A stretch of DNA of 48,703 bases. It comes from Prochlorococcus sp. AG-463-F15 (GTDB lineage: Bacteria; Cyanobacteriota; Cyanobacteriia; PCC-6307; Cyanobiaceae). Within the stretch, counting starts at the first letter, position 1. Each line of letters opens with the position of its first letter. This document shows positions 1 through 48,703 of the stretch, piece by piece. Location of the stretch: NCBI GenBank assembly GCA_003211755.1, contig QCRS01000004.1:1-48703 (forward strand), written 5' to 3'. A program made the translations under genes and the position numbers. The notes under the pieces were generated by a model that was not told the DNA's origin, ran no database searches, and saw only the letters and a list, made by a program, of their open reading frames with translations.

Positions 1-550
1 TGTAGATTCTTCACCTTTATTGGATAAAGCCTGGGCAGAAGAAGCAGGTATTGGGTGGATTGGTAAACACAGCAACCTAATTAACAACGGAAATGGTTCT
101 TGGATGGTCTTAGGTCATCTCTTAACTACCGAGCCTCTAGTCGCAGACAAGCCAGCAATACCAAGCTGTGGGAAATGCCAAGATTGCATAGACGCATGCC
201 CAACAAATGCAATAACTGAACCCTTTGTCGTCGATTCAAATCGGTGTCTTGCTTACCATACTATTGAAAATAGAGATCCAGAGTTGCCGAACAACATCTA
301 CTCATCATTAGGTACATGGATAGCTGGTTGTGATATCTGCCAAGAAGTTTGCCCATGGAACCACAAAAAACTTATAAGCAGTAAAGATCCAGAAATGCAA
401 CCACAAAAATGGGTGTTGGAGCTTACAAAAAACCAAGCACTTTCTTGGAGTGATGAACAATGGAATAAACGACTTAAAGGGTCTGCCCTAAAAAGAATTA
501 AACCTTGGATGTGGCGCCGAAATGCTAAAGGAATACAAAATGAGTTTTAA
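1..550 (+). CDS. queG: Epoxyqueuosine reductase, C-terminal part (5' end outside window)
   Basis: QueG reduces epoxyqueuosine to queuosine in tRNA, the last step of queuosine synthesis, in the cytoplasm with a cobalamin and two 4Fe-4S clusters. The frame is already open at base 2 (VDSSPLLDKAWAEEAG), so the gene starts upstream of the window; the TTG at 20 is not a real start. Two ferredoxin-type cysteine clusters are visible: CGKCQDCIDACP and, later, CDICQEVCP, in the spacing usual for the family. The GWIGK segment before them is also typical. The C-terminus is short and ends about 60 residues after the second cluster, so the long HEAT-like tail found in some QueG proteins is absent. A TPR gene follows 30 bases downstream on the same strand. 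The family call is firm; the N-terminal B12-binding part cannot be judged. Confidence 0.93.
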   Translation, partial: VDSSPLLDKAWAEEAGIGWIGKHSNLINNGNGSWMVLGHLLTTEPLVADKPAIPSCGKCQDCIDACPTNAITEPFVVDSNRCLAYHTIENRDPELPNNIYSSLGTWIAGCDICQEVCPWNHKKLISSKDPEMQPQKWVLELTKNQALSWSDEQWNKRLKGSALKRIKPWMWRRNAKGIQNEF

Positions 551-580
551 AATTACTCTATAAAAAGTTGCAATCTTAAA

Positions 581-1462
581 ATGACTCTAAAACATTACAA
601 TCTTGGCCCAAAGAAACGTTTTTTATTAGGTTCAATAATAGGAATAAGTCTAATGTTTATAGGCACTCCTAGTAAAGCATTTGTACCTTATATTTATGAA
701 CCAAGCATAAATGATTTAAAAAGTACAAGCATTGATTTAGGAAAAACAGCTGCACAGTTACTTCATTTTGGTCAAACAAAAGAAGCTTCTAGAATAGCCA
801 AGTTAGCTGTCAAATTAAACCCAATAGATGAAAGACTTTGGGCAATACTTGCCGAAACACAGGTGAGAAGAAATTTATTGAAAGAAGCAAGTATATCACT
901 AGCAAAAGCAAAAAATCTTAACCCTAAGAATGCCAAGCTTTGGTTTGCGGAAGGATCTTTACAGCTACAACAAAAAAACCCTAGGAAAGCAATATCTCTC
1001 CTTAAAAAGGGTTTGTCAATTGAACCTGAAAATGCCAATGCATATTTTCAGTTGGGTAATGCAAGAATAATTCAATCAAAACCATATCTTGCATTAAAAG
1101 CCTTTGAAAAAGCCTCACAATATAAGCCAAAATTTTGGGAGGCTATTAACAATCAAGGTTTAGTACTTTTTGAAATGGGAAAAACAGAAGAAGCAATTAT
1201 TATTTGGCGTAATGTACTAAATATCAACGAAAATCCAGAACCAATGCTAGCCCTAGCAGCAGCACTAAATCAATTACAAAACCCCAATAAAGAATCATTA
1301 GATCTTGCAAAAAAAGCTCTTGCTAAAAACCCAAATTACGTCTTATCTCAACATCAAGCAGAACAACTTTGGGGTAAGAAACTGCAAGAAGCAGTAAAAG
1401 AACTTTTCAAAGACCCAGACTTGAAAGATGACGTAGAACGCGCATTGGCAAACTCGAACTAA
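581..1462 (+). CDS. Exported or membrane-anchored TPR-repeat protein
   Basis: A 293-residue protein of tetratricopeptide repeats, which serve as protein-protein docking surfaces. Residues 1-33 look like a signal peptide or anchor: basic start (KKR at 11-13), hydrophobic stretch LLGSIIGISLMFIG, then SKA before FVPYIYEP, a plausible signal peptidase I site. From about residue 50 to 265 there are helical TPR units with the usual pattern (for example AYFQLGNARIIQSKPYLALK and NNQGLVLFEMGKTEEAI). The tail is acidic and basic by turns (KDPDLKDDVERALAN). No enzyme domain is seen. It lies between queG and the topoisomerase gene, an order I recall from Prochlorococcus. No clear Shine-Dalgarno precedes the ATG. 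The partner is unknown; thylakoid or periplasmic assembly work is only a guess. Confidence 0.82.
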   Translation: MTLKHYNLGPKKRFLLGSIIGISLMFIGTPSKAFVPYIYEPSINDLKSTSIDLGKTAAQLLHFGQTKEASRIAKLAVKLNPIDERLWAILAETQVRRNLLKEASISLAKAKNLNPKNAKLWFAEGSLQLQQKNPRKAISLLKKGLSIEPENANAYFQLGNARIIQSKPYLALKAFEKASQYKPKFWEAINNQGLVLFEMGKTEEAIIIWRNVLNINENPEPMLALAAALNQLQNPNKESLDLAKKALAKNPNYVLSQHQAEQLWGKKLQEAVKELFKDPDLKDDVERALANSN

Positions 1463-1546
1463 AACAAAGGATCATGAAAAAAAAACTGTTCAGAGACAAA
1501 TAGATCAGTAGGCTGTGCGCTATTCGCCCTCTAATCCCTAATTTGG

Positions 1547-4027
1547 ATGGCCGAGGAGCGCCTACAACCCATTTCGCTGCAGCAAGAGATGCAGCGCTCT
1601 TACCTCGAATACGCAATGAGCGTAATCGTAGGTCGAGCTTTACCTGATGTTCGAGATGGTCTCAAACCCGTTCAAAGACGCATTCTATTTGCGATGTATG
1701 AGCTAGGCCTCACACCAGATCGCCCATATAGAAAATGTGCTCGAGTCGTAGGAGATGTATTAGGCAAATATCATCCACATGGAGATCAGGCTGTTTATGA
1801 CGCACTTGTAAGACTGGTCCAAAGCTTTTCTAGTCGTTATCCCATTCTTGATGGTCATGGAAACTTTGGATCTGTAGATGATGATCCACCAGCAGCAATG
1901 CGATATACAGAAGCACGTTTGGCACCAATAGCTCACCAAGGATTACTGAATGAAATCGGCTCAAAAACTGTTGAGTTCGCTCCAAACTTTGATGGATCCC
2001 AACAAGAGCCAACCGTTCTTCCTGCCCAATTACCATTTCTTCTGTTAAACGGTTGTTCTGGAATTGCAGTTGGAATGGCTACAAGTATTCCACCTCACAA
2101 TCTAAATGAAATAATTGATGGGGTTATAGCATTAACAAAAAATCCAACTCTATCTGATGATAAATTACTAAATATTATTCCTGGACCCGACTTTCCAACT
2201 GGAGGTGAAATTCTATTAGGTAGTGGAATAAGAGAAACATATATCAAAGGAAAAGGCAGCATCCCGATGAGAGGATTAACTCATGTTGAAGAGATTCAAC
2301 CAGGGAAAGGGAAACATCGCCGAAGTGCGATTATTGTTACAGAATTACCATATCAACTTAGTAAAGCTGGTTGGATAGAAAAATTAGCAGAACTTGTTAA
2401 TGATGGAAAAATAAATGGTATTTCTGATATTAGAGATGAAAGTGATCGCGATGGAATGAGAATAGTAGTTGAACTAAGAAGGGATGCTAATTCAGAAAAA
2501 GTTATCGCAGATTTGCAAAGACGAACTTCACTACAAAGTAACTTTGGCGCCATCCTACTTGCTCTTGTTGATGGTCAACCCAAACAACTTTCATTAAGAT
2601 TACTATTAGAAAAATTTATTGAATATAGAGAGCTAACTCTTATTAAAAGAACAAAATATTTACTGAACAAAACATTAGATAGGCTAGAAATTGTTCAGGC
2701 ATTAACAAAAGCATTGAAACACCTAAGACCAGTAATAGAAATGATTGAGAAAGCAAAAGATGCTTTGGATGCAAAAGCCAAACTCATGGTTAGGCTAGAA
2801 ATAAATGAAACTCAAGCAGAAGCAGTTTTAGCAATGCCATTAAGACGATTAACAAGCTTAGAGCAAAAAAGTTTGCATCAAGAAATTAAAGAACTAATTT
2901 CCAAGAAAACTCAACTAGAAATATTGCTACAAAATAGAGATAAGTTAATAGAAACCTTAGTCAATGAACTAAAGCAAATAAAAAAACAATTTGGCAATGC
3001 AAGACGAACAAGACTTGTAGAAGGTGGTGACCAACTTTTAGCAGAAAAAATTGCACATCAAAGACCTAATGCTGAACTACAAAGAAAACAAGCATTTGCA
3101 GCCCTGCCCACTGAAGGAAGATTACTCATTCAAGAAGATAATCAAGTAAAAATTGTCAGCCCACAAATACTTGGAAGACTCCACTTAAATGAAACATGTG
3201 AGCTGGGGGAAGAACCTTCCCCTGCAAGATTAATTTGGCCAATAGAGTCAAAACCAAAGATCTTAGCAATCACATCAGAGGGTAAAGTTGCTTTGGTTAA
3301 ATGGGAATTTGCAGGACAACAACCTGGCCTCATAGATAAGTTTCTGCCTGGTGGAATAGAAAGAAAAAGAATAGTTAACCTATTACGTTTACCAGATAAT
3401 GAATCATTAAGTCTGGGCCTTCTAAGTAGTGATGGAAGGTTTAAAAGATTACCTATTGAAGAAGTAGTGGATTTATCAGGAAGAGCTATGACAATATTAA
3501 AATTAAAAGAAGGTGTCTATCTTAAATCAGCTGTGATATGCAATCAAAATGGAGAGGTCGCAATTGTTAGTTCATTAGGAAGAATATTAAAATTTGAAAT
3601 CAACAACGAAATAATTCCCTTAATGGGTAAGCTTGCGCAAGGACCATTAATGATGAAAACTTTCCCAGGAGAAACAATAATTGGAGCAGTATCAACACCT
3701 AAGAGTTGTGAGAGCAACTTAGTTATTGCAACTAAGTGCGGAAAAATAAAAATAATCAACTTCAAATCATTGAGAAAATGTCAAAAAGGTGACCTTGGAG
3801 AAATTTCTATATATTTAAAAGATTCTAAAAAAGAAATAGATAGAGTTGTTGATGTCTACAATGGAAAATCATTAGGATGTGTTATTAGTACTAAAGGCAA
3901 AAATGCTCGAATATCAATTCAAGAGTTAGAAGCTATACCAACTAAAGAAAATAATCCATTAAAGTTAAAACAGGACGAATTTATAAAAAAAGTGATCCCT
4001 TTAATTACTCCAGAAACAGAATCATGA
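1547..4027 (+). CDS. Type II DNA topoisomerase subunit A (GyrA/ParC family, ParC-like)
   Basis: The DNA-cleaving subunit of a gyrase or topoisomerase IV. The breakage-reunion domain fills about residues 1-470: the start [20 protein letters not shown], the HPHGD motif at 76-80, and the catalytic tyrosine Y120 in [11 protein letters not shown] coiled coil lies near 430-480 and a beta-propeller-type C-terminal domain follows from about 500. Odd points: the position equivalent to E. coli GyrA Ser83 is Gln81 ([10 protein letters not shown]), while the acidic residue equivalent to Asp87 is kept as Asp85. I find no canonical GyrA box (QRRGGKG type) in the C-terminal domain, so a decatenating or ParC-like role is more likely than DNA wrapping. 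A second, true gyrA elsewhere is expected. The ATG at 1547 starts a typical N-terminus. The stop overlaps that of purF on the other strand. Confidence 0.9.
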
Positions 4028-5479
4028 TAAATATTCTCTTTCAACCCATGCTAAATATTCATCAGTAACAGTACCTGTAATATAGTCACCCGTAAAACAA
4101 GACAAGTCAAGGTCTTTTACTATTGAATTATTAATAATGGAGTGTTTCAAGTCATCAACTTCTTGATATATCATTTTATCAATAGATAATTCCTTTTCTA
4201 TTTCAGAAATTGATCGATTATATGCAATCAGTTCATAACGACTAGGCATGTTAATTCCATATACATGTGGGAAGCGGACAGGAGGTGCAGCTGAAGTAAA
4301 TGTGACTTTATTAGCTCCAGCAAATTTAGCCATTTGAACAATCTGTTGAGAAGTCGTTCCTCTAACAACAGAATCATCAACAATTAATATATTTTTATTT
4401 TTAAATTCAGTACCCATTGCATTCAATTTTTGACGAACTGACTTCTTACGCTGCAATTGACCTGGCATAATAAAAGTTCTTCCCACATAACGATTTTTAA
4501 AAAATCCCTCACGATATTCAATTCCTAATTGCCTAGCGACCTGCATTGCTGCAGGTCTAGAAGAGTCGGGAATAGGCATAACTACATCTACATCACCTGA
4601 AGAAATATATTTTTTTATTGTCTCTGCAAGAGAATCCCCCATACGTAATCTCGCTTCATATACAGAAATACCATTCATAATTGAATCTGGTCTTGCTAAA
4701 TAAACATATTCAAAAGAACAAGGAAAGAGTTTTGGATTTTTGGAACATTGTTCAGAATAGAATTCTCCATTGGAAGAAATAAATACTGCTTCACCTGGTT
4801 CTACATCTCGTACAATTTGATAATCATTATTTTCAATAACCAAAGACTCACTAGCAAGAATCCAATCAAAACCATTTGATGAATTAGTTCTTTTGCCTAT
4901 AACTAAAGGTCTAATGCCAAATGGATCTCTAAAAGCCAAAACACCATGACCAGCAATTAATGCAATGGAGGCATATGATCCTTCTACCCTTTGATGAATA
5001 GATTTAACAGCATTAAAAATATGTTCAGGTGAAAAATCTTGGCCAGATATTTGATATTGCAATTCAGTAGCTAACACATTTAATAACATCTCAGTATCAC
5101 TAGCGGAATTTGTATGACGACGATCCTTGCTAAAAAGATCCTTCTCTATTTCTCTAGTATTAGTAAGATTTCCATTATGAATAAGAATGATTCCATAAGG
5201 AGCATTTACATAAAATGGTTGTGCCTCTTCTTCGCGATCTGCTCCCCCTTTAGTAGCGTATCTAACATGACCTAATCCAATATTGCCTCTTAAAGAACGC
5301 ATATCTCTAGTGCGATAAGCCTCCCGAACTTGTCCTTTGGACTTCCGTAGATGAAATACACTTCCATCCATCGTTGCAATTCCAGTTGAATCCTGGCCAC
5401 GATGTTGGAGTAACAACAAACTATCGTAAATTTGTTGATTAACTTGATCCTTGGAAACAATTCCTACAATGCCACACAT
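4022..5479 (-). CDS. purF: Amidophosphoribosyltransferase
   Basis: PurF makes 5-phosphoribosylamine from PRPP and glutamine, the committed first step of purine synthesis. The 485-residue protein begins MCGIVGIV with Cys2 as the glutaminase nucleophile directly after Met, so no propeptide is seen here. An N-terminal Ntn glutaminase domain ([12 protein letters not shown]-like [23 protein letters not shown]) is followed by a phosphoribosyltransferase domain with the PRPP loop [15 protein letters not shown] near residues 350-365. Length is usual for the family. It lies 56 bases downstream of purL in the same direction, giving a dnaN-PRC-purL-purF run. The 3' end meets the topoisomerase gene convergently, the two stop codons sharing TCATGA. 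Confidence 0.97.
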
Positions 5480-5535
5480 TAGATAATTTTCTCCTCAATT
5501 CATGTAATCAATTAAATTTAAATGCAAAAAACAAG

Positions 5536-7980
5536 TCAAGAGGAAAGCTGAGTATCCGCCTCTATTCGACGGGGAATTGCATTTTCAAAACAATCTTTCA
5601 ACTGAGATACAGGAATATTCACAAGGTTGGCTCCCATCTGAGTAATCAAAAGTTTATTATCTGATCTAACTTTTCCTATCTTAATAGCAGGGACTGATCC
5701 AGGCGCTTGATTATTTACATCATTCAAGAATGATTGCCAAGAATCTTCATTTTCTGGAGAAATACTCACAATTACTCGAGCACCACCTTCAGCAAACAAA
5801 ATTCTATCCAAACGAGCTTTACTAGCAGAAATTTCCCAATGAGCTCCTAAACCAGAAGAAATCGATGATTCTGCAAGTGCAATAGCAATCCCACCTTCAG
5901 ATACATCATGAGCTGAACGGATATATCCTTCAACAATTGATTTGCGTAAAAAAGATTGAACTGATTTTTCTAGCTGTAAATCAATTTCAGGAGGTCTACC
6001 AATCAAGGAACCATGGATTACTTCCACATAACTACTAGCCGCCAAAGTTACACGAGAATCAGAATAAATATTTTCATCTAAAGGAACTCCTAACAGCCAA
6101 ATTGAATCTTTAGGCTCTAGCCAAGCTTGCCCACAAATATTAGCCAAATCATTTATCAATCCAACCATGCCAACTACTGGTGTTGGTTGTATAGGTTGTA
6201 GTTTTCCATCTGGCAACCGAGTTTCATTGTACAAAGACACATTTCCACCAGTAATAGGAGTGTCTAAAACTTTGCAAGCTTTAGACAATCCTTCGCAAGC
6301 CGCAGCCAACTGCCAATAACCTTGAGGAGTCTCAGGAGAAGGAAAATTTAGATTATTTGTAATAGCTAAAGGCTCAGCACCAACACAACTAATGTTGCGC
6401 GCAGATTCTGCAACAGCTGCCATGGCGCCACGTTCTGGATCAAGTGATACCCAACGATTCGGACAATCAACGACAGCAGCAACTCCTCTATTAAAAGAAG
6501 ACATCGAGTCAACCCCTTCTTGTGGTCGTAATCTAATAACTGCTGCATCAGCACTACCAGGAATCAATACAGTGTTAGCCTGAACTTGATAATCATATTG
6601 ATTAAAAATCCAACGTTTAGACGCAATTGTTGGATCATCAAGCATTCTTAAAATGATTTGATTCCATGATAAAAATTGTTCCTTTTGATTACCTTTTTTA
6701 TTACAAGAAATAATTCCATTTGCCTCTATTTTGGGTAGTTCACTTTCACTCCATTTCCAGGCTTTTTGAATAAAAGCTGGTGGTTCTTTAAGTAATTTAT
6801 GTTGATTAATTGGAGTATCATCAGCCAAAGCACTCGCTGGAAGTTCAGCTGCTATTTTCCCCTGATATAAAACACGAACAACATTTTCTTTAAGAACTTT
6901 ACCTACTACAGAAACTCTTAAGCCCCATCGAGTAAATCGCTCCATTAACTCTTTTTGGCGACTTGGTTTAACTACAAATAACATTCTTTCTTGAGATTCT
7001 GAAAGTAGAAACTCATAGGCTGTCATTCCAATTTCTCTAGCAGGAACAGAGTCAAGATCTAGCTCAATTCCAAGTGACCCTTTTGCTGCCATTTCTGAAC
7101 AACTACAAGTAAGACCTGCTGCACCCATGTCTTGAGCTGCAACCACATCACCATTCTTAAAAGCCTCTAAACACGCTTCAATTAAACCTTTTTCTAAAAA
7201 AGGATCACCAACCTGCACTGCTGGACGGTCATCTAAAGAAGCATTTGTAAGCTCTGCGCTAGCAAAACTTGCACCTCCCATTCCATCTCGTCCAGTAGTA
7301 CTTCCAACATATATAACTGGATAACCAATTCCTTCTGCTCCTGAGCAAACAATTTCATCTGTTTCCATTAATCCAAGTCCCATAGCATTGACTAATGGAT
7401 TACCTGAGTAACTTGAATCGAAAGAAACTTCTCCTCCTACCGTTGGAACACCAACGCAATTTCCATAATGAGCAATTCCAGCTACAACTCCTTCCATTAA
7501 TGAAATATTACGTTCATCTTCTATCGGTCCAAAACGCAAAGCATTTAGTAAAGCTATTGGCCTAGCTCCCATAGTAAAAATATCTCTAAGAATTCCTCCA
7601 ACCCCTGTTGCTGCTCCTTGAAATGGCTCTAAAGCAGAGGGATGGTTATGACTTTCTATTTTAAAAACTAATCTTTGCCCATTATCTAAATCAACAACTC
7701 CAGCATTTTCACCTGGACCAACCAATATTCTTGAGCCCTGAGTAGGAAATTGATTAAGTAAAGGTTTTGAGTTTCTGTAACAGCAATGTTCTGACCACAT
7801 AACACCAAACATCCCAAGCTCTGTTCTATTAGGAGCCCTTTTAAGCCGGTTACAAATTTCTTTGTAATCATCATTTTTTAACCCTTCTTCTAACAATGCT
7901 TTAGCAACATCGTAATCAACAGAGTTAAGCAATCTTTCAGTCAATTTTTGGGAATCATTACTAGAAAAATTTATAGACAT
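5536..7980 (-). CDS. purL: Phosphoribosylformylglycinamidine synthase subunit PurL
   Basis: PurL converts FGAR to FGAM with ATP and ammonia, the fourth step of purine synthesis. At 814 residues it is the small bacterial PurL, which needs PurS and PurQ as partners; neither is in this window. Landmarks: the [20 protein letters not shown] and [15 protein letters not shown] start, [22 protein letters not shown] near residue 110 (ATP and Mg binding), the [10 protein letters not shown] motif near 590, and [17 protein letters not shown] near 690. These place it in the AIR synthase-related superfamily with two halves. The ATG at 7980 sits 3 bases after the PRC-barrel stop, so translation is probably coupled. 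Next gene down is purF, making a compact purine pair beside dnaN. Confidence 0.97.
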
Positions 7981-7983
7981 AGA

Positions 7984-8772
7984 TCAAATCCATGGATCAT
8001 CCTTTTCCTTAAGACTATTAATAGGCCTTCTAGGATATCGGAATTGTTCAATTGATTCTAAATCATCATTTACTTCTTCATCTTGAAATTCATCGTTCCA
8101 ATCCTCCAAAGGGTCTATATTAGTATTGGTATTACTTCTTGAGTGAAGGTTAAGTTTTTCCTCCCAAGGAGGTTCATCAAGCCATCCTTCTAAACGATTA
8201 CTTGCATGATCACTAAATTCTTGGAGTTGATCACGCCAATTACGGGAACGTCTCAGCAAATCTTGTTTAATACTTGACTTTGAAATAGGTAAATCATCTA
8301 AAGAGTTTAAATTAATAGAAATCATTCCTGGTTGTTGATCTAAAATATGATCTATAAGCAAACGCCATCTACTTGTTCCTGGAATTCGTGGATCTGTACG
8401 AGAAATCAAGTAATGCATTATTTCACCACTTTTAGGTTGAAAAACAAGATCAACAACAGAACCAATTCTTTGACCATTTAAATTCAAAACATCTGCATTT
8501 AATAAAGTAGGAATTCGATCAATTGTAGATTGTTCAGTATTTGCAGGTAAACCTTTTACATAAACCTCCTCGTTACCTATTCCTCTTAACTGGTCTAATT
8601 TCCAAACAGTTCTAGATAACCCTAAATTAGAAGGCCTACTAAACCAACCCAACAACCTATGAACTGGAGGATGCATCCAACCAATTAATCCAGGTCCATG
8701 GTCTAAACCTTGATCACATCTAACACGATGCTTTAAAAGATCACTCAATAAAAATTGATTAGGTAAAGTCAA
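7984..8772 (-). CDS. PRC-barrel domain protein of unknown function
   Basis: A 262-residue soluble protein with no signal peptide or membrane segment. Residues 5-75 and 95-150 look like two PRC-barrel-type beta units: FLLSDLLKHRVRCDQG early, then ADVLNLNGQRIGSVVDLVFQ with the usual G-x-x-I/V-G-x-V-x-D/E pattern, followed by MHYLISR and the WRLLIDHIL segment. PRC barrels occur in RimM and in photosynthetic reaction centre H subunits and usually mediate protein or RNA contacts. The C-terminal 60 residues are very acidic (EFQDEEVNDDLESIE). It overlaps dnaN by 4 bases (ATGA) and purL follows 3 bases later. The tight packing between dnaN and purL, which I recall as conserved in Prochlorococcus, suggests steady expression but does not tell the function. 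Confidence 0.8.
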   Translation of the reverse strand: MTLPNQFLLSDLLKHRVRCDQGLDHGPGLIGWMHPPVHRLLGWFSRPSNLGLSRTVWKLDQLRGIGNEEVYVKGLPANTEQSTIDRIPTLLNADVLNLNGQRIGSVVDLVFQPKSGEIMHYLISRTDPRIPGTSRWRLLIDHILDQQPGMISINLNSLDDLPISKSSIKQDLLRRSRNWRDQLQEFSDHASNRLEGWLDEPPWEEKLNLHSRSNTNTNIDPLEDWNDEFQDEEVNDDLESIEQFRYPRRPINSLKEKDDPWI

Positions 8773-9944
8773 TTTTCCGAACGAACTTGGACAGGCATCA
8801 CTAAATATGTAAATCCCAAGGTATTATCTACTGGTAATAAAATAGCCGGAGTAGTTGGGGCATTACAACATAATTTGATTTGTTCTGAATCTATAGCCTT
8901 TAATCCATCCAAAAGATAACGAACATTAAAAGCTATTTGAACAGAATCACCTTGAAAATCCGCAGAAATAGATTCAGAACCACTTCCTACATCTTGAGCA
9001 TCTGCAGTAATATGTATTTGTTGAGAGCTTGGTTCTGTTATTATTTTAACAACATTATTATGCTGATCTGCAAGAACAGCTATTCTTTCAAGAGCTGATA
9101 TAAAAATTCTACGGTCAATAACAATTGATTTAGAAAAATTATCTGGTATTAATTGTTGATAGTTTGGATATGTTCCTTCTAATGTGCGACTAGTTACTAC
9201 TTGATCAGCAGCTAGAAAAACAACTTGTCCTCTATCGCAAAAAAGTCTAACGATATCTTCACTCTTCCAACTAGATATTAATCTTTCTACTTCTCTTAAT
9301 GATCGAGAAGGAAGAGTAACTGCAAAACTTGCTTCTTCATTTGAACTTTGATTAGATGAATCATTCTCATTATTTTGTATAGCATTATCCATGCTTAAAA
9401 CAGCTAATCTATGGCCATCTGTAGCTGCGGCTTTTAAAGAACTAGTGTCAAAACTCAAATGAACACCAGTCAATAGTTGCTTTGCTTCATCTGTACTGCT
9501 AGCAAAAAGAGTTCCACGAAGAGCTTGAATCAAAGCTTTTGCATTTACTTTAAAAGAAGTCCCACTTTCTACCAAAGGTAACTCTGGGAACTCATCTGCA
9601 GACATTCCTCGCATTTGATAACTTCCACCCTTACTAATTAGCTCAATCTGCTCACTACCAGAATCAAAAGACAATGAAACTGGATATTCACTAGAGAGTC
9701 TGGAAACTATTTCTCCAAACAACCTTGCAGGGAGAGTAATAGCACCACTTTTCTCAACAGAAGCTGAAAAAGAAGTTTGAATACCAAGATTCAAATCAAA
9801 GCCAGTAAGGCTTAAACGTCCTGTTCCTTCATCAGCAGTTAATAAAACGTTTGCCAATACAGGATGTGTTGGCCGTGAAGCAACAGCTCTACTTACAAGC
9901 TGCAGAGCTGTATTGAGTTCTCCTTGAGAGCAAACTAGTTTCAT
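8769..9944 (-). CDS. dnaN: DNA polymerase III beta subunit (sliding clamp)
   Basis: DnaN forms the ring-shaped homodimer that tethers DNA polymerase III to DNA. The protein has 391 residues, near the usual length, and three clamp repeats can be followed: MKLVCSQGELNTALQLVSRAV at the start, the central segment with RSLREVERLIS near residue 220, and the last third ending in the peptide-binding C-terminus DNTLGFTYLVMPVQVR, the counterpart of the E. coli MPMRL end. LTGVHLSFD and ATDGHRLAV near 165-185 are family signatures. The ATG at 9944 opens the clamp fold directly. The gene is first in the run toward purF and lies beside the candidate origin at 9945-10331, as is common for dnaN in bacteria. 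It overlaps the next gene by 4 bases. Confidence 0.97.
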   Translation of the reverse strand: MKLVCSQGELNTALQLVSRAVASRPTHPVLANVLLTADEGTGRLSLTGFDLNLGIQTSFSASVEKSGAITLPARLFGEIVSRLSSEYPVSLSFDSGSEQIELISKGGSYQMRGMSADEFPELPLVESGTSFKVNAKALIQALRGTLFASSTDEAKQLLTGVHLSFDTSSLKAAATDGHRLAVLSMDNAIQNNENDSSNQSSNEEASFAVTLPSRSLREVERLISSWKSEDIVRLFCDRGQVVFLAADQVVTSRTLEGTYPNYQQLIPDNFSKSIVIDRRIFISALERIAVLADQHNNVVKIITEPSSQQIHITADAQDVGSGSESISADFQGDSVQIAFNVRYLLDGLKAIDSEQIKLCCNAPTTPAILLPVDNTLGFTYLVMPVQVRSEN

Positions 9945-10331
9945 CGAGTCAACCTAACGACGAAACGGACGAAAAGTACACCTACATTTTCATAACAACT
10001 TCAGAAGTGCAATCTTTTTTAGCTTATTGGCATCTACTGTTTTGTTTCTAATATTTTTTATTGATAAAGAATATAACTAGTAGTAGTAGGGCCTGAGGAA
10101 ACCATGGAAAACCGTTGAAAGCCTTGTAGTGGTCTAGGAAAAAATTAAAATTACCTGTGGAAACTTTTACGCAGGAAGTGGAAAAAGAACTCCCTTTCTA
10201 CGATTTTTTTGAGGCTTGAAAAAATCAAGCCAAAACAGGCTCTGATTTTCTCGGTTTTCCCCAGGTCAGACTCCTTCCTTGGCTGCTTTTCCTCGGACAG
10301 AAAAAGTTTTGTCCATAACATTTTGTTGTTT
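9945..10331. other. Candidate replication origin (oriC) between dnaN and thrC
   Basis: This 387-base gap holds no ORF I would believe. It contains several sites close to the cyanobacterial DnaA box TTTTCCACA or the E. coli box TTATNCACA. On the minus strand: 10156-10164 (GTTTCCACA, one mismatch), 10177-10185 (TTTTCCACT, one mismatch) and 10103-10111 (TTTTCCATG, two). On the plus strand: 10255-10263 (TTTTCCCCA, one mismatch) and 10287-10295 (TTTTCCTCG, two). At 10310-10318, TGTCCATAA is one mismatch from the E. coli box in reverse. A perfect 7-bp hairpin (GGCTTGA, A5 loop, TCAAGCC) sits at 10213-10231, and AT-rich runs lie at 10041-10075 and 10139-10152. Plus-strand genes are C-richer than G left of the gap and G-rich to the right, as an origin would give. 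The neighbouring dnaN supports the call; no experiment does. Confidence 0.55.
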
Positions 10332-11420
10332 TTAAAGCCCCATTCTTTGAGCGATTGTTTGAATTTCTGGCTCTAAACCAGAAGAGAAGGAAGCATCATT
10401 ATTATTAATTGCACAATCAGGGTCTTTAAGGCCATTTCCAGTTAAAACACAAACAATGGTGGCGCCATTTTGAATTTCATTTTTACGTTTTAATAAACCA
10501 GCGACAGAGGCAGCACTGGCAGGTTCGCAAAAAATTCCTTCTTCTTTTCCAAGTAATTTATATGCTTCTATGATTTCTTTATCGGTAACATCTAGAAAGG
10601 CACCATTACTTTCTTTTTTTGCAATTAATGCTTTTTCTCTATTAACAGGATTACCAATTCTAATAGCTGTAGCAATGGTTTGTGGATTATCGATAACTTT
10701 TCCTATAACTAATGGTGCAGACCCACTAGCCTGAAAACCCATCATTTGCGGAAGTTTTTTTGACTTTTTTGATTTATAGTATTCTTTAAATCCCATCCAA
10801 TAGGCGCTTATATTTCCTGCATTTCCCATTGGGATACATAACCAATCTGGAGCTTCTCCAAGAGTTTCAATTATTTCAAAAGATGCGGTTTTTTGCCCTT
10901 GAAGGCGATAAGGGTTTACTGAATTAACAAGAGTGACTGGATATTTGCTTGCTATTTCTTGGACAATATTTAAAGCTCTATCAAAATTTCCTTTAATTGC
11001 TAATACTTCTGCTCCGTAAACTAAAGCCTGAGCTAATTTTCCTTGCGCTACATATCCATCTGGTATTAATACATACGCTCTCATGCCGGCTCTTCTTGCA
11101 TATGCAGCAGCAGATGCTGAGGTGTTGCCTGTACTTGCACAGATCACAGCTTCACAACCTTCTTCTTTTGCTTTACTTATTGCCATCGTCATTCCTCTAT
11201 CTTTAAAGGAACCGGTAGGGTTTAATCCATCATATTTTGCGTAAACTTTCACCTTTTTACCAATACGATTGCCAATAGAATTGATTGGAATAAGAGGTGT
11301 TCCACCTTCCTGGAGTGTAATAACAGGGGTGTTATCCGTAACCGGTAACCAGTTTTTATATGCTTCTATTAAACCTGGCCATGAAGTGGTTGCGCTGGTG
11401 GCATTAATGTCTGTTTTCAT
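10332..11420 (-). CDS. thrC: Threonine synthase
   Basis: ThrC turns O-phosphohomoserine into threonine with pyridoxal phosphate. The 362-residue protein is a fold-type II PLP enzyme. The PLP lysine lies in [13 protein letters not shown] near residue 72, the substrate loop [13 protein letters not shown] follows near 95-107, and the glycine-rich phosphate-binding segment [15 protein letters not shown] is near 196. [12 protein letters not shown] near 290 and VLTGNGLKD near 325 are typical for threonine synthase. The length matches the short, SAM-independent bacterial form. The start ATG at 11420 gives MKTDINAT; the conserved part begins at about residue 14. DUF1400 and ABC1 genes lie upstream on the same strand with a 40-base gap, so they may be co-transcribed. 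The 3' end faces the candidate origin. Confidence 0.96.
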
Positions 11421-11460
11421 TTTTCTTTAATGACAAAGAAAATCCAAGCTTAAATCTAAT

Positions 11461-12042
11461 CTAGTCTGCAGCATTACCTTTCTTGATCTCTTGGAGCGGT
11501 GTTCCAGAAAAGAATTTTATTAATTCTGACATAGAGTCTACTTTGTTTAGCACTTTATTTAAGGCTGGAATATTAATTGCGATTGTTTTATTTGGATAAG
11601 ATTTTAAAAATTGAATTAAATTTAATTTACCATTTCTTTTTGATATTCCATTTATCACTCCTGAACGAATTGCAGAAACAGTAATAGCTTTATCTTTTAT
11701 TTTTCTAGGGTGAATAATTTTTGCTACTCTTAGAATGATAACTTGTCCAATACTACTATACATTAATTTGGTAGTTGTTACTAAGGGTAATTCATACTCT
11801 TGATTTAATAAATTTGCAAGTTCTTTTGGCGATTGATTGCTGAGGCGCATAAGGTTTTTTAAGGTGCCTTTTGCTTCTCCTGTTATTGCTAAATCTTCTA
11901 TTGAACTCATAGGGATCGTACGACTAAAGAGACCATTGACAAGTGATAATTGCTCAGCAGACTTTCCTGATGGAATGAAAACAAATAGATTTACCAATAA
12001 AGTTAAAATTAATTTGCTAAGATAGATAGTCTCTCTTGTCAC
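11461..12042 (-). CDS. DUF1400-type exported protein (cyanobacterial)
   Basis: A 193-residue protein with an N-terminal signal peptide: TRETIYLSKLILTLLVNLFVFIPSGKSAEQ, with cleavage plausible after KSA. The mature part matches my recollection of the cyanobacterial DUF1400 family (also listed as an alpha/beta hydrolase-associated region): a short beta part FSRTIPMSSIEDLAITGEAK, helices with LMRLSNQSPKELANLLNQ, VIILRVAKIIHP, then AIRSGVINGIS, LNLIQFLKSYPNKTIAINIP and a terminal helix. No catalytic Ser-His-Asp hydrolase core is visible, so an enzyme activity should not be assumed. The start overlaps the stop of the ABC1 kinase gene by 4 bases, implying translational coupling. Function unknown. 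Confidence 0.72.
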   Translation of the reverse strand: MTRETIYLSKLILTLLVNLFVFIPSGKSAEQLSLVNGLFSRTIPMSSIEDLAITGEAKGTLKNLMRLSNQSPKELANLLNQEYELPLVTTTKLMYSSIGQVIILRVAKIIHPRKIKDKAITVSAIRSGVINGISKRNGKLNLIQFLKSYPNKTIAINIPALNKVLNKVDSMSELIKFFSGTPLQEIKKGNAAD

Positions 12043-13898
12043 TTTGAACCCCCTGCTATCATTTTTATAACTCTAATCGTATTTTTTTCTGTTAGACCTT
12101 GTATTATACGTATCCCCATTTTTCTTCCTTCTGACTCTAGAAAGATTCGGGGCAGCCGTTTTACAATCATTCCCAACCTAAAGCCGGGCATGTTATTTAT
12201 TTTATTGAGAACAATCTTTAAAGGTTGTAATTTTATTAATGTCGAACTTGCAGAAGACTTGTTTTGTGTTTTTAGATGACTTGATTTGATTTTACTCCTA
12301 ATCTTTTTCATTGCCTTCCAACTTAAACTATCCATTATTAATACTAAATTTGATACAAGCTCTGCCCTTAAGATACCACCATTTTTTGAAAAGAGAAAAT
12401 CTAAAACCTCATCAATTAACGATTCTATATTTAACTCTGATTGGCTGGCAGCACTTTTAAATAGATCTTCAAATCTATTCCAGCTAAAGATCTTTTCTTC
12501 AAAGAGCATTTCTTTTAGGCTTTGTCTTAATTGAGGATCAGGATCTTCCATGAGTCTTCTTGCAAAAAAGGGGTATGCTGCTCCAAGAATTTTAAACTTA
12601 GGATCTACACTTAATGCTATTCCTTCAAGTGTTATTAGCGATCTAATGATTAGTGCATAATAAGGTGGTACTCGAAATGGAAACTCATACATTACATCTG
12701 ACATATCATCTGTGACACTCTTAAAATCCATTTTATTAACTCCTGTATTTAGTGTATTGATAAATATTTTTTCAAATGCTGGTATTATTGGTGTTAAATC
12801 AATATCTTCTGCTAAAAATCCTAGCTTTACAAAATCTTTAGATAGGTTTTTAAAATTTCTATTAACAAGATGAACTACTGCTTGAATAAGACCTGTTCTT
12901 GATTCGCGAGTTACTTCACTCATCATTCCAAAATCTAAATAACATAAACGCCCATCCTTTAAAGCTAAAAGATTTCCAGGATGTGGGTCAGCATGAAAAA
13001 ATCCATGTTCCAATAATTGTTGGAGACTGCAATTTACGCCTATTTCAACCATTTCATCAGGATCAATTCCTAATTCTCTAACTGCTTCAAGATTCGTTAA
13101 TTTAACACCATCAATCCATTCCATTGTTAATATTCTTCGACTAGTAGCAGCTTTATAGATAATTGGAACAGCGATCTTTGAATTATGTTTATGCAGCTCT
13201 CGAAATCTTTCAGCATTTGATGCTTCATTAATATAGTCCATTTCTTCAAAAATTCTTTTTCCTAATTCATCTATTAAAGCTACTAGATCACTTCTGATTA
13301 ATCTCACATTTTTATTTAACCAAGCTGCAATATTTCGAACAATATATAAATCAAGTGTTATTTGTTCTCTTAATCCTGGACGTTGGATCTTGACTGCTAC
13401 TTTTTCCCCACTCTTTAAGGTTCCTTTATGGACTTGTCCTAATGAAGCTGCAGATATTGGTTCTTTATCAAGTTGTTTAAATATCTTTTCTATTGGCATT
13501 TCTAAATCTTCTTCAACACAGGCCATTGCTAACTCAGAATCAAAACCTGGTAGTTGATCTTGTAATTGGGCTAACTCTTCTAAGACTATTGATGGAACTA
13601 TGTCTGGTCTTGTTGATAATGCTTGGCCAGCTTTAATAAATGCAGGGCCAAGCTCTACTAATAAATCAGTAAACTCTTTTGCTCTTATTCTCGATTGGTT
13701 TTTATCATTTAGATAACCTGTTATTTTGTCTATTCCCACGCTCAATAAAAAAAGTCCTAAAGGTATTAATGTTTGCCACAATCTACGTAGCAAACGATAT
13801 GGATGCCCTTTATAAATTTTCGTAATTGCTTTCGGATCATATTCGAGCAACCCAGAGGCCTCGATAAAATCTCCTAGCTCTTCTGCCATTGGAATCAT
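12039..13898 (-). CDS. ABC1/UbiB-family atypical kinase
   Basis: A 619-residue member of the ABC1 (UbiB/ADCK) family, linked in bacteria and plastids to quinone and prenyl-lipid metabolism. The signature KxGQ is at residues 89-92 (IKAGQALSTRPDI), the alanine-rich loop replacing the kinase glycine loop is at 150-157 (AASLGQVH), the catalytic lysine is K170 (VAVKIQRP), HADPHPGN is at 302-309 and DFG at 322-324. A hydrophobic segment near residues 42-56 could anchor or embed the N-terminus. After the kinase core there are about 200 further residues, ending in a helical region that may contact the membrane. The gene is divergent from recN with a 72-base gap. The physiological substrate is unknown; plastoquinone or tocopherol pathways are inferred from plastid relatives only. 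Confidence 0.9.
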   Translation of the reverse strand: MIPMAEELGDFIEASGLLEYDPKAITKIYKGHPYRLLRRLWQTLIPLGLFLLSVGIDKITGYLNDKNQSRIRAKEFTDLLVELGPAFIKAGQALSTRPDIVPSIVLEELAQLQDQLPGFDSELAMACVEEDLEMPIEKIFKQLDKEPISAASLGQVHKGTLKSGEKVAVKIQRPGLREQITLDLYIVRNIAAWLNKNVRLIRSDLVALIDELGKRIFEEMDYINEASNAERFRELHKHNSKIAVPIIYKAATSRRILTMEWIDGVKLTNLEAVRELGIDPDEMVEIGVNCSLQQLLEHGFFHADPHPGNLLALKDGRLCYLDFGMMSEVTRESRTGLIQAVVHLVNRNFKNLSKDFVKLGFLAEDIDLTPIIPAFEKIFINTLNTGVNKMDFKSVTDDMSDVMYEFPFRVPPYYALIIRSLITLEGIALSVDPKFKILGAAYPFFARRLMEDPDPQLRQSLKEMLFEEKIFSWNRFEDLFKSAASQSELNIESLIDEVLDFLFSKNGGILRAELVSNLVLIMDSLSWKAMKKIRSKIKSSHLKTQNKSSASSTLIKLQPLKIVLNKINNMPGFRLGMIVKRLPRIFLESEGRKMGIRIIQGLTEKNTIRVIKMIAGGSK

Positions 13899-13970
13899 GG
13901 CGTTCGATTTAGTGCCCCTTCTTATCCACGTTAAGTCCCGCTAGTCTCCATTTGGTTATGAGTTCTTGTT

Positions 13971-15659
13971 GTGTTGCTTGGCTTACGACTTAAGAACATA
14001 GGTTTAATTGACGATTTGGATTTGACTTTTCAGAAAGGATTTACAGTTCTTACTGGTGAGACTGGTGCTGGTAAATCAATCCTTTTAGATGCTCTTGATG
14101 CCTTGTTTGGAGGGAACCAATCGAATTCAGCCTCTCGTTTGTTACCTGCTGGAACAACGAATAGTCAAATAGAAGCAAGTTTCATAGCTAATCCTGCTGC
14201 TCAGTCTTGGTTAAATGCTGAAGGTTTTGAAATTGACGAGCAGGAAGTAGTGATATGTCGCGAATGGCGTTTGAAGGATGATCGCTTTACGAATCGATGC
14301 AGACTTAATGGAACAGTTATTAATCGTCATCAGACAACTCTTTTGCGACCATTATTGATTGACATTACTGTTCAAGGTCAAACTCAACAATTAGGCTCTA
14401 GTTCAAATCAACTCAGTTGGCTAGATCGTTTGGGTTCAGTTCAATCACAAGAAGCATTGGAGAAAGTTAAGGATAGTTGGAATTTGTGGAAAGAAGCCTC
14501 TCTTTCTTTAGAGAAAGCCATATTAGATAGTGATAAGTTAAAAAAGGAGTCTCTTGATTTAGATAACTTATTGGAAGAACTTGAAATTGCTGAGTTGAAT
14601 GATCCTCATGAGGACTCTGAATTAAAATCAGAAGAAGATCGTCTAGTTAATGCTTATAAATTGCAGCAAGGCCTTACAAACCTGTTCTCTAGACTGCATG
14701 AGGGATCTGACGAAGTGCTATCTATAGCTGATCATTTAGGAGTTTGTATTCAAGAACTAAAGATGATGAGTAAATTGGATTCATCTCTAGGTATTCACTT
14801 GGATAAAGCTTTTGATCTAAATTCGAATTTGCAGGAATTAATTCTTCAATTGAATCAATATAGTTTATTAATTGAAAGTGATTCCTCTCGTCTTGATCAA
14901 GTTCAGCAAAGACTTGAAATGTTAAAGAAACTTCAGAGAAAATATCAACTTAATTTGCCTATGTTAATGCAACGAAGAGATCAATTAAGGTCTTCTAAAC
15001 AGATCAATGATATTGATAGCTTTATTCAGGAGTTGCAATTCAAGGAAAAATTAGCTCGTGAAGAAAGGGATAGAAATAACCTTGCTTTGAGACGGGTTAG
15101 AGAAGAAGTTGGGCTTCAGTTTGAAAAGAACTTAATGAAATATTTGCGCCCATTAGGTCTTTCAAATGTAAGGTTTCAAATTGAGTTGAAGTCATCTCAG
15201 GCTAGTGATAATGGTGCAGATCAAGTTCAATTCTTGTTTTCTGCTAATCCAGGCCAGCCTTTGGCCCCTCTCTTAGAGGTGGCCTCTGGCGGTGAGATGT
15301 CTCGCTTTTTACTTGCTTTAAAAACTGTTCTTTCAGATGTAGACGGGGCATCCACGTTACTTTTTGATGAGATAGATGCAGGTGTCAGCGGTCGAGTAAG
15401 TGGTGCAATAGCAAATGTTCTTAAAGAACTTGCTGTTACTCGCCAGGTGTTTTGTATCACTCATCAACCATTGGTTGCTGCTATTGCTGATAACCATTTT
15501 CGTGTATATAAATCCGTAGAGAATGGAAATACACGTTCTCATGTCTTAAAGCTTGTAAATATTCAAGATCGTCAAAGGGAATTAGCCGAGCTTGCTGGAG
15601 GGGATTTTGCTGAAGCAAGAGTATATGCAGCCAGTTTGTTGGATCAGCAAGCTGCATAA
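13971..15659 (+). CDS. recN: DNA repair protein RecN
   Basis: RecN is an SMC-like ATPase that holds broken DNA ends during double-strand break repair. The protein has 562 residues. Walker A is GETGAGKS at 29-36, followed by a long helical coiled-coil region (about 160-380, for example LDQVQQRLEMLKKLQRKYQ), then the ABC signature SGGEMSR near 440 and Walker B LLFDEIDAG near 462, ending with QVFCITHQPLVAA. The start is GTG at 13971 (reads MLLGLRLKNIGLID), matching the usual RecN N-terminus; the ATG at 13958 is out of frame. uvrA follows 45 bases on, so two repair genes are adjacent and probably co-transcribed. I see no SOS box between this gene and the divergent kinase, but did not search exhaustively. 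Confidence 0.95.
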   Translation: MLLGLRLKNIGLIDDLDLTFQKGFTVLTGETGAGKSILLDALDALFGGNQSNSASRLLPAGTTNSQIEASFIANPAAQSWLNAEGFEIDEQEVVICREWRLKDDRFTNRCRLNGTVINRHQTTLLRPLLIDITVQGQTQQLGSSSNQLSWLDRLGSVQSQEALEKVKDSWNLWKEASLSLEKAILDSDKLKKESLDLDNLLEELEIAELNDPHEDSELKSEEDRLVNAYKLQQGLTNLFSRLHEGSDEVLSIADHLGVCIQELKMMSKLDSSLGIHLDKAFDLNSNLQELILQLNQYSLLIESDSSRLDQVQQRLEMLKKLQRKYQLNLPMLMQRRDQLRSSKQINDIDSFIQELQFKEKLAREERDRNNLALRRVREEVGLQFEKNLMKYLRPLGLSNVRFQIELKSSQASDNGADQVQFLFSANPGQPLAPLLEVASGGEMSRFLLALKTVLSDVDGASTLLFDEIDAGVSGRVSGAIANVLKELAVTRQVFCITHQPLVAAIADNHFRVYKSVENGNTRSHVLKLVNIQDRQRELAELAGGDFAEARVYAASLLDQQAA

Positions 15660-15704
15660 AAGATCGTTATCTCTTTAGAATGATTGGCTACTTCTTGATC
15701 CTGT

Positions 15705-18680
15705 ATGGGGAGCCCTGGAGCAAAGACCACAGATAAGCGAGTGTGCGGATCGACGAGTTTGCTTGGGGATTCGTTAGAGGACGTAATAAAAGTCCGTGGA
15801 GCCCGTCAGCACAACCTTAAAAATATTGATTTAGCACTTCCTAGAAATCGGCTAGTTGTCTTCACCGGTGTTAGTGGAAGTGGTAAGAGCTCATTGGCAT
15901 TTGACACGATCTTTGCTGAAGGTCAAAGACGCTATGTGGAAAGTCTTTCTGCATATGCAAGACAATTTTTGGGTCAAGTAGATAAGCCTGATGTAGATGC
16001 TATTGAGGGCTTGTCCCCTGCAATTTCAATTGATCAGAAATCAACTAGCCACAACCCTCGTTCAACTGTAGGAACGGTTACTGAAATACAAGATTATTTG
16101 CGTTTGTTGTTTGGTAGGGCTGGTGAGCCTCATTGTCCTCAATGTGAGCGACCAATTAGGCCTCAAACTATTGATGAGATGGTCGATCAAATTCTGACTC
16201 TTCCTGAAGGTACTCGTTATCAGTTGCTTGCTCCTGTTGTACGTGGGAAGAAAGGAACTCATTCCAAATTATTGAGAGGACTTGCTGCTGAGGGTTTTGT
16301 TCGTGTTCGTATTAATCAAGAAGTTCGAGAATTGTCTGACAATATTGAACTTGATAAGAATCACTCTCATACGATCGAGGTTGTGGTTGATCGCCTGGTT
16401 GCTAGGGAAGGGATTCAAGAAAGATTGACAGATTCATTAAGGACTTCTCTAAAGCGAGGAGAAGGATTGGCCTCAGTTGAAGTTGTGCCTAAAGCAAATG
16501 AAACATTGCCAGATGGGATTGAAAGAGAAAGATTGTATTCAGAAAATTTTGCTTGCCCAGAACATGGAGCTGTAATTGAAGAGCTTTCTCCACGGTTATT
16601 TTCTTTTAATAGTCCATATGGTGCTTGCTCAGATTGCCATGGTTTAGGACATCTTCGGAAATTTACTTTAGAGAGAGTTATACCTGACCCGTCTTTACCT
16701 GTTTATTCTGCGATAGCTCCCTGGAGTGAGAAAGAAAATTCCTATTACTTCTCTTTACTTTATTCCGTTGGGGAAGCTTTTGGCTTTGAAATAAAAACAC
16801 CTTGGGAGAAACTAAGTAATCATCAACAAGAAGTATTGTTAAATGGTAGTTCTGAACCAATCCTTATTCAAGCTGATAGCAGGTATAAGCAAAGTTCCGG
16901 CCATAAAAGGAATTTCGAGGGTATTCTTCCAATATTACAGAGACAATTAAATGATGCAAGTGGAGAGTCTATTCGGCAAAAATTAGAGAAGTACTTAGAA
17001 TTAGTCCCTTGCGACACATGTTCTGGAAAAAGATTAAGACCAGAAGCTTTGGCAGTCAAAATAGGTCCCTATAGTATTACTGATCTTACTTCAATAAGTG
17101 TAGATGAAACACTACAAGCTATTGAAAAGTTGATGGGAGTAGGTGTTGCGGAAGGTTCAACACCGTTACTTTCTTCTAGACAAATACAAATTGGTGATTT
17201 GGTGTTAAAGGAAATACGTCTAAGACTTCGATTTCTTCTTGATGTAGGACTTGATTATTTAAGTTTAGATCGACCGGCAATGACTTTGTCAGGTGGAGAA
17301 GCTCAGCGGATACGTTTGGCAACTCAGATTGGTGCAGGATTAACAGGGGTTCTTTATGTTTTGGATGAGCCAAGCATAGGTTTACATCAAAGAGACAATG
17401 ATCGCCTTTTGGCCACTTTGAAGCGTTTACGTGACCTTGGTAATACATTGGTTGTAGTAGAACATGATGAAGAAACTATTCGCGCTGCTGATTATTTAGT
17501 AGATATTGGTCCTGGTGCAGGAGTTCATGGAGGTCAAATTATTGCTCAGGGATCTTTTAATGATTTACTAGCAGTTAAAGATTCTGTGACCGGACAATAT
17601 TTGAGTGGTAGACGCTTTATACCAACTCCAAAAGAAAGAAGAGATTCAGGTAATAGAAAACTTCGTTTGATTAATTGTGATCGCAATAACCTTAAAAATA
17701 TCACTATTGATTTTCCTTTGGGAAGGTTAATTGCTGTTACTGGTGTGAGTGGAAGTGGTAAAAGTACTTTAATTAATGAATTATTGCATCCTGCCTTAAA
17801 TCATAGTTTGGGTCTCAAAGTGCCTTTTCCAAAAGGTTTAGGTGAGTTGAGAGGAATACAGGCAATAGATAAAGTGATTGTTATTGATCAATCTCCGATT
17901 GGTAGAACACCTCGTTCTAACCCTGCAACTTATACAGGTGCTTTTGATCCGATTAGACAACTCTTTGCTGCTTCTATTGAGGCCAAAGCAAGGGGTTATC
18001 AGGTTGGACAATTTAGTTTTAATGTTAAAGGAGGACGTTGTGAAGCTTGTCGCGGGCAAGGAGTAAATGTAATTGAAATGAATTTTTTACCAGACGTCTA
18101 TGTGCAATGTGATGTTTGTAAAGGTGCTCGGTTTAACAGAGAAACTTTGCAAGTGAGATATAAGGGACATTCAATTGCAGATGTTTTGCAAATGACTGTT
18201 GAGCAGGCTGCAGATGTCTTTGCTGCTATTCCTCAGGCTGCAGATCGATTACGTACTCTTGTTGATGTAGGCCTAGGTTATATTAAGTTAGGACAACCAG
18301 CACCCACTCTTTCGGGTGGTGAGGCTCAGAGAGTTAAGTTGGCAACTGAATTATCGCGTCGAGCGACTGGTAAAACCCTCTATTTAATAGATGAACCGAC
18401 AACAGGTCTTAGCTTTTTTGATGTACATAAATTGATGGATGTTATTCAACGTCTTGTTGATAAAGGGAATTCAATAATTGTCATTGAACATAATCTTGAT
18501 GTTATTAGATGTTCTGATTGGATTATTGATCTAGGTCCAGAAGGTGGAGATCGGGGTGGAGAAATTATTGTGACAGGAACGCCTGAAGAGGTCGCAGAAC
18601 ATTCAACTAGTTATACAGCTCATTATCTTAAGAAAGTTTTATTGCATCATTCATTAAAACCTTCATCGAATGCTGCCTGA
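15705..18680 (+). CDS. uvrA: Excinuclease ABC subunit A
   Basis: UvrA is the damage-sensing ATPase of nucleotide excision repair and loads UvrB. The 991-residue protein has two ABC modules. The first Walker A is GVSGSGKS at 55-62; the UvrB-binding and insertion domain follows; zinc ligands are seen in CPQCERPI, in CPEH with CSDCHGLGH, and in CEACRGQG with CDVCKGARF. The signature LSGGEAQRIRLA is near 530 and the second copy LSGGEAQRVKLA near 870; the second Walker A is GVSGSGKST near 682. Compared with E. coli UvrA there are about 24 extra N-terminal residues before IKVRGARQHNLKN; they are of low conservation value and the ATG at 15705 may be a little early. A weak hairpin with a T-rich tail overlaps the stop. 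Confidence 0.97.
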   Translation: MGSPGAKTTDKRVCGSTSLLGDSLEDVIKVRGARQHNLKNIDLALPRNRLVVFTGVSGSGKSSLAFDTIFAEGQRRYVESLSAYARQFLGQVDKPDVDAIEGLSPAISIDQKSTSHNPRSTVGTVTEIQDYLRLLFGRAGEPHCPQCERPIRPQTIDEMVDQILTLPEGTRYQLLAPVVRGKKGTHSKLLRGLAAEGFVRVRINQEVRELSDNIELDKNHSHTIEVVVDRLVAREGIQERLTDSLRTSLKRGEGLASVEVVPKANETLPDGIERERLYSENFACPEHGAVIEELSPRLFSFNSPYGACSDCHGLGHLRKFTLERVIPDPSLPVYSAIAPWSEKENSYYFSLLYSVGEAFGFEIKTPWEKLSNHQQEVLLNGSSEPILIQADSRYKQSSGHKRNFEGILPILQRQLNDASGESIRQKLEKYLELVPCDTCSGKRLRPEALAVKIGPYSITDLTSISVDETLQAIEKLMGVGVAEGSTPLLSSRQIQIGDLVLKEIRLRLRFLLDVGLDYLSLDRPAMTLSGGEAQRIRLATQIGAGLTGVLYVLDEPSIGLHQRDNDRLLATLKRLRDLGNTLVVVEHDEETIRAADYLVDIGPGAGVHGGQIIAQGSFNDLLAVKDSVTGQYLSGRRFIPTPKERRDSGNRKLRLINCDRNNLKNITIDFPLGRLIAVTGVSGSGKSTLINELLHPALNHSLGLKVPFPKGLGELRGIQAIDKVIVIDQSPIGRTPRSNPATYTGAFDPIRQLFAASIEAKARGYQVGQFSFNVKGGRCEACRGQGVNVIEMNFLPDVYVQCDVCKGARFNRETLQVRYKGHSIADVLQMTVEQAADVFAAIPQAADRLRTLVDVGLGYIKLGQPAPTLSGGEAQRVKLATELSRRATGKTLYLIDEPTTGLSFFDVHKLMDVIQRLVDKGNSIIVIEHNLDVIRCSDWIIDLGPEGGDRGGEIIVTGTPEEVAEHSTSYTAHYLKKVLLHHSLKPSSNAA

Positions 18681-18711
18681 AATCTTTTCAGGATTATTAA
18701 TTTTATTTTAG
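18676..18711 (+). terminator. Probable terminator at the end of uvrA
   Basis: An inverted repeat CCTGAAA - TCT - TTTCAGG (18676-18692) overlaps the uvrA stop codon and is followed by a T-rich stretch (ATTATTAATTTTATTTTA). The 7-bp stem with a 3-base loop is modest and the T run is interrupted, so efficiency is uncertain. Confidence 0.4.
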
Positions 18712-18958
18712 AAAATTATTTATATTCTTCTTAGTTTCCTCGTCTGTGGTTTGTGTATAAGCCAGAGCTTTTTTGTTGTTTTCTTTGCATTTCGCCATGA
18801 TTTACTATTACTGCAAAATTTTTGAAGTCCTTAAATACTAGTTTTTGCAGTCTTTTTGGGCAATCCTTAAGGAATCATTTATGTTTTGTTAGCCTTTCTT
18901 TATGTTTGTGAGCTTAAAAATCTACTAAAGCTGCACAACTCCTAAATGGAGGAGAGAG
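18712..18958 (+). promoter_or_regulatory. sps upstream region with inverted repeats and strong ribosome binding site
   Basis: No gene is seen here. Two symmetric elements stand out: CTGCAAAA at 18811-18818 repeated inverted as TTTTGCAG at 18843-18850 (24-base spacer), and the 10-bp palindrome TCCTTAAGGA at 18864-18873. Either could bind a dimeric regulator or be chance in AT-rich DNA. AAATGGAGGAGAG just before 18959 is an unusually strong Shine-Dalgarno for this window and fixes the sps start. Confidence 0.4.
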
Positions 18959-21079
18959 ATGGGTTTAAAACTACTTCATTTGAATCTCCATGGTTTAATT
19001 CGTGCTCATGACCTTGAATTAGGACGTGATGCTGATACTGGAGGTCAAACCCTTTATGTTTTAGAGCTGGTTAAGGGCCTTGCCTCTCGACCAGAAGTTG
19101 ATCAGGTTGATTTAGTTACACGCATGATCCAGGATCGACGTGTTTCTTCTGATTATTCGAAGAAAAGCGAACAGATTGTTTCTGGGGCAAGGATTCTTAG
19201 GTTCCCTTTTGGCCCTAAACGTTATTTGCGTAAAGAGCTTTTGTGGCCTTATTTGGATGATTTGGCTGATGTGTTGGTAAGTGAGCTTCAGTCTCAGGAC
19301 AAATTACCTGATTGGATTCATGCTCATTATGCAGACGCTGGATATGTAGGTTCTTTAGTTAGTAGACGGTTAGGAATACCTCTCGTTTTTACTGGCCATT
19401 CATTAGGAAGAGAGAAACAGCGTCGCTTACTTGCTGCTGGTGTTGATCATGATCAGATTGAGCAAACCTATTCAATTAGTCGCAGAATCGACGCTGAGGA
19501 GCTCGCCTTAGCTCATTCCAATTTGGTAATCACTAGTACACGACAGGAAGCAGAACATCAATATGCGAGGTATGGCAATTATGTGCATGAAAAAGCTGAG
19601 GTTGTTCCACCTGGCGTTGATTCAAGTCGATTCCATTCGCTTAAGTCTAATTCTGAGATAAAAGCGGTTGATGGATTATTAGCTCCCTTTCTTAGGCAAC
19701 CTGATTTACCACCCCTTTTAGCGATTTCAAGAGCAGTACGACGAAAGAATATCCCTGCATTAGTTGAGGTTTTTGGTCGTTCTCCAGTACTCCGACAAAG
19801 ACATAATTTAGTTCTTGTACTTGGATGTAGAGAAGATCCTCGCCAATTGGAGAAGCAACAGCGGGAGGTTTTTCAGCAGATTTTTGACCTCGTTGATCGT
19901 TATGATCTTTATGGGCAAGTTGCCTATCCCAAACATCATCGAAGGGCTCAGATTCCGTCAATTTATAGATGGGCTGCACATCGTGAGGGATTGTTTGTGA
20001 ACCCTGCGCTCACGGAGCCATTTGGACTGACTTTGTTAGAGGCGGCAGCCTGTGGTTTGCCTATGGTTGCCACTGATGATGGTGGTCCAAGAGATATTTT
20101 GGCTCGCTGTGAGAATGGTTTATTGGTAGATGTCACAGATTTGGAAGCTCTGCAGGATTCTCTTGAGGAAGGAAGAGCAGACTCTAATCAGTGGCGTAGG
20201 TGGAGTGATAACGGAATTGAAGCAGTTAGTCGGCACTTCAGTTGGGATGCTCATGTTTGCAATTATTTGGCATTTATGCAAAAGCGTTTGAAGTTGATTA
20301 AATCTCGTAGCTGGGTTGTTCGACAAGATCAGGTTAAGAATCCTTTTGGTCAGCGTTTGCTTTTGCTTGACTTAGATAGCAATTTGGAACAGGCAGATCA
20401 CGATAATCTCATTGCATTGAGGCAAGGTCTGGATAATTTTGGGCCGAATAAATCTCAGCAATTAGGAATCTTGACTGGAAGATCTGTAAAGGCAGCACGT
20501 AAACGTTATGAGGAGTTGCATCTACCACAGCCGAGTGTTTGGATTTGTCGAGCTGGAACAGAAATTTATTACAGTCAAGAACTTCAGGCTGATCTCACTT
20601 GGGAATCTTCAATAGCAGTTGATTGGGATCGTTCTGGTGTTCAGTTAGCTCTTTCTGCTCTCAAGGATCATTTGGAAATACAACATGACGACCAACAAAG
20701 TTCTTATAAAGTTAGTTATTTATTGAGAAAACCAGATCAAGCAATTTTGCCTTTGGTTAGAAAGAGATTAAGACAACAAGGTCAGGCTGCACTTCCATAT
20801 TTGCGCTGTCATTGGTATTTAGATGTTGTTCCTTTACGTGCATCTCGCACGGAAGCAATTCGTCATCTTGCTATTCGTTGGGGTTTGACATTGGAGCAGA
20901 TTTTTGTGGTGGCTAGTCAACAGGGAGATTCAGAATTGATTCGTGGACTAACTACTGCTCTGGTACCTGCTGAACATGATCCATGTTTGGAAAGTTTGAG
21001 ATCTCAGCAGCGAGTCTTTTTTGGCTTAAGATCAAAGAATGGTCTAATTGACGAATTAAAGCAATATCGCATTTCTTGA
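18959..21079 (+). CDS. sps: Sucrose-phosphate synthase with C-terminal HAD (SPP-like) domain
   Basis: The 706-residue protein should make sucrose-6-phosphate from UDP- or ADP-glucose and fructose-6-phosphate, supplying a compatible solute or carbon store. Residues 1-440 are a GT-B glycosyltransferase family 4 domain: ADTGGQTLYVLELVKGLA near 25-42, GHSLGREKQ near 146, PPGVDSSRF near 217, AISRAVRRKNIPALVE near 256 and the donor site EPFGLTLLEAAACGLP at 353-368. From 465 on there is a HAD-type sucrose-phosphatase-like domain, but its motifs are altered: D471-L-D-S-N instead of DLDNT, an Arg in SRTEAI where a Lys is usual, and GDSE near 656 instead of GDSGND. Whether it can dephosphorylate the product is doubtful. 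Start fixed by GGAGGAG. It ends 5 bases before the convergent purT stop. Confidence 0.93.
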   Translation: MGLKLLHLNLHGLIRAHDLELGRDADTGGQTLYVLELVKGLASRPEVDQVDLVTRMIQDRRVSSDYSKKSEQIVSGARILRFPFGPKRYLRKELLWPYLDDLADVLVSELQSQDKLPDWIHAHYADAGYVGSLVSRRLGIPLVFTGHSLGREKQRRLLAAGVDHDQIEQTYSISRRIDAEELALAHSNLVITSTRQEAEHQYARYGNYVHEKAEVVPPGVDSSRFHSLKSNSEIKAVDGLLAPFLRQPDLPPLLAISRAVRRKNIPALVEVFGRSPVLRQRHNLVLVLGCREDPRQLEKQQREVFQQIFDLVDRYDLYGQVAYPKHHRRAQIPSIYRWAAHREGLFVNPALTEPFGLTLLEAAACGLPMVATDDGGPRDILARCENGLLVDVTDLEALQDSLEEGRADSNQWRRWSDNGIEAVSRHFSWDAHVCNYLAFMQKRLKLIKSRSWVVRQDQVKNPFGQRLLLLDLDSNLEQADHDNLIALRQGLDNFGPNKSQQLGILTGRSVKAARKRYEELHLPQPSVWICRAGTEIYYSQELQADLTWESSIAVDWDRSGVQLALSALKDHLEIQHDDQQSSYKVSYLLRKPDQAILPLVRKRLRQQGQAALPYLRCHWYLDVVPLRASRTEAIRHLAIRWGLTLEQIFVVASQQGDSELIRGLTTALVPAEHDPCLESLRSQQRVFFGLRSKNGLIDELKQYRIS

Positions 21080-21084
21080 TTGTA

Positions 21085-22260
21085 TTATATAGCGTTATTT
21101 CCTTGTATAACTTTTATACAACTAGCAGCTTTATCAGCGATTGAACGAGCTTTTTCAATGCTATCTCCTTTGGCCAAAGCAACTCCCATACGCCTACCTT
21201 TTTTTGCAGTAGTCTTACCAAAAATTAGCAGCTGTGTATTATTTTCTGATAAAGCTTTTTCAATACCTTGATAAGCAACATTAGAAAAAGAGTCTGGTGA
21301 TAAAATTACTCTACTAGCAGCTATAGTATGAATTATTTTTGGTATTGGAAGATCTAATATTGCTCTAAGATGTAATTCAAATTCACTAATATTTTGACTT
21401 ATTAATGTAACCAATCCTGTATCATGTGGTCTCGGAGATAATTCGGAGAAGATTACATCATGATCCGTGATAAAAAATTCAACACCAAATAATCCAACTC
21501 CTCCAAGGTTTTCAGTTATAAGTTTTGCCATTGCTTGAGCTTGCTCCAAATGCTGTTCAGTTAGATTTGCTGGTTGCCAGCTGCATTGATAATCCCCTTG
21601 GGATTGTTCATGACCAATTGGAGCACAAAATATTGTTGTACCATTTTTTTGTCGAATTGTTAGTAGAGTAATCTCTAGGTTGAATGTAAGATATTCCTCT
21701 ACTATTACTAAATTTGACTTTCCTCTTGAACCTTCCATAGCTCCATCCCATGCGTCTTCAAGATCATATTTTCTTCTTACCAAACTTTGACCTTTGCCAG
21801 AAGAGCTCATAGCAGGCTTAACTATTACTGGATACCCAAGAGTTGTAGCTGCTTCTTGAAGTTCAATTTTATTTGAAGCATATTTATATTTAGCGGTCTT
21901 TAAGCCTAATTTTTCTGAAGCTAAGTCTCTAATTTTATCTCGATTCATAGTTATTGCTGTTGCTTTTGCAGTTGGAATAATCCTAAATCCTTCTTGTTCA
22001 AGTTCAATTAATGAATCTACTGCTAATGCTTCTATTTCAGGAATTACTGCATCAGGTTTGTGCTTCTTTATTACTTGTTTAAGAGTCGTTGGATTGGTCA
22101 TATCTAGAACCTCTGCTTTGTCTGCAATTTGCATTGCTGGTGCATTTGCATAGCGGTCACAAGCAATAATATTGCAGCCCAATCTCTTGGCTGCAATCGC
22201 AATTTCTTTCCCCAACTCTCCACTTCCGAGAAGTAACAATTTTTTTGGAAAGATGTTCAT
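21085..22260 (-). CDS. purT: Formate-dependent phosphoribosylglycinamide formyltransferase (GAR transformylase 2)
   Basis: PurT formylates GAR with formate and ATP, an alternative to folate-dependent PurN. The 391-residue ATP-grasp protein starts with the pre-ATP-grasp Rossmann-like part (KKLLLLGSGELGKEIAIAAKRLG, residues 6-28), then YPVIVKPAMSSSGKGQSLV near 150 for ATP binding, GVGLFGVEFFI near 258 and the Mg-binding ELSPRPHDTGLVTL near 278. These distinguish PurT from the related PurK (PRPHNSGH type) by the HDTG sequence. It is the third gene of a run mraY - small protein - purT on the minus strand. PurU, which releases formate from formyl-THF, is encoded 10 kb away in this window and could supply its substrate. 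Confidence 0.95.
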   Translation of the reverse strand: MNIFPKKLLLLGSGELGKEIAIAAKRLGCNIIACDRYANAPAMQIADKAEVLDMTNPTTLKQVIKKHKPDAVIPEIEALAVDSLIELEQEGFRIIPTAKATAITMNRDKIRDLASEKLGLKTAKYKYASNKIELQEAATTLGYPVIVKPAMSSSGKGQSLVRRKYDLEDAWDGAMEGSRGKSNLVIVEEYLTFNLEITLLTIRQKNGTTIFCAPIGHEQSQGDYQCSWQPANLTEQHLEQAQAMAKLITENLGGVGLFGVEFFITDHDVIFSELSPRPHDTGLVTLISQNISEFELHLRAILDLPIPKIIHTIAASRVILSPDSFSNVAYQGIEKALSENNTQLLIFGKTTAKKGRRMGVALAKGDSIEKARSIADKAASCIKVIQGNNAI

Positions 22261-22328
22261 GATTTTAGAATAGTTGGAGAATTTATTTAATTACTTTTCA
22301 GGGATCATCTGATGACTTGTTAATATTT

Positions 22329-22586
22329 TTATTCATAATATTTTGGATTATCCTCGATTAATGTAAGTTGCCGAAAAGGTGGTTCTTCATTAATAAAACC
22401 CCATGATTTAAATATTTCTGGATTTTCATGGGTGATTAGTTGACTTTGTTTATTTTTTTCTAATTTGAAACCTTCTTGAGCCATTCTTCTCATTAGCTTT
22501 GCTGACTCTTCAAATCGAGAAGCCATAGCTTCTAGGGTTTGACAGTCAATAGTTAGGCCAGATTCTTTCCATGTAAAGTAGCTCAT
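22329..22586 (-). CDS. Small conserved protein of unknown function
   Basis: An 85-residue soluble protein with no recognisable domain. Its first half is a likely amphipathic helix (CQTLEAMASRFEESAKLMRR), followed by a charged linker and a C-terminal segment ending LTLIEDNPKYYE. It starts with ATG 9 bases after the mraY stop and lies 68 bases before purT, all in the same direction, so it is probably translated as part of that run. I believe it is a picocyanobacterial family but cannot name it. Codon use looks like its neighbours and the position between two essential genes argues that it is a real gene. Confidence 0.65.
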   Translation of the reverse strand: MSYFTWKESGLTIDCQTLEAMASRFEESAKLMRRMAQEGFKLEKNKQSQLITHENPEIFKSWGFINEEPPFRQLTLIEDNPKYYE

Positions 22587-22595
22587 TTGTACTAC

Positions 22596-23687
22596 TTATG
22601 AATGAGGGCGTAATAGCAGTCCAATAAGGACCAAGACTAAAGTTACTAACCAAAAGTTGTTCACTATTCTTTGTTCTGATATTCCTGTTAGTTCGTAATG
22701 ATGATGAATCGGTGCCATTTTAAAAACTCGTATGCCTTGACCAGTTAGGTTTTTTGAAATTTTAAAGCCCCATACTTGAATAATTACTGATAGGGATTCA
22801 GCTAAAAACACACCTCCCATTATTAATAGTGCCCAGAGACTATTTGAGAGCAGAGCAATTCCACATAATGCTGCTCCCATTGGCAGTGATCCAGTATCTC
22901 CCATGAAGACTTTGGCGGGATTTCGATTATGAAAAAGAAAACCTAACCATGACCCTGCCATCGCCATACAAAAACTGGCGATTTCTGGATTACTGTCACT
23001 GCCCCTAAGCATCAATTGAATTCCGAGGCCAGCAAAAACTATTGCACCACAACCGCTTGCTAAGCCATCTAAACCATCTGTGAGATTGGTTGCATTACTT
23101 TCGGCAAGTAAAACAAATAGTGCGAGAGGCCAGATCAAGATTCCTATATCAATAGATATTTCAGAGACAAGAAGGATTTTGGTGTTTATCCATTCTTGCC
23201 AGCCAGCCCAACTAAGAAAGAACAAGCTTGCAATTGTTTGAAGAACAATCTTTCCTTTTGGATTTAGACCGTTGTTTGTATTTCGAGTCAGACTTCGCCA
23301 ATCATCAAAGCCACCGATCAACATGAAGGACAGAGTGAGGACACTTAGACTGAGTAGTTGAAGATTATTTGTATTATTAATCGATATCAAATTAGCGATA
23401 ACTAGACCCACAGGAATGGTGAGAAGTCCACCCATTGTTGGTGTTCCTGCCTTGTTATGATGTTCCGCTGGTCCTTCTTTTCTGATTATTTGCTTTATCT
23501 TTAGAGTTTGTAATTTTGGTATTCCCCAAGCAGTTATTAAAGTTGAGATCAAGGTTGTTATTATTAGAGGGAAACTAAGCGAACTATTTGAGATATAGTG
23601 ATCTGTTGCAAAACTTCCAGCAAATAAAATGCTCGCCAGACAAATGGTGGCTATTTTTCCTTGAGCATGACCTTTTTGGTCTCCCAT
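22596..23687 (-). CDS. mraY: Phospho-N-acetylmuramoyl-pentapeptide transferase
   Basis: MraY attaches phospho-MurNAc-pentapeptide to undecaprenyl phosphate, making lipid I at the inner membrane. The 363-residue polytopic protein shows about ten hydrophobic segments. Family signatures: [19 protein letters not shown] near 72-90, the aspartate pair in GGFDDWRSL near 124, [15 protein letters not shown] near 200 with the catalytic Asp residues, the cytoplasmic [15 protein letters not shown] near 262, and [11 protein letters not shown] near 326. The N-terminus is slightly shorter than in E. coli but includes the first helix. Start ATG at 23687. The mur cluster is not around it, as is common in cyanobacteria; instead a small protein and purT follow. 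Confidence 0.96.
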
Positions 23688-23780
23688 GCTGGTAATAGGA
23701 TTTGTGATTTGCGCAAAAGAAGCCTAGAGAGCTTGTTCTTTTTGGTTCAATACTTTAAAAAAATTGTGAAGTACCAATTT

Positions 23781-24056
23781 CTAGTCTTCCCAGTTCTCTT
23801 CTGTTTGTTCATCGTCGGCTTTGTAATCTTCTTTTTCTCCCATCAAGGCGGATAGTTCTTCTTCTTCTACTGTGCTGACTTCCTGTGAAGCTGAATCTTC
23901 ATCTGCTATGAGTCTTCCACTTGCTTCTAGCCATGTCAAAAGATCCGGCTCTTCCCTCAATGGCAGAATGGGAGCAGGTTCTTTTCTTCCGTAACGTGTG
24001 AGGGCAGGGTTGATGCCGTCGAGTGAACTAAGGTCCACCTTTTCGAGGGCGCTCAT
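23781..24056 (-). CDS. Small acidic protein, DUF3134-like
   Basis: A 91-residue protein. Residues 15-55 (INPALTRYGRKEPAPILPL, then DLLTWLEASGRLIADED) resemble what I remember of the cyanobacterial DUF3134 family, including the NPAL start and the LxWLExxGRLI segment. The second half is strongly acidic (EEEELSALMGEKEDY, ending EENWED) and probably disordered. There is no signal peptide or membrane segment. It is transcribed divergently from the 73-residue membrane protein, the two starts being about 36 bases apart, and lies 93 bases upstream of mraY in the same direction. Function unknown; the family name is from memory. Confidence 0.68.
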   Translation of the reverse strand: MSALEKVDLSSLDGINPALTRYGRKEPAPILPLREEPDLLTWLEASGRLIADEDSASQEVSTVEEEELSALMGEKEDYKADDEQTEENWED

Positions 24057-24092
24057 CAGTTAGAACTAAAACCAAACATTAAACATAATGCA

Positions 24093-24314
24093 TTGTGCCC
24101 TGTTTTTCTTTTTCTGTTGACTTCTAAATGGCTGATTTTGTTGCTTACCTGGGCTTTTGCCTTGGTGGTGAGCTTTGGTATGCGTTTTTGGGGTATTCAA
24201 CATCCTGAGCCTTTTGTAATAAGACCTTTTTTGGTTTTTACCCTGCTTTTTGGCCCTTCTTTGGGGATGGGCATTTGGTTGTTATATTTTGGATTCCGTG
24301 AGATTGACTCTTAA
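24093..24314 (+). CDS. Small two-helix membrane protein of unknown function
   Basis: A 73-residue protein with two likely transmembrane helices: about residues 4-29 (LFLLTSKWLILLLTWAFALV) and 44-68 (FLVFTLLFGPSLGMGIWLL), joined by the polar loop RFWGIQHPEPFVIRP. The HPEPF loop and the tail GFREIDS look designed rather than random, which supports a real gene. The start is unclear: the frame has only TTG candidates (24093, 24117) before an internal ATG at Met30. It is divergent from the DUF3134-like gene. A 16-bp perfect palindrome covers its stop codon and a strong terminator follows 115 bases later. Confidence 0.6.
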   Translation: MCPVFLFLLTSKWLILLLTWAFALVVSFGMRFWGIQHPEPFVIRPFLVFTLLFGPSLGMGIWLLYFGFREIDS

Positions 24315-24427
24315 GAGTCATCAATTAAAGCAAGTTCTTTTGTCCGATGATTATTGGTATTGAATAGTTCAAGCAATATTTTCGCACTTGGTTTGTGTAG
24401 TTATTAAGCATTCTGGATATCTTCAAT

Positions 24428-24462
24428 AAAAAACCGACCCCTATTAGAGAGGTCGGTTTTTA
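24428..24462 (+). terminator. Strong rho-independent terminator
   Basis: A perfect 11-bp stem AAAAACCGACC (24429-24439) and GGTCGGTTTTT (24451-24461) around an 11-base loop. The GC core CCGACC with flanking A and T runs on both sides means it can work in either direction. On the plus strand it would end transcripts of the 73-residue membrane protein or of a short RNA encoded between 24315 and 24428. Confidence 0.85.
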
Positions 24463-24861
24463 AAGGATATTTATCAGCGAAGCGTCTGATGGTTGGCACC
24501 TGGGGCCAGGCTTTTAGGTGTTTGGCTGATCTCCTAAAGGGCACCTAAACGATGCAGAGGAGTGACGACTGGTTCAACACACATATTTTGTCTTGCCAGA
24601 CGCGTTGCCCACAATTTGGTTAAGACTGTTGGAGCAGGAGCCTAAATCAGTTTGCTTCTATGAGTTCTCAGGTGGCGTGTCTTCCATCAGGATGCCTCTA
24701 ACTCGATGTAATAAGAATCGTCCTTATTTAGTCAAACTGCAATCGGCCTTTACACTCATTGCCTTTGGATGCAATTTAATGCAGATTGGAAGTGATTTGC
24801 TTGTTCTGATTAGAGGATTTATGGTTTTCACCTTTTGAACAGCTAAGACCTGCTTCGTTGA
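24463..24861 (+). other. Region without a confident gene; structured element at 24473-24560
   Basis: Between the terminator and the zinc-ribbon-like ORF I see no protein I trust. Bases 24473-24490 form ATCAG - 8 bases - CTGAT. Bases 24500-24511 contain CCTGGGGCCAGG. TTTAGGTG at 24513-24520 is repeated inverted as CACCTAAA at 24542-24549, and AGGAG follows at 24558-24562. The run of stems in otherwise AT-rich DNA suggests a structured RNA or leader. Two weak ORFs follow: a 20-codon ORF from ATG 24552, and an 81-residue frame at 24593-24838 that needs a TTG start, has no ribosome site and matches nothing I know. Confidence 0.4.
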
Positions 24862-25185
24862 TTAGAAAATGTTTGAGTATATATTGTGTAGCCGGTCACT
24901 TTTTTGTTTTCTGACTTTGTTTAAGAGGCAGTTGCTTGGGACTTCTGTTTCATTACCGCATTTGGAACGGCACCATCTATAAGTATTACCTGCAGTAGTT
25001 ATATGTTTAGATATTTTGATCACTGTTAGTTTTCCATAGACTTCTCCAATTCGATGTCTTGCTTTACTTGGTATATGGGATTCCTTGTAATTGTTACCAA
25101 GAAGTTGGATTATGAATGCTTGATCTGCTCCTAAATTTAGATGCTGCCATAGCGATCCTTCTTTTTGGACTTGGTCCGTTAACAT
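24862..25185 (-). CDS. Small protein with a degenerate phage-type zinc-ribbon motif
   Basis: A 107-residue ORF. Residues 45-85 (RIGEVYGKLTVIKISKHI, then YRWCRSKCGNETEVPSNCLL) resemble the short module G-x-x-YGxLTVI ... W-x-C-x-C-x-CG-N-x-x-x-V ... L, common in phage and cyanobacterial proteins, sometimes beside HNH or AP2 domains. Here only two cysteines of the CxCxCG cluster are present (C-R-S-K-C-G) and the usual final SCGC is missing: the tail reads KVRKQKSD. It may thus be a decaying copy or a variant. ATG at 25185 follows AAAGGA at very short spacing. It is divergent from argG. No nuclease residues are seen. Confidence 0.5.
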   Translation of the reverse strand: MLTDQVQKEGSLWQHLNLGADQAFIIQLLGNNYKESHIPSKARHRIGEVYGKLTVIKISKHITTAGNTYRWCRSKCGNETEVPSNCLLNKVRKQKSDRLHNIYSNIF

Positions 25186-25242
25186 TTCCTTTAGGACTTA
25201 CAGCGATGACAGAACTTAATCCATGTTTTCTGGAGTTGATTG

Positions 25243-26460
25243 ATGGGAAGCGTTAAGAAGGTTGTTCTTGCTTATTCTGGGGGTGTCGACACTAGTGTTT
25301 GTATCCCTTATCTGAAGAAGGAATATGGAGTCGATGAGGTTATTGCCTTTGCGGCTGATTTAGGCCAAGGAGATGAGCTTCAGTCCATCCGTCAAAAAGC
25401 TATTGATGCAGGCGCCAGTAAATCTTTGGTAGGTGATTTAGTTCAACCATTTATTGAGGATTTCGCGTTTCCCGCGATTCGAGCAAATGCTCTTTATGAA
25501 GGCCGCTATCCACTCTCCACTGCATTAGCTAGGCCATTGATTGCTCATCGCTTGGTTGAGATTGCGAGAGAAGTGAATGCGGATGCTGTTGCTCATGGTT
25601 GCACTGGAAAAGGTAATGATCAAGTTCGTTTTGATGTCGCAATAGGTTCATTGGCTCCAGACCTAAAGGTTATAACTCCTGCTAGGGAATGGGGTATGAG
25701 TAGAGAAGAGACAATTGCTTATGGAGAGCGATTTGGCATTCCTGCTCCTGTAAGTAAGAAATCTCCCTATTCGATTGATCTCAATTTGTTGGGTAGAAGT
25801 ATTGAAGCGGGTTCCCTTGAGGACCCAATGGCTTCTCCTCCTGAAGAAGTTTTTGAGATGACATCTTCTATTGATCAATCACCAGATAAGCCACAAGATA
25901 TTGAAATAAGTTTTGAAGCTGGTAATCCAGTTGCTATTAATGGAGAACGATTAGAACCTGTTTCAATCATTCGTAAAGCAAATATTTTGGCTGGAAAGCA
26001 TGGATTTGGTCGAATTGACATTATTGAGAACCGAGTAGTTGGGATCAAAAGTCGAGAGATTTATGAAACACCAGGTCTATTACTACTGATTAAGGCTCAT
26101 CAAGAACTTGAGAGCTTGACTTTGTCAGCTGATGTCCTTCGTCTAAAGAGTCAGTTAGAAAGAGAATGGTCAGATTTGATTTATAAGGGGCTTTGGTTTA
26201 GTCCTTTGAAGGATGCGCTAGATGGTTTTTTTGAACGCACTCAAGCTGTAGTAAATGGCCTTGTAAGGGTTCGTTTGTACAAGGGCAATGCAATAATCCT
26301 TGGCCGTGGCTCTACTACAAACAGTCTTTATATGCCAAGCATGGCTACTTATAGTAGTGATGATCAATTTGATCACAAATCTGCAGAAGGATTTATATAT
26401 ATCTGGGGTCTTCCTAGTCGTATTTGGGCAGCTACTAAAAGATTTCAACAACAGAACTAA
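25243..26460 (+). CDS. argG: Argininosuccinate synthase
   Basis: ArgG joins citrulline and aspartate with ATP to form argininosuccinate, the next to last step of arginine synthesis. The ATP-pyrophosphatase loop [10 protein letters not shown] is at residues 9-18, and [15 protein letters not shown] near 114-128 binds citrulline and aspartate. [17 protein letters not shown] near 177 and ESLTLSADV near 287 are family signatures. The start is ATG at 25243 ([14 protein letters not shown]), not the TTG three bases before: GGAG at 25232-25235 is at good spacing. Length 405 residues is normal. The gene ends 11 bases before the convergent rpsF stop. Confidence 0.97.
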
Positions 26461-26471
26461 TCTAAAACCTA

Positions 26472-26987
26472 TTAATCATTAGATTCTTTAGTTTCTGTAG
26501 CTTCTTTAGTCTCTTTAGTCTCTTTAGTTTCTTTAGTTTCTTTGGCGTCTTTAGTTTCTGTACCTTCTTTAGTCTCTTTAGTTTCTGTAGCTTCTTTAGT
26601 CTCTTTAGTTTCTTTGGCGTCTTTAGTTTCTTTCGCTTCGTCTTCGTCTTTTGTTGGCTCAGCTCCACTTGCAGCCCTAGGGGCTGGTAGTGGTCCATCT
26701 TGCTTAACGGTTAGGAAGCGAATGACATCTTCGCTAAGACGCATTGCTTTTTCCAAAATTTCAACATGCTGTCCATCACCGTTGTGGCTCAATTGGACAT
26801 ATATTCCTTCTTTGTGTTTTGCAATTGGATAGGCGAGCCTTCGTTTGCCTCGCGTCTGGCTATCTAAAACTTGTGCGCCAGCTTCAGTTACTAGTTCGCT
26901 GTATTTTGTTAGATGACTCTCAACTTCTTCTTCCGGTATATCCGGACGAAGGATATACATGGTTTCGTAGTAAGGCTGATTAGTCAT
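26472..26987 (-). CDS. rpsF: Ribosomal protein S6 with a long KETKE repeat tail
   Basis: S6 binds 16S rRNA together with S18 in the small subunit platform. Residues 1-97 are a normal S6 ([42 protein letters not shown]). After a linker (98-118) the protein runs on to 171 residues with a nearly pure Lys, Glu, Thr, Ala, Asp tail, built from ETK triplets and a larger unit beginning [11 protein letters not shown] that occurs twice. The usual S6 is about 95-135 residues, so the tail is an unusual extension and should be disordered and highly charged. The DNA under the tail (26475-26633) is a near-perfect tandem repeat. SD GGAG lies 5 bases before ATG but may be hidden in the leader hairpin at 26993-27032. 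Confidence 0.95.
26475..26633 (-). repeat. In-gene tandem repeat encoding the S6 tail
   Basis: Low-complexity repeat of CTTTAGT-type triplets on the plus strand. The block GTTTCTGTAGCTTCTTTAGT occurs at 26491 and again at 26581 (offset 90), and TTTGGCGTCTTTAGTTTCT at 26541 and 26613 (offset 72). The two offsets differ by 18 bases, that is six residues, so gain or loss has stayed in frame. Confidence 0.9.
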
Positions 26988-26992
26988 TAGTT

Positions 26993-27032
26993 CTCCGACT
27001 AGGACTGTAGGCTCATCAAATGAGCGACGGAG
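26993..27032 (-). promoter_or_regulatory. Structured leader of rpsF hiding its ribosome binding site
   Basis: Read on the minus strand, CTCCG (27032-27028) can pair with CGGAG (26997-26993), and between them GCTCAT - TTG - ATGAGC (27025-27011) is a perfect 6-bp hairpin with a 3-base loop. CGGAG is the Shine-Dalgarno of rpsF, 5 bases before its ATG, so the outer stem would block translation. In several bacteria the S6:S18 complex binds its own rpsF leader; this element sits where such control would act. That it binds S6:S18 here is inference. Confidence 0.5.
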
Positions 27033-27065
27033 TTACCACAATATCTCTTTATGGTTAGACCGGAA

Positions 27066-27527
27066 TTAAAGTTGCATTCTTACAGCTTCACTAAACCCTG
27101 GTAGATCGGGTTCTTTTCCTTGTAAGCATTCTCCAAAAGCAAAAACCACTATTGCGAGACTGGCTATTAATACAGTGCTTGAAAGGGTACTAACTATTAG
27201 TCCTGCTCCTAGTGGTTGGATGATGAGTTGAAATCCATAACTAATTAATACCACTGCGATATCTAGAAGAAGTGATTGCAATGTGTTGAAACGCAGGAAA
27301 TAAGGAATTTTGGGATTTCGTGCAATGCCTAAGAAAAGCAAAAAGAACAACAATAAGCTTCCAAAAGGTATTGATTGCTTAATAAGCATGATCGGTAGAG
27401 CTGGCAATGCAAGCCATTGCAGAAAAGGAAAATCTCTGAATAGATATCTTCCAAAAGGGATGCTATCGCTCCAGGGTAATAAATAAATTAAAACACTTAT
27501 TAATTTTTGCCAGATTGGGATGAGCAT
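27066..27527 (-). CDS. Tic20-family membrane protein
   Basis: A 153-residue polytopic protein resembling the cyanobacterial relatives of plastid Tic20 (Ycf60). Four hydrophobic segments are visible, around residues 30-50, 53-68, 85-105 and 110-133. Family-like segments are LPWSDSIPFGRYLF near 17-30, FLRFNTLQSLLLDI near 77-90 (the FNxxQAxLLDI type motif) and the end FGECLQGKEPDLPGFSEAV. In plastids Tic20 is part of the inner-envelope import channel; the role in cyanobacteria is unsettled. It lies between aroE and rpsF on the minus strand, 24 bases after aroE, probably in the same transcript. Confidence 0.82.
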   Translation of the reverse strand: MLIPIWQKLISVLIYLLPWSDSIPFGRYLFRDFPFLQWLALPALPIMLIKQSIPFGSLLLFFLLFLGIARNPKIPYFLRFNTLQSLLLDIAVVLISYGFQLIIQPLGAGLIVSTLSSTVLIASLAIVVFAFGECLQGKEPDLPGFSEAVRMQL

Positions 27528-27551
27528 CTTTTTGCTTCAACTTTAGTAAAA

Positions 27552-28451
27552 TTAGGCTCTTAGATGTGCTTTGGCTGCAGCTCTCATAACATCTATAGGC
27601 ACTTGATCATTATTGCTCCATAACTTTAAAGAAGCCGCTCCTTGTTGTATGAGCATTTCAAGCCCATCAATTTGCTGACATCCTTTCTGAGCTCCTAAAG
27701 TCAACCAAGCAGTAGGTCTTGGTGTATAAATCAAATCATAAAGTATGGAATTTGGTTGCAGATGTTGCCAGATTTTTTTTTCAATAGGTATTTCTGAGGT
27801 AATTATCGTTGAGGTACGGCTTGCCGACATTCCTACTGGAGTTGTATTGACTATTAGATCTGCTTCTTTTATTTCTTCAATCAGCTCTTCACTATCTTGA
27901 AGCAACCCTTTTAAATATGTTGGATCATTGTTAATTTGTAAACTCTTTTTACTAAACTCTAGTATGAACTCTTTTAATTTATTTCTTTTTCGACCTACTA
28001 TTAGGACCTGATTTAAATTGAGAGTTTGTAACCCAGCTATTACGGCTCTCGCACTTCCTCCAGACCCTAAGACAATTGCTTTAGCTCCATCCAATTTCTT
28101 GTCTTTAAGTGGTGCTAGAAATCCTTCGACATCAGTATTCATCCCGCTCCATCCACCTTCCTTATTTGGCACTAATGTATTAACTGCTCCTAGACTCTTA
28201 GCCATAGGAGTTACATATTTACAAACATTTAAAGCATTTTGTTTATGTGGAATGGTGATATTTAGACCTTTACAATTGATTTCTCGTAATGCTTTTGTGA
28301 TTTGACCTAAATGTTCTGATACACATGGCATAGCTAAATAGCACCAGTCGAGTCCCATTTCTTTCAGAGCTGCGTTCTGGATGACAGGAGAGAGAGAATG
28401 ATTGACTGGTTGGCCAAGTAAGCCGACCAAGCAGGTTTTTCCACTAATCAT
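27552..28451 (-). CDS. aroE: Shikimate dehydrogenase (NADP+)
   Basis: AroE reduces 3-dehydroshikimate to shikimate on the way to chorismate. The substrate site is visible in GQPVNHSLSPVIQNAAL near 14-30 and in LNITIPHKQ near 63-71 with the catalytic Lys; the paired Asp is in NTDVEGFLAPL near 105. The NADP-binding Rossmann motif is LGSGGSARAVI at about 127-137, and VGRKRNKLKEF carries the basic residues usual for NADP preference. VNTTPVGMS near 206 and DGLEMLIQQGAASLKLW near 266 complete the family pattern. Length 299. The promoter region is shared with the divergent dnaK (130 bases). DAHP synthase at 39736 serves the same pathway. Confidence 0.96.
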   Translation of the reverse strand: MISGKTCLVGLLGQPVNHSLSPVIQNAALKEMGLDWCYLAMPCVSEHLGQITKALREINCKGLNITIPHKQNALNVCKYVTPMAKSLGAVNTLVPNKEGGWSGMNTDVEGFLAPLKDKKLDGAKAIVLGSGGSARAVIAGLQTLNLNQVLIVGRKRNKLKEFILEFSKKSLQINNDPTYLKGLLQDSEELIEEIKEADLIVNTTPVGMSASRTSTIITSEIPIEKKIWQHLQPNSILYDLIYTPRPTAWLTLGAQKGCQQIDGLEMLIQQGAASLKLWSNNDQVPIDVMRAAAKAHLRA

Positions 28452-28581
28452 TCACATTGTTGGATCGTTTCATATATAAGGGTGCCGTTCTAGCTGTTCG
28501 GGAACCACCCCTCGCCTCTAAGTGGGCTAACTGCCGAGGATGCTCTTATTAAAGAAAGACGCGTTTAGGAGTTGATGATTC

Positions 28582-30483
28582 ATGGGGAAGGTTGTTGGAA
28601 TTGACCTTGGCACTACGAACAGTTGTGTAGCAGTAATGGAAGGTGGTAAGCCAACTGTTATTGCTAATGCAGAAGGGTTTCGTACAACTCCTTCTGTTGT
28701 TGCTTATACAAAGAATCAGGATCAGCTAGTAGGTCAGATTGCTAAACGCCAAGCTGTGATGAATCCTGAAAACACCTTTTATTCCTCTAAGAGATTTGTT
28801 GGCAGAAGAGTTGATGAAGTTAACGAAGAGTCAAAAGAAGTGAGTTATGGGGTTGAGAAAGCGGGATCCAATGTGAAGTTGAAATGCCCCATTTTAGATA
28901 AACAATTTTCACCTGAGGAGGTTAGTGCTCAAGTTTTACGCAAGCTTTCTGAAGATGCAGGTAAGTATTTAGGCGAAAATGTCACACAGGCTGTAATTAC
29001 AGTGCCTGCTTATTTTAATGATTCTCAACGTCAAGCCACTAAAGATGCAGGCAAAATAGCTGGTCTTGAAGTCCTGAGGATTATTAATGAGCCGACAGCA
29101 GCTGCTCTTGCATATGGTCTTGACAAGAAAAGTAATGAACGAATCTTAGTTTTTGATTTAGGTGGAGGAACTTTTGATGTTTCTGTTTTAGAGGTAGGCG
29201 ATGGAGTGTTTGAAGTGCTTTCTACTTCAGGCGATACCCATCTTGGTGGTGATGATTTTGACAAGGTAATCGTTGACCATTTATCCGCAACATTTAAGAG
29301 TAATGAAGGAATAGATTTGCGTCAGGACAAGCAGGCTCTACAACGTCTTACTGAGGCTGCTGAGAAGGCAAAGATTGAGCTTTCAAATGCAACTCAAAGT
29401 GAGATCAACTTGCCATTCATTACCGCTACGCCTGAAGGCCCTAAACATCTTGATCTCACCCTAACTCGTGTGAAATTTGAAGAATTAGCATCTAGCTTGA
29501 TTGATCGTTGTCGAGTGCCTGTTGAGCAGGCATTAAAAGACGCAAAGTTATCTTCTGGAGAACTTGATGAAATTGTGATGGTAGGTGGTTCGACCCGTAT
29601 GCCTTCAGTTCAAGAGTTGGTAAAACGTGTTACTGGTAAAGATCCCAATCAGACTGTTAATCCTGATGAAGTTGTTGCTGTAGGTGCTGCCATTCAAGGA
29701 GGTGTACTTGCAGGGGAAGTGAAAGATATCTTGCTGCTTGATGTTACGCCACTTTCATTGGGTGTAGAGACTCTTGGTGGTGTTATGACCAAAATGATTC
29801 CCCGCAATACAACTGTTCCTACAAAAAAGGCTGAGACTTATTCAACTGCTGTTGATGGTCAGACAAATGTTGAAATTCACGTTCTTCAAGGAGAGCGTGA
29901 GATGGCTTCAGATAATAAAAGTTTGGGGACTTTTCGGCTAGATGGAATTCCTCCTGCACCTAGAGGGGTTCCACAGATTGAAGTTACTTTTGATATTGAT
30001 GCCAATGGAATTTTGAGCGTTACGGCTAAAGACAAAGGCAGTGGGAAGGAGCAAAGTATTTCTATTACAGGGGCTTCGACTCTTTCTGATAGAGAGGTTG
30101 AGACAATGGTTAAGGATGCTGAGACTAATGCTTCCGCAGATAAAGATAAGCGTGAGCGAATAGATATTAAGAATCAGGCAGAGACGTTGGTTTATCAGAC
30201 GGAAAAGCAACTTGGCGAGTTGGGTGACAAAGTAGATGCTGAGGCGAAGAAGAAAGTAGAAGAGAAAAGAGTCAGGTTAAAAGAAGCCACTGAGAAAGAT
30301 GATTTTGAGACTATGAAGTCTTTGCTTGAGGAACTTCAGCAAGAACTTTATGCTTTGGGAGCTGCCGTATATCAGCAAGCTGGGGCGGCAGCAAATGGTT
30401 CTCCAGAAGGATCTCCTGACGAAACATCTAGCACTGGTGATGGTGATGATGTGATAGATGCCGAATTCACTGAATCGAAATAA
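28582..30483 (+). CDS. dnaK: Chaperone DnaK (Hsp70), probably the DnaK2 type
   Basis: DnaK is the ATP-dependent cytosolic Hsp70 that folds proteins with DnaJ and GrpE. The 633-residue sequence has all expected marks: [17 protein letters not shown] at 5-21, [16 protein letters not shown] near 168, [15 protein letters not shown] near 192, and [15 protein letters not shown] near 332. The linker [19 protein letters not shown] is near 383, a normal substrate-binding domain follows, and the end [12 protein letters not shown] is the usual acidic tail. Cyanobacteria carry several DnaK proteins; this full-length form with the DDVIDAEF ending fits the heat-responsive DnaK2 best. AGGAG lies 10 bases before ATG. 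I do not see a CIRCE element upstream. A clear terminator follows. Confidence 0.96.
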
Positions 30484-30487
30484 TTAG

Positions 30488-30517
30488 CTCAATATTCTTT
30501 TGAATATTGAGTCTTCT
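30488..30517 (+). terminator. dnaK terminator
   Basis: A perfect 10-bp stem CTCAATATTC / GAATATTGAG with a TTTT loop (30488-30511), starting 5 bases after the dnaK stop and followed by TCTTCTTG. The stem is AT-rich and the T run is broken, but position and symmetry support termination. Confidence 0.65.
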
Positions 30518-30569
30518 TGAACTGGAATTAAATAAGTTTATTTAAATGTTTGAAACGAAATGTTTATAT

Positions 30570-31670
30570 CTAAATGCTTGATTCTCTTTCTGTTGTCATT
30601 ACTTCTTTGGCTACCCACTCGGCACTAACAGGAGCAAGAAGAATCCCGTTCCGATAGTGTCCTGTAGCAATGATGAGTCCAGGTTCGAGAGTTTGAAGGA
30701 TAGGGGCAGTTCTATTGGCTGGTCTTCCTCGTAGACCTGACCAATGTTCTGCTATTGATGCATGTCTGATCCAGTCTGGAGCACTTCCATTCATGGATTT
30801 CATTTGTTCAAGAGCTTTAGAACTTGCGTAAGTACCTGGCTCTAGTGTGGCTCCCATCAATAAGCAATTGGTTCCATCTGGAATTAGATTGATTCCTTCA
30901 TAGCAAAGGACTGCCGGCCAATCTGACCAATCATTATCGTTGGTTTTTAATTCAAGCTTTAAAACTTGACCAAGAATTGGGTCAATAGGAAATCTATAAC
31001 CCAAGGGATTTAATAATTTTTCGGTACCTAGGGCAGCACAAATAATAATAATTTGCTTAGTCAGGCTTGTGCTATCTGATAGATGCAGGCGCCATTGCCT
31101 ATCTTTAGTAGATGATAGTCGGTCAACTCTGATTACTGTTTCGCAGATTTTGTGCACATTGCACTTTTCTATTGCATGGAGTAGACATTGCTGTAGTTGT
31201 ATTGGATTGATGCGTCCATCTTGATGTGAAATTAAACCTCCATAATGATTTTCTGGCCACGATCTACCAGACTTTATTGTTCTACTTGGCGGTAATAACT
31301 CGAGTCCTAAATCTTGACGATCATTAAATAACTTTGCCATTAATGAAGCTTCTTTTTCAGAGCTTGCTAGTTGAATTAATGGCTTATTGACAATAAGAGG
31401 GTTTTCTTTTGTCTTAAGTTGTGCAATCCATTCTTCCCAGAGCTCCATGCTGCGTTTTCTGAGCATCCAGCTTCGCCCACTCGATCTCCTAAAAACATGT
31501 CCCATTAGTACACCAAGGGATGCTGTAGTGCCGTTAAGCGGTTGTGATTGATTTATCGCTTTATTTAGAAGAGGATCAATTAGTACTACTTTGTGTCCAA
31601 GCTTGGCTAAATGCCAGGCTGTGCTGCTTCCAATGGCACCACTACCGATGACAGCAATTTCTTTAGTCAG
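30570..31670 (-). CDS. FAD-dependent glycine oxidase-like protein (ThiO/DAO family), no standard start codon
   Basis: This amine oxidase family gene fits ThiO, which makes the glycine imine used for thiazole (thiamine) synthesis. The first ATG, at 31505, would give 311 residues and miss the cofactor site. The same frame is open up to the stop at 31698-31700 and encodes the FAD-binding Rossmann motif IAVIGSGAIGSS followed by TAWHLAKLGHKVVLIDP, clearly part of the gene. No ATG, GTG or TTG lies before it; the best candidate is CTG at 31670, giving LTKEIAVIGSG and 366 residues. The C-terminus WSGLRGRPANRTAP and ATGHYRNGILLAP is typical of ThiO. Either a rare CTG start is used, the gene has recently lost its ATG, or a base is wrong. 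Divergent from purU. Confidence 0.8.
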   Translation of the reverse strand: MTKEIAVIGSGAIGSSTAWHLAKLGHKVVLIDPLLNKAINQSQPLNGTTASLGVLMGHVFRRSSGRSWMLRKRSMELWEEWIAQLKTKENPLIVNKPLIQLASSEKEASLMAKLFNDRQDLGLELLPPSRTIKSGRSWPENHYGGLISHQDGRINPIQLQQCLLHAIEKCNVHKICETVIRVDRLSSTKDRQWRLHLSDSTSLTKQIIIICAALGTEKLLNPLGYRFPIDPILGQVLKLELKTNDNDWSDWPAVLCYEGINLIPDGTNCLLMGATLEPGTYASSKALEQMKSMNGSAPDWIRHASIAEHWSGLRGRPANRTAPILQTLEPGLIIATGHYRNGILLAPVSAEWVAKEVMTTERESSI

Positions 31671-31771
31671 TGGAGAATCTGGGGTATGGAATATGTTTTA
31701 TTATGTTCACGATCACTATTAATTGTTGTAGTTGGCTGGCGATCGTTGTTTTTTAAAGAGACAATAGTTTT

Positions 31772-32641
31772 TTGTACTTGAGCTGCTTGGGTTCATCCAC
31801 AGTGATTTTGCAACTTATTTGCCCTGATCGGCCTGGGTTGGTAAGTGAATTGTCTGGATGGGTAGCTAATCATGGTGGGAATATATGTCATGCTGACCAT
31901 CACACAGACCCAGGTGCAGGACTTTTTCTCAGTAGGATTGAATGGGAATTAGAAGGCTTTTCTTTAAATAGAGAATCAATTGCTTCATCAGTTAAGACTT
32001 TGGCTGATTCTTTAGCTGGTAAAGCACAGTTGAATTTTTCTGATGAGCAATCTCGTGTAGCAATCTTTGTTAGTAAGCAAAGCCATTGCTTGCTAGATCT
32101 TCTTTGGCGTTTTCGAAGTGGTGAATTACAAATGAAGGTGCCTTTGATTATTTCAAATCATAGAGATTTGGAATCTACATGTTTGGAATTTGATGTACCT
32201 TTTAAGTATGTCCCTGTTAACTCTAAAAATAAATTAGAAGCAGAAAAAATGATGCTTTCACTTTTAAGTGAATATCAAATTGAAATTGCTGTACTTGCTA
32301 AATATATGCAGATTCTTAGTGGTGATTTTTTACGCGAATTTCCAAGAGTGATCAATATTCATCATTCTTTTCTTCCTGCTTTTAAGGGTGCCCAGCCTTA
32401 TCACAGGGCTTGGGATCGAGGGGTCAAATTGATTGGCGCGACAGCTCATTACGTTACTGAAGATTTGGATGATGGACCGATTATTGAACAAACCATTGCT
32501 CATGTGAGTCATCGTGATGAAGTTGATGATCTTGTTCGTAAAGGACGTGATACTGAGCGCATGGCACTAGCAACGGCTTTGAGATTGTATTTACGACGAC
32601 AGGTCATGGTTTATCGAGGCCGTACCGCAGTTTTTGCATGA
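31772..32641 (+). CDS. purU: Formyltetrahydrofolate deformylase
   Basis: PurU hydrolyses 10-formyl-THF to THF and formate, balancing one-carbon pools and giving formate for PurT. An N-terminal ACT domain (about 10-85: LQLICPDRPGLVSELSGWVA) is followed by a formyltransferase-fold domain. There NIHHSFLPAFKGAQPYHRAW holds the catalytic Asn and His and GATAHYVTEDLDDGPIIEQ the catalytic Asp. Length is about 289 residues, as usual. The start is uncertain: the frame has TTG at 31772, 31778 and 31787 and GTG at 31802 but no ATG before the ACT domain; no good ribosome site decides. The stop overlaps the next ATG as ATGA (32638-32641). Confidence 0.94.
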   Translation: MYLSCLGSSTVILQLICPDRPGLVSELSGWVANHGGNICHADHHTDPGAGLFLSRIEWELEGFSLNRESIASSVKTLADSLAGKAQLNFSDEQSRVAIFVSKQSHCLLDLLWRFRSGELQMKVPLIISNHRDLESTCLEFDVPFKYVPVNSKNKLEAEKMMLSLLSEYQIEIAVLAKYMQILSGDFLREFPRVINIHHSFLPAFKGAQPYHRAWDRGVKLIGATAHYVTEDLDDGPIIEQTIAHVSHRDEVDDLVRKGRDTERMALATALRLYLRRQVMVYRGRTAVFA

Positions 32642-33969
32642 ATGCTTTTGATTGGATGCAAAAATCTCGACCTGTTTCATCCAATCCATGGGGATGGACT
32701 TGTTTCCAGGCGGGTGTTTTTTTGTTGCCCTCAAGTGTTTTTATTTCTGGTTTGTTTTTATTCACTGCATTAGTTCTGGGAAGTCTGAGGAGGTCTTCTT
32801 CTTATTGGGATGATCCTTGGAATTACCCTTTTGTTTGTGCTGCAATTTTGATGCTTATAGGTTGTTTTCGGGCTTATTCTGGTTCCTTGGCTTGGGTAGG
32901 TCTTGCGAATTGGTTGCCATTCTTTTGGAGTTTCTGGGCTTTTCAGCCTTATTTGAAAACTTCTGAGGCGAGAAGACGCACTGCACTTTGGTTGGTAGCA
33001 GGTACTGTTCCTGTTGTAATCACGGGATTTGGCCAACTTTGGTTGGGATGGCAAGGTCCGTGGCAAATGTGGAATGGGCTGATCGTTTGGTTTGTTTCTT
33101 CTGGTGGTAATCCAAGTGGACGTTTATCTGGTTTATTCGATTACGCGAATATCACTGGGGCTTGGTTGGCAATGGTTTGGCCATTTTGTCTTGCAGCTTT
33201 GTTGCAGCCATTTCTGCAACGTCTCAAACGCATCGTTGTATTGATATTGGCGATAGGAATTGTGGCTGCATTAGTGCTAACTGATTCTCGTAATGCATGG
33301 GGTAGTTTGGTTTTAGCAATCCCTTTTGTGATAGGACCTGCTCGTTGGATATGGCTTGTCCCACTTTTGACTTTGACTTTGGTTCCCATAGGTCTTGCAG
33401 TTCTACCAGGAGTTGATTTAGAACTTCAGCAATGGGCGAGAAAACTTGTTCCAGATAATATTTGGACTCGATTAACGGATATGAAACATGCTGATCAGAG
33501 GTATTTAGCCAATGCGCGTCTTTTTCAATGGCAGGAAGCCGTAAATCTTGTTAGAGAAAGACCATGGCTGGGTTGGGGTGCTGCTGCTTTTTCGTTGATT
33601 TATCCATTGCGTAAAGGTGTGTGGCTTGGACATGCTCATAACTTTCCTCTTGAGATAGCTGTAAGCCATGGTTGGCCCGTCATGCTTTTAATAGTGACGG
33701 CAGTTATGGCTTTATTACTTGTGGCAGTGCGACGTGGTGTTTTGATTGTTTCTGATAAGAAAATTAGTTGTTCTAGCACAGTTATTTTTGATCGAGCTTG
33801 GTGGGTGGCAACTTTGATCCTTGTTTCTCTGCATACAGTAGATATGCCTTTTTTTGATAGTCGATTAAATTTGGCAGGTTGGATTCTATTGGCTGGACTG
33901 AGATGCGTGATTATTTCTCTTGATTCGATTCAAAATGATGATTCAAAGCTTGTTGTTGATGTTGAATGA
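32638..33969 (+). CDS. O-antigen ligase/polymerase-like membrane protein (Wzy_C family)
   Basis: A 443-residue polytopic protein with about ten to twelve hydrophobic segments. The largest periplasmic-type loop, around residues 265-330, carries the family mark ARLFQWQEAVNLVRERPWLG, then GWGAAAFSLIYPL and HAHNFPLEIAVSHG, where an Arg and a His are usual in O-antigen ligases and polymerases. The cyanobacterial IctB proteins, once proposed as bicarbonate transporters, share this architecture, so the annotation could be either; transfer of a glycan is the safer family-based guess. It is translationally coupled to purU by a 4-base overlap, a pairing with no obvious logic. Its last 59 bases overlap the end of the radical SAM gene on the other strand. 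Confidence 0.82.
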   Translation: MNAFDWMQKSRPVSSNPWGWTCFQAGVFLLPSSVFISGLFLFTALVLGSLRRSSSYWDDPWNYPFVCAAILMLIGCFRAYSGSLAWVGLANWLPFFWSFWAFQPYLKTSEARRRTALWLVAGTVPVVITGFGQLWLGWQGPWQMWNGLIVWFVSSGGNPSGRLSGLFDYANITGAWLAMVWPFCLAALLQPFLQRLKRIVVLILAIGIVAALVLTDSRNAWGSLVLAIPFVIGPARWIWLVPLLTLTLVPIGLAVLPGVDLELQQWARKLVPDNIWTRLTDMKHADQRYLANARLFQWQEAVNLVRERPWLGWGAAAFSLIYPLRKGVWLGHAHNFPLEIAVSHGWPVMLLIVTAVMALLLVAVRRGVLIVSDKKISCSSTVIFDRAWWVATLILVSLHTVDMPFFDSRLNLAGWILLAGLRCVIISLDSIQNDDSKLVVDVE

Positions 33970-35609
33970 GAATTTCTTTTTTGAGTGGACCTTGAAGATG
34001 TGCCCAGGGAAGGACTTGAGAATGATCCCAATTTTTGTGAATTACTTCTTCCCAGCTAGGAAGTTTTGGTAATGACATGGTCAGTTCGTTTAGGTTGGAA
34101 ATATTTTTTTCTCGTATTTCTCTATATGCTTTTTTCCAGCTGCCAAGGCTATTTTGGGACCCTCTTACTAAGGCAATGACCGGTGCTATGCGTCGGTCGC
34201 TTCTGGAAAGTAGTGCTTGTATGACACTTCCTCCATAGCTTTCAGGTCTTATTTGGATACCGTTTGGCTTTAGTTTTTTCGTTAGAACCTTGAGACGATC
34301 TTTGGCTTCTGGGCGGACTCCGCACCATTGAAAAGGTGTATGGGCCTTAGGTACGAATGTGCTAACACCTAGCGTGAAACGAAGACCGGATATTTTTCTT
34401 TTGAGACGGAGTAAAAGATCAACAGTTGCTTCTATGTCTGTTTCTTCTTCCATAGGGAGTCCAACTATTCCATAAAGTTTGAGACCTGTTAAGCCACCTT
34501 CTTTTGCGTATTGAGCGGAATCAAATATTTCTTCTTCAGATAATTTTTTATTAACTACACTCCGCATCTTTTCACTACCACTTTCGATAGCCATAGTTAT
34601 GGATTTGCAGCCACGACGTGACAATATTTTTGTCATAGTGGAGGTAACCGTGGAGGCACGAACAGAACTCACGCTTAGGCGAATATCTTCAAAGCGCTCA
34701 TGGTTGAGCCAATGCAGTAAATCAAAGAATTGTGGGTGTTGGGTTACTGAAGCACCAAGGAGTCCTAGTCGTTTGGTGGCAGTAAGTCCTTTTTCGACGG
34801 CAGGTATTAGTCCGTCTTCAAGTGATGGGCTTCGAAATGGAAGAGTTAGATAGCTAGCCAGACAGAAACGACATAATTCTGGACAACTGCGTACTATTTC
34901 AACCATATGGATGTTTTGCCATACAGCATCGGGAGTAATAACCTTTGAGTAACTCAACGTGTTGCCTTTCCAAGTTTGCTTGGTTATTGATGTCGGAATG
35001 CCTGCGTGGATTCCTTCTATGGCAATGAGCTCTCCATTACATGAATATTTTGGAGCATATAAGCTGGGTACGTAAACTCCTTCAATTTGAGCAAAAATTG
35101 GCAATTGCTCTACACGTGGTAGATGTTGAACTTGTAAGACTTGATCGATAAATTTAGGGAGTAAGATCTCTCCGTCTCCTAGTAGCACCACATCCAAGAA
35201 TGGAGCTAGTGGTTCAGGATTAGCAGTGAGTACTGGTCCACCTCCGAAAACAATTGGATCACTGTCTTTTCTTTGATGGCTCCAGATAGGTATATGTTGT
35301 TCTTCTAAAAGGTCTAGTAAGACTGGTCCATCTAATTCCCAACTAAGTGAAAGTCCAAATAGATCACATCTTTTAGGCAGAGGGTCGTGTTGGTCGGTAA
35401 ATAATCGCCTTACATCTACATCTTTTCTTTGGGCAAGATTTGCCCAAATGATTTGATACCCAAGACTAGTAATTCCAACTGAGTAAGTATTTGGGAAGGC
35501 AAGAACAGTCTTAAGTGCGCCAAATGATGGCGAAGTAGGAGTAAATAGTAGGGTTTCGTTCTTCAGTTTGTAGTTAAGGTAAAGGTCTGGAGACTCAATC
35601 TTTTTTCAT
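33911..35609 (-). CDS. B12-binding radical SAM protein, start out of frame by one base
   Basis: The protein has an N-terminal B12-binding-like domain (SFGALKTVLAFPNTYSVGIT, then LFGLSLSWELDGPVLLDLL and FGGGPVLTANPEPLAPF) and a radical SAM domain with the cluster motif C-PEL-C-RF-C near residue 242, followed by SGSEKMRS, GIVGLPMEEETD and FVPKAHTPFQW. The catalytic frame is open from 35605 but contains no ATG, GTG or TTG until a TTG at 35197, which would drop the whole B12 part. An ATG at 35609-35607 overlaps the clcA stop as ATGA, the usual coupled start, but the A run after it (six A, plus-strand T at 35601-35606) puts it one base out of frame; five A would give a 565-residue protein starting MKKIESPDLY. 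Substrate unknown. Confidence 0.82.
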
Positions 35610-36976
35610 GTTTTGAGTGGTTGCTTTAGGTCTAAATCTATTTGACGTTCATAGATAGAATGTTCGTTAAATAAGCGAGCAATTAAAAAGCTTGTGATAC
35701 AAGCCACTAGAAGTGGTTTTAAAATCAGGAGATCTTTTGTTAGTGCAAATGCTAGGAACATTGCTGTTATAGGTGTCCGTGAGCACGCAGCGACAAATGC
35801 TCCCATTCCTGCAAAAACATAAGTGCTAGGGACATATTGTGTAATTGCTGCCATCCCATTGCCACAAGCCAACCCAAGTGAGCCACCTAAAATTAACATT
35901 GGATAAAATAGTCCACCAGGAGCTCCTGAAGCAGTTGCCAATCCTGAGGTAATAAATAGCACTAAAAAAATTGTTAATGCCATTGAGACATCAATACTTT
36001 GTTCTGCAATAATTTTTTTTAATTGAGTAATTTGTCGAAATTCGGTTGGCAAAGACGCATAAATTACTCCAAGTACGACTCCACATGAACTCATTTTTAG
36101 GATTAATCGATTGCCGAACCAAATTTTTCCTTTCTTTTGCATGGTTAAAACGTATCGGCAATACAGTTCAGCTGTGCATCCAACAATTATTCCTAGAGCA
36201 ATTAAATAAATAAGATCAATTGGTAAGAAATCAATTGAACGAGAGTATTCACGTTGTACTTGAAAACCTAAGTTACTATCAAAACCTCCAGCTGTTGGAT
36301 CTAAGCCAATTGCTTGTAGCAAGTCTGCCCAAGTGTCCGCCCAAAAGGTGGTTACGACTACAAGGATTAGTACGACTGGTTTTGCTGAATTTAGTAATTC
36401 TTCTATGGCATAAACAAATCCTCCTATAGGTGCACTGAATATTGCTGCCAAACCCGCACCTCCTCCAGCAGCAACAATTACTCTTCGGAAAGCTACAGGA
36501 GCCTTAAGTAATTGGGCCATTTTCCATGCTACTGAACCTCCCATTTGTACTGCTGGTCCTTCAGGGCCAAGAGGAAAACCACTGCCAATGGCCACAATTC
36601 CACTAAACAACTTGATCACTCCAACTCGTAGTCCCATGGGAACTGATCGGTGCCTTAGAAAAGCCATGATGTGAGTGACACCTGAGCCACTAGCTGCTGG
36701 AGCTAACGTTGTAATTAAATAGCCTGAAAGAAGCCCTCCCAAACCTCCTAGCAACGGTAAAACCAACCAAGGTGAGTTCTTTTTAAGTAGTTCTAATCTC
36801 CATTCATCAAGTTGATAGATACCAGCTTTAAATAACACTCCTGCTAGAGCGGCTCCTAGTCCAGTGAGAGCTAGAGCAACAACAACAACTAACCATTGTT
36901 GTCGAAGCAGATTACGAATACTACGATTTGAATTTATTGACTCTTGTTTTCTTTTTAGGCTATTTGATTGGGACAT
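35606..36976 (-). CDS. clcA: ClC-family chloride channel or chloride/proton antiporter
   Basis: A 456-residue ClC protein with about ten to twelve membrane helices. The chloride-binding motifs are GSGVTH at 97-102 (usually GSGIP), GPEGP at 137-141 with the gating glutamate E139, and GGLFYPMLILGG near 355. E192 and E193 in YAIEELL match the proton glutamate of E. coli ClcA, which suggests H+/Cl- exchange rather than a passive channel. No CBS domains follow the membrane part, as in E. coli ClcA. It starts 11 bases after acnB and its stop overlaps the putative ATG of the radical SAM gene, so acnB-clcA-radical SAM form one run. Physiological role, such as pH or anion balance, is inferred. Confidence 0.92.
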   Translation of the reverse strand: MSQSNSLKRKQESINSNRSIRNLLRQQWLVVVVALALTGLGAALAGVLFKAGIYQLDEWRLELLKKNSPWLVLPLLGGLGGLLSGYLITTLAPAASGSGVTHIMAFLRHRSVPMGLRVGVIKLFSGIVAIGSGFPLGPEGPAVQMGGSVAWKMAQLLKAPVAFRRVIVAAGGGAGLAAIFSAPIGGFVYAIEELLNSAKPVVLILVVVTTFWADTWADLLQAIGLDPTAGGFDSNLGFQVQREYSRSIDFLPIDLIYLIALGIIVGCTAELYCRYVLTMQKKGKIWFGNRLILKMSSCGVVLGVIYASLPTEFRQITQLKKIIAEQSIDVSMALTIFLVLFITSGLATASGAPGGLFYPMLILGGSLGLACGNGMAAITQYVPSTYVFAGMGAFVAACSRTPITAMFLAFALTKDLLILKPLLVACITSFLIARLFNEHSIYERQIDLDLKQPLKT

Positions 36977-36987
36977 GAATGGATAAT

Positions 36988-39588
36988 TCAGAGTTTTGCC
37001 AATATTTCACTTTCTTGTTCATTAGTTAATACTCGACCATCATCTATAAAATCTTCAATTTCATGGAAGTTTAGATATCTATACAGCTCGTTTGCGATAG
37101 GAGCGATTTTTTGTGCAGCAATTGATCGATATTCCTCTACCGTAGGAATGTGGCCTAAAAGAGAGCATACTGCTGCCAATTCAGCACTCCCTAAATAGAC
37201 TTGAGCTCCGTTACCAAGTCGATTATTGAAGTTGCGTGTGCTTGTAGAGAAAACTAATGAATTATCTTCTACTCGTGCTTGGTTTCCCATGCAAAGAGAG
37301 CATCCTGGCATTTCCATTCGACTACCTGCTGCCTCAAAAATTTGGTAATAACCTTCTTTTTTGAGCATTTCTTCATCCATACGTGTTGGAGGGCAAACCC
37401 ACAGTCTTGCTTTATTAGTGCCCGCTCCTTCTAAAACTTTTGCTGCTGCTCTGTAATGACCAATATTGGTCATACATGAGCCAATGAAAACTTCTTGAAT
37501 TGACTCACCAGCTACTTCACTAAGAAGTTTGACTTTGTCTGGATCATTGGGACATGCCAGAACTGGTTCAGTTAATTCGTTAAGGTTAATTTCTATGGTT
37601 TCTGCATAGACCGCATGTTTATCTGGTTGGATTAATTCTGGAGCAGCCAACCAAGACTCCATTGCTTTGATCCTTCTGGCCAGTGTTCGCGGATCTTTAT
37701 ACCCTCTCGCAATCATATTTCTCAGTAATGCAATATTGCTGTTGAGGTATTCAGAAACAGTCTTTTCGGATAATTGAATTGTGCATCCAGCGCATGAACG
37801 TTCGGCACTTGCATCAGTTAGCTCAAATGCTTGTTCTAGTTTGAGATCAGGTAATCCTTCGATTTCCATAATTTTGCCGTTGAAGATATTGATTTTGTTA
37901 GCTTTTTCAACAGTGAGTAGACCTTGTTGTATTGCCATTAATGGGATTGCATTGACTACATCTCTTAGGGTTATGCCTGTTTGTAATGAGCCAGTAAAAC
38001 GCACTAGTACAGATTCAGGCATGTCTAGGGGCATGGCACCAATGGCTGCAGCAAATGCCACTACCCCAGAACCTCCAGGGAATGAGATCCCAAGTGGAAA
38101 ACGAGTGTGACTATCCCCTCCTGTACCTACTGTGTCTGGAAGCAACATCCGATTTAGCCAACTATGAATAATCCCATCTCCTGGGCGAAGGGCTATGCCT
38201 CCACGTGCTGCGAAAAAATCTGGCAATTCTTTTTGGGTGTCTAGATCTATAGGTTTTGGGTATGCAGCAGTATGGCAAAAGCTTTGCATCACCAAATCTG
38301 CTGAGAAACCAAGGCAGGCGAGTTCTTTCATCTCATCACGAGTCATTGGCCCAGTAGTGTCTTGGCTGCCAACAGTTGTAATAAGAGGTTCGCAGCTTGT
38401 TCCTGGTTTTATGCCTGGGAGACTGCATGCACGTCCAACTATTTTTTGCGCTTGCGTGAAATTCTGGTCATTATCGTTTGGTTGGCCTGGACGAATGAAT
38501 AAATCAGAAGGCTCTAATCCAAGTTTGGTTCTTACTTTGTCAGTTAGTGCTCTCCCAATCATTAGCGGGATGCGCCCGCCCGCTTGAATTTCATCACTAA
38601 TAGTTGTTGGTTTGAGATTGAATTCTGCTAAAACCTGTCCTTTAGTTCTTCCCTCAGTTGCTTTAGTAATAATGCCTTCATATGGATAGATGGTAATGAT
38701 GTCACCTGTTCTCAATTCACTGACATCACATTCGATAGGTAGTGCACCTGAATCTTCTGCGGTATTAAAGAAGATTGGGGCAATCTTTCCTCCCAGTATT
38801 ACTCCACCTGCTCGTTTATTTGGTATATAAGGGATATCTTCTCCCGTGTGCCAAAGCACTGAATTAATAGCTGACTTGCGTGAACTGCCTGTACCCACTA
38901 CATCTCCGACATAGCTAACTGGATATCCTTTTGCTTTTAATGATGCAATGGTGTTGAGTCCATTTGGAACACGAGTTTCCAGCATTGCAAGTGCATGTAG
39001 AGGTATATCGGGTCTAGTAGTTGCATGGGTAGCAGGAGAAAGATCATCCGTATTTGTTTCTCCTTCTACCTTGAAGACAATGACAGTAATTTCTTTTGCA
39101 AGAGGTTTTTTAGATGTAAACCATTCAGCATTGACCCAGCTGTCTACAACTTTTTTTGCAAAACGATTATTTTCAGCTCGCTCTAAAATGTCATTTACTG
39201 CGTCATAGACCAAAAGGGTATTGCTGAGCCCATGGGCTGCGCAATCTGCAAGAACCAAGTTCTTACTTTCAAGAATTTCAATTAAGGCAGAAACGTTGTA
39301 CCCGCCAATCATTGTTCCTAAAAGCTTTGTCGCTTCAAGAGGAGTTACTAAGGGACTATGTCTATGTTCATTTGCTACGGCACTCAGCCAGGTTGCTTTT
39401 ACGTATGCTGCCTCATCAACTCCTGGTGGAATTCGATGCATCAGCATCTGTTGAAGTGCAGAACTATCGGGATCAGGCGGATTTTCTAGTAGTTCTGTGA
39501 GAGCTTTTGTTTGCTCTGCATTTAAAGGCAGAGCTGGAATGCCTTCGGCTTCACGTTCTGCAGCAAGCTGACGATAGGCACTCAGCAT
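36988..39588 (-). CDS. acnB: Aconitate hydratase B
   Basis: AcnB interconverts citrate and isocitrate through a 4Fe-4S cluster. At 866 residues it has the AcnB order: an N-terminal HEAT-like domain (residues 1-160, [19 protein letters not shown]), then the swivel domain ([28 protein letters not shown]), and the catalytic part. Cluster cysteines are seen in [13 protein letters not shown] near 703 and [14 protein letters not shown] near 761-764. [21 protein letters not shown] near 490 is another family mark. AcnB can also act as an iron-responsive RNA-binding protein in E. coli; nothing here tests that. It is the first gene of a minus-strand run with clcA. ATG at 39588; the 147-base gap to divergent DAHP synthase carries both promoters. 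Confidence 0.96.
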
Positions 39589-39735
39589 TCTGGTGACTCC
39601 TTAATGGTTGGAAAGAATTCTCAATTGCTCTGTTCTACTTTCCCATGTTGAGGGGATCTGAGTGCTGAAATACAAGTTCTTGATGCGTGGACTTTGTTAT
39701 TTTCTTAGTCTTAGTAATTATGAATCAAGGATGAG

Positions 39736-40782
39736 ATGACCACCACATCTGATCTACATGTGGTGGAAACAAGGCCATTGGTCTCACCTGGATTGCTGCA
39801 TCGTGATTTTCCTACTGACTCTGATGCTGCAAATACGGTAGCTCTAGCAAGACAAAGGATTCAAGCAATTCTTAGAGGACAAGATTCTCGTTTATTGGTG
39901 ATTGTTGGTCCTTGCTCAGTTCATGACATTAAAGCTGCTAAGGATTATGCAACTCAACTAAAACCTTTACGAGATCGGCATTTGGCCAATCTTGAGGTGG
40001 TTATGCGTGTTTATTTTGAAAAACCTAGGACAACTGTTGGTTGGAAAGGTTTGATCAATGATCCGCATCTTGATGGTTCATATGACATTAATACTGGCTT
40101 AAAACTTGCTCGCTCATTGTTGTTGCACTTAGCACGAGAGGGTATGCCAACAGCAACTGAATTACTAGATCCAGTTGTCCCTCAATATATTGCTGACCTG
40201 ATTAGTTGGACTGCTATAGGAGCGAGAACTACTGAGAGTCAAACACATCGAGAAATGGCTTCTGGACTATCTATGCCAATTGGATATAAAAACGGTACAG
40301 ATGGTACTGCAACGATTGCTATTAATGCGATGCAGTCTTCTTCAAGACCACATCATTTTTTAGGGATAAATAGTGAAGGTAAGGCATCAATAGTTAGTAC
40401 GACTGGTAACCCAGATGGTCATTTGGTGTTACGTGGGGGCAAAAGTGGAACGAATTATCACATTGAAGCGGTTAGCGCTGTTGCTAAAGAACTATCTCAA
40501 GCGGGTTTAGTTGATCGTGTGATGGTGGATTGTAGTCATGATAATTCTAATAAGGATTATCGGAGACAAGTTCAGGTCCTCAAAAATGTTGTTGGCCAGA
40601 TTCGTAAAGGTTCAAGTCATGTGATGGGTGTAATGCTTGAAAGTCATTTGGTAGAGGGAAACCAGAAGCTAGGAGGAGATTTATCAGCTCTTACCTATGG
40701 GCAAAGCATTACTGATGCATGCATTGATATCGATACAACAGCTAATCTGCTTGAAGAATTAGCAGCTGCAGTAGCCAATTAG
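39736..40782 (+). CDS. 3-deoxy-D-arabino-heptulosonate 7-phosphate synthase, class I
   Basis: DAHP synthase condenses phosphoenolpyruvate and erythrose 4-phosphate, the first step of the shikimate pathway. The 348 residues match the AroF/AroG/AroH type: ARQRIQAILRGQDSRLLVIV, GPCSVHDIKAAKDYA near 57, MRVYFEKPRTTVGWKGLIND near 89, GARTTESQTHREMASGLSMP near 161, and the metal and PEP site GYKNGTDGT, LRGGKSGTNYH and MVDCSHDNSNKDY. Which allosteric type (Phe, Tyr or Trp) cannot be read safely, so I give no symbol. The start ATG at 39736 is preceded by AAGGATGAG; the ATG at 39731 runs straight into a stop. aroE of the same pathway is at 27552. Confidence 0.95.
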   Translation: MTTTSDLHVVETRPLVSPGLLHRDFPTDSDAANTVALARQRIQAILRGQDSRLLVIVGPCSVHDIKAAKDYATQLKPLRDRHLANLEVVMRVYFEKPRTTVGWKGLINDPHLDGSYDINTGLKLARSLLLHLAREGMPTATELLDPVVPQYIADLISWTAIGARTTESQTHREMASGLSMPIGYKNGTDGTATIAINAMQSSSRPHHFLGINSEGKASIVSTTGNPDGHLVLRGGKSGTNYHIEAVSAVAKELSQAGLVDRVMVDCSHDNSNKDYRRQVQVLKNVVGQIRKGSSHVMGVMLESHLVEGNQKLGGDLSALTYGQSITDACIDIDTTANLLEELAAAVAN

Positions 40783-40809
40783 CATTACTCTTGACAACTT
40801 AAAGATTGA

Positions 40810-41460
40810 TTATGGGCTAAGCCATAACCATCCATAAGCAACTCCTATTGGTACAGTTAAGTTGTCGATACCCCAAGGGCCTATTTGCTCAAGGCCAACT
40901 GCTAAGGCTGCTATAGCTATTAACAATAGTGGATCAGGAAAAGTTTCACTTATTGTTGTGATAAGCAAGAGTACAATTAACCCTACCAATCCCATTGTAA
41001 GTGTGCCTGCTATTGACTTACGCTGACCAAAGACTGTCCAGTCTGGAGAGTGCAATTTAGGTCCTATTAAACCTGCTAAGCCATCTCCAAAAGACATTAC
41101 AAGTACTCCAGCACTAACTGCTGCAGCATTGTTAGGCCAAAGAAAGATTAGTAGATAAGTAATACTTAGCCCATAAGCAATGGTTCCATAGCTTTGACGA
41201 TTGACGTCTTCCATTGCGGGTAGTAGCCGTAATCGGTGGTTAATGAAAAGACCTAAGGTGATAATGCTTGCTATAGGAATGGCTAATTTTGCAGAAATTC
41301 CTAGAACCCAAGCCAATGGAATAACAGGCCCACTCCCGATATGGATGATTTTGCGACTTAATTCTTTTTCGGTAGGAAAAATTCTCCTACAAATTACAGC
41401 TGCAAATAAAACTATGCATATCCAGCCAAAAATGATAATTATTGAAGTTATATTGCCCAA
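40810..41460 (-). CDS. Phytol/dolichol kinase-like membrane protein (VTE5/SEC59 relative)
   Basis: A 216-residue polytopic protein with about six hydrophobic segments, related to the CTP-dependent phytol and dolichol kinases and to phosphatidate cytidylyltransferases. Marks seen: SRKIIHIGSGPVIPLAW near 35-50, the DVNRQSYGTIAYGLS segment near 85-100, and SFGDGLAGLIGPK near 122 with the Asp and GQRKSIAGTLTMG near 145, which form the CTP-binding part in this family. In cyanobacteria such a protein could recycle phytol from chlorophyll for tocopherol or prenyl-lipids; this is inference. The frame has only TTG at 41460 as a sensible start, 7 bases after the sigma factor stop, so it is probably co-transcribed with it. 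Confidence 0.82.
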   Translation of the reverse strand: MGNITSIIIIFGWICIVLFAAVICRRIFPTEKELSRKIIHIGSGPVIPLAWVLGISAKLAIPIASIITLGLFINHRLRLLPAMEDVNRQSYGTIAYGLSITYLLIFLWPNNAAAVSAGVLVMSFGDGLAGLIGPKLHSPDWTVFGQRKSIAGTLTMGLVGLIVLLLITTISETFPDPLLLIAIAALAVGLEQIGPWGIDNLTVPIGVAYGWLWLSP

Positions 41461-41467
41461 TCTATTG

Positions 41468-42493
41468 TCAGGCTGCTTGTTGATGGGTGGTCATTACTCT
41501 TAGCTTGAGAATTGCTTTTGCTTCTAATTGCCTTACACGCTCTCTGGAGACATTGATTTGGCGCCCAATCTCAGCAAGCGTGAGAGGTTCTTCTCCATCC
41601 AAGCCAAATCGTAACCGCAATATCTTTTGTTCTCTTTCATTCAATTGAGATAGCCAACCACCTAAATGCTCTTTTTGAATACTGCGATCCATACCTTCCA
41701 TAGGTTCATCACAGTTGGGATCGGGAATCAGTTCGCCTAAGGTGCTTCGATCTTCTTCCCCACGAGCATGTGCATCTAGGGATGCGCAAGGAGCACTTTG
41801 AGCGACTAAATCTTCAAGATCTTGAGGCTCTATGCCCATTGCATGCGCAAGCTCCAAGCGATTTGGTTGACGTCCAAACCGATGAGAAAGTTCTCGTGAG
41901 ATACGACGCATCTTTGAGAGCTTTTCACTGATGTGAATTGGCAAACGAATAGTACGAGCACTGTTATCAATTGCTCTTGTCATCCCTTGACGAATCCACC
42001 AATATGCATATGTAGAAAACTTATAACCCATTGCTGGATCAAACTTATCGACTGCTCGCTCTAAACCAATAGCTCCTTCTTGAACAAGGTCTAGAAGCTC
42101 CAAACCTTGATTTTGGTATTTTTTAGCGACACTAACTACCAGACGAAGGTTGGCTGCCATCATTCGATCTCTAGCTCGCTTACCCATGCGAATTTGATGT
42201 CGTTGACGCGGGGTTTGTTCCTCGAGGGGTGATTCCAGTAATTTCTTCATTGTTTGCACGTGGTGTGCAAGTTCAATTTCCTCAGCGGGGGTAAGTAATG
42301 GGACTCGTCCGATGCTGCTTAGATAAAAACCAATTGCATCAGTACCTAGTCGACCACCATTACGGTGCTGAGAACGAGAGCCATTTTTACTCTTATTGGC
42401 TTTTTCTCCACGTTTTTTTGATGTTGTTGGCAACACAGCCTCTGGTGTTTTTGCACTAGAAGTTTGCTGTGTAGATTCCAGAGGGATCCCCAT
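41468..42493 (-). CDS. Group 2 RNA polymerase sigma-70 factor (RpoD-like)
   Basis: A sigma factor of about 341 residues that lacks the acidic region 1.1 and the long insert of the primary sigma, hence group 2. A basic N-terminal stretch (KKRGEKANKSKNGSRSQHRN) precedes region 1.2 (TDAIGFYLSSIGRVPLLTPA). Region 2 is LRLVVSVAKKYQNQGLELLD through FSTYAYWWIRQGMTRAID, which binds the -10 element; region 3 follows with IRLPIHISEKL; region 4 ends in SRERVRQLEAKAILKLR, the -35 recognition helix. A strong AGGAGG lies before 42493; the adjacent GTG at 42496 is an alternative start. Cyanobacteria have several such factors for light, stress or growth phase; which one this is cannot be told. Confidence 0.93.
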   Translation of the reverse strand: MGIPLESTQQTSSAKTPEAVLPTTSKKRGEKANKSKNGSRSQHRNGGRLGTDAIGFYLSSIGRVPLLTPAEEIELAHHVQTMKKLLESPLEEQTPRQRHQIRMGKRARDRMMAANLRLVVSVAKKYQNQGLELLDLVQEGAIGLERAVDKFDPAMGYKFSTYAYWWIRQGMTRAIDNSARTIRLPIHISEKLSKMRRISRELSHRFGRQPNRLELAHAMGIEPQDLEDLVAQSAPCASLDAHARGEEDRSTLGELIPDPNCDEPMEGMDRSIQKEHLGGWLSQLNEREQKILRLRFGLDGEEPLTLAEIGRQINVSRERVRQLEAKAILKLRVMTTHQQAA

Positions 42494-42607
42494 CACCCTG
42501 GCCTCCTATATTTAGATTTGGCCGGAATTTAGCACTGATAACGCTTAGTAGACATCGTAAATTGGAAATCTTTCAGTAACCCTGTAAATCTATTTGGCCA
42601 GGTAAAA

Positions 42608-42622
42608 GACTCAGCAAGAGTC
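42608..42622 (-). terminator. Small hairpin downstream of ppk side, weak
   Basis: GACTC - AGCAA - GAGTC, a 5-bp stem just beyond the ppk stop (42638). It lacks a T run in the direction of ppk transcription, so it is at best a weak terminator or a transcript-stabilising hairpin. Confidence 0.25.
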
Positions 42623-42637
42623 ACAATTGGGCACGCA

Positions 42638-44773
42638 TTAAGTATTTGTACTGCTTATTTTCTTGGATTGTTCAATTAATTGAAGCTGTGCACATCTGTT
42701 GTTTGCTCCTGGACGACGTTGGATAAAACTTCCATCGCTTTGCATTTCCCACGCATTCCGATTGTCATTTAAATAGAGTTCTAAGAGCTTCTCTAATTCT
42801 TCCCTTAGGGTGATTGACTCCACGGGTGTAACTGCTTCTACTCGTCGGTCTAAGTTGCGTCTCATCCAATCTGCACTTCCAAGAAAAGCTTCTGATTTAC
42901 CATTATTTCCAAACCAAAAAATTCTAGAATGTTCAAGAAATTGACCGATTATGCTAATAACTTGAATGTTTTCACTTAGACCTTCTCTCCCTGGGTAAAG
43001 ACAACACATACCTCTTATAATTAATTCAATCTTTACTCCTGCCTTAGATGCTTTATAGAGCAGATTAATAATATTTGGGTCGACGAGAGAATTCATTTTG
43101 GCTCGTATTCTCCCAATCTTCCCATTTTTGGCATGTTGGATTTCACGTTGAATTAGTGATTCAATTCCTTTCCGAAGAGTCACTGGTGCAACTAGTAATT
43201 TTCGAAAAGATTGTTGCTTAGAAAAGCCAGTTAGATAATTAAAAAGTTCCACTAGGTCTTGACCTAGCTCAGGTTGGGCGGACAATAAACTAAGATCTGT
43301 GTATAGCTTGGATGTTTTGGCATTGTAATTGCCTGTACCAATATGGAAATAACTGCGTAAGCGTTCTTTTTCTTTTCGGATGACTAACGCGATTTTAGTA
43401 TGTGTTTTGAGGCCAAGCACACCGTAGACAACATGTACACCTGATTGCTCTAGATGTTTGGCCCATTGAATATTATTGTCTTCATCAAAGCGCGCTTTCA
43501 GCTCTACTAGTGCCATTACTTGCTTCCCATTTCCTGCGGCACGGATCAGTGCTGCGATAATTGGTGAATCTTTCGAGATTCGGTAAAGAGTCATTTTGAT
43601 CCCCATTACAAGGGGATCATCTGCAGCTTGATTAATGAATTCTTCAACAGAGGTTGAGAAAAGATCATAGGGATGATGTAAAAGCAAATCTTTACGTCGA
43701 ATTATTGAAAATATGTTTTTGAACTCCTCTGTTTTTATCGAACCATCTTCTAATAAACCTCGTTGACTTTGTTTTAGTAAGTGATGCGTGACACCTTGAT
43801 GAGGCTCACTTTTGAGGTTTGGTAGATTAATTTTAGTTAATTCAAATAGTTCGTCCAGCCCTAATAGGCCTTGTACGCGATACAGATCTTCTTCTTGAAC
43901 TGCCATGCCCTCTATTAGTAGGTTCATCATTGGTTGTGGCATCTCTTCGGAGACTTCAAGTCGAACGACTTCTCCTCCCCTTCGTCGTTTACGTAAGCCT
44001 TGTTCCAACGCACTCATCAAATCATCAGCTTCAATGTCTCGTAATTCCAGGTCGGCATCTCGAGTAACTCGAAAAAAGTAGTGGTTTTCGATCTTCATGC
44101 CTGGAAAGAGCATCTTTAAGTTGTATGCAACTACTTGCTCGATTGGTATAGCGATATGAACAGGTTGTGACTTGACTTCATTGATATCAGTTGGGATAAC
44201 AACAAACCTTGCCATTGTTTTTTGAGGAACTTTGACCCTTGCGAATTGCCTCTGATTCGTCGCAGGATCTAGGATCATTGCAGCGACATTTAAGCTTAGA
44301 TTGCTAACAAAAGGGAAAGGATGCGCTGGATCAACAGCTAATGGAGTTAATACTGGAAAAATTGCTGTTTGGAAATAGTTGTTAATCCAGATCTTTTGAC
44401 GTGAATTGAGTTCTTTATAATTGAGTAGGTGAACGTTGGAAGAGGCTAGTTTTGGTTTTAAAAGTTTGAGATAGTGATCCTGTTGTTGAGTAAGTAGAGG
44501 TATTAAATGCGCTCTGATCTCTTGGAGTTGTTGCTCCGGGGTTTTTCCATCTTCACTAGTTTTTGTGATACCAGCGTCTACTTGTGATTTCAGAGAGGCC
44601 ACACGAACCATAAAAAATTCATCGAGATTGTTGCTGAAAATCGCACTAAATCTTGCTTGCTCTAGTAGCAGTGTTCGTGAATCAAGTGCTTGAGCAAGAA
44701 CTCTTTTGTTGAAATTAATCCAGCTCAATTCTCGATTGATGTATTGGTTTTTTGTTTTTAAGGTTTTAGTCAT
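42638..44773 (-). CDS. ppk: Polyphosphate kinase 1
   Basis: Ppk1 makes inorganic polyphosphate from ATP reversibly and serves phosphate storage, which matters in phosphate-poor oceans. The 711 residues follow the four-domain order: N domain (YINRELSWINFNKRVLAQAL), head domain, then the two catalytic C domains. The autophosphorylated histidine is H477 in SYFHIGTGNYN. The segment LALVELKARFDEDNNI-like MALVELKARFDEDNNI near 425 and the phosphate-binding MKMTLYRISKDSPI-like IKMTLYRISKDSPII near 390 are conserved, as is WFGNNGKSEAFLGSADWMRRN near 635. ATG at 44773. It stands alone between the sigma factor and an MFS gene. I see no clear PhoB box upstream, but only by eye. Confidence 0.96.
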   Translation of the reverse strand: MTKTLKTKNQYINRELSWINFNKRVLAQALDSRTLLLEQARFSAIFSNNLDEFFMVRVASLKSQVDAGITKTSEDGKTPEQQLQEIRAHLIPLLTQQQDHYLKLLKPKLASSNVHLLNYKELNSRQKIWINNYFQTAIFPVLTPLAVDPAHPFPFVSNLSLNVAAMILDPATNQRQFARVKVPQKTMARFVVIPTDINEVKSQPVHIAIPIEQVVAYNLKMLFPGMKIENHYFFRVTRDADLELRDIEADDLMSALEQGLRKRRRGGEVVRLEVSEEMPQPMMNLLIEGMAVQEEDLYRVQGLLGLDELFELTKINLPNLKSEPHQGVTHHLLKQSQRGLLEDGSIKTEEFKNIFSIIRRKDLLLHHPYDLFSTSVEEFINQAADDPLVMGIKMTLYRISKDSPIIAALIRAAGNGKQVMALVELKARFDEDNNIQWAKHLEQSGVHVVYGVLGLKTHTKIALVIRKEKERLRSYFHIGTGNYNAKTSKLYTDLSLLSAQPELGQDLVELFNYLTGFSKQQSFRKLLVAPVTLRKGIESLIQREIQHAKNGKIGRIRAKMNSLVDPNIINLLYKASKAGVKIELIIRGMCCLYPGREGLSENIQVISIIGQFLEHSRIFWFGNNGKSEAFLGSADWMRRNLDRRVEAVTPVESITLREELEKLLELYLNDNRNAWEMQSDGSFIQRRPGANNRCAQLQLIEQSKKISSTNT

Positions 44774-44853
44774 AGAGTCATATCGGTTGTTGATTAGAGA
44801 TTTTGTTGGAGAAGTAGCAAGTTCATCTGTAGGTTTTTTGTTTGGATTACTCT

Positions 44854-46137
44854 TTAATTAGATGATGATTGTTCTTTGTACTTTGGCAAACCATTACCTG
44901 TAACTAAAATAATCACGATTATCAAAAGATAAGTAGTTCCAATGAATGGACTTTTTTGACCTAAGAGGTCGTAGCAAAAACCTGCTGCACTAGCCCCTAT
45001 GAAAGTGCCTAAACTTTGTAGTCCTTGAAGGCTACCAAGCACTGCTCCTTGACCAGAACCATCCAGTCGTCTAGATATTAATGCTCTTAGGCAAGGGGTC
45101 ACGAGGCCAGTCCCGATAGCTAGTACCCCTACCGCACTGAAAACCATAGGAATGGAATTGTCTGTGTTAGCAAGAGTTAGAAGAATACAGCCTGCAATTA
45201 CGAACCCAATACCTGCCAGTGTTAGCCGCCACTCCCCAAACCGATTAACTAGTGGTCCAATTAATCCTCCTTGTACGACCATTGCGACAACTCCTACTAC
45301 CACGAAAGCTTGGCTTGATAGTTGGGGGCCCCAATTAAAAGCTTCTTTTAGATAAAGCACTAAAACTGCAGTGAATCCGTTAAAAGCCATGAAGAAAATA
45401 AAGAATGCCAAACAAAGTCGACGCGATAACGGATTGGTGAAGACACGACTGAGTTGGGTAAAGGGATTTAGCTCTCTTTTGCGGACTAAAGAACTGCGTG
45501 CTTTTATTGATAACGTTTCAGGGAGTATCCATATCACTAGCGCTAAGTTTGATAATGCAAAGAGTGTTGCTGCCCACACAGGAAGCGTGACACTAAATTG
45601 CGCAAGAGCTGTTCCGAGACCTGGACCAAGTACAAATCCCAGTCCGAAGGCCACGCCTATGAGTCCGAAGGTTTTTGCGCGGTTTTCAGGAGTTGAAATG
45701 TCTGCTAATACGGCAGTAGCAGTAGCGGCCGTACCCCCACTAGCCCCATCAATGACTCTGGCCCCAAAAAGCATTAATAGAGGCAGGCTTGTTGCCCAGA
45801 TGGGCAAGAGGTTGACCCAGTCGATACTTACTGTGACAGCAAAAAGGAAAAGCCCTATTACTGAGCCTGCTACGCATGTAATGATGACTGGTTTTCTGCC
45901 AAAACGATCACTTAGTGCTCCTATTAATGGAGCAACTGCGAACTGGGATATTGCGTAAGTTCCGGCGAGGAGTCCAAGAGTACTTCCACTGTTAGTAAAA
46001 CGTTCTAGTAGGAAGGGAAGTAAAGGAAAGACAATAGTTTCTCCAAGTCGGTCATTTAATAGTGTTATAAAAGCACTCATTAGAGTGGGAATCTTGGGCT
46101 TTTGCACAGATTCAAGTTTCATTGCTGATCTCACCAT
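44854..46137 (-). CDS. Major facilitator superfamily transporter, drug-exporter-like (DHA1 type)
   Basis: A 12-helix MFS protein of about 427 residues. The loop 2-3 motif is GALSDRFGRKPVI near residues 74-86, and motif C-like GPGLGTALAQF near 167-180 is typical of exporters of the DHA1 (tetracycline or multidrug) group. A second-half copy GPLVNRFGEWRLTLAG confirms the two 6-helix bundles. Substrate unknown. The start is uncertain: TTG at 46155, ATG at 46137, or ATG at 46122, the last having GGTGAG at fair spacing; helix 1 begins only after MSAFITLLND, so all are possible. It is divergent from the GNAT gene. Confidence 0.85.
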   Translation of the reverse strand: MVRSAMKLESVQKPKIPTLMSAFITLLNDRLGETIVFPLLPFLLERFTNSGSTLGLLAGTYAISQFAVAPLIGALSDRFGRKPVIITCVAGSVIGLFLFAVTVSIDWVNLLPIWATSLPLLMLFGARVIDGASGGTAATATAVLADISTPENRAKTFGLIGVAFGLGFVLGPGLGTALAQFSVTLPVWAATLFALSNLALVIWILPETLSIKARSSLVRKRELNPFTQLSRVFTNPLSRRLCLAFFIFFMAFNGFTAVLVLYLKEAFNWGPQLSSQAFVVVGVVAMVVQGGLIGPLVNRFGEWRLTLAGIGFVIAGCILLTLANTDNSIPMVFSAVGVLAIGTGLVTPCLRALISRRLDGSGQGAVLGSLQGLQSLGTFIGASAAGFCYDLLGQKSPFIGTTYLLIIVIILVTGNGLPKYKEQSSSN

Positions 46138-46179
46138 CCCATAAAGCTTGTTCAATTGATTTAGTTTGCTCAGAGTCAG

Positions 46180-46656
46180 ATGTTTGGTAGTTATCAGTTA
46201 AAACCACTTAGACCTTCTCATTACATTGCAGTAAAAGAGATTTATGCAGATGCAATTGCATCTCACGGCGCATGTTTTTATACGAAAGAACAAATTCAGG
46301 CTTGGGTTTCATTGGCTTGGTTGCCAGGTGTTCTTGATGCACCGTTGGCCGAAGGCAGGGGTTGGATAAGTCTTGAAAATCAGAATATTGCAGCATTTGC
46401 TGTGAGATATCCTATTGATCGCTTAGCTCTTCTCTATTGTCGTGGCTGTTATGTTCGCCGAGGACATGCATCTTATTTACTTGATCATGTGGAACATGAG
46501 GCATGGGAAGAAGGTCAAACAAGATTAGTTACCGAGGCAAGTCTTTTTAGTCATCCATTGTTGTTGCGACGTGGCTGGAAACTCATTGATTTAGAACAAA
46601 TAGAAATAGGCGGAGTTAGTTTTGATCGTTACCTCATGGAAAAATTTTTTAAATAA
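46180..46656 (+). CDS. GNAT-family N-acetyltransferase-like protein
   Basis: A 158-residue protein with the GNAT outline: an N-terminal strand and helix (YQLKPLRPSHYIAVKEIYAD), a beta segment GWISLENQNIAAFAVRYP near 65-82, the strand and pyrophosphate-binding loop LALLYCRGCYVRRGHASYLL near 86-106 (R-x-G-x-A instead of the common RGxGxA), then VTEASLFSHPLLLRRGWKLI, where the SxxxxxFYxxxGF-like end is usual. Acceptor substrate cannot be guessed. It faces the TrpD2-like gene convergently with a 16-base gap, and is divergent from the MFS gene by about 40 bases. Confidence 0.78.
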   Translation: MFGSYQLKPLRPSHYIAVKEIYADAIASHGACFYTKEQIQAWVSLAWLPGVLDAPLAEGRGWISLENQNIAAFAVRYPIDRLALLYCRGCYVRRGHASYLLDHVEHEAWEEGQTRLVTEASLFSHPLLLRRGWKLIDLEQIEIGGVSFDRYLMEKFFK

Positions 46657-46672
46657 TTGATCAAATTTGGAA

Positions 46673-47725
46673 TTATTCAGACTTTGCTTTCGACCTAATT
46701 AATTGTTTAAGTGTTGCCTTGGCTGATCCAGAACTTAGGCAAGTTTCTGCTTTGTTCACACCTTCGTCAATACTATTGGCATTCCCACTGAACCATAGGT
46801 AGACACCAGCATTCCAAAGTAGTGACTCTTTTAACGGCCCTTTGTTGTCTAGAGCTTCGAATGCTTGAGTTCGCCATTGATCAAGATTCTTCCATTCAAC
46901 ATCTTTCCCAGAACATTTGTGATCACATGGATGGATGATGATTCGTTCGAATTGGTTTTGTTGTATGCGTCCTGTTATACATGCACGACTTATTGGTAGA
47001 TCAGTTCCTCCTTCTAGCCCTTTGACTGAAATGAGATCTTTCTCTCCAATAAGTTTAAGAGCTTTCCAAGCTCTTTCTTCGGTAGGAGGGTGAACAAATC
47101 CGCTGATTAGTAGGTGTTCCCCTTGATGAGCTGTCCAAATTAATTCCATGCTAGCTAATGGTGGACGTTTACCTAACTCGTCTCGATAATTTGTCAGGTT
47201 TTCAGCTAAGACGAAGTGGTCTGGTTGATAAATTAGTGCAAGTCCATTGTCGTTAAAATAAGTCTGTAATTCATGTATCGCTAATCCTGTTAGTTGTAGG
47301 TCAAGTGCATTGAAAAGTTCTGCAGTAGTAATTCCATATTTGATTGGCATGCGTTTTCCTCCATGTAGTACGACTGGTTGGCCAGTACTCAGTAAAATGA
47401 GGGTTGTAAGTGGATAGATAGGTGCAGTTCGATTACGACCATCGAATGGCATACCAAAGCAAATGGGACGTTTTTGGTCTCGTTTTGAAGATAATCTTGG
47501 ACCTAACTTTGAATAAGTATCAATCATGCCTGCGAGCTCTTGTGGTTCAGGCCGTCTCATGCGATGGGCGATCATGAACGCTCCAATTTGAGCAGGAGTA
47601 GCTTTTGATTCCAGTATTAGTTTTAACGCAGTTGCAGATTCTTCACGACTTAGTCCACAGCCAGTATTCTCACCACTGCCAATTTTGCGGAGATAGGCTT
47701 TGAATTGTTCTTTGCCTTCAATCAC
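46673..47725 (-). CDS. Anthranilate phosphoribosyltransferase-like protein (TrpD2/YbiB type)
   Basis: A 350-residue member of glycosyltransferase family 3. The N-terminal helical domain is LSREESATALKLILES followed by PAQIGAFMIAHRMR near 40-55 and ELAGMIDTYSK. The second domain begins after a PICFGMPFDGRNRTAPIYPL segment. In true TrpD the glycine loop GTGGD and the KHGNR motif bind PRPP; here they are replaced by GMPFDG and VLHGGKRMP, so this is not the tryptophan enzyme but the TrpD2 (YbiB) paralogue, whose E. coli member binds nucleic acid. The function in cyanobacteria is unknown. Start ATG at 47725. It is divergent from cobA across a 343-base gap. Confidence 0.85.
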   Translation of the reverse strand: MIEGKEQFKAYLRKIGSGENTGCGLSREESATALKLILESKATPAQIGAFMIAHRMRRPEPQELAGMIDTYSKLGPRLSSKRDQKRPICFGMPFDGRNRTAPIYPLTTLILLSTGQPVVLHGGKRMPIKYGITTAELFNALDLQLTGLAIHELQTYFNDNGLALIYQPDHFVLAENLTNYRDELGKRPPLASMELIWTAHQGEHLLISGFVHPPTEERAWKALKLIGEKDLISVKGLEGGTDLPISRACITGRIQQNQFERIIIHPCDHKCSGKDVEWKNLDQWRTQAFEALDNKGPLKESLLWNAGVYLWFSGNANSIDEGVNKAETCLSSGSAKATLKQLIRSKAKSE

Positions 47726-48068
47726 TTTTGGAAAGCTTTGATTAGAGGAAAATCTTCTTTAAATGCTTATTGTTTGCAACCCAATCCTGCTTGTGGATTT
47801 GCTTGCTCTTTGAGCATAGTACTTACATTTTCTATAGGGTTGAAAATGGATGACTCTGCCAAATCAAAACGAATGACCTAACGTCATCATTTAGAGCCAC
47901 TTTTGATTCGTTGCGGTTGATACGAAACTTCTTCGAATTCACGCTAGATATTGAGTTTTATATGATTCTGAATATTGCTTCAGCCAGGAAAATTCATATT
48001 TCATTCGCTGCCTTACGTGAAATAGAGTTGTTGTGTCTTGGTTTTATAGATTCTTTGAGACTTCTGCT
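47726..48068. promoter_or_regulatory. Divergent upstream region of TrpD2-like gene and cobA, with a short uORF
   Basis: No gene of normal size lies in these 343 bases. On the plus strand an ATG at 47962 opens a 36-codon frame (MILNIASARKIHISF...) whose TGA (48070-48072) overlaps the cobA ATG as ATGA, so it could be a leader peptide coupled to cobA or chance. Promoters for both genes must be here. I looked for GTA-N8-TAC NtcA sites and did not find one. Confidence 0.4.
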
Positions 48069-48703
48069 ATGACCGAGGCTCAATATGGCCATGTTTATCT
48101 TGTTGGGGCGGGACCTGGTGATCCTGACTTATTGACAGTGAAGGCACAACGTTTATTGAATCAATGTGATGCTCTTATTTATGACTCTTTAGTACCTCAG
48201 GAGCTGCTTGAGATGGTGCCTGATTCATGTCATCTACATTTTGTTGGTAAAAGGCGTGGTCATCACTCAATGCCACAAATGAAGATTAATTCTATTTTAC
48301 TAGCAATGGCTTGTAATCATTCATGTGTGGTTCGTTTGAAGGGAGGAGATCCTTTTTTATTTGGACGAGGTGCAGAAGAAGCGTCTTATTTAGAACGTCA
48401 TGGTGTGCCCGTCGAGGTTGTTCCGGGAATAACAGCTGGGATTGCAGCTCCTGCTTATGTGGGAATTCCTGTTACACATAGGGTTGCTGGTTCTACTGTG
48501 ACTTTTGTTACTGGGCATGAGGGGGTGGACAAACGTCGCCCATGTGTAAATTGGCGTGCTCTTGCGAAAGCCAGTGATGGCTTGGTGATTTATATGGGAT
48601 TACACAATCTTGAGCACATTATTGATGAGTTGATTTCTGGTGGTTTGGATCCTGCTACTTCAGCTGCCGTTATTCAGCAGGGTACGGTCATCGGTCAAAG
48701 GTT
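48069..48703 (+). CDS. cobA: Uroporphyrinogen-III C-methyltransferase, N-terminal part (3' end outside window)
   Basis: CobA (SUMT) methylates uroporphyrinogen III twice with SAM to give precorrin-2, the branch point to siroheme and cobalamin. From ATG at 48069 the frame stays open to the window end. Seen in order: VYLVGAGPGDPDLLTVKAQR at 9-28 (SAM loop GAGPGDPxLLT), ADALIYDSLV-like CDALIYDSLVPQELL near 34, VGKRRGHHSMPQ near 60, VVRLKGGDPFLFGRGAEEA near 83 and VEVVPGITAGIAAPAYVGIPVTHR near 115. VTGHEG near 147 and YMGLHNLEHI complete the SUMT pattern. Being a stand-alone domain at its N-terminus, it is not a CysG-type fusion at this end. Siroheme and B12 supply would also serve QueG and the B12 radical SAM protein in this window. 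Confidence 0.93.
   Translation, partial: MTEAQYGHVYLVGAGPGDPDLLTVKAQRLLNQCDALIYDSLVPQELLEMVPDSCHLHFVGKRRGHHSMPQMKINSILLAMACNHSCVVRLKGGDPFLFGRGAEEASYLERHGVPVEVVPGITAGIAAPAYVGIPVTHRVAGSTVTFVTGHEGVDKRRPCVNWRALAKASDGLVIYMGLHNLEHIIDELISGGLDPATSAAVIQQGTVIGQR

Follow-up and report, generated by a model that had tools for sequence, protein, structure and literature searches.

The window, that is, the whole 48,703-base (48.7 kb) stretch of DNA analysed here, comes from a cyanobacterial assembly of 1.08 Mb in 69 contigs that is 55% complete; among named genomes, its closest relatives are single-cell Prochlorococcus genomes. Its minus strand carries rpsF, the gene for ribosomal protein S6. The reading frame is free of internal stops, and its product belongs to the bS6 family, matching the PF01250 profile at 98.7 bits against a curated cut-off of 27. 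The features of the locus are as follows.

25240..26460, plus strand: argG, convergent with rpsF; open reading frame ending at a distance of 11 bases from the stop codon of rpsF
26472..26987, minus strand: rpsF (ribosomal protein S6, 171 aa); open reading frame with a PF01250 match
26685..26987, minus strand: conserved core of S6, up to about residue 101 (GPLP), from the invariant columns of 31 aligned sequences and the core pLDDT
26475..26684, minus strand: variable C-terminal tail of S6, 70 aa, K/E/T-rich, predicted to be disordered, from the structural model and the comparison of tail lengths
26475..26633, minus strand: tandem array of the 9-base unit AAAGAAACT, about 17 copies (K-E/D-T/A/G or T-E-T)

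The array fills 159 bases, or 53 codons, at the end of rpsF. Tandem Repeats Finder describes it with a period of 9, 17.2 copies, 77% matches and a score of 184, the highest of its five rows in the window and the only one above 100. The first-pass annotation had reported tandem repeats offset by 90 and 72 bases, differing by 18, and a self-match bears this out: at offset 90, 61 of 69 bases agree with an exact run of 35 bases, and at offset 72, 72 of 87 agree with an exact run of 30, the 18-base gap corresponding to two additional KET units. The 35-base exact repeat was reached in none of 1000 codon shuffles and in 42 of 1000 shuffles of entire 9-base units; thus, the 9-base array lies far beyond chance and its higher-order blocks only modestly so. 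An origin from chance or composition alone was rejected on the codon shuffles. The description of the tail as almost only K, E, T, A and D is mostly right, with G, S and N each present once. The C-terminal stretch is of low complexity, as in the C-terminal low-complexity regions of ribosomal proteins. In a search of eight genomes, the only matches to a fivefold K-(E/D)-x pattern lay in the rpsF tails of the window's own genome, G000 (three matches), and of G017 (25 matches).

The convergent gene, which we take to be argG from its sequence, has a listed start at 25240, and its residue 1 was set at 25243 for tree building. It is convergent to rpsF in all 167 loci where it was found, out of 171 searched. 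Between the rpsF stop and the aligned argG end lies a median of 6.5 to 49 bases in the five tabulated Prochlorococcus-type genera, compared with 485 bases in the unassigned rows, which are mostly Synechococcus-like. Around rpsF, Rfam gave a single sub-threshold match (24.8 bits versus a gathering score of 41, E 0.53), promoter-like sites numbered 1 versus 1.7 expected and terminator-like sites 3 versus 1.3 expected; regulation by RNA was rejected on these counts. An open frame of 96 residues lies antisense to the array (window 26542-26832, plus strand). It seems to exist only because the repeat is without stops on the opposite strand, and it is taken as a mirror of the repeat and not as a gene. 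Elsewhere in the window, at 547-604, a 29-base unit, TTAAAATGACTCTATAAAAAGTTACAATC, occurs in about two copies where two open frames join.

S6 tails and their repeats among relatives

We gathered 217 S6 loci, comprising 80 named records and others from further genomes. The latter were selected on genus or family membership, on small genome size or, inside genus g18, on similarity of core score. Removal of 40 DNA duplicates and of six unusable rows in which the anchor pattern failed left 171 distinct loci. The dropped rows were L007 and L084, each truncated at the end of its contig, L208, also cut, L087, from another phylum, and L205 and L206, which have divergent anchors, yet whose ends are visibly K/E-rich and partly repetitive. 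In marine Synechococcus, Cyanobium and genus g35 the tail is short, at about 20 residues, and abounds in A, P, E and Q; the tails of the Prochlorococcus-type genera are longer and rich in K, E, T, S and D. The net charge is acidic in all groups, averaging -0.05 to -0.13 per residue.

A tail of fixed length and sequence in all relatives had been named beforehand as evidence against active slippage. Instead, the six complete tails of the window's genus measure 27, 31, 40, 43, 70 and 71 residues and are built from different units. Genus g18 would, from its genome size, be the high-light group. Of its 32 tails, from genomes of which 30 were chosen in part because their core scores were similar, 28 have a length of exactly 51 residues, and none holds a clear array; this near-fixed length indicates that slippage depends on the lineage and is not a general process.

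Each tail was compared with 200 shuffles of its own codons, and a tail passed when no more than two shuffles reached its score; a clear array required, in addition, a self-match score of 20 or more. The shuffle test was passed by 42 of 171 tails, 29 of them with the required self-match score. All of these clear in-frame arrays fall among the 97 rows of 29 Prochlorococcus-type genera, where 15 genera are represented, and none was found in the other 74 rows, some of which are unassigned Prochlorococcus records. Tandem Repeats Finder returned arrays of score 40 or more in 47 of 171 tails, and the period is a multiple of three in 45 of these 47, as in the selected in-frame amino-acid tandem repeats of the Borg type.

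The array units, taken locus by locus from self-match lags, span about 3 to 18 residues. They measure 3 residues in L020, 4 in L213 and L085, 5 in L203, 6 in L187 and L014, 7 in L183, 8 in L067 and L210, 9 in L189, 10 in L054, 12 in L066, 13 in L048 and 18 in L030 and L075; the window's own locus, L001, has a best lag of 9 residues and a basic unit of 3. Within genus g56, a common tail of 37-42 residues has undergone private expansions at L178, L210, L213, L085 and L066. A tree was built from argG and the S6 core for 96 of 167 rows, including 8 of the 32 g18 rows and 14 short-tailed unassigned rows. Its 25 array-bearing tips are scattered, often sister to plain tails (L005 near L001, for example), and call for at least 17 state changes, or 25 when unit lengths are treated as separate states, in a tree where about half of the inner branches, 50 of 93, are drawn open as weak. 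The arrays probably arose many times independently and are specific to lineages, and that of the window, with its 17 copies of 9 bases, is one such array.

Recent in-frame slippage growth had been proposed for the window's tail. The in-frame tandem duplication and the diversity of lengths and units within the genus speak for growth of this kind, read from species-level snapshots, many of them single-cell assemblies. The word "recent" fits other tails better: L189, in the single-contig genome G017, repeats a 27-base unit 9.5 times at 100% identity and L067 a 24-base unit 7.5 times at 98%, against a consensus match of 77% in the window.

For comparison with other proteins, we examined 32 conserved families of open reading frames within 20 kb around L16 in seven genomes, about 22 of which, judged by eye, are presumably ribosomal proteins. 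Their variable C-terminal ends reach at most 13 residues, one doubtful open reading frame (25 residues) excepted, and the S6 tails of the same seven genomes have 20 to 109 residues. S6 is not the sole repeat-bearing gene, since the 400 kb examined in G017 hold three strong coding arrays, two of them in other genes. One of the two encodes an AAQELK/Q protein (L245, 4921-5390) in which an 18-base unit recurs about 26 times, a stronger array than that of the window's S6; the other encodes a glycine-rich protein (L230, 16524-16878) with GGGGQGGY repeats and about 14 copies of a 24-base unit. Viral contigs were also scanned for population variants; the one match, weak at 39%, fell on a phage contig lacking any S6-like open frame and was put down to chance.

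Nature of the tail and alternative explanations

An assembly artefact in an amplified single-cell genome might account for the array, the window's genome being incomplete and fragmented. Two other draft contigs, L030 and L074, stop inside their rpsF arrays, so that some copy numbers may be underestimates, and the array seems to break short-read assemblies at these two loci. Comparable arrays are nevertheless present in the single-contig genomes G017 (L189), G046 (L172), G005 (L003), G084 (L163), G038 (L167) and G071 (L203); assembly error is therefore not a general explanation, and we consider an artefact very unlikely, although the exact copy number in the window may be off.

AlphaFold2, run on the window's S6 with 30 homologues, gave pLDDT values of 79-93 for blocks of the core and 38-56 for blocks from residue 101 on. 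Beyond its first block the tail stays at about 38-51 as coil only, and the model has no secondary structure past residue 96. The tail of the window's S6 is thus modelled as disordered, which again resembles the products of Borg-type repeats. Its high K/E content, and units such as KKEE in L213, could also suggest a charged single alpha-helix of the ER/K type, standing out as a rigid rod. In addition to the lack of a helix in the model, E-K pairing at i+3/i+4 is below that of shuffled tails (mean z -0.95 over 60 tails; -0.68 for L001). An ER/K helix is disfavoured on these two grounds, and a rod of this kind is extremely improbable.

Over the 28 g18 loci with 51-residue tails, pN/pS reaches 0.70 in the tail and stays at 0.024 in the core. 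We compared the tail variants with a mutational spectrum taken from synonymous core changes, with few core sites and with variants shared by descent not independent. On this basis the 114 distinct single-base nonsynonymous variants of the g18 tail include no stops versus 8.0 expected, 15 hydrophobic changes versus 29.2, 23 acidic (D/E) versus 11.9, 11 basic versus 11.0 and 65 others versus 53.9. The trend is the same in two small collections of g56 tails (n = 25 and 15), with 1 and 0 hydrophobic changes (5.8 and 3.0 expected), 11 and 5 acidic (3.3 and 1.8) and no stops (1.5 and 1.2). The tail sequence is therefore loose, and early ending or hydrophobicity is filtered out. This bears on an account by neutral drift, in which the tail would be dispensable, AT-rich, purine-rich coding ends would slip and the K/E content would be mutational. 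The tail pN/pS is near neutral, as drift would have it. Tail length and charge also track core GC3 (Spearman -0.80 and -0.72, uncorrected for kinship), so base composition alone may account for part of the K/E make-up. The missing stops, the shortage of hydrophobic and surplus of acidic changes, the 51 residues kept in most g18 tails and array periods that are nearly all multiples of three speak against drift, which we judge unlikely.

The tail might, by analogy, be a DNA-encoded stand-in for RimK, whose addition of glutamate to the S6 C-terminus affects physiology in Pseudomonas, according to the part of the source used here (PMC4741518). A tunable acidic length would then alter translation, and the net acidic charge of the tails would suit this. 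The RimK family (TIGR00768) had no match over cut-off in 14 genomes, one of them the 55%-complete G000, versus 7 of 14 control genomes. RimK is, however, equally missing in G041, a close relative with a short tail; tail growth does not track its loss, which argues against a simple replacement. The long tails, moreover, carry much basic residue as well (mean 0.17-0.23, versus 0.22-0.36 acidic). A stand-in for RimK is hence improbable. Much the same must be said of the further idea that the tail is a fast-changing, DNA-encoded tuner of the ribosome, its array length varying within a population and shifting translation or surface charge as RimK would; we hold this to be a distinctly doubtful proposal.

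A repeat-built tail and its known parallels

With neither a helix-pairing signal nor a simple replacement of RimK, a disordered charged bristle is favoured. The S6 tail is probably disordered and slightly acidic, kept for its length and make-up with its sequence almost free, and its repeats are rewritten by slippage or unequal exchange. In Prochlorococcus-type cyanobacteria it would be intrinsically disordered and of mixed charge, and selection would ask that it stay open, hydrophilic and long enough, leaving residue order almost free. Runs of purine-rich codons could duplicate in tandem through replication slippage or unequal recombination, slippage being the presumed DNA mechanism of the arrays. 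Such duplications would be tolerated because almost any in-frame repeat of K, E, T, A, D and S satisfies the constraint, and their independent recurrence would leave arrays specific to each lineage. By analogy, the tail is expected to lie exposed on the 30S surface, where it may serve as a bristle, soluble and charged, that is retained for its bulk and its charge.

Ribosomal proteins serve as evolution's steady yardstick; here, the end of one core protein is rewritten by DNA repeats while its composition is held. The S6 tails would form a natural set of independent trials, in which selection on a disordered tail asks for length and charge and not for sequence. They are also a candidate marker for length differences between strains of a globally abundant organism, and they offer a direct test of whether the length of a ribosome tail matters.

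In searches of the open-licence literature, no title turned up that dealt with S6 repeats in Prochlorococcus, although several systems are related. The RimK-modified S6 of E. coli and Pseudomonas is likewise extended with acidic residues at the same end of S6 (PMC4741518, in part). There, the glutamates are added by an enzyme after translation; here, relatives of the window gave no RimK-family match over cut-off. C-terminal low-complexity regions of ribosomal proteins, S6 included, are already known, at least 20 S6 orthologues having them (PMC6821194, in part). As described there, such regions are mostly C-terminal, like the window's tail, and lie on the ribosome surface, with A, E and K prominent; the section considered does not deal with a single protein whose repeats turn over again and again, lineage by lineage, within one bacterial group, or with selection on tail mutations. 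The S6 of Mycoplasma pneumoniae also has a long C-terminal extension; such extensions are reported to be common in bacteria and their disruption to affect fitness (PMC9534751, in part). The Mycoplasma extension has some secondary structure and a traced loop, whereas the tail described here is structureless in its model and built of repeats. The amino-acid tandem repeats of Borgs, unlike the S6 arrays, occur across archaeal elements, extracellular proteins being enriched in them, and the term "ribosomal protein" is absent from that paper's text (PMC9879509). In the same account, the Borg repeats resemble the S6 arrays in that their units are divisible by three, their turnover is fast and their products are disordered, and homologues share similar residues, as do the S6 tails.
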